NCBI GenBank assembly: GCA_910890315.1
Contig: CAJVGD010000004.1
Span: 1 to 64,000 of the forward strand
Direction: 5' to 3'
Source of the DNA: Serendipita indica DSM 11827
Taxonomy: Eukaryota; Basidiomycota; Agaricomycetes; Sebacinales; Serendipitaceae
Length of the DNA: 64,000 nucleotides
Below, piece by piece: positions 1 to 64,000 of this stretch; positions within the stretch are counted from its first letter, which is position 1, and the number at the start of each line of letters is the position of its first letter. Both the position numbers and the translations under genes were made by a program. The notes beneath the pieces are model-generated. The model was not told where the DNA came from. It saw only the letters and a program-made list of their open reading frames with translations, and did not search any database.

Positions 1-115
1 TACGGAAACGGACGTTATGGACAGTAATCAAATCCTATAACTGTGTCTCTAATTACAGTTATACCCGATTTGATTCAAATTGACTCAATTTTTAGCCTAG
101 TCCAGACTATCCTTT

Positions 116-3100
116 CTAAGTCAAAGGTCTCAAAGAATAAAAGGATCGGCTCCCATCTGACTGAAATGCGGAGGTATGCACACTAAGTTGATAGGATATA
201 AAGCCGTTAACATGTCCATCACTACCAAATGGCATCATATCTAGGTCGCTCAAGAACATCTGCCAAAAGTTGTCTCCAGAAGGTTGTTGCTGAGGAGATG
301 TTGTGGGTACCTCATAATTGACATAGGGCCATATCGAGGCGTTGGCTGAAGCATCCACTGATTCGCTATCCGCACGATTAGGAGTTCGGATCCCTGGAAG
401 CGTGACTGCCTAGGGTTCGCTACTGACCCACTGCTCAGGGCGCTGATGGGATTTGGCAAGGCAAAGGATAGGTCCTCCGCTGGTGCTTGACCCGTGGGCC
501 ATTGGGCGCTCGAAGTAAAGGGAAGTAGGTTGTCATGATCAGCAGGCAGGCCGAAGAGTATGGAGTCGCTCGGCACCGACTGATGAGACTTATCTGTGTA
601 GTTTGTGCGTCCTGAATACGCATAAGATATTCTAGGAGGAGCGGATGAGCGGCATTTGTGATCGAAGATTCCGGTGCGTTGGAGTCTGGAGTCGAAGTTG
701 ACGTCGAATCCTGCTTGGTTCGCGCCTTGACTGAGAGTACACCTGGGCGTCCGGCGAATGTCAGGACGTCTTGGTCGGACACAGTTCCCACATTCGATGA
801 CCATTCGCCCTTCATATATAATTCCATCAGAATGGTGGGCCTGTGCATGAAGGTTCGCAACGATAGACTAGAAAAATGAGCGCTTGGACATTGGCGCAGG
901 GGACATACCGGAGCAGAAGGTGCACTAAGCTGCTATTCGCAGAAAGAGATCTTCCTGCATCAATCTCTACCAGACATGATCTGGAAAGCGAGCACCGGGA
1001 CTCTTGATAACGAGGGCGCAAAGACAGATCTATACAAATTGACAAAAGCACGATGCTAGGCGGACAATTCTTACATAGACAGACCTAACACTGGTACATC
1101 AGAGTACTTTCCACAGAATAAAGTACTCACAATCCATGTTGCCCCATCGTAAAGACTTGGGGAGCAGTGCACCAGCCACCGACTCGACCTTTAAGAGCCT
1201 GAAGAATCAGTATAGAGCTACGATAGACTGCTATCACACTAATGGCATATTTGCTCCGTAATGGCTCGTGTGGATACCGCGTCAATGCCTCGATGAAGTA
1301 GCGTCGATGAAGGTAAACGAGCCCTGTGAATGTATGAGGCTACGCAACCATTCTCCAAATTGCTCACCGATCTCGCTAAATTTTGTAATAGCGAACGATA
1401 TCATCAAACGCCCAATCAGCCTTTGATTAATCTCCTCTGGACGAGGCATGGGGATTTCGTTTATAGATTGCTTGTGCAGAGGCCAGTCACGGATTTCCTT
1501 GTCAAGCCTGCGCATCAGGAGGTAAGACAGGAGTTTATTCCAGAAATCAGCTCACTGAAGAGTTTGGCGTAAGTAAGGCAGGCTTGACTCGAAACGCTTT
1601 CGTCTAGAATGGCTCCTAGTGACGCTGCCATATATTTGAATCGTACACGGCTGACTGTTTGGAGATCAGCATAGAGCATCCTGACGAGGACAGCACAAGT
1701 AGGCTCTCCACCCTCATCTTCTGGGTCGTGCGGCATCTTTGTATCAAAGTGGTCAACGTTGATAGCCCTTCGACGCCCTAATTCTAGAGATCGTACGGTA
1801 TCCAGCGACACAAGCTCCCACCATGTACGTCGTCGTCTCTCGATAATCTCTGAATCGAGATTCCATCTCGGGTTTTCACGGTCTGTGTGGTTATCATCTG
1901 AGCACCAAACTTGACTTTTTGCCCTTGATGTACTCACGAAGCCCTCCCTACAGGTGTCAGCAGCATGCAGGGTCAAAAGATTGGCTCGCTCACCATCTCG
2001 GCCAGTCGTATGGCCAGGCTACCCGTGATCCCTAACGGTTTGCATCAGTCTTGGGTTCAAAAGTATTGCCTCAGGCCTCAAGCTTTATTCTGGCTGTTCA
2101 CATCGTTTGTAAAGCTATAGTAGTAGGTGAGAAGTTGCTTGACAAGGTCAGTAGTCGCTTGTGAACTGTCATAGAACTCACCAAGTATCCGATGACTTCG
2201 AGGGTGCAAGATATAAGCAAGTCCTAAAAGCTTTGGTTAATGACCCGGGCGACTGTGACGCCAGGTGCTTACTTTTCCCAGGCTTATGCATATTTTCGAC
2301 AGATGATGATATCTATCTGCCTCTGCATAGTCAGGTTGGCGCCTTGGATCCAGTATCAATGATACGGCATATTCTAGGAAGAAGACAGCCAATTGGGCAT
2401 CTGTAGGTTGACTCCCTGGGGAGTATATCGGTTTTATCGTGGTTTCACGGAACCTTGCCCATTTGGGTGGCACGTCTTCAGCCCTGATGCATCTGGTCAG
2501 CTCGGAAGATGTCCTAGTGAGACGACGTACGACCAATTGAGGTTAGAATGGTGGGAGTAGATGCTCTCAGTTACCTCCTTTTCTGGAGGGATATATCTCT
2601 TGACCTGCTGTCGAACAATATCTTCGGCTTCTGATATGGTTGTCGCTCCGAGAGGGAACAGTCGGCTGAGTACCATGAGGTCGACCGGAAGTGCAGATAC
2701 AGCATTTTCCTCAGATTCATCCCTCTAGAGCGTTGTCAGAGCGGGCAAGATGCAGGGCAGGAGCTTACCGGGATGTAGAAGCGGGAGCCAGCCTGTGGAC
2801 CGTACCTGATAACTATGTAAGAGAATATCTGATAAGATGACGTGCATACCAAATGGTCTGCCCGTTTGGCTCGAGATTCAACCTCCCAAAGGTATCGATG
2901 AGACTCTATGGTGACGCGTGAGTATTGAACATGAGACCAAAATATCCAAACCTCGTCTTCTGCTTCCGAATTTTCTTTGCCCGAATGAGATTCAGCTGGC
3001 CCAAGGGCTGTAGAGACCATGTTCAACGATTTCTGGAGTAATGGATGAGGCTCCGGTGTAAGTTGAGCTTGCAACTCGGCCAGAGCTCCTTCCAATTGCC

Positions 3101-3435
3101 TGACACGCGTGCGTAACGCCTCAATCTCCTCGTGCAATTCCTTTGTATTGTTTAGGATGAATCTACTCGCCAACCATGACAAATCAGAGAGCCGGTTATT
3201 ATCAAGGGGAACGAGACAAACCTGCTTCCTTTTCCTGGTGTCAGAGTACCATCTGGACAGATCTGTGGGCACCCTCGTCGCACACACGAGTTGCAAGGAA
3301 CGACTCTGTCGCATTTGAGCCTATACCAATTCGTCAGGAGAGCACCAATCAAGAGGACGATATTCCATGTAACGATACAAACTTGAGGCGTTTACATTCG
3401 GCGCAAGAATGCGCAAGCGTCTGTGAAGCCGGCAT
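116..3435 (-). CDS. Zn(II)2Cys6 fungal transcription factor
   Basis: DNA-binding regulator of the fungal binuclear zinc cluster class, acting in the nucleus; target genes unknown. The start is the ATG at 3435 (MPASQTLAHSCAECKRLK). The zinc cluster is split by a 62-nt intron (3321-3382) with donor GTTTGT and acceptor TATAG. Joined across it, the motif reads CAECKRLKLKCDRVVPCNSC followed by the usual basidiomycete VRRGCPQICPDGTL, so all six cysteines are present. A later exon (around 3000-3160) gives a dimerisation coiled coil (ELHEEIEALRTRVRQLEGAL). The region 1515-1976 matches the middle of the fungal_trans homology domain (ERRRRTWWELVSLDTVRSLE). The C-terminus is probably the acidic, Met/Phe-rich segment near 116-358 (LSDLDMMPFG). 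Inner exon limits and the exact stop were not all resolved. Confidence 0.8.
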
Positions 3436-3932
3436 CTGCGCCTAATATTCGAGGTGGCCGGGTCGAAGTTTCGTAGAGGAGGTGCAGAGCCATCGAGATA
3501 TAGCGCACTCTGACCCGCGAGAACCGGAGTTCATGTATAAAGGCGATGTAGGCGACGGAGAGTTGAACTGCGTCGGATAACGCACGAGCGTTAAACAATT
3601 GCTGCGCGGAGAGCTGACAATACAAGGCTTTGGTCAACAGTGTATTCAAAAGAGATGATGTTAGATGGACGACTTGTTTGAACGAGCCACCGCAGCAGGT
3701 TCGTAGAGAAGCTCAAGGAACCGTTGACGGAAATCACTATGATGCTTCTTGACCTCAAGAGAGTCCAAAGTTCATTATTTGCTCGCGAGTAACATTTCCA
3801 GGTTAATCTCTAAAATGGTCGAGTGCAGGTTATAACGGTCTCCCTTTAAAACATCAGCCCACTACATTAGAACAGGATATACAGGATACAGCAGAAATCT
3901 ACAGAGTCGAACCGGACCATACTGCGGTACCT

Positions 3933-5474
3933 TTACCTAAGCGTTTCCGCCATCATACCCAGAGAATGTGGCACATCTTCGTCCTCTTTGACAGTACGAA
4001 GCTCCACCGTAAACTGCGCTCCGCAACGGTGCGGCTCGGTTCCAAGGTCAAAAAGATTGTCTGCGTCATGACGGTGGTTTGACCAAACGTTGTGGTAAGA
4101 TGCGGAACACGAAAATGGATCGAGTTTCTGGGTCGGATGGGGTGCCCGTCTGTCCCACGACCAAGTGGCGACGCAAAAGTCGTCAGGTCGGTGGTATCCC
4201 CCAAGTGTAGGTCCTTTGGCAAGCCACTGGAGGTTGAGGTAGACTCGTGTCATCAAAATCGTGTTCAGCGCCCACATAATGCTAGTGCCAAAGTCAGTTG
4301 TTGACTCATGTGTATAAAAGGAGATTGCATACTTTGTTCCGATGCTGAGAGCCGTGATAGGTTGAGACACGTACTGAACTTTATCAGTACGCGATACATC
4401 AACAAAGAAGAACATACAATCCAAATATTCCAACCGCGAACTCCAGTCATGACCAGAAAGGCAATGACTCCATCTCGGTATAACACCCGCATAAATGGCG
4501 CTCCAGAGATCAAACTCGCGTCTTGATACGCTCTCCACGCCGTAAGGGCGAAAATGAAAACTTCATACGCGGCCGGAGCGTAGAACAAGGCCGGAAAAGT
4601 GTGCGATGCCTCGGTAGCACCGCATGCATTCAGAATCTCAAAATATGCGACGGTCTCTGAATAAAGGTTACGTCATAAACCGCTAAGAAAGGACAAAAGC
4701 GTACTATGATATGTGACCAGGGCCGCGGTCAGAGTGCCAAAGGACGCGGCATAGGTGGCGAAGAAGAACGCATACATGAACCAGACCAGATACCGGTTCC
4801 TACGGTAAAGCGCGATGAGACGGAGGGTGAAGAGCCCTGTAAACGATTAGCCGGTGGCGTGGCTATCGTGGCAGCAACTCACAAGCAGAGGAGACAAATG
4901 TCGAGAACATGGTAAGTGTCACGATATTGACCCATGCCTGACAGCTGCATAGTATTTAGTCTCTTCGTTCAGCTGGAGAGATACGGCGGCGTACAACTAG
5001 GCAGCGTAAATAACGATGAGTAAAGCTTGGCAAAGGCATACCTCTTTCGATAATGAAACTCGAAAGTCGGTTAATTCTGTTGGAATGTCAAAACCTAATC
5101 CATTTTATGCTTATCAGACGTACGAAAGGCTCAAAGCACATGAAGATGGCTGTCACGAAGCGGATCTGTCATAGAGTTAGCTGAAGAGTGGGCGGAATTT
5201 GAAAGGCAAGCATACATAGTAATAAAGAAATTTCGGCAGTGTCCACTTGGAGCGCGAAATGGTGGCAACTTCGATGTCAGAAGCAGCATCCAATCGTAAA
5301 TTGCTAGCGTAGTGCCGCATGCTAAATGAATGATCGGATAAAAGAAGCGGGCGTCAACACTGTTGCTTATCGGGGGAACGGCTCGGGAACTCGATAGCCG
5401 TACATACCTGAGAGCCATCGCGACAATTGGATATCCTTTGTTGCGCTCACAAGTTGCTGGACTAGATTCTCCAT
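3933..5474 (-). CDS. DUF6533 multi-pass membrane protein, possibly frameshifted
   Basis: Member of the large basidiomycete DUF6533 family of predicted seven-helix membrane proteins, function unknown. Start taken at ATG 5474 (MENLVQQLVSATKDIQL). The DUF6533 core follows at 5200-5340: ALAIYDWMLLLTS in one frame, then EVATISRSKWTLPKFLYYY in the next frame. No GT..AG pair lies between them, so a one-base frameshift is likely unless the model is wrong. Downstream come the typical cytoplasmic/TM pieces YEVFIFALTAWRAYQDA (about 4530-4590) and WALNTILMTRVYLNLQWLAK (about 4220-4280). The reading ends with a hydrophilic tail and stop at 3933. Several short introns are implied but not placed. Family recognition is firm; intactness is doubtful. 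Confidence 0.6.
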
Positions 5475-6244
5475 ATCTGGTGCTGTTGCGATGCGCCAGG
5501 TGGAGACTGAAAAAGATTGACTATACTTGCTTCGAGCTCTCGAAGAGCCGAAAGTCGTCAAGGAGGAGATGGTATTACGGAGGGAAGAGGAAGGGGTCAA
5601 ATTAGAAGATTTGTCCAGACCCACAGAGGCAGCCCTGATATCTGGGCTGGGCGGAGAGGAATACCACGCGAGTGTGGATCACGCTTCGTTGACAATGTCG
5701 CTGGGTTCGCTTATTGGCTTAGCATGCCCGAACGGACATGCCCAAGTGGTGCAAATGCTCTGATAAGTCCCTTGCCCATGTTCTAAAGTGGAAACCTCCT
5801 TTCGAACGTTGCATATGGTCCTCCGAACTAATCCATGTGGTGTTTGGAGGCCATGTTCGGCTATGGTCTCGTGTGTTGGGACCTGACTGTGACACCGGGT
5901 AATACGAAGGTGTATGAAGAAACCACGGGATGGACCTGTATTCGCGTATTAGGTGGAGGACGTGGTCCTGGACGTCGTACCTGAGACAACGGCCACACCA
6001 AGTATCAATCACGGCCTGAAGCGAGTAATATTCATCATTCTGAGATAATTTGACGTGTCTAGCGTGCATCTCGTGGCGGAGATCCCAAACGCGGCAGTTG
6101 TGCAACGATTCCCGATGCGGTATCGTGTTCTTCTAGCACTTGACCTCGTATTTCCTCTCCTTTCGTCGTCTGCTAGCTGTTCATGGTCATGTCGATTGGT
6201 GGCAGCAGGCGGCAAGCTTTCATCTAGTTTCTACCACGTTTGAA
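5475..6244. other. Intergenic region without a recognisable gene
   Basis: Lies between the divergently transcribed DUF6533 gene and the dynein light chain gene. Open frames here are short and show no family signal on either strand. It presumably holds both promoters. A pyrimidine-rich stretch (about 6145-6175) precedes the dynein light chain start. Confidence 0.4.
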
Positions 6245-6628
6245 ATGGCCGACACCGCAACAACAACGACGGCAGTAGATCCATCGGCATCTTCACTGCA
6301 CGGAACTGGTGGAGAACAAAAGGCCGTGATAAAAAATGTGGACATGGCCGAGGACATGCAGCACCAGGTCGTCGCCGTTGCGCTCGCTGGTCTCGACAAG
6401 TTTACGGTCGAAAAGGATATCGCAGCAGAGATCAAAAAGGAGTGCGACAAAAAGTTTGGGCCCACCTGGCACGTCGTCGTTGGCAAAAACTTTGGGAGCT
6501 ATGTCACACACGGTACGCGAGTTGTACGCTCCGTTTTGCTCGTTTGCTGACCACGAGCGGGTGCAGAAACAAAACACTTTATCTACTTTTACATCTCCAA
6601 CATTGCCTTTCTCATCTGGAAATCATAA
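6245..6628 (+). CDS. Dynein light chain LC8 (DYNLL type)
   Basis: Small hub protein of the LC8 family that dimerises and binds the dynein intermediate chain and many other partners in the cytoplasm. Exons 6245-6512 and 6567-6628, intron 54 nt, 109 aa. The conserved core is present: [46 protein letters not shown]. After the intron comes [20 protein letters not shown] and then a stop. The intron splits the His-Glu junction (G|AA). The N-terminus carries about 20 extra residues (Thr/Ala/Ser-rich) compared with the 89-residue animal protein, as is common in fungi. The ATG at 6245 starts this frame. A dead copy lies 230 bp downstream. Confidence 0.95.
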
Positions 6629-6858
6629 TCCCCGCATTCACAGTCTCCGCTCTTCCCATACGACTCTATAATACGGAGTACAGTAGACAGTAGATTCAGC
6701 CCTTCGAGTAACCAGCTAGCTACTCTGCAAATTCCATCCTTTCTACACCGGATCATGCACAAACATCTAAGAAGTATCTTGAAACACGCGCAACCGGACA
6801 AGCTTCGCACTGCAACTTGCTCCTTACCTCTTCAAGCGTAAATCAGAGAGCATAAAAC

Positions 6859-7068
6859 ATGGATCCCAATCCAGTCGAGCAGGCATCGCTACGCCCAGCC
6901 GACATGAGGAGATGCAACAACGCATTTTCGACATTGCGCGTTCAGTCACTGCAATGTACACCTCTGAGAAGGACATTACCGCTCATATCAAAAAGGAATG
7001 AGACCAGCAATATAGACGCGCCTGGCAGGTCGTAGTGGCCAAAAGCTTGGGTAGTTACATCACGCATG
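6859..7068 (+). pseudogene. Dynein light chain tandem pseudogene
   Basis: A decayed copy of the first exon of the neighbouring LC8 gene. Recognisable stretches are EMQQ, SEKDITAHIKKE, RAWQVVVAKSLGSYITH. It ends at the same exon border (CAT G|GTGCGT) as the intact gene. Two lesions are visible. One base is missing just after GACATG, so the EEMQQ frame differs from that of the upstream ATG at 6859. The codon matching the Cys of KKECD is TGA (6999-7001). No counterpart of exon 2 is seen downstream. It is inferred to be a tandem duplication that lost function. Confidence 0.8.
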
Positions 7069-7220
7069 GTGCGTGTAGTTAGATACAGACATGCATTTGC
7101 TCACTACACCATGATCCAGAATCCAGATACTAGAATGGATGGAGCTCGAGAGCTTTCTTATAATGTGAACAAGTATAATAAAATGATTATATTTGCATTT
7201 TGGTCTTGACCAGGAACGTT

Positions 7221-7292
7221 GCCGACTTGGCTAAGCGGTAAGGCGTCCCACTCGTAATGGGAAGATGACTCGTTCGACTCGGGTAGTCGGCA
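7221..7292 (+). tRNA. tRNA-Thr (anticodon CGT)
   Basis: Folds as a complete cloverleaf. The acceptor stem GCCGACT pairs with AGTCGGC (7285-7291), with discriminator A at 7292. The D arm contains GGCTAAGCGGTAAGGC. The anticodon stem TCCCA/TGGGA encloses loop CTCGTAA with anticodon CGT at 7253-7255. The T arm is ACTCG-TTCGACT-CGGGT. There is no intron. T-rich tracts follow (7293-7298 and 7326-7340), suitable for RNA polymerase III termination. Confidence 0.92.
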
Positions 7293-7445
7293 ATTTTTGC
7301 TCCAAGGTTCTCCTTCCCATCCTCAAAGCGTTTCTTTTTTTTACTTTCTTTGCAAACAAAGCCAAAAGCCTCCGGTAGATATTGCTCGAGATAATTACAT
7401 GAATGCGGTGTCCCAATCCGGAACGAAACGAGGGAATGGATGCGC

Positions 7446-10323
7446 CTACCGACCGTATGAAGCGTTTCTCTGATTTATGAACATGAAACCATACCTCTGT
7501 ATTAAAGACAATGTCTGCCATTCGCTCTTCAGCGTGATACTACGTAAATTTGAAGAGTGCTCACCTTCTAGTGGGAGAACCGAATCGTCCGAGAACAAGA
7601 GGTAGAGGTACTTTAACGTCTCGCTCTGCAAATTCCAAAATAAGAACACGTTTATCACATTGGCGCAAGGCAATACGTACGAGGAAAAATGTCTCCATCT
7701 TGTCTTCGTGTTCGACGGGGAGATGGTCAACATTCCTCACGCCCGCGTATCCTCCTGTAGGAATCATACAATGCTCTTCGATAGACTCGAAGATTTGCCA
7801 ACCCCATCTTCGATACTTTGGGTCGGCCGTCAGACGATAGGCAATGAAGATGGATTCGATGATCTCCGGTCTGCAGAAAGTGAGTAGGAGATGGGAAACA
7901 GACATTACTGACCGTAGAATATAGCGGGCATCGATTGGGGGAGGTGCCGGCGGTCTAAAAAGGTCACGTCAAGCCAAACCAGACGACTCAAATCAAGACG
8001 TACGGAGCACCACGGATGTACCACTCTCCCTCGGCTTTATCCGTAATCCACTGCGGCTCCGTCTTTGTACGGAAATGAATGATTTCCGGCGCAAGCCCAC
8101 TAGGACGAATCAGATTGAGACGCGAAAAGATCGAGAAAACAAACACACGTTTTTGTCTTGTGTGTCTCGTAGCATCCTCGGAGCATATCCTCGCCCATTC
8201 GCCAGTCCCTCATTGCCCGCCCGCCATCTTCAAATTCCCCGAGCTTGGGTGGTACGCTCGCTAGAGTCTATCAGGAGATTGTTTCATAAATTCAGTAGTG
8301 CCCACCGATTGGAACGTCCTTTCCATTCTTCCCTCTGGTATGTGCCGCCCGAGCATGAGCGAGCCGGCGAGGAAGCACGCGAGATGGTCTTGCTTTGGTT
8401 CCTGTCTCCATGTGCTGAAGAGAATGAGAAGAAATGTCAAGACAGAGCAAGCTGTGCCTACATCTGTCCGTCGTCGTCTTTTCTGGATTGAGTTCCGCAA
8501 TGTACAACAGATTTCTACGAGGTGTCCGCATTTCCAGTGTAGTATGTATTTGATCGATTGCATCATCCCATAGCTGTCATTATATCTCAGTTTGACGAGT
8601 ATCTTCAGACTTCAACGTACCCTCAGCAATTCAGGTTCTCGTTTGTCCTGTTATGCGGTGAGAATTGTTCAAACGGGCAGTTGTCTCCTTACTGTCTGAA
8701 GAAATTGCTTCCTGCAACGTAGATTAGACGACGCACAACCGGCAAAAGTCACTTACAGTAGATACTCAAAGTACGAGTCGCCTCTCGACCCCAGTCGAAT
8801 GGGCGAAATGATAAACTCTCCATCATCCGGACTAGAGGAGCGCTTTAGCAGACTTTAAATTCTAGTCAGTGTACGCACTTGATGAACACCGAAGGTAGCC
8901 TGCCCATAGTCCCTTCCTTTGTGACTTTGATGACACCTCTACGACATTCCAATACGAGCGCAGCTCGTCTATTGTGCGAATTTCACCGTCTTCGTTTTTC
9001 AGGAACGACGGCACTTCGAGAGTGCTCAGTTGATTCGGAGGAATTTGATAGAGTTGGTTCGCCAAGACATGCGAAAGGTACCTGGGGCACTGCTGAATGG
9101 AGCTTCGTCGCGTATTGTAAACTCACCTAAACTCGAGCTGTAGAGTGCCAACCTCGGCAGTGGATGCTAGCCCATTTTCTTGGTCGCTTTTCGATGCCTT
9201 GCGGGTCTTGAGGTTGATGTACGAGAGAGGGAGACCTGAGCGCGTTTCGAATGCATGCATCAGTCGATCTGCCAAGTCGACTGCTTTGTGTAAGTAGAGC
9301 ATATCCGAAGGGTCATAGTCATCCTCTTGGTCTCTCTTCCTTGCTTTTCGTAGGACAGACTGCGCGTCGCCGGCCAAGTTTGTTGGAGAAATGTCGACCT
9401 CTTCATCGTCGTCGTCGATGCTCCGTCTGCCAGGCGTGATCCCAATTTCATACTCTGCCCAATGCGCAGAGAGTAATCCTCCGAGTAGACGAATGGTGAG
9501 CTCGAATGTGTTGTAGTCTGCGTCCACGTCAAAGGTATGCTCCTCTTTGAGCCATTTTCGAGCACGTTTATAGGACGGTCCGATCGAGGCGCCATCTTCT
9601 GAAAGGGAAAAGAGGAGCATTGTCGAAAGTGAGTCAATGACGGTGTACCCGACGGACCCAGCCATGGTGAGATTTGAGCCAGTCTGGGAAAGCGGGTGGT
9701 ATTCGTCTGCACCAAATGCGTGCCTCTCTGGTAAAATAATTGTCAGAAACCGATTCGGGTGCCATTTCGCGCACCGTAGCCAAACCAGGCATGCTAGTTG
9801 GTTTGTCAGTACAGAAAGGTTAAGAGTGTGAATATAGTTACCTCGAACGCACGGTATATAGCCGCCTTTTGCACGGTCGGTCTGTATTTTCGTCTTGGTC
9901 GGAAAGTCTCCTGCGGCCTGTTCGTCCTTGTTTCCGATAGCAACGAGTATTCTATCTTGAACAGGCCCTGGTACCTGTCAACGTAGTGTCAGATATTTCA
10001 TAACAAGCACGCCTGCTCCAAGGCTTTTGCCAGCGGAGCATTAACTACGCACCAAAGCCAGCGCACCGAGTACTAGAATGACACTCGAGAGCCAAAATAT
10101 CAAGTTTCTAGCGGGGTCGAGAGAAAAGCGTTTGAACCTTTGTCGTTGCCTGCTCCTCGTGACGAGGGAGGCTTTTTAGTGAGTTTATTGGTGCGCCTGC
10201 GCGTAGTAGAAGATTGTAAAGGAGTGGTTTGTGTCGGCATGGATGGTGATTGGGACCAAGCTTGGTAGGTCGAAGAACCTGGGAATCTCGGGAGATTCGA
10301 GGGCTGGCCTCTTCCGACGGCAA
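7446..10323 (-). CDS. GH47 class I alpha-1,2-mannosidase
   Basis: Glycoside hydrolase of family 47, which trims alpha-1,2-linked mannose from N-glycans in the ER/Golgi lumen in a calcium-dependent way. A signal anchor is visible near 10040-10130 (NLIFWLSSVILVLGALALV). The catalytic region begins with AFGADEYHPLSQTGSN and MAGSVGYTVIDSLSTMLLF, then DADYNTFELTIRLLGGLLSA, then LYLHKAVDLADRLMHAF. The C-terminal part has RPEIIESIFIAYRLTADPKY, RRWGWQIFESIEEH and SETLKYLYLLFSDD. The calcium-site motif VFNTE is followed by a probable intron and a short tail RNASYGR, where the family usually has AHP. Many short introns interrupt the gene. The N-terminal exon join between the ATG near 10323 and the anchor helix is unresolved because the frames differ. 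Confidence 0.85.
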
Positions 10324-10688
10324 GAAAGTGTAACGAAGTCCCAGAAGTTTATAAGTTTGGGTGATGTACGCTTGAACGGTAAACTCCAGGCCTAGTTATT
10401 AGATGATTATTGGTGTAAAAGTCGTGGTTACCGGAAAGTGGTGAGTCCGACCAGCGCCTTGTACCCTGACCGCTTTGGGCCCCATTTGCAAGTCTCGTTG
10501 AGAATTCTCTCAATAATCTCCAGAAATCTCCTAGAACCGTCCTAGACGTTCTTCACGCTCTTTCAACTCCGCCGTCGTTCCGTGGCTCCTCGCTCTGACA
10601 ATCCTGAGAGACTACTCGTCGTCGACCAGGTCTTGTAACCGCACAACATAATCCCTGCAAACTCCTATACTCGTAAAAAGACTCTGAA

Positions 10689-11918
10689 ATGATCAAGTCC
10701 GCTGCCTTTGCGCTCCTCTCCCTTGCGACCGCTGTCTTGGCACAGGTACGTAAATAATCCCCGCGCTCTTCCGCTCTGCGCCTTTTCCTCCTGTTTCATT
10801 CCATCTTCCTTGACGTCCATTTGCTTGATACTCTGCTCCTACTCGTCTCTTGCGACCTTTAACGACATGGGAAGCGGGCTGTCGGCTGTACACACCCCGT
10901 CGTTGTCAACCGCCGACGCCCCGTCCACATAACCGATGACCGAGGCGCTCCTTTCATACAACTTGGAGGAGAAAGCAAATGCTAACCCGATTGATTCTAG
11001 TCGTCTGCCCCTTCGAACCAGTGCCAGACGTTCCTCCAAAGCCTCAACAACGACCAGGGCATCAGCGGTTGTCTCAACGCCCTCATTGGCGCAACATCCG
11101 ACTTTGACCCAAGCAACACTGCCAATGGCGGCAATGCGACTTCTGCTGCCGCCATCACTGCTGCCCTGAATAAGATTTGCCCCGCCAGCTTTACCGCTTG
11201 CGACGAGTCCAAGATTCGCATGAAGCTCGCCGAATTCTACACGCAGTGCCAGGCCGATCTCCTCGGTACAAATGGCGATGGCACCAACGGCAACAAGGAT
11301 ATCATCAACACCTATGACGTTCTCTACCTCCTCGTCCCGCTCAAGAATGCCATTTGCTCGCGAGATACGGACGGCAAGTTTTGCGTCAACAAGATGTCCC
11401 CCTCGACCTCGACTTCGGCTTCTGCTACTGGCACCGCGAGCGGAAGCGCTTCTTCAAGCTCTGCCACCACCCCCGCACGGCGCTACATCGAGCCATATAT
11501 TGTCGCACGTGGACCCGAAGACAACACCAACAGCACTTCTGGCCAGCTCACGTTGGGCGGACTCGGCGGCCAAAGCGACCAGATGCGCAACGATGGTCTC
11601 CCTTACCTCTTCATGACCACCAACACGACCGACGCCGAATTGTGCACGCACTGCACGGCCGAAGTCGTCGGCGCGTACATTGCGTTTGAAAACGTGACGC
11701 CATATGCGCTCGGTTTGACGCGTAGCCCAATCCTCAGCGGCCAAGCTGCGCTCTGGCAGAGGCTCAAGACGTGCAATGGTGGCCAGCTCGTCAGGGATAT
11801 TCTTGCCGCTTCAGTCGGCTCGGAGCCGCAGTATAATGCTGCGTTTGCCGGTGCGGGCGTCAACACTTGGCTCGCGGGCGGTGCCGCGCTCTTGTTTGGT
11901 GCTACTGCTCTCTTCTAA
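10689..11918 (+). CDS. GPI-anchored secreted protein (DUF7729-like)
   Basis: Probable cell-surface protein of unknown function. Exons 10689-10745 and 11001-11918, 324 aa. Exon 1 encodes exactly the signal peptide (MIKSAAFALLSLATAVLAQ). The mature part has paired cysteines (NQCQTFLQSL, ISGCLNALIG, NKICPASFTACDES, FYTQCQADL, NAICSRDTDGKFC), a Ser/Thr-rich linker around residues 160-190, then more Cys (CTHCTAEV, KTCNGGQLV). The C-terminus is hydrophobic (WLAGGAALLFGATALF), preceded by small residues, as expected for GPI attachment. Fungal proteins with this layout fall in the DUF7729 group; I assign that by pattern only. The 255-nt intron is long for this region. Confidence 0.85.
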
Positions 11919-12300
11919 GGATGAGGTGGTGCACGCACCATTGTTGTAGAAATCAGTCTCTTTCTAACTTACGTCTAGTGGGCTTATTGCGAAATGCGCG
12001 GCAATGCATGACAACAGCTTGACGCTCTCCTCTGTCGTCTCTCTCTCCCTCTTTTATTTCAGACCCTCCTATCCCTATCTACACTCTGCTCTTTGCATCT
12101 CATACGAGTAACGGTTGTCGTGTCGGTGCTCTGCCTCTCTTCGCCTTGGCTCCCTAGGTCGAAACAAACTCTCGTTGTCGATAGAAGATGGCGAGTATAT
12201 ACCGCTTCTCGTTATATTTACATGGTGATCTGAGTGAATGACATTGGAGAGGTGTGGCCCTTGATTGTGAATACTCTACGAGCGCATAAGAGGCCTTAAA
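11919..12300. other. 3' flank and spacer, no gene seen
   Basis: Downstream sequence of the GPI-protein gene with pyrimidine-rich stretches (12020-12080). No reading frame with family signal is present. It ends at the edge of the inverted-repeat arm. Confidence 0.4.
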
Positions 12301-12551
12301 CACGCTCTACCGATTGAGCTAACCGGGCACTCGGATGTCTGGACTGTCGAGTGAGCACCTATAACTCACTCATCTTGACTTCTATGCCATCGACGCACTT
12401 GACTATTACAAACAATCCTAAATCTAATACTCATCTCCGCCTCTCTTGCATTCTTCCGCCCACCACCTGGTCTACAGTACTCTTTCTCTCCTCATTATTG
12501 ACAAGGCACCCCTTTATTGATTATCTACGATAAGCATCCATTCCATCACTT
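12301..12551 (-). repeat. Inverted duplication, left arm, with 5' half of tRNA-Lys
   Basis: About 251 bp whose reverse complement matches 17365-17618 closely, including the 5' flank of the tRNA-Lys gene. The first 28 bases (12301-12328, reverse complement) are the acceptor and D-arm half of that tRNA. Similarity stops abruptly after GAGCGTG, so the anticodon and T arms are missing and this tRNA piece is not functional. Small differences between the arms, including short indels, show the copy is not recent. Confidence 0.85.
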
Positions 12552-12810
12552 TGAAATTTGAATACCAGCCATCCCAATAAATTTTCGTCTCCGCGTCCCA
12601 GCCTCTGACCAACGCATCTTGGACCCGACCACGACCAGTCTTTTATCTCCTTGCTTATATATGTTTGCCTTTATCATCATATTGATTTAATCATGAGATG
12701 AGACGGCTTTTGTCTTCAAGGCCCTTGTGCCATGACATTGCCATGAACGACTGAGCCCACTAAGCATCTCTTCGCTCGCTTTCCCGGGGCTATGAGCCGA
12801 TGACAATGTC

Positions 12811-13350
12811 CTACATTCCGTCATGACCTTTTATCGAGCTTAGCTCCCAAGAGCTAGTTTTGCGTATCGAGCAACCGTCTGACCGTTGCTCGCTTCTCTT
12901 TGGCGGCCACAGACGTAATGGCGAGCGTGCCATGAAATAACTGCCATTCTTGGGGTCTAGCTGGGGACACTCATCAGCTATATATGACTCCATTAGCGGT
13001 CGCAAATGTGCCCAGATCGAGTGATCTGCAGATTGCGAGTCTTTCATTCCTCGTGTCGAACACTTAGTATGAGCAGTGGTCCATAACGCGCATTGTCTAT
13101 GATGATGGATGACTTCGCGAGGTAACGACCAATTACTCCCCCTCTCAACGTGGGCAGCCGGGAAAGGAGTTTGACCCTCGTGTAAATTCATGCCGACTAT
13201 GGGTGATGATAAGGTACAATGCCGCCACCACAAGTTGTCAATCCGCCTCCGAACTGTGAAACGAATAGATAGACAATCTCTCAGTTCAGCAGTGGCCATG
13301 CGATTATCGCTTTCACTCTCATGAGAACTATTGAAAATATGAGAAGCCAT
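12811..13350 (-). CDS. Uncertain single-exon open frame, 179 aa
   Basis: Uninterrupted minus-strand frame beginning MASHIFNSSHESESDNRM with a genuine ATG at 13350. It has no signal peptide, membrane helix, low-complexity run or family motif that I recognise. Its length is near what chance can give in sequence of this composition, and it lies in a repeat-rich, gene-poor stretch. I list it only because it is the longest frame between the GPI-protein gene and the Copia fossil. Confidence 0.15.
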   Translation of the reverse strand: MASHIFNSSHESESDNRMATAELRDCLSIRFTVRRRIDNLWWRHCTLSSPIVGMNLHEGQTPFPAAHVERGSNWSLPREVIHHHRQCALWTTAHTKCSTRGMKDSQSADHSIWAHLRPLMESYIADECPQLDPKNGSYFMARSPLRLWPPKRSEQRSDGCSIRKTSSWELSSIKGHDGM

Positions 13351-13565
13351 TGTACAGAAACCATTGTGCGCTACTCCTCGTCAGTGATCGAGGCCAAACT
13401 CGTTCTCCTTGGCTTCGTTCACCGCGCTGTTCTGCGCAATCACGCCTCCACCTGCCCTGCATGCAATCAGATGTATATCAGCAATTGAAGGTGTTGAAAG
13501 TGCTGTTCTGAAGTAGTCTGCGACATGCGCCGTGGCATGGGCGTCGCAAGATCCATGGTTGCGTA

Positions 13566-13689
13566 GCTCGGTGAGGGAGGAGTCCAGGGGGCATGTAGAC
13601 AGACACGGTACCTGTGGCTCGGTGAGGGAGGAGTCCAGGGGGCATGTAGACAGACACGGTACCTGTGGCTCGGTGAGGGAGGAGTCCAA
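13566..13689. repeat. 51-bp tandem repeat, about 2.4 units
   Basis: Units start at 13566, 13617 and 13668. The first two are identical over their length and begin GCTCGGTGAGGGAGGAGTCC; the third is cut off after about 22 bases. Because 51 is a multiple of three, the repeat keeps a minus-strand frame open (13381-13731, start ATG 13731). In that frame it encodes a 17-residue unit, LTEPQVPCLSTCPLDSS. I do not recognise the 116-aa product. Confidence 0.85.
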
Positions 13690-14439
13690 GGAACAGAGAC
13701 TCCAACCGAGGCTACGGCCGACTATGTACATGACTGTCTACTACATGATTATCAAGTCATAACAACAGGTTGCCCTCAAAAGAGCACGAAACAAAGTGGC
13801 AAACGTCATGAATATACCACTGCGTGGTGGAATTAGCCGAGGGCAGAAATCCAACGTCCACCTGTGCGAACGCCGCTCACGAGCATGGTGATGAGAAATA
13901 TGAGAGATTGGAGGACGAACATATCAAAGTCTTCAGTGCGTTTGATGAGCTCCTCGAGACCTTTACCTCGAGTGGAAGAGCTGAGAGCCTCGTTTAACCA
14001 CTGCACTAGACGAGATGGTCATGTCACAGTACCACTAAAGGTTAGACATACTCGTAATTTTGACCAGAAATTGGGGGAACAAACTGCAGGGTAGACGCTA
14101 AACCTTGCATGGTCATAACTATGCCTTTCGACTGCCTAAGGCTTGGCCCAGAGAGACGGCACAAGGCGATTTGACCTGAATTGCCTTATGAGGGTCATTA
14201 TAAGGCACATCATAATCAGAGTTCATTATCCTGAATACATGATAAGGCACCTTATACAATGCCTGATCTGGCTCATTATAATGACAAACGTCCTCATCAT
14301 TGACCTCAACTGGCGCATAATAATCATACATAATGGCCACAATCATATCGCCATAATCATACAAACAAACCCAAGTTCGAGACTGGAGATGCCCTCACAC
14401 CTTCGAACCACCAGCTTCGCTGAAATTTATCTCCTTTGC

Positions 14440-14991
14440 CGTCTGAATACCACTTAGAGTGTTTGGCGTATCTTCATCCTCACTAGATCTTGCTTTACGT
14501 TTGCGAGAGATGGGGTTTTTTTTTAATCTGTATTTATATAGCCCCTCTGCAGGTCCGAAGGACCTATGCAGGGGCTCCAGAGAAACAAAATACATTTGCT
14601 ATCTAAAAGGAGTCGGTGAGGTGTGAATGGAGCGACGCGTTCCAGGAACACTAATCGCCGCACCCATAGCGTCATCTGCGTATGACGGGTACCACCAGTT
14701 TCGTCTACTCCGATTCATCTTGGCGCCCCGCCGCGTCAGGTCCATGGCTCGGGCCTCTCTGCCTTTCCATTTGCTGAGGTGTATAGGGTGAGGAAGAAGA
14801 CCGAGCTTCTTGCAAAACTGCGTAAAGAGGTGCTTGGCGAGCGGCCTTGTGAAGATGTCGGCTGGGAAAGGCATGGGCATATTCTCCCACAAATTTGGGC
14901 TCTGGAGCGATGTTTTAGAAACTTGTGTGTGCAAATGGGTCGCCTTGCGGCTCGACAAAGGACTGCTGGGCAGGTTGGAAACAAAGGGCAT
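14440..14991 (-). mobile_element. Copia (Ty1-like) LTR retrotransposon fossil, 3' end
   Basis: The minus strand encodes the very end of a Copia polyprotein (ADIFTRPLAKHLFTQF, the usual end of the RNase H part). Next comes a stretch that looks like a short 3' LTR, starting near 14598 with TGTATTTTG. It contains a strong hairpin and a TATATAAATA box. The LTR's far end, near 14440-14470, is uncertain. No reverse transcriptase, integrase, Gag or 5' LTR was found next to it, so only a small remnant is left. It is broken; age cannot be judged without a second LTR. Confidence 0.65.
14541..14575. repeat. Hairpin inside the Copia LTR-like stretch
   Basis: Near-perfect inverted repeat: GCCCCTCTGCAGGTCC, a GAA loop, then GGACCTATGCAGGGGC, with one mismatch in the stem. 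It lies directly beside the TATATAAATA box of the LTR-like sequence when read on the minus strand. That position suggests it sits at the base of the promoter or in the transcript leader. Confidence 0.8.
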
Positions 14992-15536
14992 ATGTTGGCT
15001 ATTGGTGAGATCGAGTCACCAAAGCATGAAGAGTTATAGGAAAGCGGGAAGAAGCATACAAAGTCATTGAGTAGTGATCCTGAATAGTTGCGTGCTGAGC
15101 GTCGTCAGGACGTAAGAGCTTGGAGCGGTGTTGAAGCTTTTGGAGCGTTCGTTCGTGTACAGGGTTGTATTAGAAGGCTGCAAAATAGATTTATTCTCAC
15201 TTGCTGTTGAGCTGAGCAGTGGAAGAGAAACGCACTGGCAGAGTGTCCTTGACTGCCTGTGACCGTTGTAGATGTACGACTTATGGTTTGAAATCAGTTA
15301 TCTGCGTCCTAATGCGCATCAGAGTACACCGCAACGCTCATTCCAGAAGGTACGACGGCGGCGCCTATGATCATCAGCCAGATAGACGCATCGGCTCTGG
15401 TGAAAGGATTGAATCATATTTCGTTCATTAATCGAGAAGGTGCACAGAGGTCAAGATTAATCAGCTCTGATGTCCATAGAATGTACAAGGTGTTCACAAC
15501 GGGTTCATAGAGTGGGACCGCATCGAGTTTGAGAGG

Positions 15537-16475
15537 TCAGTCCTCGATAATTACTGGTCCAACAGATGGAGAGGCAAGTTGGGAAGGGAGGATACCGAAT
15601 GGAGACGACAAATTGGAATAATTACTCTCATCAGAGTGCGCTCTGTCCCTATGTCTCACCAAGACCAGCTGCCGTGGTAAAGAGGCACGTTGGGTCTCTG
15701 TATGTGTTGTCGGGTTGCCATATGCCTGGTTGCGCGCGATGTTGGATCGATACAATGGAGAAGCATCGTGTAATCTGATCGGATGGGATGAGGACGATGG
15801 AAGAGAGTGCCAATCCTATTCGGACGTTGGAAAGAAGGCCCGTTTGTATCCTGTGTGAAGTCAAGCCATCGTGAAAGAGAGGTGTGCCGTGCATCATCAT
15901 CTTGAGTAATTGGAGTAGACGCAGGGGAATCGAGCTAGCGATTGCTGCAAGAGGTCAACTTCGCCAATCAACTCTTCCGACATGGAGTCCTTGAGTGCAG
16001 AACTTGTTGGCTGAGGTTTCTCCTGTGATGTTCGTAAGCAAGCAGCACACCTCGCGCATGGTCGTTGGGTGCATACCTGTGGCCGTACGGGGACAGGGGC
16101 ATACCTGCACGCCTAAAGGTGGCGATCAAAATGATGAGGTGGATCAGGAGAGCCAACAGACAGTAGATCAGCCACTGACGAGTCGTCGCCTAAGGCGTCG
16201 GGCGCTGGCGTAATGCACTCGGGTGGCAGAGCGAAAGAGGAAAGGCGAAAATAGCCCTTTAGAGACTCGAGTGTACTCCAATCATTTCGCCTCGGGTCTA
16301 TGAGTACAGGCAACGACTCGCAAAGGGTCTTGACTCGAGGAGTGCTACGGAACGCGGTGAAATCTATGCCTAAAGAGTAAGAATTGACATAGTAACTCAC
16401 ATGCGCCACGTCGAGAAGCTGACGCGCCACCATAGGCTGGCCCACTCGACGGTAGCGGACCATATGGTGTCGCAT
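15537..16475 (-). CDS. Possible small membrane protein, unresolved
   Basis: Several minus-strand pieces look coding but could not be joined with certainty. They are an N-terminal part with RVGQPMVARQLLDVAHVSYY (about 16360-16460), an Asp/Pro-rich middle (SVADLLSVGSPDPP), a hydrophobic helix LLIHLIILIATF (about 16110-16150), and an end LASPSVGPVIIED at 15537. No family was recognised. The 5' end and upstream region recur as a truncated copy near 47.2 kb, which argues that it was once a transcribed unit. Confidence 0.25.
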
Positions 16476-16870
16476 ATGGCCGACGACCTCTCGCTACCGT
16501 ACGGAACCGAAGTAAATAGAATGTTAATTATGGGCAAGGTTAGAGTCGACGGGATTCGACGTCGACACCTCGTCATCCGTCCGCTACTCCGCACCAGCCA
16601 ATCGTCTCCCATCCCCTATGCCCTCTGCTCGCTGACTCTCATATCCGTTTTATATCCGTAGATATTGCAAATGACTCGATGGGGTCTCGAAACAGTATAT
16701 AAGGACCGATTTTTGCGTGTATATTGCCCTAGTTCTGAATCTGCTCTCGTTCCGTCCTAACCGTCTCGCAAACTCTCGCTTAATACTATATTCGCTACGT
16801 GAGTTGTACATTCCCACCCGGGCCTTCCACCCGTTAGACGAACCCCCGCGCGATTCGTAACAAGGAGGCC
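16330..16870. repeat. Dispersed repeat with TATA box, copy 1
   Basis: About 540 bp that aligns along its length with 47205-47730 in the same orientation. Shared landmarks are GTACGGAAC/GTACGAAAC, CCAGCCAA, CATCCCCTATGC, GACTCTCATATC and a TATATAAGG/TATATACGG box at about 16697 followed by a T run. It could be the promoter and 5' end of a duplicated gene, or a solo LTR fossil. I cannot decide between these because the ends are not sharp. Confidence 0.7.
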
Positions 16871-17364
16871 AAATGTGTCGGTGGAGGTTGTTGGGCGCAA
16901 GAGATAAACGGCGAGGAGAGAAATAACTGCCTCAATGACCCTCCTCCACATATTGTCATTATTCTTAGCCAGATTAAACAAGGGACGCAGTGCGGTAAAG
17001 GTCGTGGCAGGGTTTACAATGAAGGGCGCCTAAAACTATATAGATTTGGGCTCAATCCGGTCTGAACGGTAAAAGTTGGTTCCATAGAAGTAATGACCGA
17101 AATACAGCTCGGAAGAGTACTAATTCGTATCCAAAATGTGAACGAGGGGGACGATATAGATACGCAGAACTATCAACAATTCCCCATTAATGGGTAGCGC
17201 AGACGTGGATGGTACCGACTCTTTTATGCCCTTGGACAGCCTCGAATCCTAGAGACTGGCATTGATCTAATTCCTCCTTTGGTTAAGTCCGATGGTTTAG
17301 TCGCGCTCTCCTTGTTGGCATTAGTCTTTCGCAAGGGCCAGTAGTTTGCCTTATGGCGCTGTAG

Positions 17365-17618
17365 AGTGATGGAATGGATGCTTATCATAGATAATCAATA
17401 AAGGGGTGTCTCGTCACCAAGGATAAGAGAAAGAGTACTGTAGACCAGGTGGTGGGCGGAAGAACGCAAGGGAGAGAGGCGGAGATGAGTATTAGATTTA
17501 GTATTGTCTATTATAGTCAAGTGCGTCGGTAGCATAGAGGTCAAAATGAGTGAGTTATAGGTATTCACTCGACAGACCAGACATCCGAGTGCCCGGTTAG
17601 CTCAATCGGTAGAGCGTG
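17365..17618 (+). repeat. Inverted duplication, right arm (5' flank of tRNA-Lys)
   Basis: Reverse-complement partner of 12301-12551. It begins AGTGATGGAATGGATGCTTA and runs into the first 28 bases of the intact tRNA-Lys. About 5 kb separate the arms. Confidence 0.85.
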
Positions 17619-17671
17619 AGACTCTTAAAAAGGAAATCTCAAGGTTGCGGGTTCGACCCCCGCATCGGGCT
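17591..17671 (+). tRNA. tRNA-Lys (anticodon CTT) with 8-nt intron
   Basis: The acceptor stem GCCCGGT pairs with ATCGGGC plus T at the 3' end. The D arm is TAGCTCAATCGGTAGAGCG and the T arm is TGCGGGTTCGACCCCCGCA. The anticodon stem TGAGA/TCTCA encloses CTCTT followed by ten purines. A seven-base loop needs only two of these, so about eight bases (AAAAGGAA or equivalent) must be an intron after position 37, the canonical eukaryotic site. Total 81 nt, 73 nt after splicing. Confidence 0.9.
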
Positions 17672-18074
17672 AGTTGCCTTTTTGACCCTGGGTCGTATGC
17701 TTTTTGCCGAGGACTCCTGCTAAGCGAGTCGGTTATTTTACATTCTGAAACAATAGAGTACGTCATGACTCGTCTTTTGAACTTTATAAAATTTTTTGCT
17801 TCGGCGCTTGGAGGCCAGGCGATTACCAGCCAGTGGCCAAGAGCCAAGGGCCCAATTTCACTCAGAGATTTCCTGGGCGACTGTACTGAGGAGTCGTGCA
17901 TCGCTTTTGCTACCTCAAACGCATGGAAACGGTCTTGCAAAGCTCCCTGATCCAGACTCTCGCGGCTTCTACGGCCTACACTTTTTTCAGGTGGAATTCC
18001 GTTTGTCCGAAAGACCCACTGTCCAGACCACAATAAACAGGTTTACCTGAGAACCTTACAACTTGATCCCCGCC
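17672..18074. other. Spacer between tRNA-Lys and F-box gene
   Basis: About 400 bp without a convincing frame or repeat. It contains the presumed promoter of the F-box gene at 18075. Confidence 0.35.
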
Positions 18075-19061
18075 ATGTCGACACCCTCTCAGCGTGTTCC
18101 CGTCGAGCTCTGGGAGCATATTTTGCTCGATGTCGTCTACGAACTCTTTCTTCTCGACCTCGAGCATGTCGGAGACGTTGACCAAAAGTCACTCTCGAGG
18201 CGTTTCCGGCACGAGGATGCCGCTGACGCAGCGTTGACGTACGAACGGGGTCGTATCACGCTCATGCTCGTCTGTAAAGCCTGGAAAACCTTTGTGGATC
18301 GTACAACGGGTGGATGGAAAGAGGCCGACAGCCGGTCATGGGACTTTCCGCTTCGTCTCCTTTTAGCCACTCGCATCGACCTAGCCTGCACGGCGCCCTT
18401 TAAACCTGCATATTTACTTGGGATAGAGCACCAGGCACGTATATTGACGATACGTACGACGACAGTCAGTATAGACGACCTCCTCGTCACCTATGGCGCG
18501 AGCTTTCCCCACGTCTCCACCCTCGACCTTCGCCACGCTTCCTCCGTTCTCTCTCCGACGGGCGGCATGTCCGCACCCAACGGCTTCTTTGCTACACTCG
18601 CTACCCTCTTCCCCCACCTCCAAACTCTCTTCGTCGAGGTCCCCGCCTCGGATACAACCTCGGACATTCTCTCCCTCCCCAACCTCACGCGGCTATCCTA
18701 CGTCGTCGTCGGCCAATCGCGTCTTTCTGATGGGAAACGGGCGGCAGCTCTCGCACTCTGGGAGCTACCAAAGCTGCAGCATCTCGATATCCAGCCCGTC
18801 GGAAGCACCTGCGACTGGAGCCTCGTAACGGACGGATTACGCGCGTGGGGATCCGAGTTGAAAACACTTTGCTTTGACGCGCGATTCCCGTGTCCCACTG
18901 GTATTGAGATTGGCCGTGAGGATTGGACGGCATGCAAACGGCTCATCTATACCGACCACGGCCGAAACGTCGTTCGAATAGGCCGAACTAAAGAGGCTAA
19001 GCAGATTTTGATACCCTCTAGTCATCCGTTTCGTGCATTCCAGAGACTCGTTTGTGTATAA
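18075..19061 (+). CDS. F-box domain protein
   Basis: Single-exon gene, 328 aa, starting at the first ATG of the frame (MSTPSQRVPVELWEHILLDV). The N-terminus is F-box-like: VPVELWEHILLDVV, then LMLVCKAWKTFVDRTTGG around residues 65-80. The rest has leucine-rich spacing (VSTLDLRHASSVL, LPNLTRLSYVVVG, LPKLQHLDIQPVG) typical of fungal F-box proteins with a degenerate LRR or beta-helix substrate region. The family works as substrate adaptors of SCF ubiquitin ligases; the substrate here is unknown. It ends at a TAA at 19059-19061. No introns were needed. Confidence 0.75.
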   Translation: MSTPSQRVPVELWEHILLDVVYELFLLDLEHVGDVDQKSLSRRFRHEDAADAALTYERGRITLMLVCKAWKTFVDRTTGGWKEADSRSWDFPLRLLLATRIDLACTAPFKPAYLLGIEHQARILTIRTTTVSIDDLLVTYGASFPHVSTLDLRHASSVLSPTGGMSAPNGFFATLATLFPHLQTLFVEVPASDTTSDILSLPNLTRLSYVVVGQSRLSDGKRAAALALWELPKLQHLDIQPVGSTCDWSLVTDGLRAWGSELKTLCFDARFPCPTGIEIGREDWTACKRLIYTDHGRNVVRIGRTKEAKQILIPSSHPFRAFQRLVCV

Positions 19062-19302
19062 TCGTATTTAATCGGTGTCGTGCGTTCAGGACTGGCCGTG
19101 TATATTCCTCGCGAAATAGACCTTTTTGCCCACTGGGGTTCCTACCCACCCACCACCCGTCCGTGCTCATCTGGAGAACCTCGACGATTTCATTTTCATA
19201 TAGTCGGAGCTCACCGTCGACAGAGGGATTGCTCCAGAGGACCCGAACATAGTAACCATCGTAGGGTGGGAGCGTGAGCTTGCGCCCGCGTCGGGTTAGG
19301 TC

Positions 19303-20209
19303 CTACAGAGTAAGCCCAAAGAAACCAAAGGAGCTGTTGGCACCCACTGTGGTGACATAGTCCATTGGAAATGACCCCGTCTTGTCGCCAATGGTTGTAT
19401 AGTACCACTTGTCTTGCCATTTCGAAGTCACTTCAACAATCTGATCTGCCTCGAGGGAAACCTCTTGTGGCGTACGAGCAGTGTAATCCCATAGTACGCG
19501 CACCTGCAGCCCAGGCGTGGCAACCCAGGCAGGTTGGGCCCTCTCGACAATCTCGCTCGAAGGTACTGGGTTGTCGTTTTGCCCTTCAGGCGGGAGGGAT
19601 TCCTGGAATGGTCAGAGAAATACGACAAAGCACCCAAACTTACCACAAAGTTGAAGGGAATCATGCCGACGTGGTGTGTATCATTCTCAGTGTAGCTTCC
19701 CCATATCCACCAGCAGGACGGCTGGTACACAACACCCATGACTTGACCAGCCTCAAAGGCGATTTCGTCGTCTGCTCGTGGCTCATGGCGCCACAAGGCG
19801 CGCACTTTGGGTCCGAGTACAGGCATCTTACAAGTCAGGTCTAGTTAGTGACACAATGTTTTTCACTCACCAGTCGTTCGTCTAGTTTGAAATACCCTTC
19901 TTGGCCCTCTGTTGTCGCGCCCAACCAATACTCGCCGGAATAGCGCTGAACAATCCTGACGATATCCCCCTTTTGCAGCGTCAGCATCGGAAGTTTCTTG
20001 GTTTCCTCGCTGTGGTCTGGCGCATAGAGTGGCGGTGGGTCGTTGATGGGGGCTGAAACGGCGACATAACTCGTGTAGAGCACGGGAGCATTGAGCAGCG
20101 GCTGCATTCGGCCAGAAGGGATCATATCTGAAACGGTATCACTTTGTAAAGTTTCATTTCCTTGCAATTCTGGCAGGCTTCTGTACGGAGGGTTAAGGAC
20201 GCCTGACAT
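19303..20209 (-). CDS. Triple SH3 domain protein
   Basis: Adaptor-type protein of 273 aa made almost wholly of three SH3 domains. Exons 20209-19871, 19826-19644 and 19602-19303; both introns (44 and 41 nt) are phase 0, and each exon carries one domain. SH3-1 is at residues 48-112 (LTLQKGDIVRIVQRYSGEYW), SH3-2 at 121-174 (VRALWRHEPRADDEIAFEAG), SH3-3 at 209-261 (VRVLWDYTARTPQEVSLEAD ... GSFPMDYV). SH3 domains bind proline-rich ligands in signalling and actin/endocytic complexes; the specific role is unknown. Intron 1 uses an AAG-type acceptor (TTGTAAG) with CACTAAC as plausible branch site. Confidence 0.8.
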
Positions 20210-20532
20210 GATCAGCGTCAAGTTTTGAGTTTGGACTCCTTCACGACGACCATGAGTTCTATGTTGCCTTCTAGTGCCAGTAAAATAGAAATAATCCTGA
20301 CCCTTGCAGTCGGGAATTCTGGACCCGTGCAGTGCAGTGGGAACCGTCTGCAGGTTAGACTCAACCGAGGGTTCCGCAACAGAGAATTGCAGCGACTGTT
20401 GCTCCGAAATGCATTTTCCGTGATTGTTGCCTCATATCCCTTTCTATCTCGTCGGTTATAAAACTTGCGCGGTTCCGCTTTTGTTGTGCTTCCCATTCAC
20501 AGACTTCTTGAACCCTCCCACCACGGCCCTCA

Positions 20533-22571
20533 ATGCCCAAACCCGCCAATAATCGTCCAAGAGCAGAGTCGGATCCGCTCAGCAAGTGGCTGCAGCCCAA
20601 CGGTGTAGAGACTCCCCAGGAGCGCGAGGCTCGTCTCCACCAAGAGGCCCAGGCCAAAAAGATTAGCGACGCCATTGACGAGCAGCTCCGAAGGGAAAAG
20701 GCAGAGCTCAGCAAGAAGAAAAAGGAAGTTCGAATCCTCCTCTTGGGTAAGCCATTGTCTGGCCTGTCTCTGCCCGTCTTGGTTTCTAACTGACAATAGG
20801 TCAATCTGAAAGCGGTAAATCGTGCGTATATTCCATGAATGGCATCCTTTGTGGCACCCCGCTCCGCCGTTGCTGATGGAGAAGCGTTGAGCCGCTAGCG
20901 GCCCTTCGCAACTTCGTCCAGTCGCGGATCCTCAATGGTCCCCCGTTTCATCAAATATCTTCATTATCTCGACGACGGTGACCTCTCCGTCATCATCATA
21001 AAGGGATATCACCTTTATATCTCCGCATTTCCCACCATGAAAGGGCCCGGAGCGGTCTTACCACGTCCCCTATGTCAAACAATCAATTACTGACATTTCA
21101 ACAGTACTACGCTCAAGCAATTCCAACTTCTCTACGCACCGTCGTCCTTTACCACAGAGGCGCCTGCGTGGCGGCCAATTATTTATCTAAACCTCGTCCG
21201 CTCCGTCCGGCGGATCCTCGAAGTCATCACTCTCGCAGAACTCGACTATGATTATGACGACCGCGCGTCTGTCCTTTCCTCACCAGCCCTTGACGGGCGG
21301 CGGCCATCCATCAATCTCAACATCTCCGACGCAGAGATGCACGCCTTTTCTTCCCTTCGTAGCACGCTCTCACCACTCCTCGTGCTTGAAGATCGCCTTA
21401 TCAATCTTCTCTCGGACCCAGATGAAGAATCCGGCGAGGCGACCCATTTCAGTGAGCAGGCCTCGCCCATCTATCCCACGGGTCAGAATCACGTCGGCGG
21501 GAGAAGCAAAGAAGTATGGGTGCAAAATGGGCGCAATGCTGGTGGATGGAAGCGCGCATTGGGCAAACTCGGACGAAGGCGGGATACACTCTCGAGCAAC
21601 GGCCACGCCGGTGGCACTGTCAACTGGACCATGGACCCTGACGACCCGATTCACGTCCTGAGACAATGTCTCCCTGACATGGAAGCTCTCTGGCAAGATC
21701 CACGCGTCCGCAATGTATTGCGCGCACGACGGATCCGTCTGGAGGAGAGCCCCGGATTCTATCTCAACGATATGCGAAGGATCGTGTCGAGTTCGTATGT
21801 TCCCACCATTGACGACGTCCTCAAGGCGCGGCTCAAGACGCTGGGCGTAATGGAACATCGATTCTCATTGGATGGTCCGATGAGTGGCGGTGGTTCGCTC
21901 TTTGGGAGCAAGATTAACCCGCATGCCGAAGTCGAGTGGGTTATCTACGATGTGGGCGGAGCGCGTAATCAGCGACACGTCTGGGCCCCCTTCTTCGACG
22001 ACGTCCAAGCGCTCATCTTCTTGGCGCCCATTTCGGCGTTTGACCAGGTTCTCACAGAGGACCCAAGTGTCAATCGCATGGAGGACAGTTTGTTGCTGTG
22101 GAAGAGTATCGTGAGCAACAAGGTGCGTACTCGTGGTCCAGACAGGCACACGTGCTGATAGTGTGTATAGTTGCTGAAAAATGTCAATCTCGTGCTGTTC
22201 CTCAACAAATGTGATCTACTCCAACAAAAGCTGGAGGCGGGGACAAGGTTGGCGACGTACATGACGAGCTACGGCGACCGACCAAATGACTTTGAGAGTG
22301 TTTCTAAATGTACGCCCAAGCTTATCTTCTTGGATGCCTCGCTAACATGAGTGTAGACTTCCGCAACAAGTTTGCCGCTATGCATCAAGCGAACACGCCA
22401 AACCAAGAGCGCGACTTGTACATCCACATGACGTCTGTCGTCGATACTCAAGCGACGAAGAAAATCATCACGAACGGTACGTGCATTTTAAGTCGTTTGA
22501 GAAGGATGCTGATTGAGCTAGTCCGTGATATCCTCCTCCGTGACTCGCTCAAGGGCACGAATTTGCTATAA
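20533..22571 (+). CDS. Atypical heterotrimeric G-protein alpha subunit
   Basis: GTP-binding signalling subunit at the plasma membrane. Six exons: 20533-20746, 20800-20821, 21105-22122, 22171-22309, 22357-22476, 22522-22571; 520 aa against about 350 in typical G-alpha. The P-loop GQSESGKST spans exons 1-3. Switch I retains Arg and Thr (DDVLKARLKTLG). Switch II reads DVGGARNQRHVW where the family has DVGGQR, so the catalytic Gln is Ala. The guanine motif is FLNKCDLL; the TCAT motif is changed (TSVVDTQATKK). A large Gly/Ser/Arg-rich insert sits in the helical domain (about residues 150-230). There is no Gly2 for myristoylation and no C-terminal CaaX or CGLF ending. It is probably slow at GTP hydrolysis. 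Its last exon region is duplicated near 33.1 kb. Confidence 0.9.
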
Positions 22572-22783
22572 TCGATCCTAGATATTCGAAGTTTTTTTAT
22601 GTGCTAGTATCTGTTTGCTCGACTCTGTATTATTTGCGCAGATACCCGCCCCTCATCATCTTTTCGTTCCACACGTGTTGTTTCTGCTCATTTTCATTCA
22701 TTAGTTTGAGATATATATAATTTTCTTGCATTCTCCTCTTTCGCCAAATTTCGAGGTTACTTGTGCGTACATAGTGACATGTG

Positions 22784-23900
22784 CTATGCCGGCGAGAGTG
22801 GCCTCAATACTTTGACGAGGTGACCGTCATTTCCTGGAAGATATTGTTCGTACCCAGCATTGGTTGTGATTCTGAGCTCGCGCAGAGGCGGTCCATCGGG
22901 AACAAGAAGCTCATTCTCTATGAGAGAGAGTACTTGCCAGATTAATCTCTGTATGGAGGCATGCAGCCAGAATGGGTACGCATCATCGTCACTCGAGTCT
23001 GGCAACCAATCTTCCATGTTCCAGTCCACAGGGTGAGGTATTGCAAGATAGGTCAAATTCTTGAAAGCTTTAAGGCAAGGTATTGCATCCTGTAAAGGAT
23101 CTTTAGAGAATTTACTTTAAACTTGAATACTTGCCGAAAACGTGTCTTGGGTGAACGGTCCGACGATGCCTAACTCTTCTAAGTGAGGGGAATAGCTGCT
23201 TATATCTACAACCAAAGTGAGGCGCCGTCAATGTGAGAGTTCATCCGCACCTCCGACTGCTGTAGCAGACAATGGCGCCCACCAGTAGAAGATACGAAGG
23301 TTCGGTAGTTGTGCCAAAGCTTGAAACAATGAGGAGCAGTCATGATATTGATCCTTATTGCGTAATCTTTTGACTTTGAGCTCGACGAGGTCTGGACAGC
23401 ATAGGACAATTCCAATCCAGTCGGGGTCAGGGATCCAAAGGCAGCGGAGACTGTTCAACTTGGCATCGTTGTGAGTAGATAGAAATGTTTTGAGAGAGCT
23501 TGGTCCATTATAAACGTCTTCCAAGTCGAGGGACTCGAGGTTTGGACATGCACTGACTGTCTTCCAGAAATATTGCGGCAAGTCCAGACCGCCTTCCACA
23601 TACACGACGGTTCGAATGCGTCTTGAGTGGGTAATCAAGTTAGAAAGGCATCGGAGGAACCCGACTAGGCACACCTAATAGCATGACAGATTAAACGGTT
23701 CTCGTGGATTTCGCAACGCACTTGAAACGGAGGTCTGTGTGGAAAATCGGGTCGAAGTTTGAACAGGACCTTTTGAAAGAGAAGTGGTATGGCGATTTGC
23801 CGAGTCTTTTACTAACGAGGCTGAGAGTTTGCATCCCCGAGCGCCCAACATAGCAATAAAGCTCGTAGATAATGTCGTAGGGCAGATTCTCGAGGAACAT
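22784..23900 (-). pseudogene. F-box/LRR gene, copy A (one frameshift)
   Basis: Start ATG 23900 with a clear F-box (ENLPYDIIYELYCYVGRSG, LQTL-type helix QTLSLVSKRL). The frame then changes by one base: after SKRLG the continuation IAIPLLFQKVLFKLRPDFP is in another frame, without splice sites between. Copy B keeps this point intact. Downstream exons encode LRR-like pieces (FWKTVSACPNLESLDLEDVY, LRCLWIPDPDWIGIV, LAQLPNLRIFYWWAP) and the C-terminal exon ends PLSPA at 22784. It lies tail to tail with the G-alpha gene, and the pair is duplicated together. Confidence 0.7.
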
Positions 23901-24019
23901 GGGCGCACTGGGAGATTGGGGTGTCTTTGAAGGAAGTAGAGTCGGGATCAAGTCGCGACGGTCTAGGTGGCAAATGCAGTAGTGAGTCACCTGGGACACG
24001 AGAATCAAAACCAAAATGT

Positions 24020-25176
24020 TTATTTCTATGACAAAAATACCTCAGGACTTTATCCAACCAAAACTGTACCTGTGCCACCTGTTTTCATGATAAACCCGGA
24101 TTGACGATTATCATATTATCATATAATATCCCCAAATTTAACATATGTCTGACCATCATAACTTGTGAGCACCACTACTGGTCTGGACATTTGCCCAACG
24201 GGTCAACCTTTGCTTTTGGTTAGTCAACTAATTGTAGAGCGTCGAGCCCTAGAATCTATTGAACTGCTCGTCATGAAAAGCCAGCCCTCTCAGCTGAGCT
24301 ACCTCTCGTGCCGACTCCAATTCCTCGCCTTTGACGACACTTTCAGACAGATCATCACACTCAAGGCTCTCCAAGCGTATTCAGTTTCTAGCAAGCCATA
24401 GTAATACAACGTTCATCGAATCTAATCCCGTTCTATCAGAAAGAGTGTCACGAGCGGGGATCCCCTGCTTCCCCGTTCGGATCAAGAGGAAAAGTCGAGA
24501 ATGCTAACCAAGATCTGGAACAAATGGTCGTCGGGAGCCATCTGGCAAAATGCTGGCCGTGACCTTTTCGCCAATATCCAGTTGATTACTCACCGAAATA
24601 TCCTCTCGGAAGATATGATTTCTCGGCTGCGTACGTCATAATGATCTTCGGTGCGTGCCTTGTTTGCTATACTCCATGCCGCTGGCCCGACTCTCGTAGC
24701 AGGCACCATTTGTAGCTCCACCTCAGGCTTCCGGCCATTTTTCACTTACCAGCATGAGATAACATGTCATAGTGTAGCGGTATTGACGGCGACATAAGCG
24801 AGTCTAGGATCAACTCTGTACTCTCGTCGAGTCCTGAACCAAGTTTCCATCCCTTTCTATCTGTGCTTGCCATAAGTGACCCATCTTGCATGAGAGGTGG
24901 CCCAAAACCGGAAGAATGGTACATCCTTCCGCCTTGAAGATGTTGAAATCCTACGTCCGTCGCCGTATGGTACAGCAAGCTATACTCCCTTCAACGAGAA
25001 CAAACGGGCGACTTCTCGAATACAACACATGAGCTTGAACCCTTTCAGTCGGTTGAGGACATATTTCGAAAGGTTTGCTGGGAACCTCGTTGTCAATGAC
25101 CAAGTTTCCGTGGAAGAGCTCATATCGCTTCTTGGGTTTGTAACGGCTCGGTATACGTTGCGAGGTACGACCATAC
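24020..25176. other. Gene-poor spacer with a tRNA-like fragment
   Basis: No convincing protein-coding signal on either strand in about 1.15 kb. On the minus strand, 24315-24234 contains TAGCTCAGCTGAGAG, a good tRNA A box and D arm. It is followed by a poor B box (GGCTCGACGC), but the anticodon and acceptor stems do not pair. This may be a decayed tRNA. The remainder looks like unconstrained sequence. Confidence 0.35.
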
Positions 25177-25898
25177 CTATACGTATCCGCCCGTCAGTCT
25201 AGGCTTGTAGAAGGTCGAAGGCGAGACTGCAGGCGCCGGGGTAGAAGACATCGATTGTCCTGGGAGAGGCGCAGGAAAGTTGTATCAGTCGGGATTAACG
25301 GCCGAGTATGGTGGTCCATTGTTATTCCCTAGCACACCCAATTCGCTTACGCCGCTAAACGGCGTCGGTGCGCTATCGTATCGCCTCCATGGCCGGGCGT
25401 CGACGAGGAAAAGGTGGGTATGTCGTTGTACAAGCTCGATTGTTGACCTCCAGCTGTGAGGAATGGGTTTGGATTTTGATCGACGGGCTGGTTGGAGACG
25501 ACTTGGCCGGTGGATGTGAACAGGCTGTTGGGATTATCGTATGCGGGTTGGTCGTAGTATCCTCCGTATGGATTGTCATAGCCTAGTCCAATATATGCGC
25601 CAGCTCGGGTTGATCCAACAAGCCAAGCATTGCAGATTGCGCTGGGTGCCAGCTGGTCTAGACTGACAACAAATGTGAACATACCAGAGTTGTACCCATA
25701 TCCAGCACCTTCAGTACTATGAGGCGTATAGCTGCCCTGCAAATACGCTCCCCGGTTGTTGGGAGCGGGGTTGCTCGGTGGTCTTGGCGGAGGCGGAGGA
25801 GCACCAGTATTATTCGGATTATTTACATTCCATGGTGAACCAGATTGGTTCTGACGCGGCGGGTACGGATCCTGCCGATGGTCGAACGGGTTTTCCAT
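25177..25898 (-). CDS. Proline/Asn/Tyr-rich protein, unrecognised
   Basis: Start ATG 25898 (MENPFDHRQDPYPPRQNQ). The N-terminal part is disordered and rich in Pro, Asn and Gly (TGAPPPPPRPPSNPAPNN, GLGYDNPYGGYYDQPAYDN). An intron probably follows YNSG (donor GTATGTTCAC near 25684). Coding-like text continues toward the 3' end in other frames (APTPFSGVSELGVLGNNNG, then SMSSTPAPAVSPSTFYKPRL), ending GGYV with a stop at 25177-25179. I therefore infer two or more unplaced introns or a frameshift. No catalytic motif is seen. Such N-termini occur on fungal cell-surface and vesicle-trafficking proteins, but nothing here allows a function. Confidence 0.4.
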
Positions 25899-26346
25899 CA
25901 GCGATTATGGCTTTTGGAGTCACAGAATATGAAAATGAGAATTTCTTGACGAAATATTATCTTCCAGAGGAGTGGAATACGCGTATATTCTCCTTGGAGG
26001 GGAGAATAGATGGACGCGGTCGGGGACAAGGTGCGTAATTGATGGGTGGCAGATGAACGGAGATGGTGAGCGTGGCCGACGTCGCCAGTGCTCGATATTT
26101 ACACGGGAAATGTTGACATACCTGTGGATAACTCATCGACGGCCAAATAGTGTGTAAAGAACGACGCCAATTAGTGCATCGTCAACAAAGAGATAAGTAG
26201 ATGAAGAGAACAAGTCCAAGATGCAAGTCAACAACTAAGACTCGCTCAGACTTTACCTCCAGAGTCGCCGGGTTATGAGCGCTACTGTGCAAGGCAGTGT
26301 GGCCTTCCTTCCAGCCTCCTTTATCTTGCTTATCCGCCAGTCCATC

Positions 26347-29300
26347 ATGCGGTTCAACTTATTCAAAAGTAATAAGAAATCTCACGCACAACAAGACGAT
26401 CTTCCAAGATCTTCATCATCTTCCAATCAAGAGGGCCCATCCAGGAGGGGAGCCAAAGTGGCGGATGCGGCCAACGTGTTCCTCGACTCTATGGCAAATA
26501 TAGCAGAGGCATCCGATGTACTAAGCCCTCTCAAAGCTGCTTGTCGAGCGACCAAAACGGTCCTCGACACCGTTCAAGTGAGCTAGCAAAAATAACGAGA
26601 CTGGCATATCACTGGTCTAATTAACTGATGATATCAGAGTGTCAAGAGTAACCAAGAAGCTTGGCTAGATCTCATCCACCGTATTAAAGACTATCTATCG
26701 GCTCTCGAGCAGCAAATCACCTTGTTTGAACGCAATCGTCCAGAGGACATCGACGGGCCCTTCGACGAGGCATTCAGTCAACCACTCATACGTTACGTCC
26801 AGTACGCGACTATATGGGAATCTTCTTCATTCTACTGATCACGGCAGACTCCTTGAGGATCTCCATGACAAGATCGTTGATTCGAGGGGAAAACAGAGCG
26901 GCAAAGTCGTCGGGGGACTTGCAGCAATCGGTACAATCAAGATTGATGCTGTGGATATCCAAAAGTACAACCAAGAGATCGAGGATCGGCATAGGCAGTT
27001 TTTGGTACGAGCCTCGTCTGCAATCTACCTGATCTTACGGTATATCAAGGATGCACTGAATGTGTATACTGCACACGGTGTGCGAGGCATCCAGCACCAC
27101 ACCAAAGATATCAAACGCAAGGTGGATACCATCTTGACAGAAGGTACGGCTGGATCGATGATGTCCCGAAAGCTTGCTAACGCCTATCGCAAGTTGACTC
27201 CGTTGCCATACTCCAATTGCCAATGGTCGTCTCCGTTGCATCATCAGTCCACAATACCTGTCTTAAAGGAACACGCGAAGCCGTCCTCGAGACAATCTCG
27301 CAGTGGGCCGACGACGATTCGTCGAGGAAGCCAATCTTCTGGCTTTGCGATATAGCAGGCTCTGGCAAGTCGACAGTCGCCATGTCCGCAGTGGAAGCAT
27401 GGAGGAAGCAGGGAATCTTGGGTGGCCGATTCTTCTTCTCTATGACAAGCAATGAAGGATCAAATACCGACAAGTTTTGCTCCACCATTGCGAGAGAGCT
27501 TGTTCAGCACATCCCCGAGCTTGGGCCGCCAATCGCGGAGGCCGTGAAGCGAAATCCTGCTCTCCTGCGAAGTTCTTTTGACGAGCAGTTCCGGATGCTC
27601 ATCACCGGGCCCCTTCAGCATCGGAAACAGCACATCATCCTTGTTATCGACGCAATAGATGAATGCAAGTCGGGTCCACAGAGAAGGGAACTGGTCGAGA
27701 CTCTCTCTGCTACCGCACAGGAGAACAACAGCCTCCGAATATTTATAACAAGTCGCCCGGACCCGGTCATCGAAAAGGTTTTGGAGCCGCTCTCGATAAA
27801 GGCCAAATTGACAGATCGCCTCCACGACACCAACCATCGCGATAATACCGATGACATCGCGGCCTACATCCACAAATCACTGGATGGAGTACTATCTTTC
27901 GCAAAGAGGCAGCAGTTGGTCAACAAAGCCAACGGACTGTTCATTTGGGCGAGCACTGCACGTCGAATGTTCGACAATGAATCTTCCGCACTCGATCCCG
28001 AGAGTATATATGATGGCTTAATGTCCATTGACCAGCCTGGGGCCATTGACGGTGTATATGACCTCATATTCGAGCGTATCGACCAAGCGTCCAAGGCTGT
28101 GATTGGTGAAATGCTCGGCATGCTGCTCGCTGCATTTGAGCCACTCACCACCGGCGATCTGGAGGACCTTGTTAAGCATACGAAAGTGCGCGGGAATGTC
28201 AGGGCAATGCAGATGATTTTAGGAAGCATACTCAAGGTGGATCCAACGACAAACTCGATCCAGTTCCGCCATCCCACTGTCGTCGAGTACCTTCGGCGCC
28301 GCTGCATTGCCCCCACTACCGATACCCGCGATAGGATCCATATCAAAATTGCCCATGCGCACGGCCAGGCTGCTTCCTGGTGTCTTCATCGTCTTAACTC
28401 GCCCGTCGAAGGTCTCAAGTTCAACATATGCGGGATCGAGTCGTCCTTTTATCTGAATAGGCAGATTCCAGACCTCGAGGCGCGGGTAGCAAACTTCATT
28501 TCACGGAGGCTTCGCTATGCCAGTTTGCACTGGCCGTTCCATGTGTCAGCGATGGATGATGGCTCAGGACACAAGCTACAGAACGAACTGGCACATATAG
28601 TCAAAAGTCCTTTTGCACTCTACTGGATGGAGATATTGAGTGTGACGGGAGGAGTGATGCGAGCAATATCTGGACTTCGAGCTGCTGCACAGCGTCAGAG
28701 TGTGAGTGATTTATCTGAGCTATTCCGTTGATTAAACCAAGAATAGATTGAAACGGAGACCAGGATTCGGATGAATGACATCAGGAGGTTTTTGATGGCA
28801 TTTTCCGTGCCGATACAAGAGAGCACTCCTCATATCTACATCTCACTACTCCCATTCAGCCCGAGAAGGTCAACACTACATACTGAGGGTCTAAAGGAGC
28901 ATATGAATGCACTTTTAGTGACCAGGGGCCTTGACGAGACATACCCTGAGCTCCCCAGAATACTTCAAGGTCATAACAAGGATATCAACGATGTTGCACT
29001 CTCACCCGATGGCTCTCGAATCGTTTCTGGCTCAGATGACATGACGCTTCGACTGTGGGATGCAGAGACTGGCCAGCCATTGGGAGAGCCACTCCGAGGA
29101 CATCAACTTGGGGTCACCGCTGTCGCATTCTCGCCAGATGGCTCGCGAATTGTGTCTGGCTCAGATGACAAGACAATTCGACTGTGGGATGCAGAGACTG
29201 GCCAGCCGTTTGGAGAGCCACTCCGGGGTCATCAAAACTCGGTCACCGCTGTCGCATTCTCGTCAGATGGCTCGCGAGTTGCCTCTGGCTCAGGTGACAT

Positions 29301-31097
29301 TACAATTCGACTGTGGGATGCAGAGACTGGCCAACCGGTGGGAGAGCCACTCCGAGGTCATCAAAACTCGGTCAGGGCTGTCGCATTCTCGCCAGATGGC
29401 TCGCAAATTGTCTCTGGCTCACGTGACAACACAGTTAGACAGTGGGATGCAGAGACTGGCCAGCCGTTTGGAGAGCCACTCCGAGGTCATCAAGACTGGA
29501 TCAACGCTGTCGCACTCTCACCAGATGGCTCTCGAATCGTCTCTGGCTCAGATGACATGACTATTCGACTCTGGGATGCCGAGACTGGCCAGCCATTGGA
29601 GGAGCCACTCCGAGGTCATCAAGGCTGGGTCTGGGATGTCGCATTCTCGCCAGATGGCTCACAAATTGTCTCTGGCTCAGATGACAAGACAATTAGACTG
29701 TGGGATGCAGAGACTGGCCAGCCGATGGGAGAGCCACTCCGAGGTCATCAACTTGGAGTCATCGCTGTCGCATTCTCGCCAGATGGCTCACAAATTGTCT
29801 CTGGCTCACATGACAAGACAATTCGAATGTGGGATGCAGAGACTGGCCAGCCGTTGGGAGAACCATTCCGGGATCATGACTCGGTCGGGCCTATCGCATT
29901 CTCACTAGATGGCTCTCGAATCGTCTCTGGCTCATATGACGGGACAATTCGGCTGTGAGATGCAGAGACTGGCCAGCCGTTGGGAGAGCCACTCCGAGGT
30001 CATCAAGGCTGGGTCACGGCTGTCGCTTTCTCGCCAGATGGCTCACGAATTGTCTCCGGCTCTTCATACATAACACTGTGGGATGCAGAGACTGGCCAGC
30101 CGTTGGGAGAGCCACTCCGAGGTCATCAAGGCTCGGTCATCGCTGTCGCATTCTCGCCAGATGGCTCGCGAATTGTGTCTGGCTCAGATGACAAGACAAC
30201 TCGACTGTGGGATGCAGAGGCTGGCCAGCCGTTGGGAGAGCCACTCCGAGGACATCAACTTGGGGTCACCGCTGTTGCATTCTCGCCAGATGGCTCGCGA
30301 ATTGTCTCTAGCTCTGGTGACAGGACAATCCGACTGTGGGATGCAGAGACTGGCCAGCCGTTTGGAGAGCCACTCCGGGGTCATCAAAACTCGGTCACCG
30401 CTGTCGCATTCTCGTCAGATGGCTCGCGAGTTGCCTCTGGCTCAGGTGACATGACAATTCGACTGTGGGATGCAGAGACTGGCCAGCCGTTGGGAGAGCC
30501 ACTCCGAGGTCATCAAGACTCGGTCAGGGCTGTCGCATTCTCGCCAGATGGCTCGCGAATCGTCTCTGGCTCATATGACAAGACAATTCGACTGTGGGAT
30601 GCAGAGACTAGCCAGCCATTGGGAGAACCACTCCAAGGTTATCCAGACTGGTTCAGCGGTGGTAGTTTCTCACCAGATCGCCTGCGAGTTGTCTCTGCTT
30701 CACATGAAAGCACTATCCAAATCTGGAGGGTGCAGAATTGTGAGTATATTTCCTTGCCTTGTAGTGTCACTACGTGACAGCCACTTACTGTATATTAAAT
30801 ACGGCTAATCTCGACACTACAGATACTTACTCTGCGCCTTCGGGCCATGACAATTCTACTGTAGTCAAATCCACAATTTTTGTACCTGGGGTCGGTGAAT
30901 GTTCTCTGCTGCGTGATGGCTGGGTACAGTCTTCTGGTCGATTCATTTTCTGGGTACCACCTCCCAATCGTCATGGAATCAAGAATCCAAACCTCCTTCT
31001 GACTATGCCAACATCTAGTCACCTACGTGCGACCCACCTCGATTTCACTCATTTTCAATGCGGGACATCTTGGACAAAAGTACGAACAAATTCGTAG
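26347..31097 (+). CDS. NACHT-WD40 NOD-like receptor (HET-E/NWD type) with one nonsense codon
   Basis: STAND-class innate-immunity or incompatibility receptor of fungi. Start ATG 26347 (MRFNLFKSNKKSHAQQ); an ATG at 26275 is the alternative. The N-terminal helical region (to about 27200) has ACRATKTVLDTVQ and WLDLIHRIKDYLSALEQQI. NACHT follows: Walker A DIAGSGKSTVAM near 27350, Walker B HIILVIDAIDEC near 27640, sensor LRIFITSRPDP. A 45-nt intron (28702-28746) precedes 14 WD40 repeats of 43 residues. In repeat 8 the Trp codon is TGA (29956-29958), and the same frame then runs on to 30739. After the intron 30740-30832 comes the family C-terminus GWVQSSGRFIFWVPPPNRHG to the stop at 31097. The exon join near 27200 is unresolved. 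Confidence 0.85.
28969..30733 (+). repeat. Array of 14 WD40-coding units, 129-bp period
   Basis: Tandem units, each starting GH(Q) and ending near LWDAETGQPxGEPLR, nearly identical at the DNA level. Repeat 8 is shorter by one residue near its start, and repeat 9 lacks two residues (SGSSYITLWDAE). Repeat 14 is degenerate (FSPDRLRVVSASHESTIQIW). Differences cluster at a few surface positions of each blade: the residues after GHQ, and the residue pair in SGSxDx. Confidence 0.95.
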
Positions 31098-31392
31098 TAA
31101 ATGTGTAAATGTATCGGTCTAGGATATGAAACAAGCACTACCGTTCACCAGGACTGTAAACTCCGATTGAACTTGCCGCTCCTGCGAGCCACCTAAGAAT
31201 GCCACGAGAACAGGTGCGTAGACCTGCTCCGTATATGTACCAGACTCTCTGGGTCCTCTGCGTAGACCGAAAAGCGTGGACGTGCACTTGCTGTGTTCCC
31301 TCCTCCTTTATGGAGCATCCCATAAAAGGGCCACTCGTACTGTTAAAGGTTCACCCTTTGACTCTTAGCGCTCACTAAATAGACTTAGCCAA

Positions 31393-31536
31393 TAGTAATA
31401 GCTCACGTCGTAACTCAATGTATTTAAGGACGCGGGATGACACAGCCAGACCTTACTGGTCTTGCCTCTCACCTCACGCGTCCTAGGTTTGTTACACCAT
31501 ATATACTGGTCTTGCCTCTCACCTCACGCGTCCTAG
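31393..31536. repeat. Dispersed 94-bp repeat, copy 1, with 33-bp tandem part
   Basis: 31393-31486 matches 50870-50963 with few differences (AGTAATAGCTCACGTCGTAA ... CACCTCACGCGTCCTAG). The last 33 bases are repeated at 31504-31536 after an 18-bp spacer. The origin is unknown; the 3' end of a solo LTR fossil is possible. Confidence 0.8.
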
Positions 31537-32410
31537 TATCAACACGTACTCTACTCTTGCCACGCCTCCCATCTCCCACACGTCGAATTTATGTTCGTTG
31601 ATAGTAAAGTTTTTCTGTTCACGTGCTTCCCAACTCTGCACTTGGTTCGCTCCTGGTCCCAACTCCACCTTCTGAAGTATACTGGGAGTAGGAACAGCAA
31701 AGAGGACATGGCTTTCCCCACTCGGAACCACATTCGCCGTCACTGCATCGATCCGAAACAACGACCGCGTCACGATTGAGGCAAGGACTAGATCCAACCG
31801 ACGTGCGCGAGTCATTCGCTTGCCCAACCATTCGACTCGGAAATCGTCTGGGAATGAACTGTGAGGTTGAACCGACGTAGGTGTTTGCCTTGGTCAGCGG
31901 TTGGTATGCAATCCTAGTACCGCTTTCCCTCTTCGACCTGACTCTCCTGTGGCTTATCCGGGCGCACATTAGAATACCCCAAAGGCTGAAAAAGGCGAGG
32001 CCACCATCTTGATGTCTCTGGCAAGACTTGGAGTTCCCAAGCTTTGACTGTGGCCAATCGTTCTCAAAAGTTTTCCATAATGTAAAATACGCTTGGGGCG
32101 TCTGGATGATCCAGGGTTTTGAGGCGGAGTCCGTGTTTGGAAAGGAAAGGTTGTGAGGACGGGAGGATCTGTATTTATTACGCAGTCGCGGGCTCTCGAC
32201 GGCGAGGTCGATGACGAATTGCAACTGAGGATTAGAGTAGATAATGGATTTGAGTCGATGACAGGTCTAAGTGGGGCATAAATGGAGCACCTATGAGAAG
32301 ACAAGACGCACCGCTGAGCATGCTACAACGTCCTCGCTCGAAGGTCTCCTAGAATTTGAGTGACAAGCTCTGACGGAGAATTGCTAGTTTATTGTCCATT
32401 GGGAGTCGTT
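31519..32410 (-). pseudogene. F-box protein relic
   Basis: Minus-strand fragments spell an F-box start (SELVTQILGDLRA, then in the next frame EDVVACSAV). They are followed by SNPQLQFVIDLAVESPRLRN and later WLGKRMTRARRLDLVLASIV with a hydrophobic/acidic tail to 31519. The frame changes at least twice without splice sites and a TAG follows the F-box helix. I read it as a decayed F-box gene of the kind common in this genome. It is not obviously the same subfamily as the two F-box/LRR copies in the window. Confidence 0.45.
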
Positions 32411-33029
32411 ACTTTGTCAGTCGCACTCTGGAAGGCGACGACCCGCATTTAGCCAATGCTCGCGCACGTTCCCCTCGCGTTTTGGGATCGCAATGGATTA
32501 TTTCAGGTCTAAATTGGCTGAAAACGACACCAAACCTTCGTACTTTCATTTGTGCGACCACTTGCATGGCGCCGGAGGTACAATTCTAAGGTCATCGTGT
32601 TCATTTTCATACATTCACAGCGCTATATAAAGCAGTTGTCGGCTCTAAACGCATCGTCAGAATGCCTTCCAGCATCCTTTGGCGACCAATACCAAGTCGG
32701 CGTGGCACGTCGAAAGTCTTGTGGAGCATTAAGCACTGTCAACGAGCGCCTATGCGATCCCTTATGGATAAAAAATTGACAGGTGTGATCGATTTCCTTC
32801 AATATTTGCGTGCTTGCGTCGTTCAGGCCGCTCGTAAGACGTTGGATTGCTCGAGGATGATCATTTACAGGCTACAAAGAGATGCACCGAGTCTGTGTTG
32901 AACTTCTGTCCATTTGATATCGACAACTGATTGGCGGTCGATTGAGTTTGTCAATGGCGTCGAGTCTGAGCCTGCGCTGATTGAGGCTGGGCACAAACGC
33001 ACAATGAACGTTGTGCTGTCTGGAATAGA

Positions 33030-33190
33030 AGAGGGTGGGAATGAGCAGGAGCTGGGTGCGTGCTAGCGCTGTCAAGACGGTCAAAGACCCGGATTACTGT
33101 TGGTGGCCTTTTGAAAATAATGCTGATAGATCTTGTCCGCTATATCGTCTGCTGTGACCTGCTCGAGGGGCACCAACTTGCTATAATCGA
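33030..33190 (+). pseudogene. G-alpha 3' end relic
   Basis: Matches the end of exon 5, intron 5 and the last exon of the G-alpha gene at 22450-22571. Shared landmarks are ATGCTGAT, TTGTCCGCTATATC against TAGTCCGTGATATC, and TTGCTATAATCGATCC at the stop codon. In protein terms LARDSLKGTNLL-like text has become CDLLEGHQLA. The rest of the gene is absent upstream, so the copied block began inside exon 5. Confidence 0.7.
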
Positions 33191-33365
33191 TCCCAAAGTA
33201 TCTGTGTGCCCGACTCTACAGATACCCGCCCCTCACCTCCTTTTCGTTCACACATGTTGCTTCTGTTCGTGTTCATCCAGTAGTTTGATATATAATCCTC
33301 ATGCATTGTTCTCTTTCACCTAATTCAAAAGACTACTTGAGCTCCAGCATGCATAGTGATACACG

Positions 33366-34453
33366 CTATACCCTCCACCGCACCATTCCTGCCCTAACGA
33401 CATGACCTACATTGCATGGATAATAGGTATAATAGTCAGGGCTCGTTGCGACTCTGATCTCGCGCAGAGGTGGTCCATTGGGAACAAGAAGCACATTCTC
33501 TATGAGAGTGAGTACTTGAGCGGTTACTCTCTGGTTTGCGATATACATGTTGGTGTGGCGCGGAATCGTCATCATCGTCGCTCGAGTCTGACAACCAACC
33601 GCCCATGTTCCAACCCCCAAGTGGAGGCATCGCAAGACAGGTCAAATTCTTGAAAGATTTAAAGCAGGGTATTGCATCCTATAAAGAATCTTTAGAAATT
33701 TTGCTCCAAAGTTGCGCACTTACCGAAAACTTGTCGTGGGTGAATACTCCAAGGACGCCCAGCTCTTCTAAACGAGGGGAATAGTTGTATATCTCTGTAA
33801 TCAAAGTCGGGAGTCGTCAAGATGAGAGTTTATCCGCACCTCTGACGGTTGTAGCAGACGATGGTAGCAACCAGTAGAATGTACGGAGGCTCGGTAGCTT
33901 TGCCAAACTTGAAAGAAGAAGGAATAGTCACGGTATTGAACTAGATGACGTGGCGACTCCACTCGGAGATCGAAGAGGCTTGGACACTGTTCGACAAGCC
34001 CAATCCAATCAGGATTGGGGATCCAAAGGTCGCGGAGATTGTTCAACTTGATATCCGTGTAGTTTGGTCTTACTTGAGCTTGTCGTAAGTCGAGGGATTC
34101 GAGGTTTGGAGTGGCCAAGACGGTTTGCCAAAAGTGATTCGGCAGTTCTAGAGCGTCCATCGGAAACAAAATGGCACGAATGCATCTAGAGGGAATCGAG
34201 TTGGAAGAAGGATGGACGAAGCAATGCCGTACTTGATAGCTTGACAGATTGGACGGCTTTCGTAGATTTCGCAACGTATTTTAGATCAACCTGGACTATC
34301 GAGTTCGAGCTTGAACAAGACCTTTTCAAAGACAAATGGGATGGCGCTGTGACGAATTGTTTTGCTAACGAGACTGAGAGTTTGGAGATCTGAGCGGTTA
34401 AGATGGCGATAGAGCTCGTGAATGATATCGTAGGGTAGATTCTCAGGGGACAT
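33366..34453 (-). pseudogene. F-box/LRR gene, copy B (one frameshift)
   Basis: Paralogue of the gene at 22784-23900. Start ATG 34453. The F-box is intact (SPENLPYDIIHELYRHLNRS, DLQTLSLVSKTIRHSAIPF, VFEKVL), including the point broken in copy A. The LRR-like part reads FWQTVLATPNLESLDLRQAQ and LRDLWIPNPDWIGLVEQCPS. Near 33915, copy A has AAGCTTTGG while this copy has AAGTTTGG. The missing base shifts the frame before LAKLPSLRTFYWLLP. The last exon ends RWRV at 33366. It is head to head with the Ppo gene (384 bp between the ATGs). Confidence 0.65.
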
Positions 34454-34689
34454 GGGCGTCTGTGAGTAGAGTTGGGGTCAAGCTGTGGCTTCGAAATGGC
34501 AATGCGTATTCCAAATGTGGTATAGAAGAGGACGGAAATGAGCACGAGCCGGTGTGTCAGACGTCGAAACCTCAGGAACCAGAGATTCAACGGCCAATCC
34601 CTGGTCCCGGATTCGAATGTGGGCGGCTAAGCAGAGCGCTGTCTACCCGGCGGCCGTTAACGACGGTATTTGACTGTCAACGGTACAGA

Positions 34690-34697
34690 TATATAAA
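34690..34697 (+). promoter_or_regulatory. TATA box, probable Ppo promoter
   Basis: TATATAAA, 140 bp upstream of the proposed Ppo ATG at 34837, in the divergent spacer shared with F-box copy B. Confidence 0.45.
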
Positions 34698-34836
34698 CAC
34701 ACAAGCCAAGAGAGAATGTACATCTCACAGCTTGGACTCTTCCTCGTCCTCTGTTTCTCGTCTCTCCCGTGTTTATATCCCTCACAGCGACGACAACCCC
34801 CAGTATAAGCATTTGATTCCTACTCACCTCTTTGTA

Positions 34837-37800
34837 ATGTCTACATTTGTAAACTCCCTCGTACGTTCTTCTGTCCCCATTCTCAAAACCTGCGCGCTAA
34901 CTGACTTGCTGCTCGTTGACCGCCGCCTCGTGTATGCTCGCCCTGTACTCGACGCGGCTATTCGTTTCTTTGGATTCTCGTCTTTCTACTGGTTACTTGA
35001 TACCCGACCCCGGAATCTGACAACTTCCGCTCAATTGTCTAAATGCACGCCACTATCCCATAGTTGTCCGCTGGACAGCTGGCAGATGTCGTAAACCGCT
35101 CTTATCGTGGTCTCCCAATCAGTCAAGACGGTCTCTCAGACGAACAGGCTGCTCCCGCGACGGAAAACAAGCGCGAACAAGAGGCCTGGTTGTTGCACGC
35201 CGCCAAAGGACTCGATGCTCAGGTACATATATGCATTCTCCTCTCAATTTTTTCGTATTCACACGGCCCTGCAGATCAGACGAGGACTTCCGCTCTCGCC
35301 AAGCGCAATTCCGTCGTTTATTGATGCCTTTTTGCATGCTCAGACATCGACCGGAATCGATGACCGCAAACTGCTTTTGGAAAACGTTCTCGCGTTCATG
35401 TCCCGTCTTCCTCCTGGCCCAATCCAGAGCAAGGTCCAAGACGCAGTCATTCAACTCTTTTGGGACGCACTCCCACACCCGCCGAACAGCTTTCTCCCAA
35501 GTATGCAGGTCGAACCAGAGAATGTCACCGAGATCAACGGCGTTCGCATTGGCCCTGGAGGGTATGCCAACGTAAGCCGAAGAAGGATTGGCCGCACTCA
35601 AGTTCCTCCAAATTCCAAACCTGGAGCCAGCGCATCCACCACCCTTCCCGTCCCAGCTGCTCCCGCTCCGGTGCAGCAACTTCCCACGCCGGCTCCTTCT
35701 GGCTTTGTCAATGGACCCGCAAAGCCTGCAAACGGTTCGACTGCTCCAGTCGACCCAACTCAGACCATCTCTCTTTCACCAGAAAATCGTATCCCGACAA
35801 AGGCCTATTCAAGCCAGTTCCGTACGCCCTCTGGAGCGCAGAATAATCTCATCCTACCCCTCCTTGGTGCTGCAGGAAGTCCCTATGCACGCTCCGTCGT
35901 CCCTCAGCATCCAGTTCCTCATACGATTCTCCCCGACCCAGGTCTCGTCTTTGACTTGCTCATGCGTCGAAGGGATCCTCCCTCGGCTGCCGTCAAGCCC
36001 GCTCCAGGAAAGCCGTCCAGGGATTATGACCCGCGCGTCGAAGCGCAATTCCGCTCTCAGGGACACGGCCAGCGCCATCCAAGCGGGTTGAGCACCATGT
36101 TGTTCGCGTTTGGTGATTTGATCATCCACTCGCTGTTCCGCACTAGCAGCGACGACCCGAATGTCAACCTCACCAGCAGCTATCTCGATCTTAGCGTGCT
36201 CTATGGTGTTGACGAGGCGGAGATGCAGACCGTGAGGCGATATGATGGTACCGGTCGTATCTGGGAGGACTGCTGGGCAGACCCACGTCTTTTTGGTATG
36301 CCTCCTGCCGTCTTGGCCGTCTTGATCGTCTTTTCAAGGAACCACAACGTGAGTGACCGCCCCCAACCTTTTCCTGAACACTTGCTGATTTTTGACTAGT
36401 ACGTTGCACTGAGACTGCTCGAGATCAACGAGGCACGTCAGTATACTTCACCGAGCATATCACCACCAAAGTCGAATCACGTTGGTGCCGACCAAATCTT
36501 CCCCACGCTCTCGGGTGATCCAGACAAACTGCGCGCGCAAGACGATGACATTTTCAACCGTGCAAGATTGATCAACTGTGCATTCTTCATGAACGTTATT
36601 CTTGGCGATTATCTCTCCGGTATCCTCGGTACCTTCCGCGAGGCGAGCGAATGGTGCCTCAACCCACTCGAGGAGATTCGCAAGGGTGGGAAGACGGCTT
36701 GTCCTCGTGCAGAGGGCAACTGCGTCAGCGTCGAATTTAACCTTCTCTATCGCGTGCGTTGCTTTGATTCCTTTGACGATGACATTTTGACAATCTTCCC
36801 TAGTGGCATGCTACCATGTCCCACAAGGACGTCGATTGGCTTGAGATGCTAGTCAAAAAGGCACTTCCTGGCGAGGCTCGTATCCAATCTGCACCCCCCG
36901 GTCAACTTGAATTGTCAGAGGATGATTACAAGGCCGTTGCAGGCATGTTTGCCAAATTCCAAGCGGGAGCTGTTCGCGATCGCGTATTCGGAGGGTCAGT
37001 TCTACTCATGCTCCCGAGTTGAAAATGCAAATTAATCGTTTTTTTTGTAGATTGAAGCGTACGCCCGAAGGTGGCTTCGCGGACTCTGACCTCGCGCGTA
37101 TCCTCCACGAAGCGACGGATACGGTTGCTTGTGCGTATGGTGCCAGGGGTATCCCATCCGTCATGAAGGCTATCGAGGTCATGGGTATCAAGCAAGGTCG
37201 CAAGTGGGGTGTCTGCTCTCTCAACGAGTTCCGCAAATTTGTGGGACTCAAGCAATACGAGAGCTTTGAAGAGTGGAACCCGACGGGCGATATCGCTGTA
37301 CGTCCACTCTTTTGTGCTGTAGGATGTTTATTGACGCCTCCTATAGAAAGTCGCTAGGAATCTTTATCAGCACATTGACAACCTGGAACTCTATGTCGGT
37401 TTGATGTGCGAGGAATCAAAGAATCCTGGTCCAGGTGCTGGTCTTTGCCCTGGGTACACCATTTCCCGTGCCATCCTAGCAGATGCAGTTTGCTTGACGC
37501 GAGGAGATCGATTCTTGACCACTGATCTTACGCGTAAGTTGCCTTTTGGGACGGTTTTTGTTGACGCTGACTGCTCTATAGCGTTCAATTTGACATCATG
37601 GGGCTTCCAGGATTGCGCTCGAGATACGAAGAATGGATCCCTTGGAGGCATGTTCAGCAAGCTTCTCTTCCGTACTCTCCCGGATCACTATCCGGCTAGC
37701 TCCATCTACGCACAGTACGTTCGTCCAGGGCTCGACTTTGCACATGCTCACTTGTTTCTAGCTTCCCCTTCTTTACACCACCGGAGATGAAACACTGGCT

Positions 37801-39632
37801 TACAGAGATGAAGTTGATCCAGAACTATAACGTCGACAGGCCCTCTAGCGATCCCGTTCGCCCCACGCAGTCGATCAACTCTGCCCAGGGCATCGACCGT
37901 GTGCTCAAGGACATGTCAACGTTCAACACAGTCTACGGGGACAGTATTCGCTACCTTAGCAACGGCTACGGATTCTTCCTTGCGTTTGACGAGGAGCCCA
38001 AGCATCGTGATGCTCGTCGTTTGGTATGCGTCGTTACATTGGCAATATTTTGTGCTGACTATCGCATAGATGCACGCTGCGCTTTATCGCGATGGTGCGA
38101 TGAAGAAATATGCCGAGTTTTACCAGAGAGAGGCGACTCGTCTCATCAGGTTGAGGTCGTTTGAGACTGGGCCCAAGTCGAGAGGCGTGAATATTGTTCG
38201 TGATGTGATCAATATCGTCCCTGTGCACTGGGTGTCCGAGGAACTCGTGAGTGAGCTCATTACGTAGATTGGCATCCGCTCACGCATTCTAGGCCGGACT
38301 TCCTCTCAAGTCGGAGGAAGCTCCACGGGGTCTGTTCACGGAGCAAGAGATGTATGGCATGTTTGCCTGCGTTTTCACGTATGTGTCTGGGGGGGCTTTG
38401 ATGGCTGGTCTCTGACGCACTGTCCAGGTTCATTTTCTTGAACATTGAGCCGTCCAACGATTGGCCACTTCGCCAGAATTCCCTCAAGTTTTCCGAGATT
38501 ATCACTGGATTCGTCAAAGCGCGTCTGCAAAAGATTGCTGGAGAGGGCTCTTTGGTTTGTAAATTCCTTGGGTTTGGGCACCAAACTGAGATTGGTCGTG
38601 GACAGTTCTCTTTGCAGGGATTAAAGGACACGGTTCTCCAGTTCTTCACGGACAAAGTCGACAATAGTGACGAGTTTTATCGCACAATCCTCAACGGAAA
38701 CAACGGCAAGTATACCATTGATCAGTTGGCTTCCAATGTCTTTGCCATGATCGTCGCCAGCGTTGCCAACTTTGCTCAGGGTGAGTGCGATTGTCATTCT
38801 TTAATACCGCTTCTCATTCTTTATTGCCAGCGACCACCCACGTTGTGGACTTCTACTTGGACAAGGAGAGGGAGGAAGAGTTCAAGCATCTCAAGGATCT
38901 CTCCATGGACAAGACTGCCGAGGCGGATGCTCTTCTCGCTGGTTATGCTCGCGAGGGACTTCGCTTCCGGCCACAGGCACCTGGTATCTTTAGACGTGCA
39001 ACCAAGGACGTGACAGTGGTAGAAGGAAACGGCCTCAAGCCGGTTGATATCAAGGCTGGAGACCGCATCTTTGTCAGCCTTACGCATGCGGGCATGGATG
39101 TGAGTGTCTCTCTCCTTTAGAGATGTGTTTGCTAATGCTGTTCTCAGCCAAGCGTCTTCCCTGATCCGACCAAGGTTGATCCTAGACGCCCGAGGGAAGC
39201 ATACTACGCGTTTGGTCGTGGGGAGCATACGTAAGTGATGAGTGGACCAAGTTAACATGGCGACTGACTCTTGGATAGTTGCCTCGGCGCCATGTTCACC
39301 GAAACGGTATGTCGAATGTACGTTGATTGCGACTTGAGTCTTACGTCTCTGTAGATGATCCCCGCAGTGCTTCGTGCCGTCTTTAGTCTCCCCAACGTTC
39401 GCCGAGGACCGGGATATTCTGGAACGCTGAATACGTGAGTAGCGCTAGCTTGAGCGGGCCATGTCACTAACGACCTTGTTAGGTTCAAACACGACCTGTT
39501 TGGAACGGAGAGCCATCTGTACATCTCGAACAAGGGCACTGTAAGTCCTTGGCCGGCGTTTATGATGATCGAGGTATGTCGTTTCCTCCCCAGTCTACAC
39601 TTTGATCTCACATTTCCTAGTACGACGTCTAA
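34837..39632 (+). CDS. ppo: Psi-producing oxygenase (fatty-acid dioxygenase-P450 fusion)
   Basis: Bifunctional oxylipin enzyme: an N-terminal heme peroxidase/cyclooxygenase-like domain oxygenates linoleate, and a C-terminal P450 domain rearranges the hydroperoxide. The start is probably MSTFVNSL at 34837, then exon 2 from about 35063 (VVNRSYRGLPISQDGL). Dioxygenase landmarks are LIIHSLFRT (distal His), TSSYLDLSVLYG, and FNLLYRWHAT spanning an intron near 36752-36805 (catalytic Tyr and proximal His). P450 landmarks are the I-helix region SVANFAQATTHVV, RFRPQAPGIFRRA, and heme loop FGRGEHTCLGAMF with Cys present. The last exon encodes YDV and a stop at 39632. More than ten short introns. A Pro/Ala-rich segment sits near 35640-35770. 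Both active sites look complete, so a diol synthase-type activity is plausible; regiospecificity cannot be read. Confidence 0.9.
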
Positions 39633-39802
39633 ATCTCAACTTGACTGTAATTCTTCTTGGGTGTTTTGGTTGACATGTCTTATATTACGGATTGGAATTG
39701 AAATCACCTTGTATGCCACCTGCCTCTGCACTTTGAACCCAACTGCGACCGCCGGTCGAATCCTAAGCTGCTCTCGACGGGCAAACGGCGCGTCGAATCA
39801 AG

Positions 39803-42800
39803 ATGCGATTTACTAAACCAGCCTGGGTGGCTCATCATGGTCAGTATTCAGCGGCTCCTGATATGTCTGAAACCCCGCGACAAGCTGCGCTCACATCCGG
39901 CCATTTGGACGGCCTCTAGACAATCACGAGCCGACAAAGCGAGTATCCATCTTCTCTGTCTCGGTTCATCCAGATGGAAGTCGAGTTGCAACCGCCGGTC
40001 TAGGTAAATGCCGTTTTCGCAAACTCTACTTGTAAAGCCGACGTGTTGACGACGAGTTTGTCGCTGTTTATAGATGCGAAAATACGAATATGGGCTACAG
40101 CGCCCATTTTGTCTGCGCAGATGGAAGCTCAGGGCGTCCCAAAATCCCTGTGCACGTTGACGATGCACAACGGACCGGTCATGGTTGTTAGGTGGGCGAG
40201 TAATGGAAAGTGGCTAGCAAGTGGGAGCGACGATACACTGGTCATGATATGGGACTTGGACCCGTGCGTAGGCTTCTATACAAGTTTCGTCCACTAGCTC
40301 ACAAGGGCTCGGTAGCAACGGTGGCGGCAAAGTCTGGGGGTCGGATGATATCAACATTGAAGGATGGAAAGCTCTTCGTCGCTTGACGGGACATGAGAGT
40401 GGTCAGTCATTTGCCAGCCCTTGTGCTCTCGCTCACGCTTTTCCCAGATGTCGTCGACTGCGCTTGGGCACCAGACGATCGCTATCTAGCCTCGGTCGGT
40501 CTGGATTCTCGCATCTTCATCTGGTGCGGCTATACCCTAGGTACGACATGTAGTTTACTATATGCCTTACGCTGACCTCTTGGCTCTAGAATGCGTCCGA
40601 CGATTAGATGGCCACCAAGGGTTCGTCAAGGGAGTTTGCTGGGATCCAGTCGGAGAGTTTCTCGCGACGCAATCAGACGACAAGTCGGTCAAAATCTGGC
40701 GCTCGACGGATTGGACCCTACAAGCGACTGTCACCAAGCCGTTCGAAACCAGTCCAGGAAGCGCCTTTTATAATCGTCTCAGGTAGGTGTACTCTCAGCC
40801 CTTCTTTCTTCATTTCTGAGAGTACTACAGTTGGTCTCCAGACGCCTCCTATCTCTGCGCCTCCAACGCGATGAACAACAATGGCGCAGTCTTTGTGGCT
40901 GCCGTTATCGAGAGAGACACCTGGAACTCCAACATGTCGCTTGTCGGGCATGAGAACACTGTCGAGGTAGCTGCTTACAACCCACGTCTCTTCAAAAGAG
41001 ATTCCTCCATTCCGCTTCCAGCCAACTCCCCCGCAAAACGATCAGTTGTGAGTGTGAGTGACCTGGTCGACGACGAACCTCCGGAGACGGTCTTTTCTGT
41101 CGTCGCCTTGGGCGCGGATGATCGCTCCATCTCCGTATGGCGGACCACCGACGCCAGACCACTCGTCGTCGCAAAAGAGGTCTTTGACCGACAAATACTC
41201 GATCTAGGCTGGGCTTGGGATGGACAAAGCATTTGGGCTTGTAGTAGTGATGGTACTATTGCCGTCCTAGACTTTTCAGTCTCCGAGGGAGCTCATGGAC
41301 GCAAGGGAGAAATGGAGGGCATCACGTCTGCACAAGAGACCAAGGATTACATCAAGAGCTTTGAATTTCCATGGCCTCCACCCGTCGAAGCAAACTATGC
41401 AGGTTATGCGAACGGTTACCAACCGAATGCACAAGTTCAATATCAGCACAATGCCTATGCTCCAGCGCCGTATCAAGACTCTGGATATGGCGGCTCGCGA
41501 CCAGGTATGCCAACGCCGATGCAGTCATCTGTTGGTGTGGGCCATGCTCCACCGCCCATCAACCAAGCTCAAAAAGTGACCATGACAAAAAGTGGCAAGA
41601 AGCGCATTCAACCGACGTTTCTTGGAGGTGGCTCGGCGGTCATGACTAGCTCTGGCGCCATGCCGCCTCCAGCGAGTTCGCCAATGAAAAATGGATATGC
41701 ACCTTCACCGATCGGTGCACCTGGAGAAGCCCCGCGTGGAGGGAGAGGGATGGATTGGGCGGCAGACAGTTACAATCAGCCTAGCGGCAGTGGATCTCGG
41801 AGCTCCCGGTCGGGTTCGATGTCACGTCCAGCGGATGGTCGTCCACCTGGACATGGATTCCAGCTACCTCCTGGGTCGCGGGTCCCTGGGACGGGTGAAG
41901 CGCGTGTGCTGATGCAGCCTCCCAATGTCAGTCCTCGGCGACAAAATGCACCAGTGGGCGCGGGCAATTATCCATATGTTCTTGGTCTAGAGGTACCAGT
42001 GGTTCGATCCCACGTCTCGGCGGGTCATCCGGGCGATTTGGTCATTGAAGGTCGGAACCCAGATGAGCCGAACGGTAAGCAATTATTTAATGACGCGAGT
42101 AGTGGCTGACACGTTCTAAATAGCACCCACGGAAATTGTCTGCGCACACGGGTCTTCTATCCTCTGGGCCGACTTTGTTCCCGCGAGAGTCCTCGCTGTT
42201 GTCAAAACACCTGCCCTTTACGCCGCAAGTCTGGAAGATTCGTCTATCATCGTCTATACCCCTGCTGGAAGACGGTACGTAGTACATGACACTGATATTC
42301 GCGTCTAAACTCGCTTAGTGCTATGCCCACCCTTTCCCTCGATGCGCCCATCTCCATTATAGCCGCCGCTGGCAAATACCTCATGGCAATATGCGTTAAC
42401 GGGTCTTTCCACACCTGGTATGTGCCTCCTCCGGCTATTGTTCATTGCTGAGCAGTACTTAGGAACGTTCACACCCGGACCTCAACCATACCTCCCACCT
42501 CTATCGCCAATCAGGTTCATGGTGGAACCGGCGGAATCACGCAAGCGAAAATCTACGAAAACGGCGTGTCTCTCATCACGCTCGCCTCTGGCACCTCGAT
42601 TGCTTGGGATCCAGATCTGTCCGCTTGGGTCCGACTAGCTGAAAACTGGTGGCGACAATCCACTTCTCAGCCGCCACGAACACCGTCGAGACCAGGTCGA
42701 CAATCCGAGCCAGGCCTATCGCCTATCGCTGCGCATCATACTGGATCAGAGGAGACGCCGTTGAGTGCTGCTCTGCGCTTGGGCGCTCTTGAGACGAGGC

Positions 42801-43238
42801 TGTATGCGTCCAAGCTGCTCGGCAGTGCGGCGGATTATCGCGAGGTTCTCATGACGTATGCTGCAAAGCTTGCAGAGGATAATTTGGTCGAGAGAGCGGA
42901 CGAGCTCGTGAGAGAGTTGTGTGGACCTGTGTTTTGGTATGTTCTCCGTTCTTGTTGGCAGTTTGTCGTTGCTCATGCATGGTTCTCTAGGGATCCAACG
43001 AGGCCGGAGATGGGCACATCAATCAAATGGAACCCCAAGATTTTGGGCTTGAACAAGCGAGACTTGCTTCAAGAAGCTTTGCCGATTCTTGGTCAGTACA
43101 AACTTGCCTGTCTCGTGGACTCACCCTAATATGCTTGTTCTTTTTCCGACGATAGCTCGTGGACGAGCACTGTCTCGCATGGCTCAAGATTGGCAAGTTC
43201 TCCTTGCAAGAATCGAGACGGAGAGAAACGAAGCGTAA
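39803..43238 (+). CDS. HIR1: HIR1/HIRA histone chaperone subunit
   Basis: Scaffold of the HIR complex, which deposits H3-H4 independently of replication and represses histone genes. Start MRFTKPAWVAHH at 39803. Intron 1 begins at 39840, and the joined sequence runs HDNHEPTKRVSIFSVSVHPD. Seven WD40 blades follow (GPVMVVRWASNGKWLASGSD, DCAWAPDDRYLASVGLDSRI, GFVKGVCWDPVGEFLATQSD). The B-domain that binds Asf1 is visible as GKKRIQPTFLGG near 41590-41625, in a Pro/Ser/Gly-rich linker. The C-terminal Hira domain includes TPALYAASLEDSSIIVYTPA, and the protein ends RIETERNEA at 43238. It follows Ppo by only 170 bp on the same strand, but nothing suggests co-regulation. Confidence 0.93.
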
Positions 43239-44037
43239 AGGTACCTGAAAGGGGCCTTTGTGCATGGCATCGAGACGAGTTGCTCGCTGGTCCTGACTAT
43301 TCCTATCTGACTCTGTTCGTGTATAGTATGCTCGTAGATATTGTAATTCGATGCTGTTTGAGTACTCGGTGATGTGATGGGATCTCAACCCCCAATCGTG
43401 ATCGGCCACTCAGCCTACGGGTGCTTCCCATGCATTCACTCGATATTGGCCATTATCGAACGAAAACAGTTCCGGGACGCGCATTTTCAGCCTGCGGAAG
43501 TCCCTTACACTGCTGGACGTTGGGGTCGGAGATCTGGCTGGAATAGGGAGGAACTCCCCTGTTCCTGGCAACCAGCAGAGGAGAATTAGGGACTTGCGAA
43601 TGGGATCGCATTCCACCTACGTGTAAAAGCTGGCAATCAGCACGCCAAGCATCGCTTGGTCACATACAACGAGTCCGGGCAGCATCATTGACCAATGAAG
43701 AGCCGGGTGACGCCCTGTCCAGCTGCAAGTGGAATCGACATGCTGCATGACATTGTATCCACCATCCTATCATAAGTCGAGTACGTATCTGTAGCGCGTG
43801 ATACGTGTGTGGGCCCTTACCAGCATATTGAGTCACTCACTTTCGTTCAAGGCATGTTGATTGGCCCTCGTCTAGCTTTTCCGCGCGGCGTCATAGCCAA
43901 GATATCGATACAGGCCTCCAGCCTCAGTCTAACGCGAATTCGTATAAAAGCATTGGGCATACCGAGCTAGATGACATTCAATTTATCCGTCCATAGAGTT
44001 TGAGTTGACTCCCGAGAGTTCGATTGTTACAAGAACA
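43239..44037. other. Upstream region of a small Gly-rich gene
   Basis: No gene seen. The stretch 43630-43790 (CTGGCAATCAGCACGCCAAG, later CATCCTATCATAAGT) resembles 47865-48040 upstream of the related gene at 48868. A TATAAAAG box at 43943-43950 lies 95 bp before the ATG at 44038. Confidence 0.45.
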
Positions 44038-44340
44038 ATGGGCAGCGTATGTAACTTTTGGCCTCTTTAATCCCCGACTAATATAAGGGAATAGTCATCC
44101 TCGAAGTCACAGGACAACTATGACACGAGGCTATCTAGCGTTATATATAAACTTCTTGGGGCCAACGCGCCAAGTCCTGGATATTCATCTGGCCACCACG
44201 GAGATGATAATGGAGGCTCTTCAATCGGGGGCGAAGGAAGAGGCTGTGCAGTCGGGGGCGATGGAGGCTCTTCAATCGGGGGCGAAGGAAGAGGCTGTGC
44301 AGTCGGGGGCGATGGAGGCTTTTTAATTGAGAGCGATTGA
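44038..44340 (+). CDS. Small Gly/Ser-rich protein with 17-residue repeats
   Basis: Exons 44038-44046 and 44095-44340, 84 aa. Exon 1 is only ATG GGC AGC; the 48-nt intron is phase 0. The product starts MGSSSSKSQDNYDTRLSS and continues through YKLLGANAPSPGYSSGHHGD. It then carries two copies of the 17-residue unit GGSSIGGEGRGCAVGGD (51-bp DNA repeats at 44211 and 44262) and ends FLIESD. There is no signal peptide or membrane helix. Three other genes in this window share the same M-[GS]-[SD] start and Gly/Ser-rich end. Function unknown. Confidence 0.6.
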
Positions 44341-45075
44341 GGAGGTTAGTGACCAAAGGTGGAATTCACGGTGGACGGGGAGAGTGGCTACAACCTGTCT
44401 CTGAGTACCGCTCAACTTTGATCTTCACTTTTCGGTTGCATAGGGCGTATACACCAATTTATGTCACTTGCTCTCCCATTGGAAAATGCCCGATACCAAA
44501 CGAGGCAAAGCTCACGACAGTGAACCGTAGTGATAGTAGTGATCCTTACGAAACTTGGATTCAGATGAGGTACTGGAAAGCTACATCAGTAAAAGTATCT
44601 TCTATGTAGCGTTTCAGTGGCCTTGTGCATATATTGCGATAAGGTTCCTGCGATAAATTGCCATCAATAAAAGGACAGAAGCGATCAAGGTGAGGAATGG
44701 GAATAGAAGGTCATTCGGGTGCAGTGGTGGTGTCTATATATGTAATATATGCGGTGAAGCGAGAACTTATCAATCTTACAGCCACCGGTATTCAACATTT
44801 GCAAACAGACTGGATTTCGAACCTCATAAAGTGACTCTCCACAGTGAGGCAGCAGACATTTTGTCGGTTCCGTCTTTACAAATTTATTCTCCATTGCTCG
44901 CGGGCGAGGATGTCTACTACTCGTTCGTCGATGCCGCAATCTTGAGGCGGGCCTGCACCAAAGTGAGTCGAGCAGGATTCTGTGAGGTAGAATATATATT
45001 CTTTCTTCGTGAAATAGCTTCCATAGTAAATCGCGGAACTGTTCATAGTCGAACGGAAATGGTCGGCGCTGATCT

Positions 45076-46545
45076 TCACTCCAATGAAACTTGGAAAGCT
45101 CGGATGCAGGCTTGAATATTTCCTCCAAGGTCTTCACACAAGGTGTAGAAGATGGCTCGGAACTCGGCCCCATGCTGGTTATCTTCAAAAAGTTGAGGAT
45201 TGTGGGCCTTCAGCTCGGAGAGAAAGTATTCTCTCAGTCCTGTGTCTTCTGGCGTATTATCGTCATACCCAAAGGGCCCGTCGCCTTGTGGACCCTCCAT
45301 AGATAATCGATTTGAGTCATCATCAAACCAGTTGCCGGGTACAGCACAAAGCCAAGAAGGTCGAAATCCCGCCATTTCCCGGTCGATGACGCCAGTGATT
45401 TTGCCTGTTTCGCGATCTACGAGAATGCTGGTCAGCCTAAGATCTCCACAAGCAAAATGGAAAGATTCGCGCTCCGTTTCGAGTGGACAAATCCGACGGA
45501 TTGCATCGTAGACCACAAACATCTTTTCGATAGTGCACAGTCGAGAAGACTAGCTGAGAGTGAAGGATCAGATGACGCGCCTAAATAACCAAACGTTTTG
45601 AGGAAATTTCTCTCGATACGAAATGGCCCGCAGGAGTGTACTGGAACTTGGTGCTTAACATTGATGAGCGTAATTTCATGCACGGGACCAATCATGTACT
45701 AGCCGTCTACTGCTTGCTTGCAATCGATAGGGGGCGCCGGCGCACCATTGTAACGAGTGTTAGCATAGCTAGTTATTTTTATTCACGCTCACTTGGCGTG
45801 TCTCGCCGGTGGCGGTGCTACCTCACTCGGTTTGTTAACGAACACCGTTTGAGGTATGCACACTGATCGCTTACACGCCACCGGGATACTCATAAAATTA
45901 CACTAGCCAACTTCCATTGTTCGTTAGATAGTGTATTTGACTCGGTTTGTTAACGAACACCGTTTGAGCTACCTTCCATTGTTCGTTAGCCAATAACGAA
46001 GCGATCGTTGATTTTCGTCGAGAGACCGGTCGAAAAGTACACATCCACAGTGTGACGCTGTCAAAGTGTAAAGCCGTGCAAGTGTTCTTGCTAGGTCGCT
46101 TGCAAAGCGTCGACGAGGAGCCTGAGACCAGTCATCGAAGCATTCGCGGAGGCATTTTCCTGGAATATATTCCGTGAGAATCCACTCTGCACGTACGGGA
46201 TTATCGGGGCTGCTGCAATAGAGATAGACTTTCGGTGGCGCGATGGATGTACGGGCTACAGAAGGAATGACTCAGAGACCAGAATAACCATAGTTTGTCT
46301 TACCGTGTATGAAATCCATTGTGGCGACTTCAGATTCGGTTGTGATTATTGGTCCGATCGGGAGCAAAACGCGCCCGACGACTTTGAAGCCATTCTGTTA
46401 GGTAAAGAGAAAACTACGTGCATAGGAACCAATAGGGAACTGATTCTTGATTCTCGCACGGAGATCCGAAATGAGCGTTGACAATATCTTGGAGCTCCTG
46501 CAGATTAGGATTCGCCTTGACCCATACACGAGTTTCTTCTTGCAT
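45076..46545 (-). CDS. APH-fold (aminoglycoside phosphotransferase-like) kinase, degenerate
   Basis: Belongs to the fungal APH/choline-kinase-like family. The start is probably ATG 46545 (MQEETRVWVKANPNLQELQD). Following exons give KVVGRVLLPIGPIITTES, ATMDFIHG, VYLYCSSPDNPVRAEW, LTEYIPGKCLRE and FDRSLDEN. After a long intron (about 45695-45975) come GPVHEITLINVKHQVPVHSC, GPFRIERNFLKTFGYL and the catalytic loop. The usual HGDLxxxN is CGDLRLTSI here, and the metal motif IDWE is IDRE: Asp residues are kept but catalytic His and Asn are lost. The frame stops at 45076, while a further C-terminal piece (FHWSEDQRRPFPFDYEQFRD) follows in another frame, so the end may be frameshifted. Probably inactive as a kinase. 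Confidence 0.6.
45745..46000. repeat. Palindromic repeat cluster within the APH-gene intron
   Basis: Two copies (about 45827-45854 and 45934-45961) of a 28-bp, nearly self-complementary unit centred on GTTAAC (CTCGGTTTGTTAACGAACAC...). Each is followed by a copy of TTCCATTGTTCGTTAG (about 45910 and 45972). They fill an intron that would otherwise be near 50 nt. This may be a small non-autonomous DNA transposon or its remnant, though no clean terminal repeats or target duplication were found. Confidence 0.6.
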
Positions 46546-47204
46546 ACAATTGCGACTGGAATGACTCTGTTTCCTGGTCAGATCGGCAGCTTGCTGACGT
46601 TGCCGTTAACTCACTGTCATGGCAAGCTTCAAGAGTTTAATCTGTAATCCACTCCACCGACGAGCGCTCTGATGATTTATTATTCGTAGATTCTGCTGAG
46701 ATGGGCAGAAGGAAGATCCTCGATCCTCGTGGCTACATGTCCAGAGAAGCAAAGTGTAGTTCATGTGAGGACGATGAGGCCCAGAAGAGGTAGAATAGGT
46801 GAAGACATCTTGACCGCCCAAACCGTTTTACCCATGCACATAATCAGTGACCGAGCCTCACTTCGGAGTCGAAAGAGGGATGCAGCTAAAGGCTTTGGCA
46901 CCAAATCGACGGACTCATGCTTTGCAAGTCTCGGGCACCACGTAGCATCCGAAAGGTGGAAAGGTATTTGACCCACACACCTCACCTTTGGCGACACTCT
47001 CCGGCCATGGGCGCAAGCGTTAACCCACGATCCCACCCAACGTCACTCCCGCCCATGCCTGCCTCGCTAGGTCCTCCATGTAAGAGTAAATCCTGAATAA
47101 AGGGGACGCAAATTAAGCATAATGCGACAAGTAAACGAGAACTTACCAACCAGTAAGGACAAAGAAGAGAAGCATCTGACTACGAGAGGACATGGTCAGG
47201 TTAC
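46546..47204. other. Spacer, no gene seen
   Basis: Short frames on both strands, none with family signal. This is the presumed promoter side of the APH-like gene. Confidence 0.3.
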
Positions 47205-47730
47205 TACGGAGCGCAGTAAAATCTACTCAAAAGAGTTGGAGTTGATATAGTGACTCATATACGCTACATCAACGCCACCGTATACACTGTTCGCTCGACG
47301 GTAGCTGGACATACGAGTTGCATAATATGGCCAAGGGCCTCTTGCTACCGTACGAAACTGAAGTAAACAGAATAGAATAGAATGATGGGTAGGTCTAGGG
47401 TCGACTAGGATTCGTTGTCAAGACCTTTACATCCGTTCACTACTCATCACCAGCCAACCACCTCTCATCCCCTATGCTCTCGCTCGATGACTCTCATATC
47501 TATTTCATATTCTTATATATCTTCGATCCTTTGATAAGAGTCCCGAAGCGGTATATACGGGCCAATTTTTTTGTGTACATTTCGCCAGCCCTGAATTTGT
47601 TTTCTTTCCATTCTAACATCCTCCTTGACCCTGCAAATCAGCTCATTAACTACGCGAGTCGTACAATCGCACTCAAACCACTCACCTGTCAGACAAACTA
47701 CCCGCGATTTGTAATGCGGGTCCAAACTTG
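47205..47730. repeat. Dispersed repeat with TATA box, copy 2
   Basis: Second copy of the element at 16330-16870, same orientation, diverged by many point differences and small indels. The TATATACGG box lies at about 47551 and is followed by a T run as in copy 1. Minus-strand coding similarity (VDVAYMSHYINS against LDVAHVSYYVNS) is present only at the left end and soon meets a stop, so any gene here is truncated. Confidence 0.7.
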
Positions 47731-48424
47731 CGACCACCTGATAGTTGCCTAGACCGTTGGATTTGGGGGCTGGATCTTTTGAATTAGTGTATTTGACGAA
47801 ATATATCCCTATATTGCTGGCAGACCAGCAAAGATAAGCAAGCTCGCTTAGATTCCCCCTGTGGCAACCAGCACGTCAAGCACTGGTCGTGTCCATAATG
47901 AAGATGGTTTTATGTTTCCATGATGACCTAAATGGACCTTGCTAGCCAATGAGACATAGTAGATGCCCTGTTCAGTCTATCAAACATGAATTGACGTGAC
48001 AGGTATATGACATCCTATCAAGCTTTCCTATCACAAGTTAGACATTTTGTGTGAAGAATACCAGAGCTCGCATATTTTGTGGTCTACATGTGTTCAACGT
48101 CCCGAGGACACTGGGTTTATTCCCTGCTGCAGGGTACAGCTTTGTAAGCTAGTTCTCGGTAAATTTAAAAACAGAATTAATGCATCATATTATTTATGTC
48201 ATTTTCAGAGGGAGTTGAAAGAAATGCATTATCTCTTTCAGGACCGTGCGCGACCATGGCTAGGAGTTTGGACGTGCCATGTCTGTTTTTGGGTATATTC
48301 GAGGGTCAATTTTGTCACACTTGACATGCTAGATCCAACCTCGTCATTTGACATCTACTTAGCCAGCAGCTTTGCCAGCTAATGGATGCCGTAAACGACT
48401 CGCCACAAATCTGGAAATGTGAGT

Positions 48425-48733
48425 ACCAAACCCATTTATAGTATGTGGCCTTTTACTGGCACACACGCACCTGAATGTTTCGCTCAGGGCTCATACTCTC
48501 ATGCCTATCGGATATCGTGAGGCGCTCGCCATATTTTTGATATGTCAGCACTGAACCTATTTATAGAATGTGGCTTGCTGCTGGCAGACATACTGGCACA
48601 CACGCACCCGAATGTTTCGCTCAGGGCTCACACTCTCATGCCTATCGGATATTGTGAGGCGCTCGCCATATTTCTGATATGTCAGCACTGAACCTATTTA
48701 TAGAATGTGGCTTGCTGCTGGCAGACAGCATCC
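48425..48733. repeat. 137-bp tandem repeat, about 2.3 units
   Basis: The word TATGTCAGCACTGAACC begins at 48541 and again at 48678, giving a 137-bp period. Units contain CCTATTTATAGAATGTGGC, GAATGTTTCGCTCAGGGCTC and GGCGCTCGCCATATTT. A first partial unit lacks about 13 bp. The array ends about 135 bp before the small Ser-rich gene at 48868. Confidence 0.9.
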
Positions 48734-48867
48734 CCAAATATTTCACATTCAGCTTACGCCCTCATGCGAACCCAGCCTCAATCCGACGAACATAAATACG
48801 CACCGTATACTTTGGTTGTCGTTCAGAGCACAAGTAAACCCTCTCTACTTGATCCTAAGCGCCTCAC

Positions 48868-49132
48868 ATGAGTAGTGTTTGTCCATTTCAATATGGCTTG
48901 GGCTACCGCTGACAAGCTCTAGAAATATTACTCTTCCACAAGGGAAAATGGGGGTTCAGCCGGCGACTTATACGGAAGCAATAGTAGCCACAACCAGAGT
49001 TCATCTTCCAGCTATGAGAGCTCGTCTTCTAGCTACGGGAGCTCGTCCTCTAGCTATGGAAGCTCGTCTGACAACAGTGGCAGTAGCAGCAGTGATGGAT
49101 CTTCTAGCGGAGGTGATGGAGGAGGCGACTAG
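48868..49132 (+). CDS. Small Ser/Tyr/Gly-rich protein
   Basis: Exons 48868-48876 (ATG AGT AGT) and 48923-49132, intron 46 nt and phase 0, 72 aa. The product starts MSSKYYSSTRENGGSAGDLY, passes through short YxSSSSS repeats (SSYESSSSSYGSSSSSYGSS), and ends SSSGGDGGGD. It has the same gene architecture as the gene at 44038 (three-codon first exon, donor GTTTGT, CTAG acceptor). It is low-complexity and very hydrophilic, with no signal peptide. Function unknown. Confidence 0.6.
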
Positions 49133-50869
49133 CGACTTTCGCTTGCAGGGGCCGAAACTGGCTATAACCCGCCACGAGTCTTCAGTCAAGTGAGAAACTC
49201 CCTCTACGATTTATGTCTCTTTGCTAACTTGCTCTGGTTATTCAGATGACTTTGGATCTCGTTACAAATGCAACTTTTCTAGTTTTGAAACTACTTTCTT
49301 GAACGCCTCATTAACCCGTAAACTCTCATAACCTCACAAGAGGTTCCTTCGTGGTCATCACGCTAAGCGAGGTATCGGACCGCGAGTGGCAACGTCGACA
49401 AAGAGTTTTCAGGAGCCCGGTAGAAATTCTTCGGTTCATTGTTGCATTGACAGGCAAGGTACAAAAGACTTTGGTTCAAGGGCATCACTTCACACGACGG
49501 TGATCCACACCGCCGACTTCAATCCTGCAACCCATGCGTGCAGCAAAGTTGGAGACGGTCTCTCCCATGACATGCTGACGCCGTCCATGGTCCTCTTCGT
49601 CGCATCGCGATCTTTAAAGTCCGTTTGCGCGCAGGGATGCGACATCGGCTTGGCGTGCCAACACGCGAGGTTTGGGAATTTGTCCTGTACATCGACATAC
49701 GAACCCATTTCCAAATCTTTAGTGATATGCTATCTACTGTAACGCCCTCGCGTCCTCGTGGCCCGGGCCAGCCAGAGTACACCGGAGCTAGATAGCTAGG
49801 TTCTTACACTCTAGTTAGTCTCTTACGCTCTCTAAGCGGCGCAATAGCCCCGCTCTGTCTCATCTCCCTCACTCACGTTTCGTCTCCATCCTTTCCGCCT
49901 TTCGTCTCGTGCTCTCACGCGTATATAAAGCCTCTAATAAGCGAAATCATGTACATAAGAAGAAATACTGCTATTCCTCGTCCATTGATCGCCTACAGAG
50001 GCTTAAGTCCCGTATTTCCCGCTCGCCCCGATTACTCATCCTCGTCTCAACGAGCGTTCACGCTTTTCACTACGGGGTGGCTAGTTCAGCTATTCATGCA
50101 GGCAGATTGGTACCATCCTCCACCATGGCACTTTCCCCTGTCCGTATACTTGCGGGGATCTGGGAAATATTCATTTAGCCTGCCACCATCGGTGAGGATT
50201 CACCGTCTACTCCGCCAGATTCCGTACCTCACGGAGCTTAGTTTGGTGTGTCATGGTTGATGGCGCCCCTTCAAACAATCATTCTAACTGGAATTTAAAG
50301 AAGTCAGACAATGAGGTCTTACCTCCCGGCGGACTGGGAGTTCTCACTATTTTTCGCTTAAGCGCGTAATTAGTTCTCCATCGTATATAGTCTCGATTCT
50401 TCGCAGATCATTCTTACACCGGAAACAGCGAGCTTCTGCCTCAACTGGTATCCGAAGATGGGGACTTCTGTGTGGGTAAAAGAGAACGAGACTAATGAAT
50501 GAATAGACGCAGAGGAAACTGCACACAATCGATTTATTGCTATCTGCTTTTCCTGGAATGATGATTCACTCTCTCGTAGTCGTCTATTTTTGTGGTTGGC
50601 ACACGTACTCGTCTCAGGATAGCATAAAGACTCCTATATAAGCCGATAGTCTGAACCTGGTCGAAATCAGGATTCTGTCATGTCGTGATCAGAACCGTTT
50701 AGAGATTATGGGCTGTGGGCTACTCCAATTGACTCCAGCCCTAAACCCTCCTCTTTACAAAGGTGATTATTTGTTCGATGTTTCGAGTGCTCTGATTAGT
50801 ACGCTTGAGCCCATCTATGTGGCCAGGCATCTTCGTGCGTCTACTTCTGAACGTGACGAGCCCAAAGCA
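49133..50869. other. Gene-poor accessory stretch
   Basis: No protein family recognised. At 49738 begins TGTAACGCCCTCGCG, a typical beginning for basidiomycete Gypsy LTRs, with a TATATAAA box at 49922-49929. The other end is not clear, so a solo LTR fossil is only suspected. The remainder shows no organised signal. Confidence 0.3.
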
Positions 50870-50963
50870 TAGTAATAGCTCACGTCGTAACTCAATGTAT
50901 TTAGGGACGCGGGACGATACGGCCGGACCTTACTGGTCTTGCCTCTCACCTCACGCGTCCTAG
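50870..50963. repeat. Dispersed 94-bp repeat, copy 2
   Basis: Matches 31393-31486 in the same orientation (AGTAATAGCTCACGTCGTAA ... CTCACCTCACGCGTCCTAG). The 33-bp tail is single here, whereas it is doubled in copy 1. Confidence 0.8.
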
Positions 50964-51161
50964 AATCAACGGAATCAACGCGTATCACTCAGAGATTGAA
51001 GGCCACTCATGAGTCGCGGAGTGTCCCTATTGATGGTCGTGCGCGCAGCCTAAGAAATGCGAAGAGATAGTGCATTGGATCAATAGGCAATTTTTCCATA
51101 TTGCTCTCCTGCATAGCTGCACATCAACGAGCCCACTGGTAGTATCAACCTCTGGAACGCC

Positions 51162-52104
51162 TCATATCGTGAAATCGATGCAGCTCTCGTACGTTTGTTT
51201 ATTCGAATAGGCCCACCACCACCATTGGAGCGCATAGTGACCAGAAGGCAGGGAGGGTATGGTCACATTGAATGCCGCTATCACGACACGAAATAAGTAC
51301 CGAATTTAATCACGGATAGGCCGACTCACTCTCGTTGGCCGGTTTCTGGCTGATCGGAATCTGTTTCCGACGTATGTCAGTTATCTTTCGGACCTCGTCA
51401 AGTAGCTTTACCGAAGTATTTGAGTATACTTTCCAATAGATAAGTGGTGAACCAATGACCTTTTGTGTGGTTAGGTTTACCACAGAGACGTTCTAGTCAT
51501 AGCTCTGAGTGTTCATTCGAAACGAAAGGGAACATGAACTCACCGCTGTTCCAGTATGATGCGCTACAATGTCTATCGTGAAAGGGACAACCTGGCCAGC
51601 CTTGTACTTGCGAGTATTACTCGTGTTATCTTCCCACTATGAGATAAAGGGTAAAAGAGGCCAAGGTGGTTAGAAAGTTTAGTCTACTCGATTTGGGGAG
51701 ACACCGACGTTGTATCCTCTGCAAAAGTAAAGATGGCATGCAGTCGCGTTGTAGCTGGAGTCGATCTTTGCGACAGCATTTTCAATCTAATTCGTTCCGA
51801 TGAGATAGGTTCAAGGCAGTGCAATGCAGACTCACCGGGCCTGCTGGATCTAAACCACGTACGAGGATTCATCTATCTCAGTTTCTATGAGAGTCACGGA
51901 AGGGGGCACTCACCAGAGCTCAGGACCTTGGCGACAGCGGCACCGCACGCTGCTTGGTGCTTTGTACCTCCCTACAAGCTATATGAGCGTCCACCCCACT
52001 TCGGTCTACATAATACTCACACCACGCGGCTTTGGCGACGTAACACGACCGTGTCCCAATACTTGGATGACGAATATACTGATGAGAACGAGGATAGTGA
52101 GCAT
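51162..52104 (-). CDS. Small secreted LPMO-like protein (chitin-binding type-4)
   Basis: Copper-dependent lytic polysaccharide monooxygenase fold, secreted. The signal peptide MLTILVLISIFVIQVLG is followed directly by His18 (HGRVTSPKPR), giving the N-terminal copper brace after cleavage. Exons: 52104-52021, 51971-51914, a 14-nt micro-exon 51849-51836, then further exons to 51162. Joined sequence includes KHQAACGAAVAKVLSSDPAG, SSYNATACHLYFCRGYN, WEDNTSNTRKYKAGQVVPF and TIDIVAHHTGTA (second copper His). It continues with VIGSPLIYWKVYSNTS and FNVTIPSLPSGHYALQWWWW, ending TYESCIDFTI. The substrate cannot be read. The layout matches short Rhizoctonia-type LPMOs annotated as chitin-binding type-4. 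Confidence 0.82.
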
Positions 52105-53090
52105 TCTCGGCGAAAGTAGCTGCAAAATCGGATGGAGAAAAATCTAATGCCAAGATATGCGAGGCGACGAGGAGAAGATGCAGTTCTTGGCCCTTATATC
52201 CTGGAGAGTATTTGACCCGCATCGTCGTAAAATGCTGAACCATCAGAGGCCGGCCCGCTCGCGAGGCATTTTTGCCTAAACCGCGCAAGAATTCGTTGCT
52301 GCTGACTTTTCTAAAAGAGGTTGAGCGTACCGACGCAACTAGGCGGCGCATTCTCAGTCCTTCGTCGTAAGTGGCGTTCAAGAGTATGCAAACAAGAGCA
52401 GTGTAGTGACACATCCAAGCTCGCCTTGCACTAGATGGGAAATGAGTATGACATTAAAACCGAGAGCGACATGAATTCCCGATATCTTTCAATGCAGAAA
52501 CGATAAAGCGGCGTTGGGAGCACACAGGTAATGTCAGAAAGCCAGATTTTTAGGAGTGTGATGAGGAGCGTTGTATACATACCAAAGGTGTCCTTCACCT
52601 AGTCGACTCGGCGCACCGTGATCTATCCGTCCGTCCAGCCCTGCTGGTGATGTCTAATAGGCTCCAAGCATCACCTAGGTCTAGAAATTCTTCGCTGTAG
52701 AGAGGGCATGCTCCGTGCCGACGGCAACGACGAGCCGTGCCTAAACCCCGCAAGAATTCACTCACCTCCCGGCCTACCCTACCACGCACTCCACTACCCT
52801 AGGACGATGGCGGCAGTCGGCCATTGTTTAGCGGGCCGCAGGATTCCGCCACCGTATGCACATGTCGAGACGACGCAGCTGCGACGTTCCAGTTGCACTT
52901 CCTTAAGGGAATTCAAGGCTTGCACTTGTACGGAGTTTGAAGAAAACGAGATCGCTGAAGCGTCTCAAATAATGATTAAGTCTAGCTCGTAAACAAAACA
53001 TGGCGTCGTGGTCGTAAACGAGGTCGGTGTGGTGTACTGAACAACTGCATCCTCTTCCAGGATTGGATCTATAGCAATCAAGCTGTCGAT
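52105..53090. other. Spacer, no gene seen
   Basis: About 1 kb between two minus-strand genes. Two similar words (TGCCTAAACCGCGCAAGAATTC at about 52272 and TGCCTAAACCCCGCAAGAATTC at about 52738) suggest a short diverged direct repeat. There is otherwise no coding signal. Confidence 0.35.
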
Positions 53091-55684
53091 TACTTTCCAG
53101 CTGCACCCTTGGAGAACAGCTTGGCTTTCTCAATTGCTGCATGCGACTCTTTAGCGAGGATGGCCTTGTAGTCGACGATCGAAATGTCCTCCTACACATC
53201 TTCAGTACCAGTGGACACCTGATATGGAACAAAAGATTACTCACCTTGGTCAGGTTACGAATCTTCTTATTCTTCACCTCCCATAGCTCCTCTGCGACTT
53301 GCGAGATCAAACCTACAGATCGATCGATAAGTATGATGAGCGGTATATGAGACCGAGCCACGACGTACGGAAATCGTGCGAGACAATCACGACACCGCCT
53401 TCAAATTCTTTGATTGCACGCGCGAGCGCGTCGATAGACCCCATATCCAAGTGATTCGTCGGCTCATCTACGCGACATTATGATGAGTACACCTTAACGT
53501 CTACATAAGAAAAGGAACATACCGAGTAGCAGGATGTGCGGATGCTCCATCGACAGCTGCGAAAATACAACTCTACTCTCATCAGTACCAGGATGATAGA
53601 TAAAAGGAATAACCTACCTGTTCCGTAGGCCATCGGATAGTTGTTTGATTGGCGATGTCTGATGCGCACCGCTCAACCCAAAGCGGCCGAGCTGCTGTCT
53701 CCAGAACTAGAAACCATCGTCAACACAGGTGCATTAAAAGGAGCTAGAAACTTGCCATGACGTCCTTGTCGGGATACGTCTCTGCGTACAAGCTCTGGAA
53801 GTACTCGATGGGTGTCTTATCGTATGGTAATTGATCCGCCGAATGCTGAGAATACTTGGCAAGTTTGAGACTGGTATGTTTGCTGATGGTCCCTTCGCAT
53901 GGCTGGTACACGCCCATGATCAAATGAAGCAAGGTCGATTTTCCCGTGCCGTTTGCGCCGAGGATAGCGACACGCGAGTCCATACTATGAAGAGGTTACT
54001 AATCCAATTCAATAAGAAGAGAGAGATGTGCTTACTCGATACCAAAGCTCAAATTCTTGTACAGATAATCTTCCTTCTTTCCCGAGTAGCTGAAAGCCAC
54101 ATCATTGAACGCAATGATTGGCGGCGGCAACTTGCGCACGTCTTCGAAATTGAAGCGGAGAGGACGGAGTGTCTCGACCTTTTCAACCAAGCCAGCGGCC
54201 TCCATCTTGTCGATAATCTTCTGCTTCGACTTGGCCTGTTTCACGAGATTGGCGTAGGTACCAGCAGATGCAATGAACCTAACGAGATGAGCATCGAAAC
54301 GAACAAGCGGTTGGCGATGTGCCTACTTTTTGATATGAGCAATCTCTTCTTGTTGCTTGTGGTATGCCTTCATCTGGTTGACCTCATTTTCGCTCTTGGT
54401 CTTGACGTACGTCGAGTAGTTCCCGGCGTAGTAGACCAGCTATCGGACAGTCAGTCGTCGTCGACATCGTCGAGGGGGAGTAACCTTTTTCTTGGGAGTG
54501 AGCTCAATGATATTTGTGCACACGGAGTCCATAAAGTCTTGAGAATGTGAGGTGATTACGAGAATGTGATTGTAAGTCGATAAATATGCCTCGAGCCACA
54601 CGACGGCGCCGAGATCCAAGTGATTTGTCGGCTCGTCTGCAAATATTCAGTCTTTAGTCGACTGGTAAACGTATGGACAAACCTAGCAGCAGCAGGTGCG
54701 GCTTGATGAAGAGCGCTCGAGCGAGCGCGACACGCATCCTCCAACCACCACTCATATCCTTTGTTGGTCTCGACATCATCTGTTGAGAGAAACCGAGACC
54801 GTGGAGAATGCTGCCCGCTTTTGCCTCGAACGTGCTGGGGTCCATCTCCTCCAATTCTTCCAACGTCGCTTCAAGCGCCTGCTGATCCGCATCATCGTCG
54901 CTCATACTAAGGTCCTCGATTCGCTTCTCCAGTTTTGCCACCTTTTCTTTCGCACCGGCGACGATAAAATCGACGGCGTTGATGTCACTCGGCTCGGCTT
55001 CGCCGTTGACCATGTAAATGTCAATGTGTGGTGGAATCTCAATGTCTCGTTCAGCGATAGAAGCGAGGAATGTCGACTTGCCACTGCCGTTTTCGCCCAG
55101 CAGACCGTAGCGGTTGCCATAGTTGAACGAGACGGACGCGTTTTCGAAGAGGAGTCTGCCGTGGAAGGAGAGAGTGTACGATTCAATCTTGATGTCTCGC
55201 GATTTCACGTCCGAGACGAGGACACCGGCGGCAGATCTGCATAAAAGTATTCGTTAGCCACAAACTCGGAGTCTGCTGGGATCAGAGACGTGATAAAAAG
55301 TCCAAAATGTCACTTTTCTGCACTTTATAGATTGCAAAAGCGTGCAAATTCGAGCGATTCGAGCGTCTGCCACCCAGTGAGAAAGAGAGACTGACCGATC
55401 GGTGGCAATCTTGAGCCGCTGCATGCTCATAAGGTCTTCCTGACTACCTGCAGCAGATCTGTTTGTAAGAGGCGTCGCGCTGGTGCTCGCTCGTGCGCTG
55501 CCGCTGCCCGTGGGCGTCTCAGACGTTCCTGCATCTGTCGACGTCCCATTGGCCTTTTTCGCAGACTGTTTTGCGGCTTTTTCTGCCAATCGTTTCTGTT
55601 TTTTAAGAGATAATGATCAGCAAATGGGGTTTCAAGGACGTGAGCGAGGGGAAGACTGACTTGTTTAGATGCAGAGGGCGGCAT
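53091..55684 (-). CDS. ARB1: ABCF ATPase ARB1 (ribosome biogenesis)
   Basis: Soluble twin-ABC ATPase of the ABCF2/Arb1 type, acting in 40S/60S ribosome biogenesis; no membrane helices. Start MPPSASKQ at 55684, then [20 protein letters not shown]1 has Walker [14 protein letters not shown], signature [16 protein letters not shown] and Walker B HLLLL, followed after an intron by [19 protein letters not shown]. The linker contains [23 protein letters not shown]2 has Walker [19 protein letters not shown], signature LSDGLRNR, and [20 protein letters not shown]. The switch His is in VIVSHDFR. The end is [15 protein letters not shown] with a stop at 53091. Introns are short and numerous. Complete by every landmark checked. 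Confidence 0.93.
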
Positions 55685-56002
55685 TGGAGATGAAAATGTG
55701 TATGCTACAGATGGATTTTGATGCTCCTGGCGATTTATGAGCCGTCCAACGTCTTGATCTGGATAGTCAGTGGCAAACTCCAACTCGGGAGTGGCAGTGC
55801 TGACCACTCGAGGGTTATACAGAGTAACTTGACAAAGTGCGTAATGAGTAGTTAATAAACTCGATTAGAACGACGAAGATGCACCATCTGTTGAACTATA
55901 CAGGTCACCTGAAAAATCTCTGAGTATTTGGGCGTCTTTCAAGGTCTCGAGTTACTTGAGCTAGAATTGTACAGTACAGTACATATAGTTGGTACAGAAT
56001 AA

Positions 56003-56510
56003 TTAGTCAGAAGATCCACCTCCACTACTCGATGACCCTCCGGAATCACCTCCACTTGAGGAATTTCCAGAATCACCGCCACTATAGCTATACGATCCTC
56101 CAGAGTTGTATGTGTGCCCTCCAGAGTGATGTCCTCCTGAAGAATGACCGGTGTATCCACCGCTGCTGTCTCCGCATCCATGGTGGCCATGATGATGATG
56201 GTGATGATGATGACTTTCACCACCATAACTTGTCGTATTTGTCGCAGCCGCATTGTAATAGAGCCAGGAATTGTCATCCGTCCCAGTCGCGGGCCCAGGA
56301 CGGTTATAACGTGAGCCGGGCTTGGTAGACGTGATTACTGGGTTTGGTCGGCCGTTCTTCTGTCGAGCCTTCTCCACTCGCTTGTGAAGAAATCGCCAGA
56401 GAAAGGGTAACTTTGGCGGCTTAGCCTGGTGATCGACAAGAGTCGAAGATTTCTGTCCATTGTCAACTATCAAAGCCAAATAAAGTCAAAGTTGAACGTA
56501 CATCGCTCAT
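56003..56510 (-). CDS. His/Gly/Ser-rich protein with His8 run (copy 1)
   Basis: Main frame ends at 56003. It reads VDNGQKSSTLVDHQAK, then PFLWRFLHKRVEKARQKNG (basic), an eight-His run followed by GHHGCGD, then SGGYTGHSSGGHHSGGHTY and a Gly/Ser tail. The likely start is ATG AGC GAT at 56510. An intron (donor GTACGT, acceptor GATAG) should follow as in related genes, but the frame does not close as read, so the 5' end is unresolved. The His-rich centre could bind metal; that is inference. It is a paralogue of the next gene, about 1.1 kb upstream on the same strand. Confidence 0.5.
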
Positions 56511-57129
56511 ATTTGCTGGAGACTGGATTTAGCGGGAGTAGATTTGGGGCTGATGCTTTTCAGAGATGGAATACTCGAGGTTTATATCTCCTTTATGTCG
56601 TTGACACAGCCATGCATCCGTTCCAAATCCCAGACACGTTGACCGACGGGCGCCAATGCCAAATGCGGGGAGATTCCCGTCGCCGACGCTCGCTTTTCCC
56701 CACGTGGCAGATAAATATATCCACGTCCGCTTGGCTCCGTCGAGTTTGGGCGGAATATGTCGTTTACACAGCTCACCTCGGAACTCGACTATCTGGGCTG
56801 TGCTTACAAGCGTGTTTCCAGTGGAATATACCCCCTGGTCACAAGGGAATGCACTGTAACATGATTTAGAAAGTCTGATACGATCGAAGAGCTCTTTGCA
56901 CGCTCCCATGGTCACTCGAAGCTTTGCTCTGCACACCCCGAAGCGCTGCCAGTGTCCGCAAATACAACGCCTTGTCACTATTATATGGTATGTGATGGGC
57001 TGATCTCGAATACTTACAATCACTGCGGGCGCCTCTCAGATACCAGGAGATGCACCCTCGAGAGACTTTTTACACATGACTTGGCTGCGTACTGTAGTAT
57101 ATAAATTTCAAAAGAGTACAACTGATCGA

Positions 57130-57591
57130 CTAGAATCCTCCCCCGCCGCTCGAAGAGCCTCCTGAATTGCCACCACTATAGCTGGACGACCCTCCAGTAT
57201 CGCCACCGCTATACGAATACCCTCCAGAGTGATGCCCTCCCGAAGAATGACTGGTATATCCGCCACTAGTGTCTCCAGTCCCGTGATGATCATGACCATG
57301 ATGGTGATGGTGATTCCCTTCGTCACTAGTCGCCACCATCAAGGCCTCATTAGAATATATTGTCGTATCTACATTCGTTCCGCCTGTAGATTGTATCCAG
57401 CGTCGGCTGGGTTTCGTAGACGGAACGACTGAGTTTGACACGCCATGTTTCTGTCGCTTCTCGGTTCCTTTATGAAAAATCCGCCAGATAAGAGGTCGTT
57501 TTGGCATTGGCGTGTCAACAAGAGTCGAGGATTTCTGCCCATTGTCAGTCATCTGGCCAAAGCAAGTAGGACTCATGCATACGTCGCCCAT
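57130..57591 (-). CDS. His/Gly/Ser-rich protein (copy 2)
   Basis: Open from ATG 57591 (MGDVCMSPTCFGQMTDNG) to 57130 without needing an intron, 153 aa. It shares NGQKSSTLVDTP, LIWRIFHKGTEKRQKHG and the His block (HHHHHGHDHHGTGD), SGGYTSHSSGGHHSGGYSY and the Gly/Ser tail ending SSSGGGGF with copy 1. A promoter block also matches copy 1 (GGGCGCCAATGCC at about 57721 and 56650). There is no signal peptide. The pair is a tandem duplication of a lineage-specific gene of unknown function. Confidence 0.6.
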   Translation of the reverse strand: MGDVCMSPTCFGQMTDNGQKSSTLVDTPMPKRPLIWRIFHKGTEKRQKHGVSNSVVPSTKPSRRWIQSTGGTNVDTTIYSNEALMVATSDEGNHHHHHGHDHHGTGDTSGGYTSHSSGGHHSGGYSYSGGDTGGSSSYSGGNSGGSSSGGGGF

Positions 57592-59281
57592 ATCTTCTGG
57601 AAATTTCGAATTATTTGGAGTACGTTTGCTGTTCAAACTCGAAGCTTGTGGGGTTATATCTCTTTTGTTGCTTGTCAACACTACCATTGCTCCGCGCAGA
57701 TCCCAGCCACGTGAATCAATGGGCGCCAATGCCGAATGAGGGGCCGAGTGCAGTCTCTGACGTCGGGCAATGCTCATGTTAGGTCCGTCGCTTGGGAGGA
57801 TGATTCATTCAGGTCACATTGAGGGAGAGGAAGACGTCAAGGGCAATGCTAATCACATCTGAAGCGCTAGGAATGCATAGATAGAGGCGGGATTAGGCGC
57901 CTACTGGGTGCTTAGATCCGTCTCGTACTCCGCAATTCAGCCAGGAAAAGCAAAGGCGTCGTTCGGCTGTCTTCTACAAATCTTCCATCCTGCATCGTCC
58001 ACTATGAAATGCCATAATTCATCTCGCGGAATACATATAGACATATACGTTCAATGAGCGAATGTAAATCGACTAGGCCGACAAGGCAGTACCGAAGGCA
58101 GAGAATATGAGATCAATGTTCACTCATCTGAAACAAAGTGCTGTCAGCCTGTTAAATATTGGAGAGGGTGAAAGTGAAAACTTCCAGGATTGAGTGAGTA
58201 TAGATGTGAAGTCACCACCTTGACGTGGAACAATCCCCGCGCGCATCATTGAGGTTGAGCATGACGGGTAGAGCTCATCCTCCTGAACAGTCGAGAGTGC
58301 ATGACGACCGAGGAACTCGAATCAATTTACTGGTAATACCTCTCCTTTTCGACAACAGCCGGTGGTCAGACGACCTCGACCCTGACCACCACCCTTTGTA
58401 TACGCAAATAACCACTAAGGGGCCATTCATACTCCGGAGCTGCTGAAGGTCTCACATAGGCCAGTGATAAAGCCTTCTGGTCCTTGTGCATCCAGAGTAA
58501 TCCCCGCCAGAGGGTCACCAAGGATGAACCCACGTAAACGATATCGTATGTCAAAAGCTTTAAATCTATTCTCACCTGGTCAACCTGCCTAAATGGGTCG
58601 AGCCGACTATCAACAAAAGCTGTGGTACAAATCCTGCATACCCCGACTCGAGCGGACCGTGTTTATATTTAAGCAAACTACAGGGATTTATCTCCAAAAC
58701 CTGGTCTTTTTACTCGAACATCTCACCGCCATCGGCCAATAGAGCGTGCTGGGCAATTAGGAAACCGTTCACGTGGAGTGTCGTCAACAATGCCTAATTC
58801 CTCCTTTTGTTGTTGCCGAATGTTGGTTCTATAAACCAGTGCAGGCGTACATCGGTCCTTCTCCCGAGGAAACTTCAAGCGCGGCCTTCCTGCTCGTTCT
58901 CTTGCACAGCAACTCACTCCTACGTGTGGATCAGCATGGCTGAAGAAGTGGTTCGTACTCGTCTTTATTCTCCATTGTCTATCCGTTTATTCTTGCGATC
59001 TCCAAGTGCACCTTTCAGGAAGCGCTCGGTGGTTAAATGGATTGGTTGCTACGCTCGCCACGAACTGCGGGGTAACAAAATGCTCCAAATTACCCGCCTA
59101 GACCTGTGCAATACCTTCGAATTCGATCGTTCTTCTACGCATAATGACTAAAATTGGCAACTTATCCGGCGAAGCAAACCTCGTCGATATTTGGAGACGA
59201 GACGTACTGTCATGGGGCAAGGTGCTACGACTATATATATTTACAATCTGCCTCGATTATTCGGCAAAAGACCCCTCCACC
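57592..59281. other. Spacer with promoter of the AA9 gene
   Basis: No coding signal found in about 1.7 kb on either strand. A TATATATATTT stretch at 59232-59242 lies about 45 bp before the AA9 start codon at 59282. Confidence 0.4.
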
Positions 59282-60215
59282 ATGAAGATTACGCTCCCTC
59301 TCGGATCTTTGGCACTCGCCACCGCTCCATTCGTTTATGCTCACTGTAAGATCACCGTCTAAACGACGATTAATTGCTGACAGCCTTAAATAGATCGCTT
59401 CAAAAGCCTCATAATTGATGGTCAAGAGACGGAGGATTGGAAATACGTTCGAGAGAGCGACAATGACTATTACCCCATCGAGGATGTGGCGAGCATGAGC
59501 ATGCGGTGCGCATCTCGCGTCTGAGAAGTAATCTCGGATTCTCACCTTGATCTCAATCAACAGATGTAACTCTGGCGGTGCAAACGGGAATCACACCGAG
59601 ACAGCGACGGTGAAAGCTGGCGACACTGTCGGCTTTGGGCTATCACAGGCAATCTTCCACAAGGGTCCGCTCAACGTCTACATGTCCAAGGTTGACAACG
59701 CCAAGACAGCAGACGGTTCCTCGGGCTGGTTCAAGATGTACGAGATCCCACCCATCCTGGATGGTGGAAAGTCGGTCATCTGGCCCGCTGTCAGTGAGTC
59801 GTACACTTTTGAGCAAGGAAATCGCTGACATCAAAGTAAAGACCTGACAAAAGTGACATTCCCTCTACCGAAAACGATCGAGTCGGGCGACTATTTACTG
59901 CGCAGTATGTTCGAGCTATCTACATCGATCTATGCTAACGGTGTCAGTCGAACAAATTGGACTTCACTTGGCCATTGACAAATATGCCGCGCAATTCTTT
60001 ATTAGCTGCGCGCAGCTGAGGGTAACCGGCGGCGGAAGTGCCCGTCCGTCTACGGTCATGTTTCCGGGCGTGTACAAAGACACGGATCCAGGCCTTTGGA
60101 TTAGTACGTGACAGTCGTATTCTTTTTGCCTCTCTGATGGGCATGTATAGACATATATGAACCGGTACCCACAAATTATACCATGCCGGGTCCGGCATTG
60201 TTCCAGGACTCGTAA
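59282..60215 (+). CDS. AA9 lytic polysaccharide monooxygenase, variant active site
   Basis: Secreted copper enzyme family that oxidatively cleaves cellulose or hemicellulose. The signal peptide MKITLPLGSLALATAPFVYA ends before His21 (HYRFKSLIIDG), the first copper ligand. Exon 1 is 59282-59345, exon 2 59394-59505, exon 3 from 59564; further short introns follow near 59796, 59904 and 60102. The second copper His is in FHKGPLNVYMSKV. Family text continues SSGWFKMYEIPPILDGGK and ESGDYLLR. The RHE motif is RIE (IEQIGLHLA), and the axial Tyr of QxY is Phe in AAQFFISCAQL. The end is GPALFQDS at 60215. No CBM1 or GPI signal. Copper binding looks possible, but catalysis may differ. Confidence 0.88.
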
Positions 60216-60916
60216 GAAGGATGTATATATACCCTTGCTCGTATCAGCATTGATATCTACTGTGATCGGCTGCTTATCCCTAAGAACTGCTCACTGTCTA
60301 GGAGTAAAGCTCTGGCCCTGTAAGAAACCATCGACCACATCATCTGAGAACCGTACCTATAGTCTGACATGATTTAAGAGCTTGCAGAACTAGGCAACCT
60401 TCTTAGAACGCGGAGTCGGCACAAGGTAGACCGAGGGGCGATGGAGTAGCCCTCCTCTTGATCTGTCGACAGGTTTTGTTCCTCGGTCGGTCATTTATAC
60501 AGGGCATAACTCTATAGAATGGGCCGTCCGGGTGTACGGATGCATTACAGGGCTCAGGTTGCACCCTCTTGGAGACTCCACTGGATATCCAAAATCTTGG
60601 GGACTGAGCCAGTCTACTGGGACCCACTATTGAGACGATCAGGGGTACCATGCGGGAGGAATTCATTTGGTTCCTATCTTTCAGGACATGACTCCTCGGT
60701 GGTTCCTATCTTTTCAGGACAGGACTCCTGGGCAATTCACGGCCGGGGGCTGCCGGATGTCACGGATCAATATTGCGTGTCGAAAGGAAAAATGTAAACC
60801 TGCATGACAATGCCTCGACACAAGATTACCTATCAAGTACTCAAACCTATAAGTACTGCGCACTCTTCCACTGTCGGTGTGATAACGTCCCAAACGTTCC
60901 CTCTGCTTGCCGTGAA

Positions 60917-61931
60917 ATGGAGTCCAAGTCACCTTATCAGTTCACAGTTTACAACCACGAGGCTGGTGTCAACATCTGGAAGATTTTGATCCTCCTCAAG
61001 GAACTTAACCTTAGTTACAAGTAGGTACCATGCATCGGAGCGAATTCGCTTCTAACGTGCTTCAGGGAGTATCTGCTCGACTTTGGCAAGGGTGAACACA
61101 AGGAGGAGTGGTATCGTAAGATGATGCCCAATGGACGTATCCCAATGATCGTTGACCATTGGAACAACGACAAGATTGTCTGGGAGAGTAACGCCGTTAT
61201 GAAGTACATTGCCGGTCGATACGATACGGAGAAGCGCTTCCTGCTCACGGATCCTGATGAGCAAACGGATATGGATACATGTATGTGCCAATCAATTTAT
61301 CTCTCTCTATAGTCACTCAACGAAGTTTCTAGGGCTATTCTTCCAGGCCTCTCATCAAGGTACGCGACGGTGTGTCTGAGCGCGAACCTGTCTAATAATA
61401 ATTAGGACCGTATTTCGGTGCGCTCCAGTGGTTCTCTTTCTACCACGAGGAACCTGTTCCCTCTGCTGTTCTCAGGTGCGTAGAAGCCGCAGGAGTCTTC
61501 GCCGACGGGAGCTGACGCACGATATAGGTACGCAAAGGAGACGAGACGCATTCTCGGTGTATTGGACACCGTCTTGAAGGATCGCGAGTGGTTCGTACCT
61601 ACCTTGTCTTGTCACTTATAAACTTACCCGTATTGACAGGCTCGTCGGAGGCAAGATTACAATTGCCGATATCGCCTTTATCAAGTGCAATGAATACGCT
61701 ACAAAACACCTCCTTGGTGCTACCTTCGATTTCGCCGCCGAATTTCCTCATGCGGCACGTTGGCATGGTCGCATGATGGCGCGTCCATGCGTGCGAGAAG
61801 TTTTCAAGTACAAGGCCGAGCAGGATTGCGGACGTGAAAGACAACACGTGACGGGGGAGACGGTGTCCGCATTCGCCCAACGCATGGGATGCGGAATCGA
61901 AGTCGGTGGCATAGTCCGTGTGGCAGTCTAG
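60917..61931 (+). CDS. Glutathione S-transferase (Ure2p-like), copy 1
   Basis: Cytosolic GST-fold enzyme. Start MESKSPYQFTVYNHEAGVN at 60917. The N-terminal thioredoxin-like domain has KILILLKELNLSYK, then after an intron EYLLDFGKGEHKEEWY, and the glutathione-binding loop MMPNGRIPMIVDHW and WESNAVMKYIAGRYD. After another intron WLFFQASHQGPYFGALQWFS and PVPSAVLRYAKETRRILGVL form the helical domain, with VGGKITIADIAFIKCNEYA. The last part (ERQHVTGETVSAFAQRMGC) is longer than in many relatives, and the stop is at 61929-61931. Five short introns. Substrates unknown; this group often serves detoxification or stress response. Confidence 0.9.
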
Positions 61932-63103
61932 CCCAATTTGAGTCAATTCAATCTGAATACAGAACAATATGCACTCATTCGTAATTCGAGGCCTGGATGA
62001 TCTATTAGGTTCTCCGGAATATAAGGTTCGGAATTCTACTTCTTTTAAACGCCCGGAGTGACTTGAAATACATTTAATTTGGATAAAAGCATCTATCTAT
62101 GAGTTTCTCAGACCTAGATACTGACCCTCAATGACTCCGACGCACTTGGGGAGTCTGTTCCAGTTAAATCCAAGGCCGTATCAGGTCCACGGTGTTTCTA
62201 GATGAAAATCAAATACTTCAGAATGGTTTATTGTGATAGGTCCGAGCGCCAATGGACGAAGCTATCGGTCCACTCCAACCTGACCTCACTTGGATAGCCG
62301 TTCCGAACGACCAGGTGATTGGTACATGTTTCGGTGAGTAAAAGGAACATGAAAAGACGACAGGCAAGTAGTTAGACGGCGAGTTTGAAGCTGAAACGTG
62401 CGGTGATTTACTAGCGTCTAAAAGATTGACGGTTGAGGCCGTTGCTCTCTACTTTTTATTCCCCGGGAATGCTATGACTAAGGCGGCTAATGAAATCACT
62501 CCCATTGATCCGAAGTTGACGGCTAGCGGCGCTGGGAAAGACGCACTCTCTTATAAAAGTACGCATAATTGCATCAGCAATCATACTTGGAACTGTTTGT
62601 TCGACTAGATGTCGTTACGAAGAGGACCGTTGGGAATGTGAAAGCCATTTGAACACGGTATCGAAGGATGACTACAGTTTAGCCTAGCGTCAGAATTACC
62701 TATGGTTATCTATCTCCGTACGACGCGGCTGTCACCAGACCTGAGCGAGATTCCTGCCCCTTTGTTCTCTGGTTGAACAGGGTCTGCACCCTGAGATCAT
62801 CCTATCAGATGATAGAAGTCAATCAATCAGATATTCTAATTATTTGCCGCAGTCGATGGCTCGCTGAGAGGGAGTCTACTCGCCGAGTGGGTCGGCCTAT
62901 TGGTAGGGCTCACTACTGACGCAATCAGCATGGTCATGCGGGGAAGAATTCCTTTAATGCCTATCTTTTAATTACTGGACTCATAGTCAATATAAGCCAG
63001 TGATTCACCGAACTCCGCACACTACGGATCAGTCCTGTGTGGCTGAAGAACAAACGTATGAAGATAGTACCTCAACGCAAAGGTCCCTTGAAAGGATTAG
63101 GCC
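61932..63103. other. Spacer between the two GST genes
   Basis: No other gene seen. The part before the second GST (about 62900-63170) weakly resembles the flank of the first (about 60600-60910), consistent with a tandem duplication that included the promoter. Confidence 0.4.
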
Positions 63104-63111
63104 TATAAATA
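63104..63111 (+). promoter_or_regulatory. TATA box of the second GST gene
   Basis: TATAAATA 63 bp before the ATG at 63174. In the first copy the matching place holds CCTATAAGTA (about 60846), a weaker box. Confidence 0.45.
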
Positions 63112-63173
63112 CGGGTCGTTTATCGACTACAGGTGCGATAGTTTCCCCAGCGTACCATCTCTCTCCCTAAGAA

Positions 63174-64000
63174 ATGGAGTCCGGGCCACCTTATCAGTTC
63201 ACAGTTTACAACCACGAGGCTGGTGTAAACCTTTTCAAGATTCTGATTACGCTAAATGAGCTCGACCTCACGTACAAGCAAGTACTATCCATAGAGTCGG
63301 AAATTTCTTCTGACTCGCACTAGGGAGTATCTCCTCGACTTTGGCAAGGAAGAACACAAGGAAGAGTGGTATACCAAGATGATGCCGAATGGACGTATTC
63401 CGATGATTATCGACCACTGGAATAATGACAAGATTGTCTGGGAGAGCAATGCTATTATCAAATACATTGCTAGCCGATACGATACAGAGAAACGTCTAGT
63501 GGTCACGGACCCGGACGAGGAGACTGATATGGACACTTGTGCGTATCCACTCATTGTTTGTGGAGAGAGGTCCTAAGTATCTTTCTAGGGCTCTTCTTCC
63601 AAGCATCGCACCAAGGTATGCATTTATACGCAGGGATACATCGTCTGACAGTATATAGGACCCTACTTTGGTCAACTTCAGTGGTTTTCGTTTTATCATG
63701 AAGAACCTGTTCCCTCTGCCGTTGTCCGGTGCGTAGAGTTTACTGCTTTGAAACAGCTAAGACGTGATCTGTAGGTACGCAAAGGAGACGAGACGCATCC
63801 TCGGTGTATTGGATAATGTCCTAAAGGACAGAGAATGGCACGTCTTTTAACTACCCACATTGCTCACAGGCTCACACCGATGCCAGGCTCGTCGGGGGCA
63901 AGATTACCATTGCCGATATCTCCTTTATCAAATGCAATGAATACGCGAGCAAGCACCTGCTCGGCGCAACGTTTGACTTTGCGGCTGAATTCCCCCATGC
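63174..64000 (+). CDS. Glutathione S-transferase, copy 2 (cut by window end)
   Basis: Tandem paralogue of the gene at 60917 with the same exon plan. Start MESGPPYQFTVYNHEAGVN at 63174. It continues KILITLNELDLTYK, EYLLDFGKEEHKEEWY, MMPNGRIPMIIDHWNNDK, WESNAIIKYIASRYD, QGPYFGQLQWFSFYH and DREWLVGGKITIADISFIK. The window ends in DFAAEFPH, so about the last 50 residues lie outside. Intron 1 appears to use a GC donor (AA|GCAAGT) with acceptor CACTAG; the GT two bases further on would break the frame. The first copy uses GTAGGT at this place. Confidence 0.88.

Follow-up and report, generated by a model that had tools for sequence, protein, structure and literature searches.

Does a G-alpha subunit that lacks the catalytic glutamine of switch II represent a single deviant gene, and can such a protein still hydrolyse GTP? 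G-alphas generally have a glutamine at this site. The question was raised by a gene in the window, the 64,000-nucleotide stretch of Serendipita indica DSM 11827 analysed here (positions 1 to 64,000 of contig CAJVGD010000004.1, hereafter C4), in which an earlier note had read DVGGA instead of DVGGQ and had proposed a constitutively active or regulator-dependent G-alpha.

Structure of the G-alpha gene in the window

The gene model, computed from the DNA alone, comprised six exons with GT-AG introns at positions 20533-22571 of the plus strand and encoded 520 residues. Residues are numbered after Gai1; positions other than 42, 178 and 204 were counted along the alignment from these or follow the usual numbering. 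The features of the gene are as follows.

20533..20746, plus strand: exon 1, from Met1 to the first base of the P-loop Gly, without a Met-Gly start
20800..20821, plus strand: exon 2, the bulk of the P-loop GQSESGKS
20802-20804 and 20805-20807, plus strand: P-loop codons in exon 2, CAA for Gln at position 41 and TCT for Ser at position 42 (Ras Gly12)
21105..22122, plus strand: exon 3, encoding the helical domain with its insert as well as switches I and II
21829..21846, plus strand: switch I RLKTLG, with the catalytic Arg (178) and the Mg-binding Thr (181) retained
21871..21930, plus strand: insert specific to the window gene between switch I and switch II; the 178-to-200 spacing is 40, against 26-28 in eight sister genes
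21949..21975, plus strand: switch II DVGGARNQR; Ala (21961-21963) replaces the catalytic Gln, and Gln (CAG, 21970-21972) replaces Glu at position 207
22171..22309, plus strand: exon 4, with NKCD at 22204-22215
22357..22476, plus strand: exon 5, with TSVVD (the TCAT equivalent) at 22431-22445
22522..22571, plus strand: exon 6 and stop, C-terminus SLKGTNLL

Reading of the codons at 21949-21963 (GAT GTG GGC GGA GCG) together with the spliced model confirmed DVGGA, with GCG at 21961-21963 specifying Ala at residue 365. When the window protein was given to a spliced aligner the exon boundaries were identical, a result that serves as a self-test only. The protein matched the G-alpha profile PF00503 over positions 1-332 of 333 (E=8.6e-99; 331.3 bits against a cut-off of 48.8; residues 42-508), and the top-scoring PDB chains by sequence score were the alpha subunits of gustducin, Go and Gt/Gi. 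Analysis of the canonical G-alpha features revealed GK[ST], the switch I Thr, NKxD and the arginine finger; DxxGQ was absent (DVGGA), as was Gly at position 42 (Ser). The N-terminus reads MPKPANN and does not form the canonical myristoylation start MGxxxS, and no upstream Met was found in the open frame of exon 1. Extra-large G proteins (XLGs) have a large N-terminal extension; in the window protein the G-alpha profile begins at residue 42 of 520, so an extension of this type is absent. The further motif readings of the earlier note were also borne out: the P-loop, the switch I Arg and Thr and NKxD are retained (GQSESGKS, RLKT and NKCD), the myristoylation site is missing from a model that begins MPKP, and the TCAT motif is altered to TSVVD.

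SH3-domain coding exons, identified by Pfam SH3 matches, lie directly upstream on the minus strand (19303-20209), divergent from the G-alpha gene. Downstream, also on the minus strand, is a candidate F-box gene at 23691-24041 (E=0.0023; 18.2 bits, cut-off 20.5).

A second copy on contig C40

We considered whether the Ala codon might have arisen from a sequencing error or a faulty gene model, or might mark a pseudogene. The observation that favours this reading is a frameshifted second copy of the gene on contig C40, which is near-identical and indel-ridden (24 mismatches and 29 gap runs over 2220 alignment columns, 26 of these runs being bases absent from C40). This copy reads GGCGGAGCG at the switch II site and carries the same codon, so a sequencing error there is unlikely, with the caveat that both copies may share reads. 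The flanks of the two copies were compared at two places (window 12000-13200 and 24000-25200) and match at 99% in each, and the C40 copy therefore looks like a redundant, unpolished or decayed copy; it was not counted as a gene. The window copy, for its part, has an open frame of 520 codons and regular splice sites, and its lack of the switch II Gln is common to eight divergent sister genes with 39-50% identity. On this evidence we regard error or decay as highly improbable and set it aside; the sister genes, described below, largely refute an artefact.

The two flanking places and the gene between them fall within window positions 12000-25200, which correspond to about 249.9-263.0 kb of C40 (G000:C40). 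Window positions 40000-41200 had no such partner, and their second match was 194 bases only, on another contig.

Census of G-alpha genes in the genome

To place the gene among its relatives, its own genome (24.7 Mb in 55 contigs) was searched with PF00503. The search gave 59 exon matches, and 21 regions were taken, for which protein-guided spliced models were built and refined with group profiles; all are computed models without transcript support. This analysis revealed 20 G-alpha genes including the one in the window. A search with the window protein as query gave 57 matches, all of them within the 20 genes or the C40 copy; for large families, genome searches of this kind give minimum numbers. 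Two loci were left out of the count, namely the redundant copy of the window gene (L038) and a weak PF00503 match (L051, 23 bits) that was judged Arf-like, its P-loop DAAGKT being what we take to be an Arf-like signature. Second-pass models were used for C18_284, C40_1547 and C40_1550, in which the first-pass P-loop was missing or garbled. One stop, probably from a misplaced intron, falls in a variable helical stretch of the C40_1552 model and was entered as X in the tree. For C44_272, C44_703 and C44_1223 the N-terminus is uncertain, and none of these models begins with Met-Gly.

Eleven of the 20 genes retain Gln204 and nine do not. Two of the eleven depart from the usual pattern elsewhere. 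C40_1550 (L036, G000:C40:1549200-1552400) keeps the Gln, has Arg at position 42 (GTRGSGKS) and no Met-Gly, and looks degenerate; in Gai1 this substitution is reported to prevent activation (PMC3285607, in part). C40_835 (L045, G000:C40:833000-839500) keeps the Gln in a switch II that reads DVGGQKSQR and has Thr in place of the Mg-binding Ser of the P-loop.

The family expansion appears to lie on the alpha side, since the 20 G-alphas stand against just three RGS matches and three G-gamma matches, both counted by exon and both lower bounds. It may in part have come about by local duplication, given that one pair of Gln-less genes is arranged head to head (L043/L044, G000:C44:700500-708500) and that three Gln-bearing genes lie near one another on a single strand (L035-L037, G000:C40:1545000-1556000).

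A clade of nine genes without Gln204 and Gly42

The nine genes that lack Gln204 are the window gene, C6_1768, C44_272, C44_706, C44_703, C40_918, C40_1270, C12_240 and C44_1223, with Ala (three), Ser (five) or Thr (one) at this position. In a tree of the 20 proteins built without columns 41-42 and 204-207, the nine were set apart from the other eleven by a branch with bootstrap and SH-aLRT values of 100/100, and the state at position 204 required a single change. The tree is unrooted; that the change was a loss of Gln follows from the general rule for G-alphas and not from the tree. A long branch (1.16 changes per column) leads to the clade, and the relationships within the clade had little resolution for the most part.

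The codons at positions 41, 42, 204 and 207 were checked in the DNA of all 20 genes, the window gene included. In C44_703 and C40_1270 introns adjoin switch II, and codons 204 and 207 each lie whole within one exon. All nine clade members combine Gln41 with Ser or Ala at position 42, which corresponds to Ras Gly12. Of the eleven Gln genes, ten have Gly42 (Arg in C40_1550) and none has Gln41. Gln207 was found in 9/9 clade members compared with 1/11 of the others, the exception being C40_835, which also keeps Gln204. Thus, throughout the clade neither the Gly12 nor the Gln61 equivalent is retained. The earlier note had described one deviant protein with a single catalytic change. Its framing did not hold: the Ras Gly12 equivalent of the window protein is replaced as well (Ser), and eight paralogues carry both types of change. 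A private mutation of the window gene was therefore rejected, and because nine related G-alphas all lack both residues, the loss of Gln is an inherited lineage trait, as judged from sequence, and not a one-off mutation.

Several other features separate the two groups to different degrees. A Met-Gly lipidation start was found in 0/9 clade members (three with uncertain starts) compared with 10/11 of the others. The TCAT motif has lost Ala326 in 8/9 and retains it in 11/11; the Cys that precedes it varies in both groups. Positions 210 and 214, on the beta-gamma face, are changed in all nine. The large helical-domain insert that had been noted for the window protein was upheld as a long helical domain, one that all nine share; it is not exclusive to them, since their P-loop-to-switch I spacing (189-243) overlaps that of the eleven Gln genes (131-221).

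Other residues, those that hold the nucleotide among them, are conserved. K46, S47, R178, T181, D200, G203, R208, W211, N269 and D272 are identical across the nine, in an alignment of the clade that has 385 ungapped columns and full identity in just 57 of them. GTP and Mg binding looks intact on this basis, with Lys46, Ser47, Arg178, Thr181, Asp200 and NKxD all kept.

Nucleotide state and hydrolysis

The conserved nucleotide-binding motifs bear directly on a reading in which the clade proteins resemble the plant XLGs in being scaffolds, the fold being kept for partner binding and the nucleotide state being nearly irrelevant. The missing Met-Gly start, the long helical domain, the altered Ala326 and the rewritten beta-gamma face would all suit such a role, and there is a precedent in XLG2, which is described in excerpts of PMC8584482 as having a much lower affinity for GTP and as probably nucleotide-free in vivo. 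If the proteins were nucleotide-free, one or more of GKS, the switch I Thr, DxGG and NKxD should have been lost; all four are intact in 9/9. The conservation of these motifs appears to fit a scaffold less well than a GTP-loaded protein, and we consider the scaffold improbable.

The reading that we favour, at an even chance, makes the clade a GTP-loaded, hydrolysis-poor sub-lineage that works, by analogy, like the RND GTPases. Along one branch of the gene tree, the two positions that G-alpha and Ras proteins require for normal hydrolysis both depart from the other G-alphas (Gly42 to Ser or Ala, Gln204 to Ala, Ser or Thr), the GTP- and Mg-holding residues examined being kept. Such proteins would take up GTP, turn it over very slowly and be found mainly in the GTP-bound form. 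Because a myristoylation start is not visible and the switch II surface is rewritten, they would probably be controlled through expression, localisation or partners and not through the receptor, beta-gamma and RGS cycle. The published behaviour of mutants and of RND proteins, set beside intact GTP and Mg contacts, makes this the most economical reading. Gai1 G42V and Q204L are GTPase-deficient, and Ras Gly12 substitutions other than Pro are activating (PMC3285607, in part); RND proteins, which lack both Gly12 and Gln61, remain GTP-bound (PMC8305018, in part). The small number of RGS matches in the genome, at least three against 20 G-alphas, also speaks for this reading. The pattern suggests switches that stay on or that are turned off in an unusual manner. 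For the window protein, with its catalytic Gln gone and its nucleotide contacts kept, the earlier description as constitutively active or regulator-dependent is thus a reasonable reading; the state that it describes is common to the clade.

Not all of the residue data point the same way. The change at position 42 strengthens the hydrolysis-deficient reading, which is weakened by the strict retention of Arg178 and by the glutamines gained at 207 and 41. An arginine finger kept in 9/9 is unexpected if hydrolysis has been abandoned, although it may have a structural role, and the two glutamines, close to the nucleotide site, arise alongside the loss on the same branch and could compensate for it. 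Moreover, the effect of substituting Gly42 is not uniform in G-alphas, since Gai1 G42R, unlike G42V, keeps hydrolysis and cannot reach the active state (PMC3285607, in part). No measurement for Ser or Ala at position 42 combined with Ala at position 204 was found in the portions of the cited literature available to us.

These same residues are the basis for a reading in which hydrolysis is retained, the arginine finger being kept and Gln204 being replaced by a relocated Gln (207 in switch II or 41 in the P-loop) or by a residue that a dedicated GAP provides in trans, for which Rap and RapGAP are a precedent. The distribution of Arg178 (9/9), Gln207 (9/9 compared with 1/11) and Gln41 (9/9 compared with 0/11) would agree with such rewired catalysis. 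Position 207, however, sits three residues beyond 204, and we know of no case in which it reaches the attacking water. The one Gln gene that has Gln207, C40_835, also keeps Gln204, and Gly42 is lost from the clade as well. Furthermore, the long branch changed many columns, so the co-occurrence of these residues within one clade is not evidence of compensation. We hold retained hydrolysis, the main rival of the GTP-loaded reading, to be possible but doubtful. The more specific proposal of a second G-alpha catalytic design, in which the arginine finger is kept and Gln207 and/or Gln41, or a dedicated GAP, replaces Gln204, seems unlikely to us; if it were true, 9 of the 20 G-alphas of this fungus would be switched off in a way unlike the textbook RGS cycle.

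If the clade proteins are GTP-locked, they would be natural, long-kept G-alphas changed at two positions whose mutation overactivates Ras or G-alpha elsewhere, and the fungal cell would have to put up with them or exploit them. Should they have kept GTP hydrolysis, they would point to a new route to G-alpha catalysis. Either outcome would bear on the high number of G-alpha genes in some basidiomycetes.

Comparison with known systems

Similar DVGG[AS]R proteins probably exist in other mushrooms. No published fungal clade lacking both Gln204 and Gly42 was found in the open-access literature, among the matches listed, and the motif strings of the clade were not found there either. The clade alignment was also compared with two viral and prokaryotic collections, viral_contigs (134 pattern stretches, 0 confirmed) and genome_contigs (137 stretches, 0 confirmed), results that have no bearing on other fungi. 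Large G-alpha families with many genes, like the one described here, have been reported for Piriformospora indica (PMC3192844, in part) and for Laccaria bicolor (cited by PMC5065116, in part), and no mention of a loss of the catalytic Gln was found in the available sections of these two papers. In Flammulina all four G-alphas are called classical, with the switch II motif DXXGQ (PMC9030616, in part). The expansion of G-alphas in basidiomycetes is thus already published.

Compared with canonical fungal and animal G-alphas (PF00503), the window protein has the full profile match and keeps the nucleotide and Mg contacts; it differs in lacking Gln204, Gly42 and the Met-Gly start and in having a long helical domain, an altered TCAT motif and Gln in place of Glu207. 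Some G-alphas of plants, Dictyostelium and Naegleria are reported to depart from the catalytic motifs (PMC8584482, in part). In Naegleria fowleri, natural variation of the P-loop, discussed at and beside the Ras Gly12 position, plays a part in how nucleotide cycling differs (PMC9283941, in part), a likeness that is drawn on the P-loop alone and with an amoeba lineage. The plant XLGs are likewise naturally atypical G-alphas; their nucleotide binding is weak, whereas the nucleotide-binding motifs of the clade are intact, affinity being judged here by motifs alone. A parallel for the combined loss is provided by RND1-3, the atypical Rho proteins in which the Gly12 and Gln61 equivalents are both absent (PMC8305018, in part). 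In contrast to the clade proteins, RND1-3 are small and farnesylated and have no G-alpha helical domain, and the likeness is one of analogy and not of family membership.
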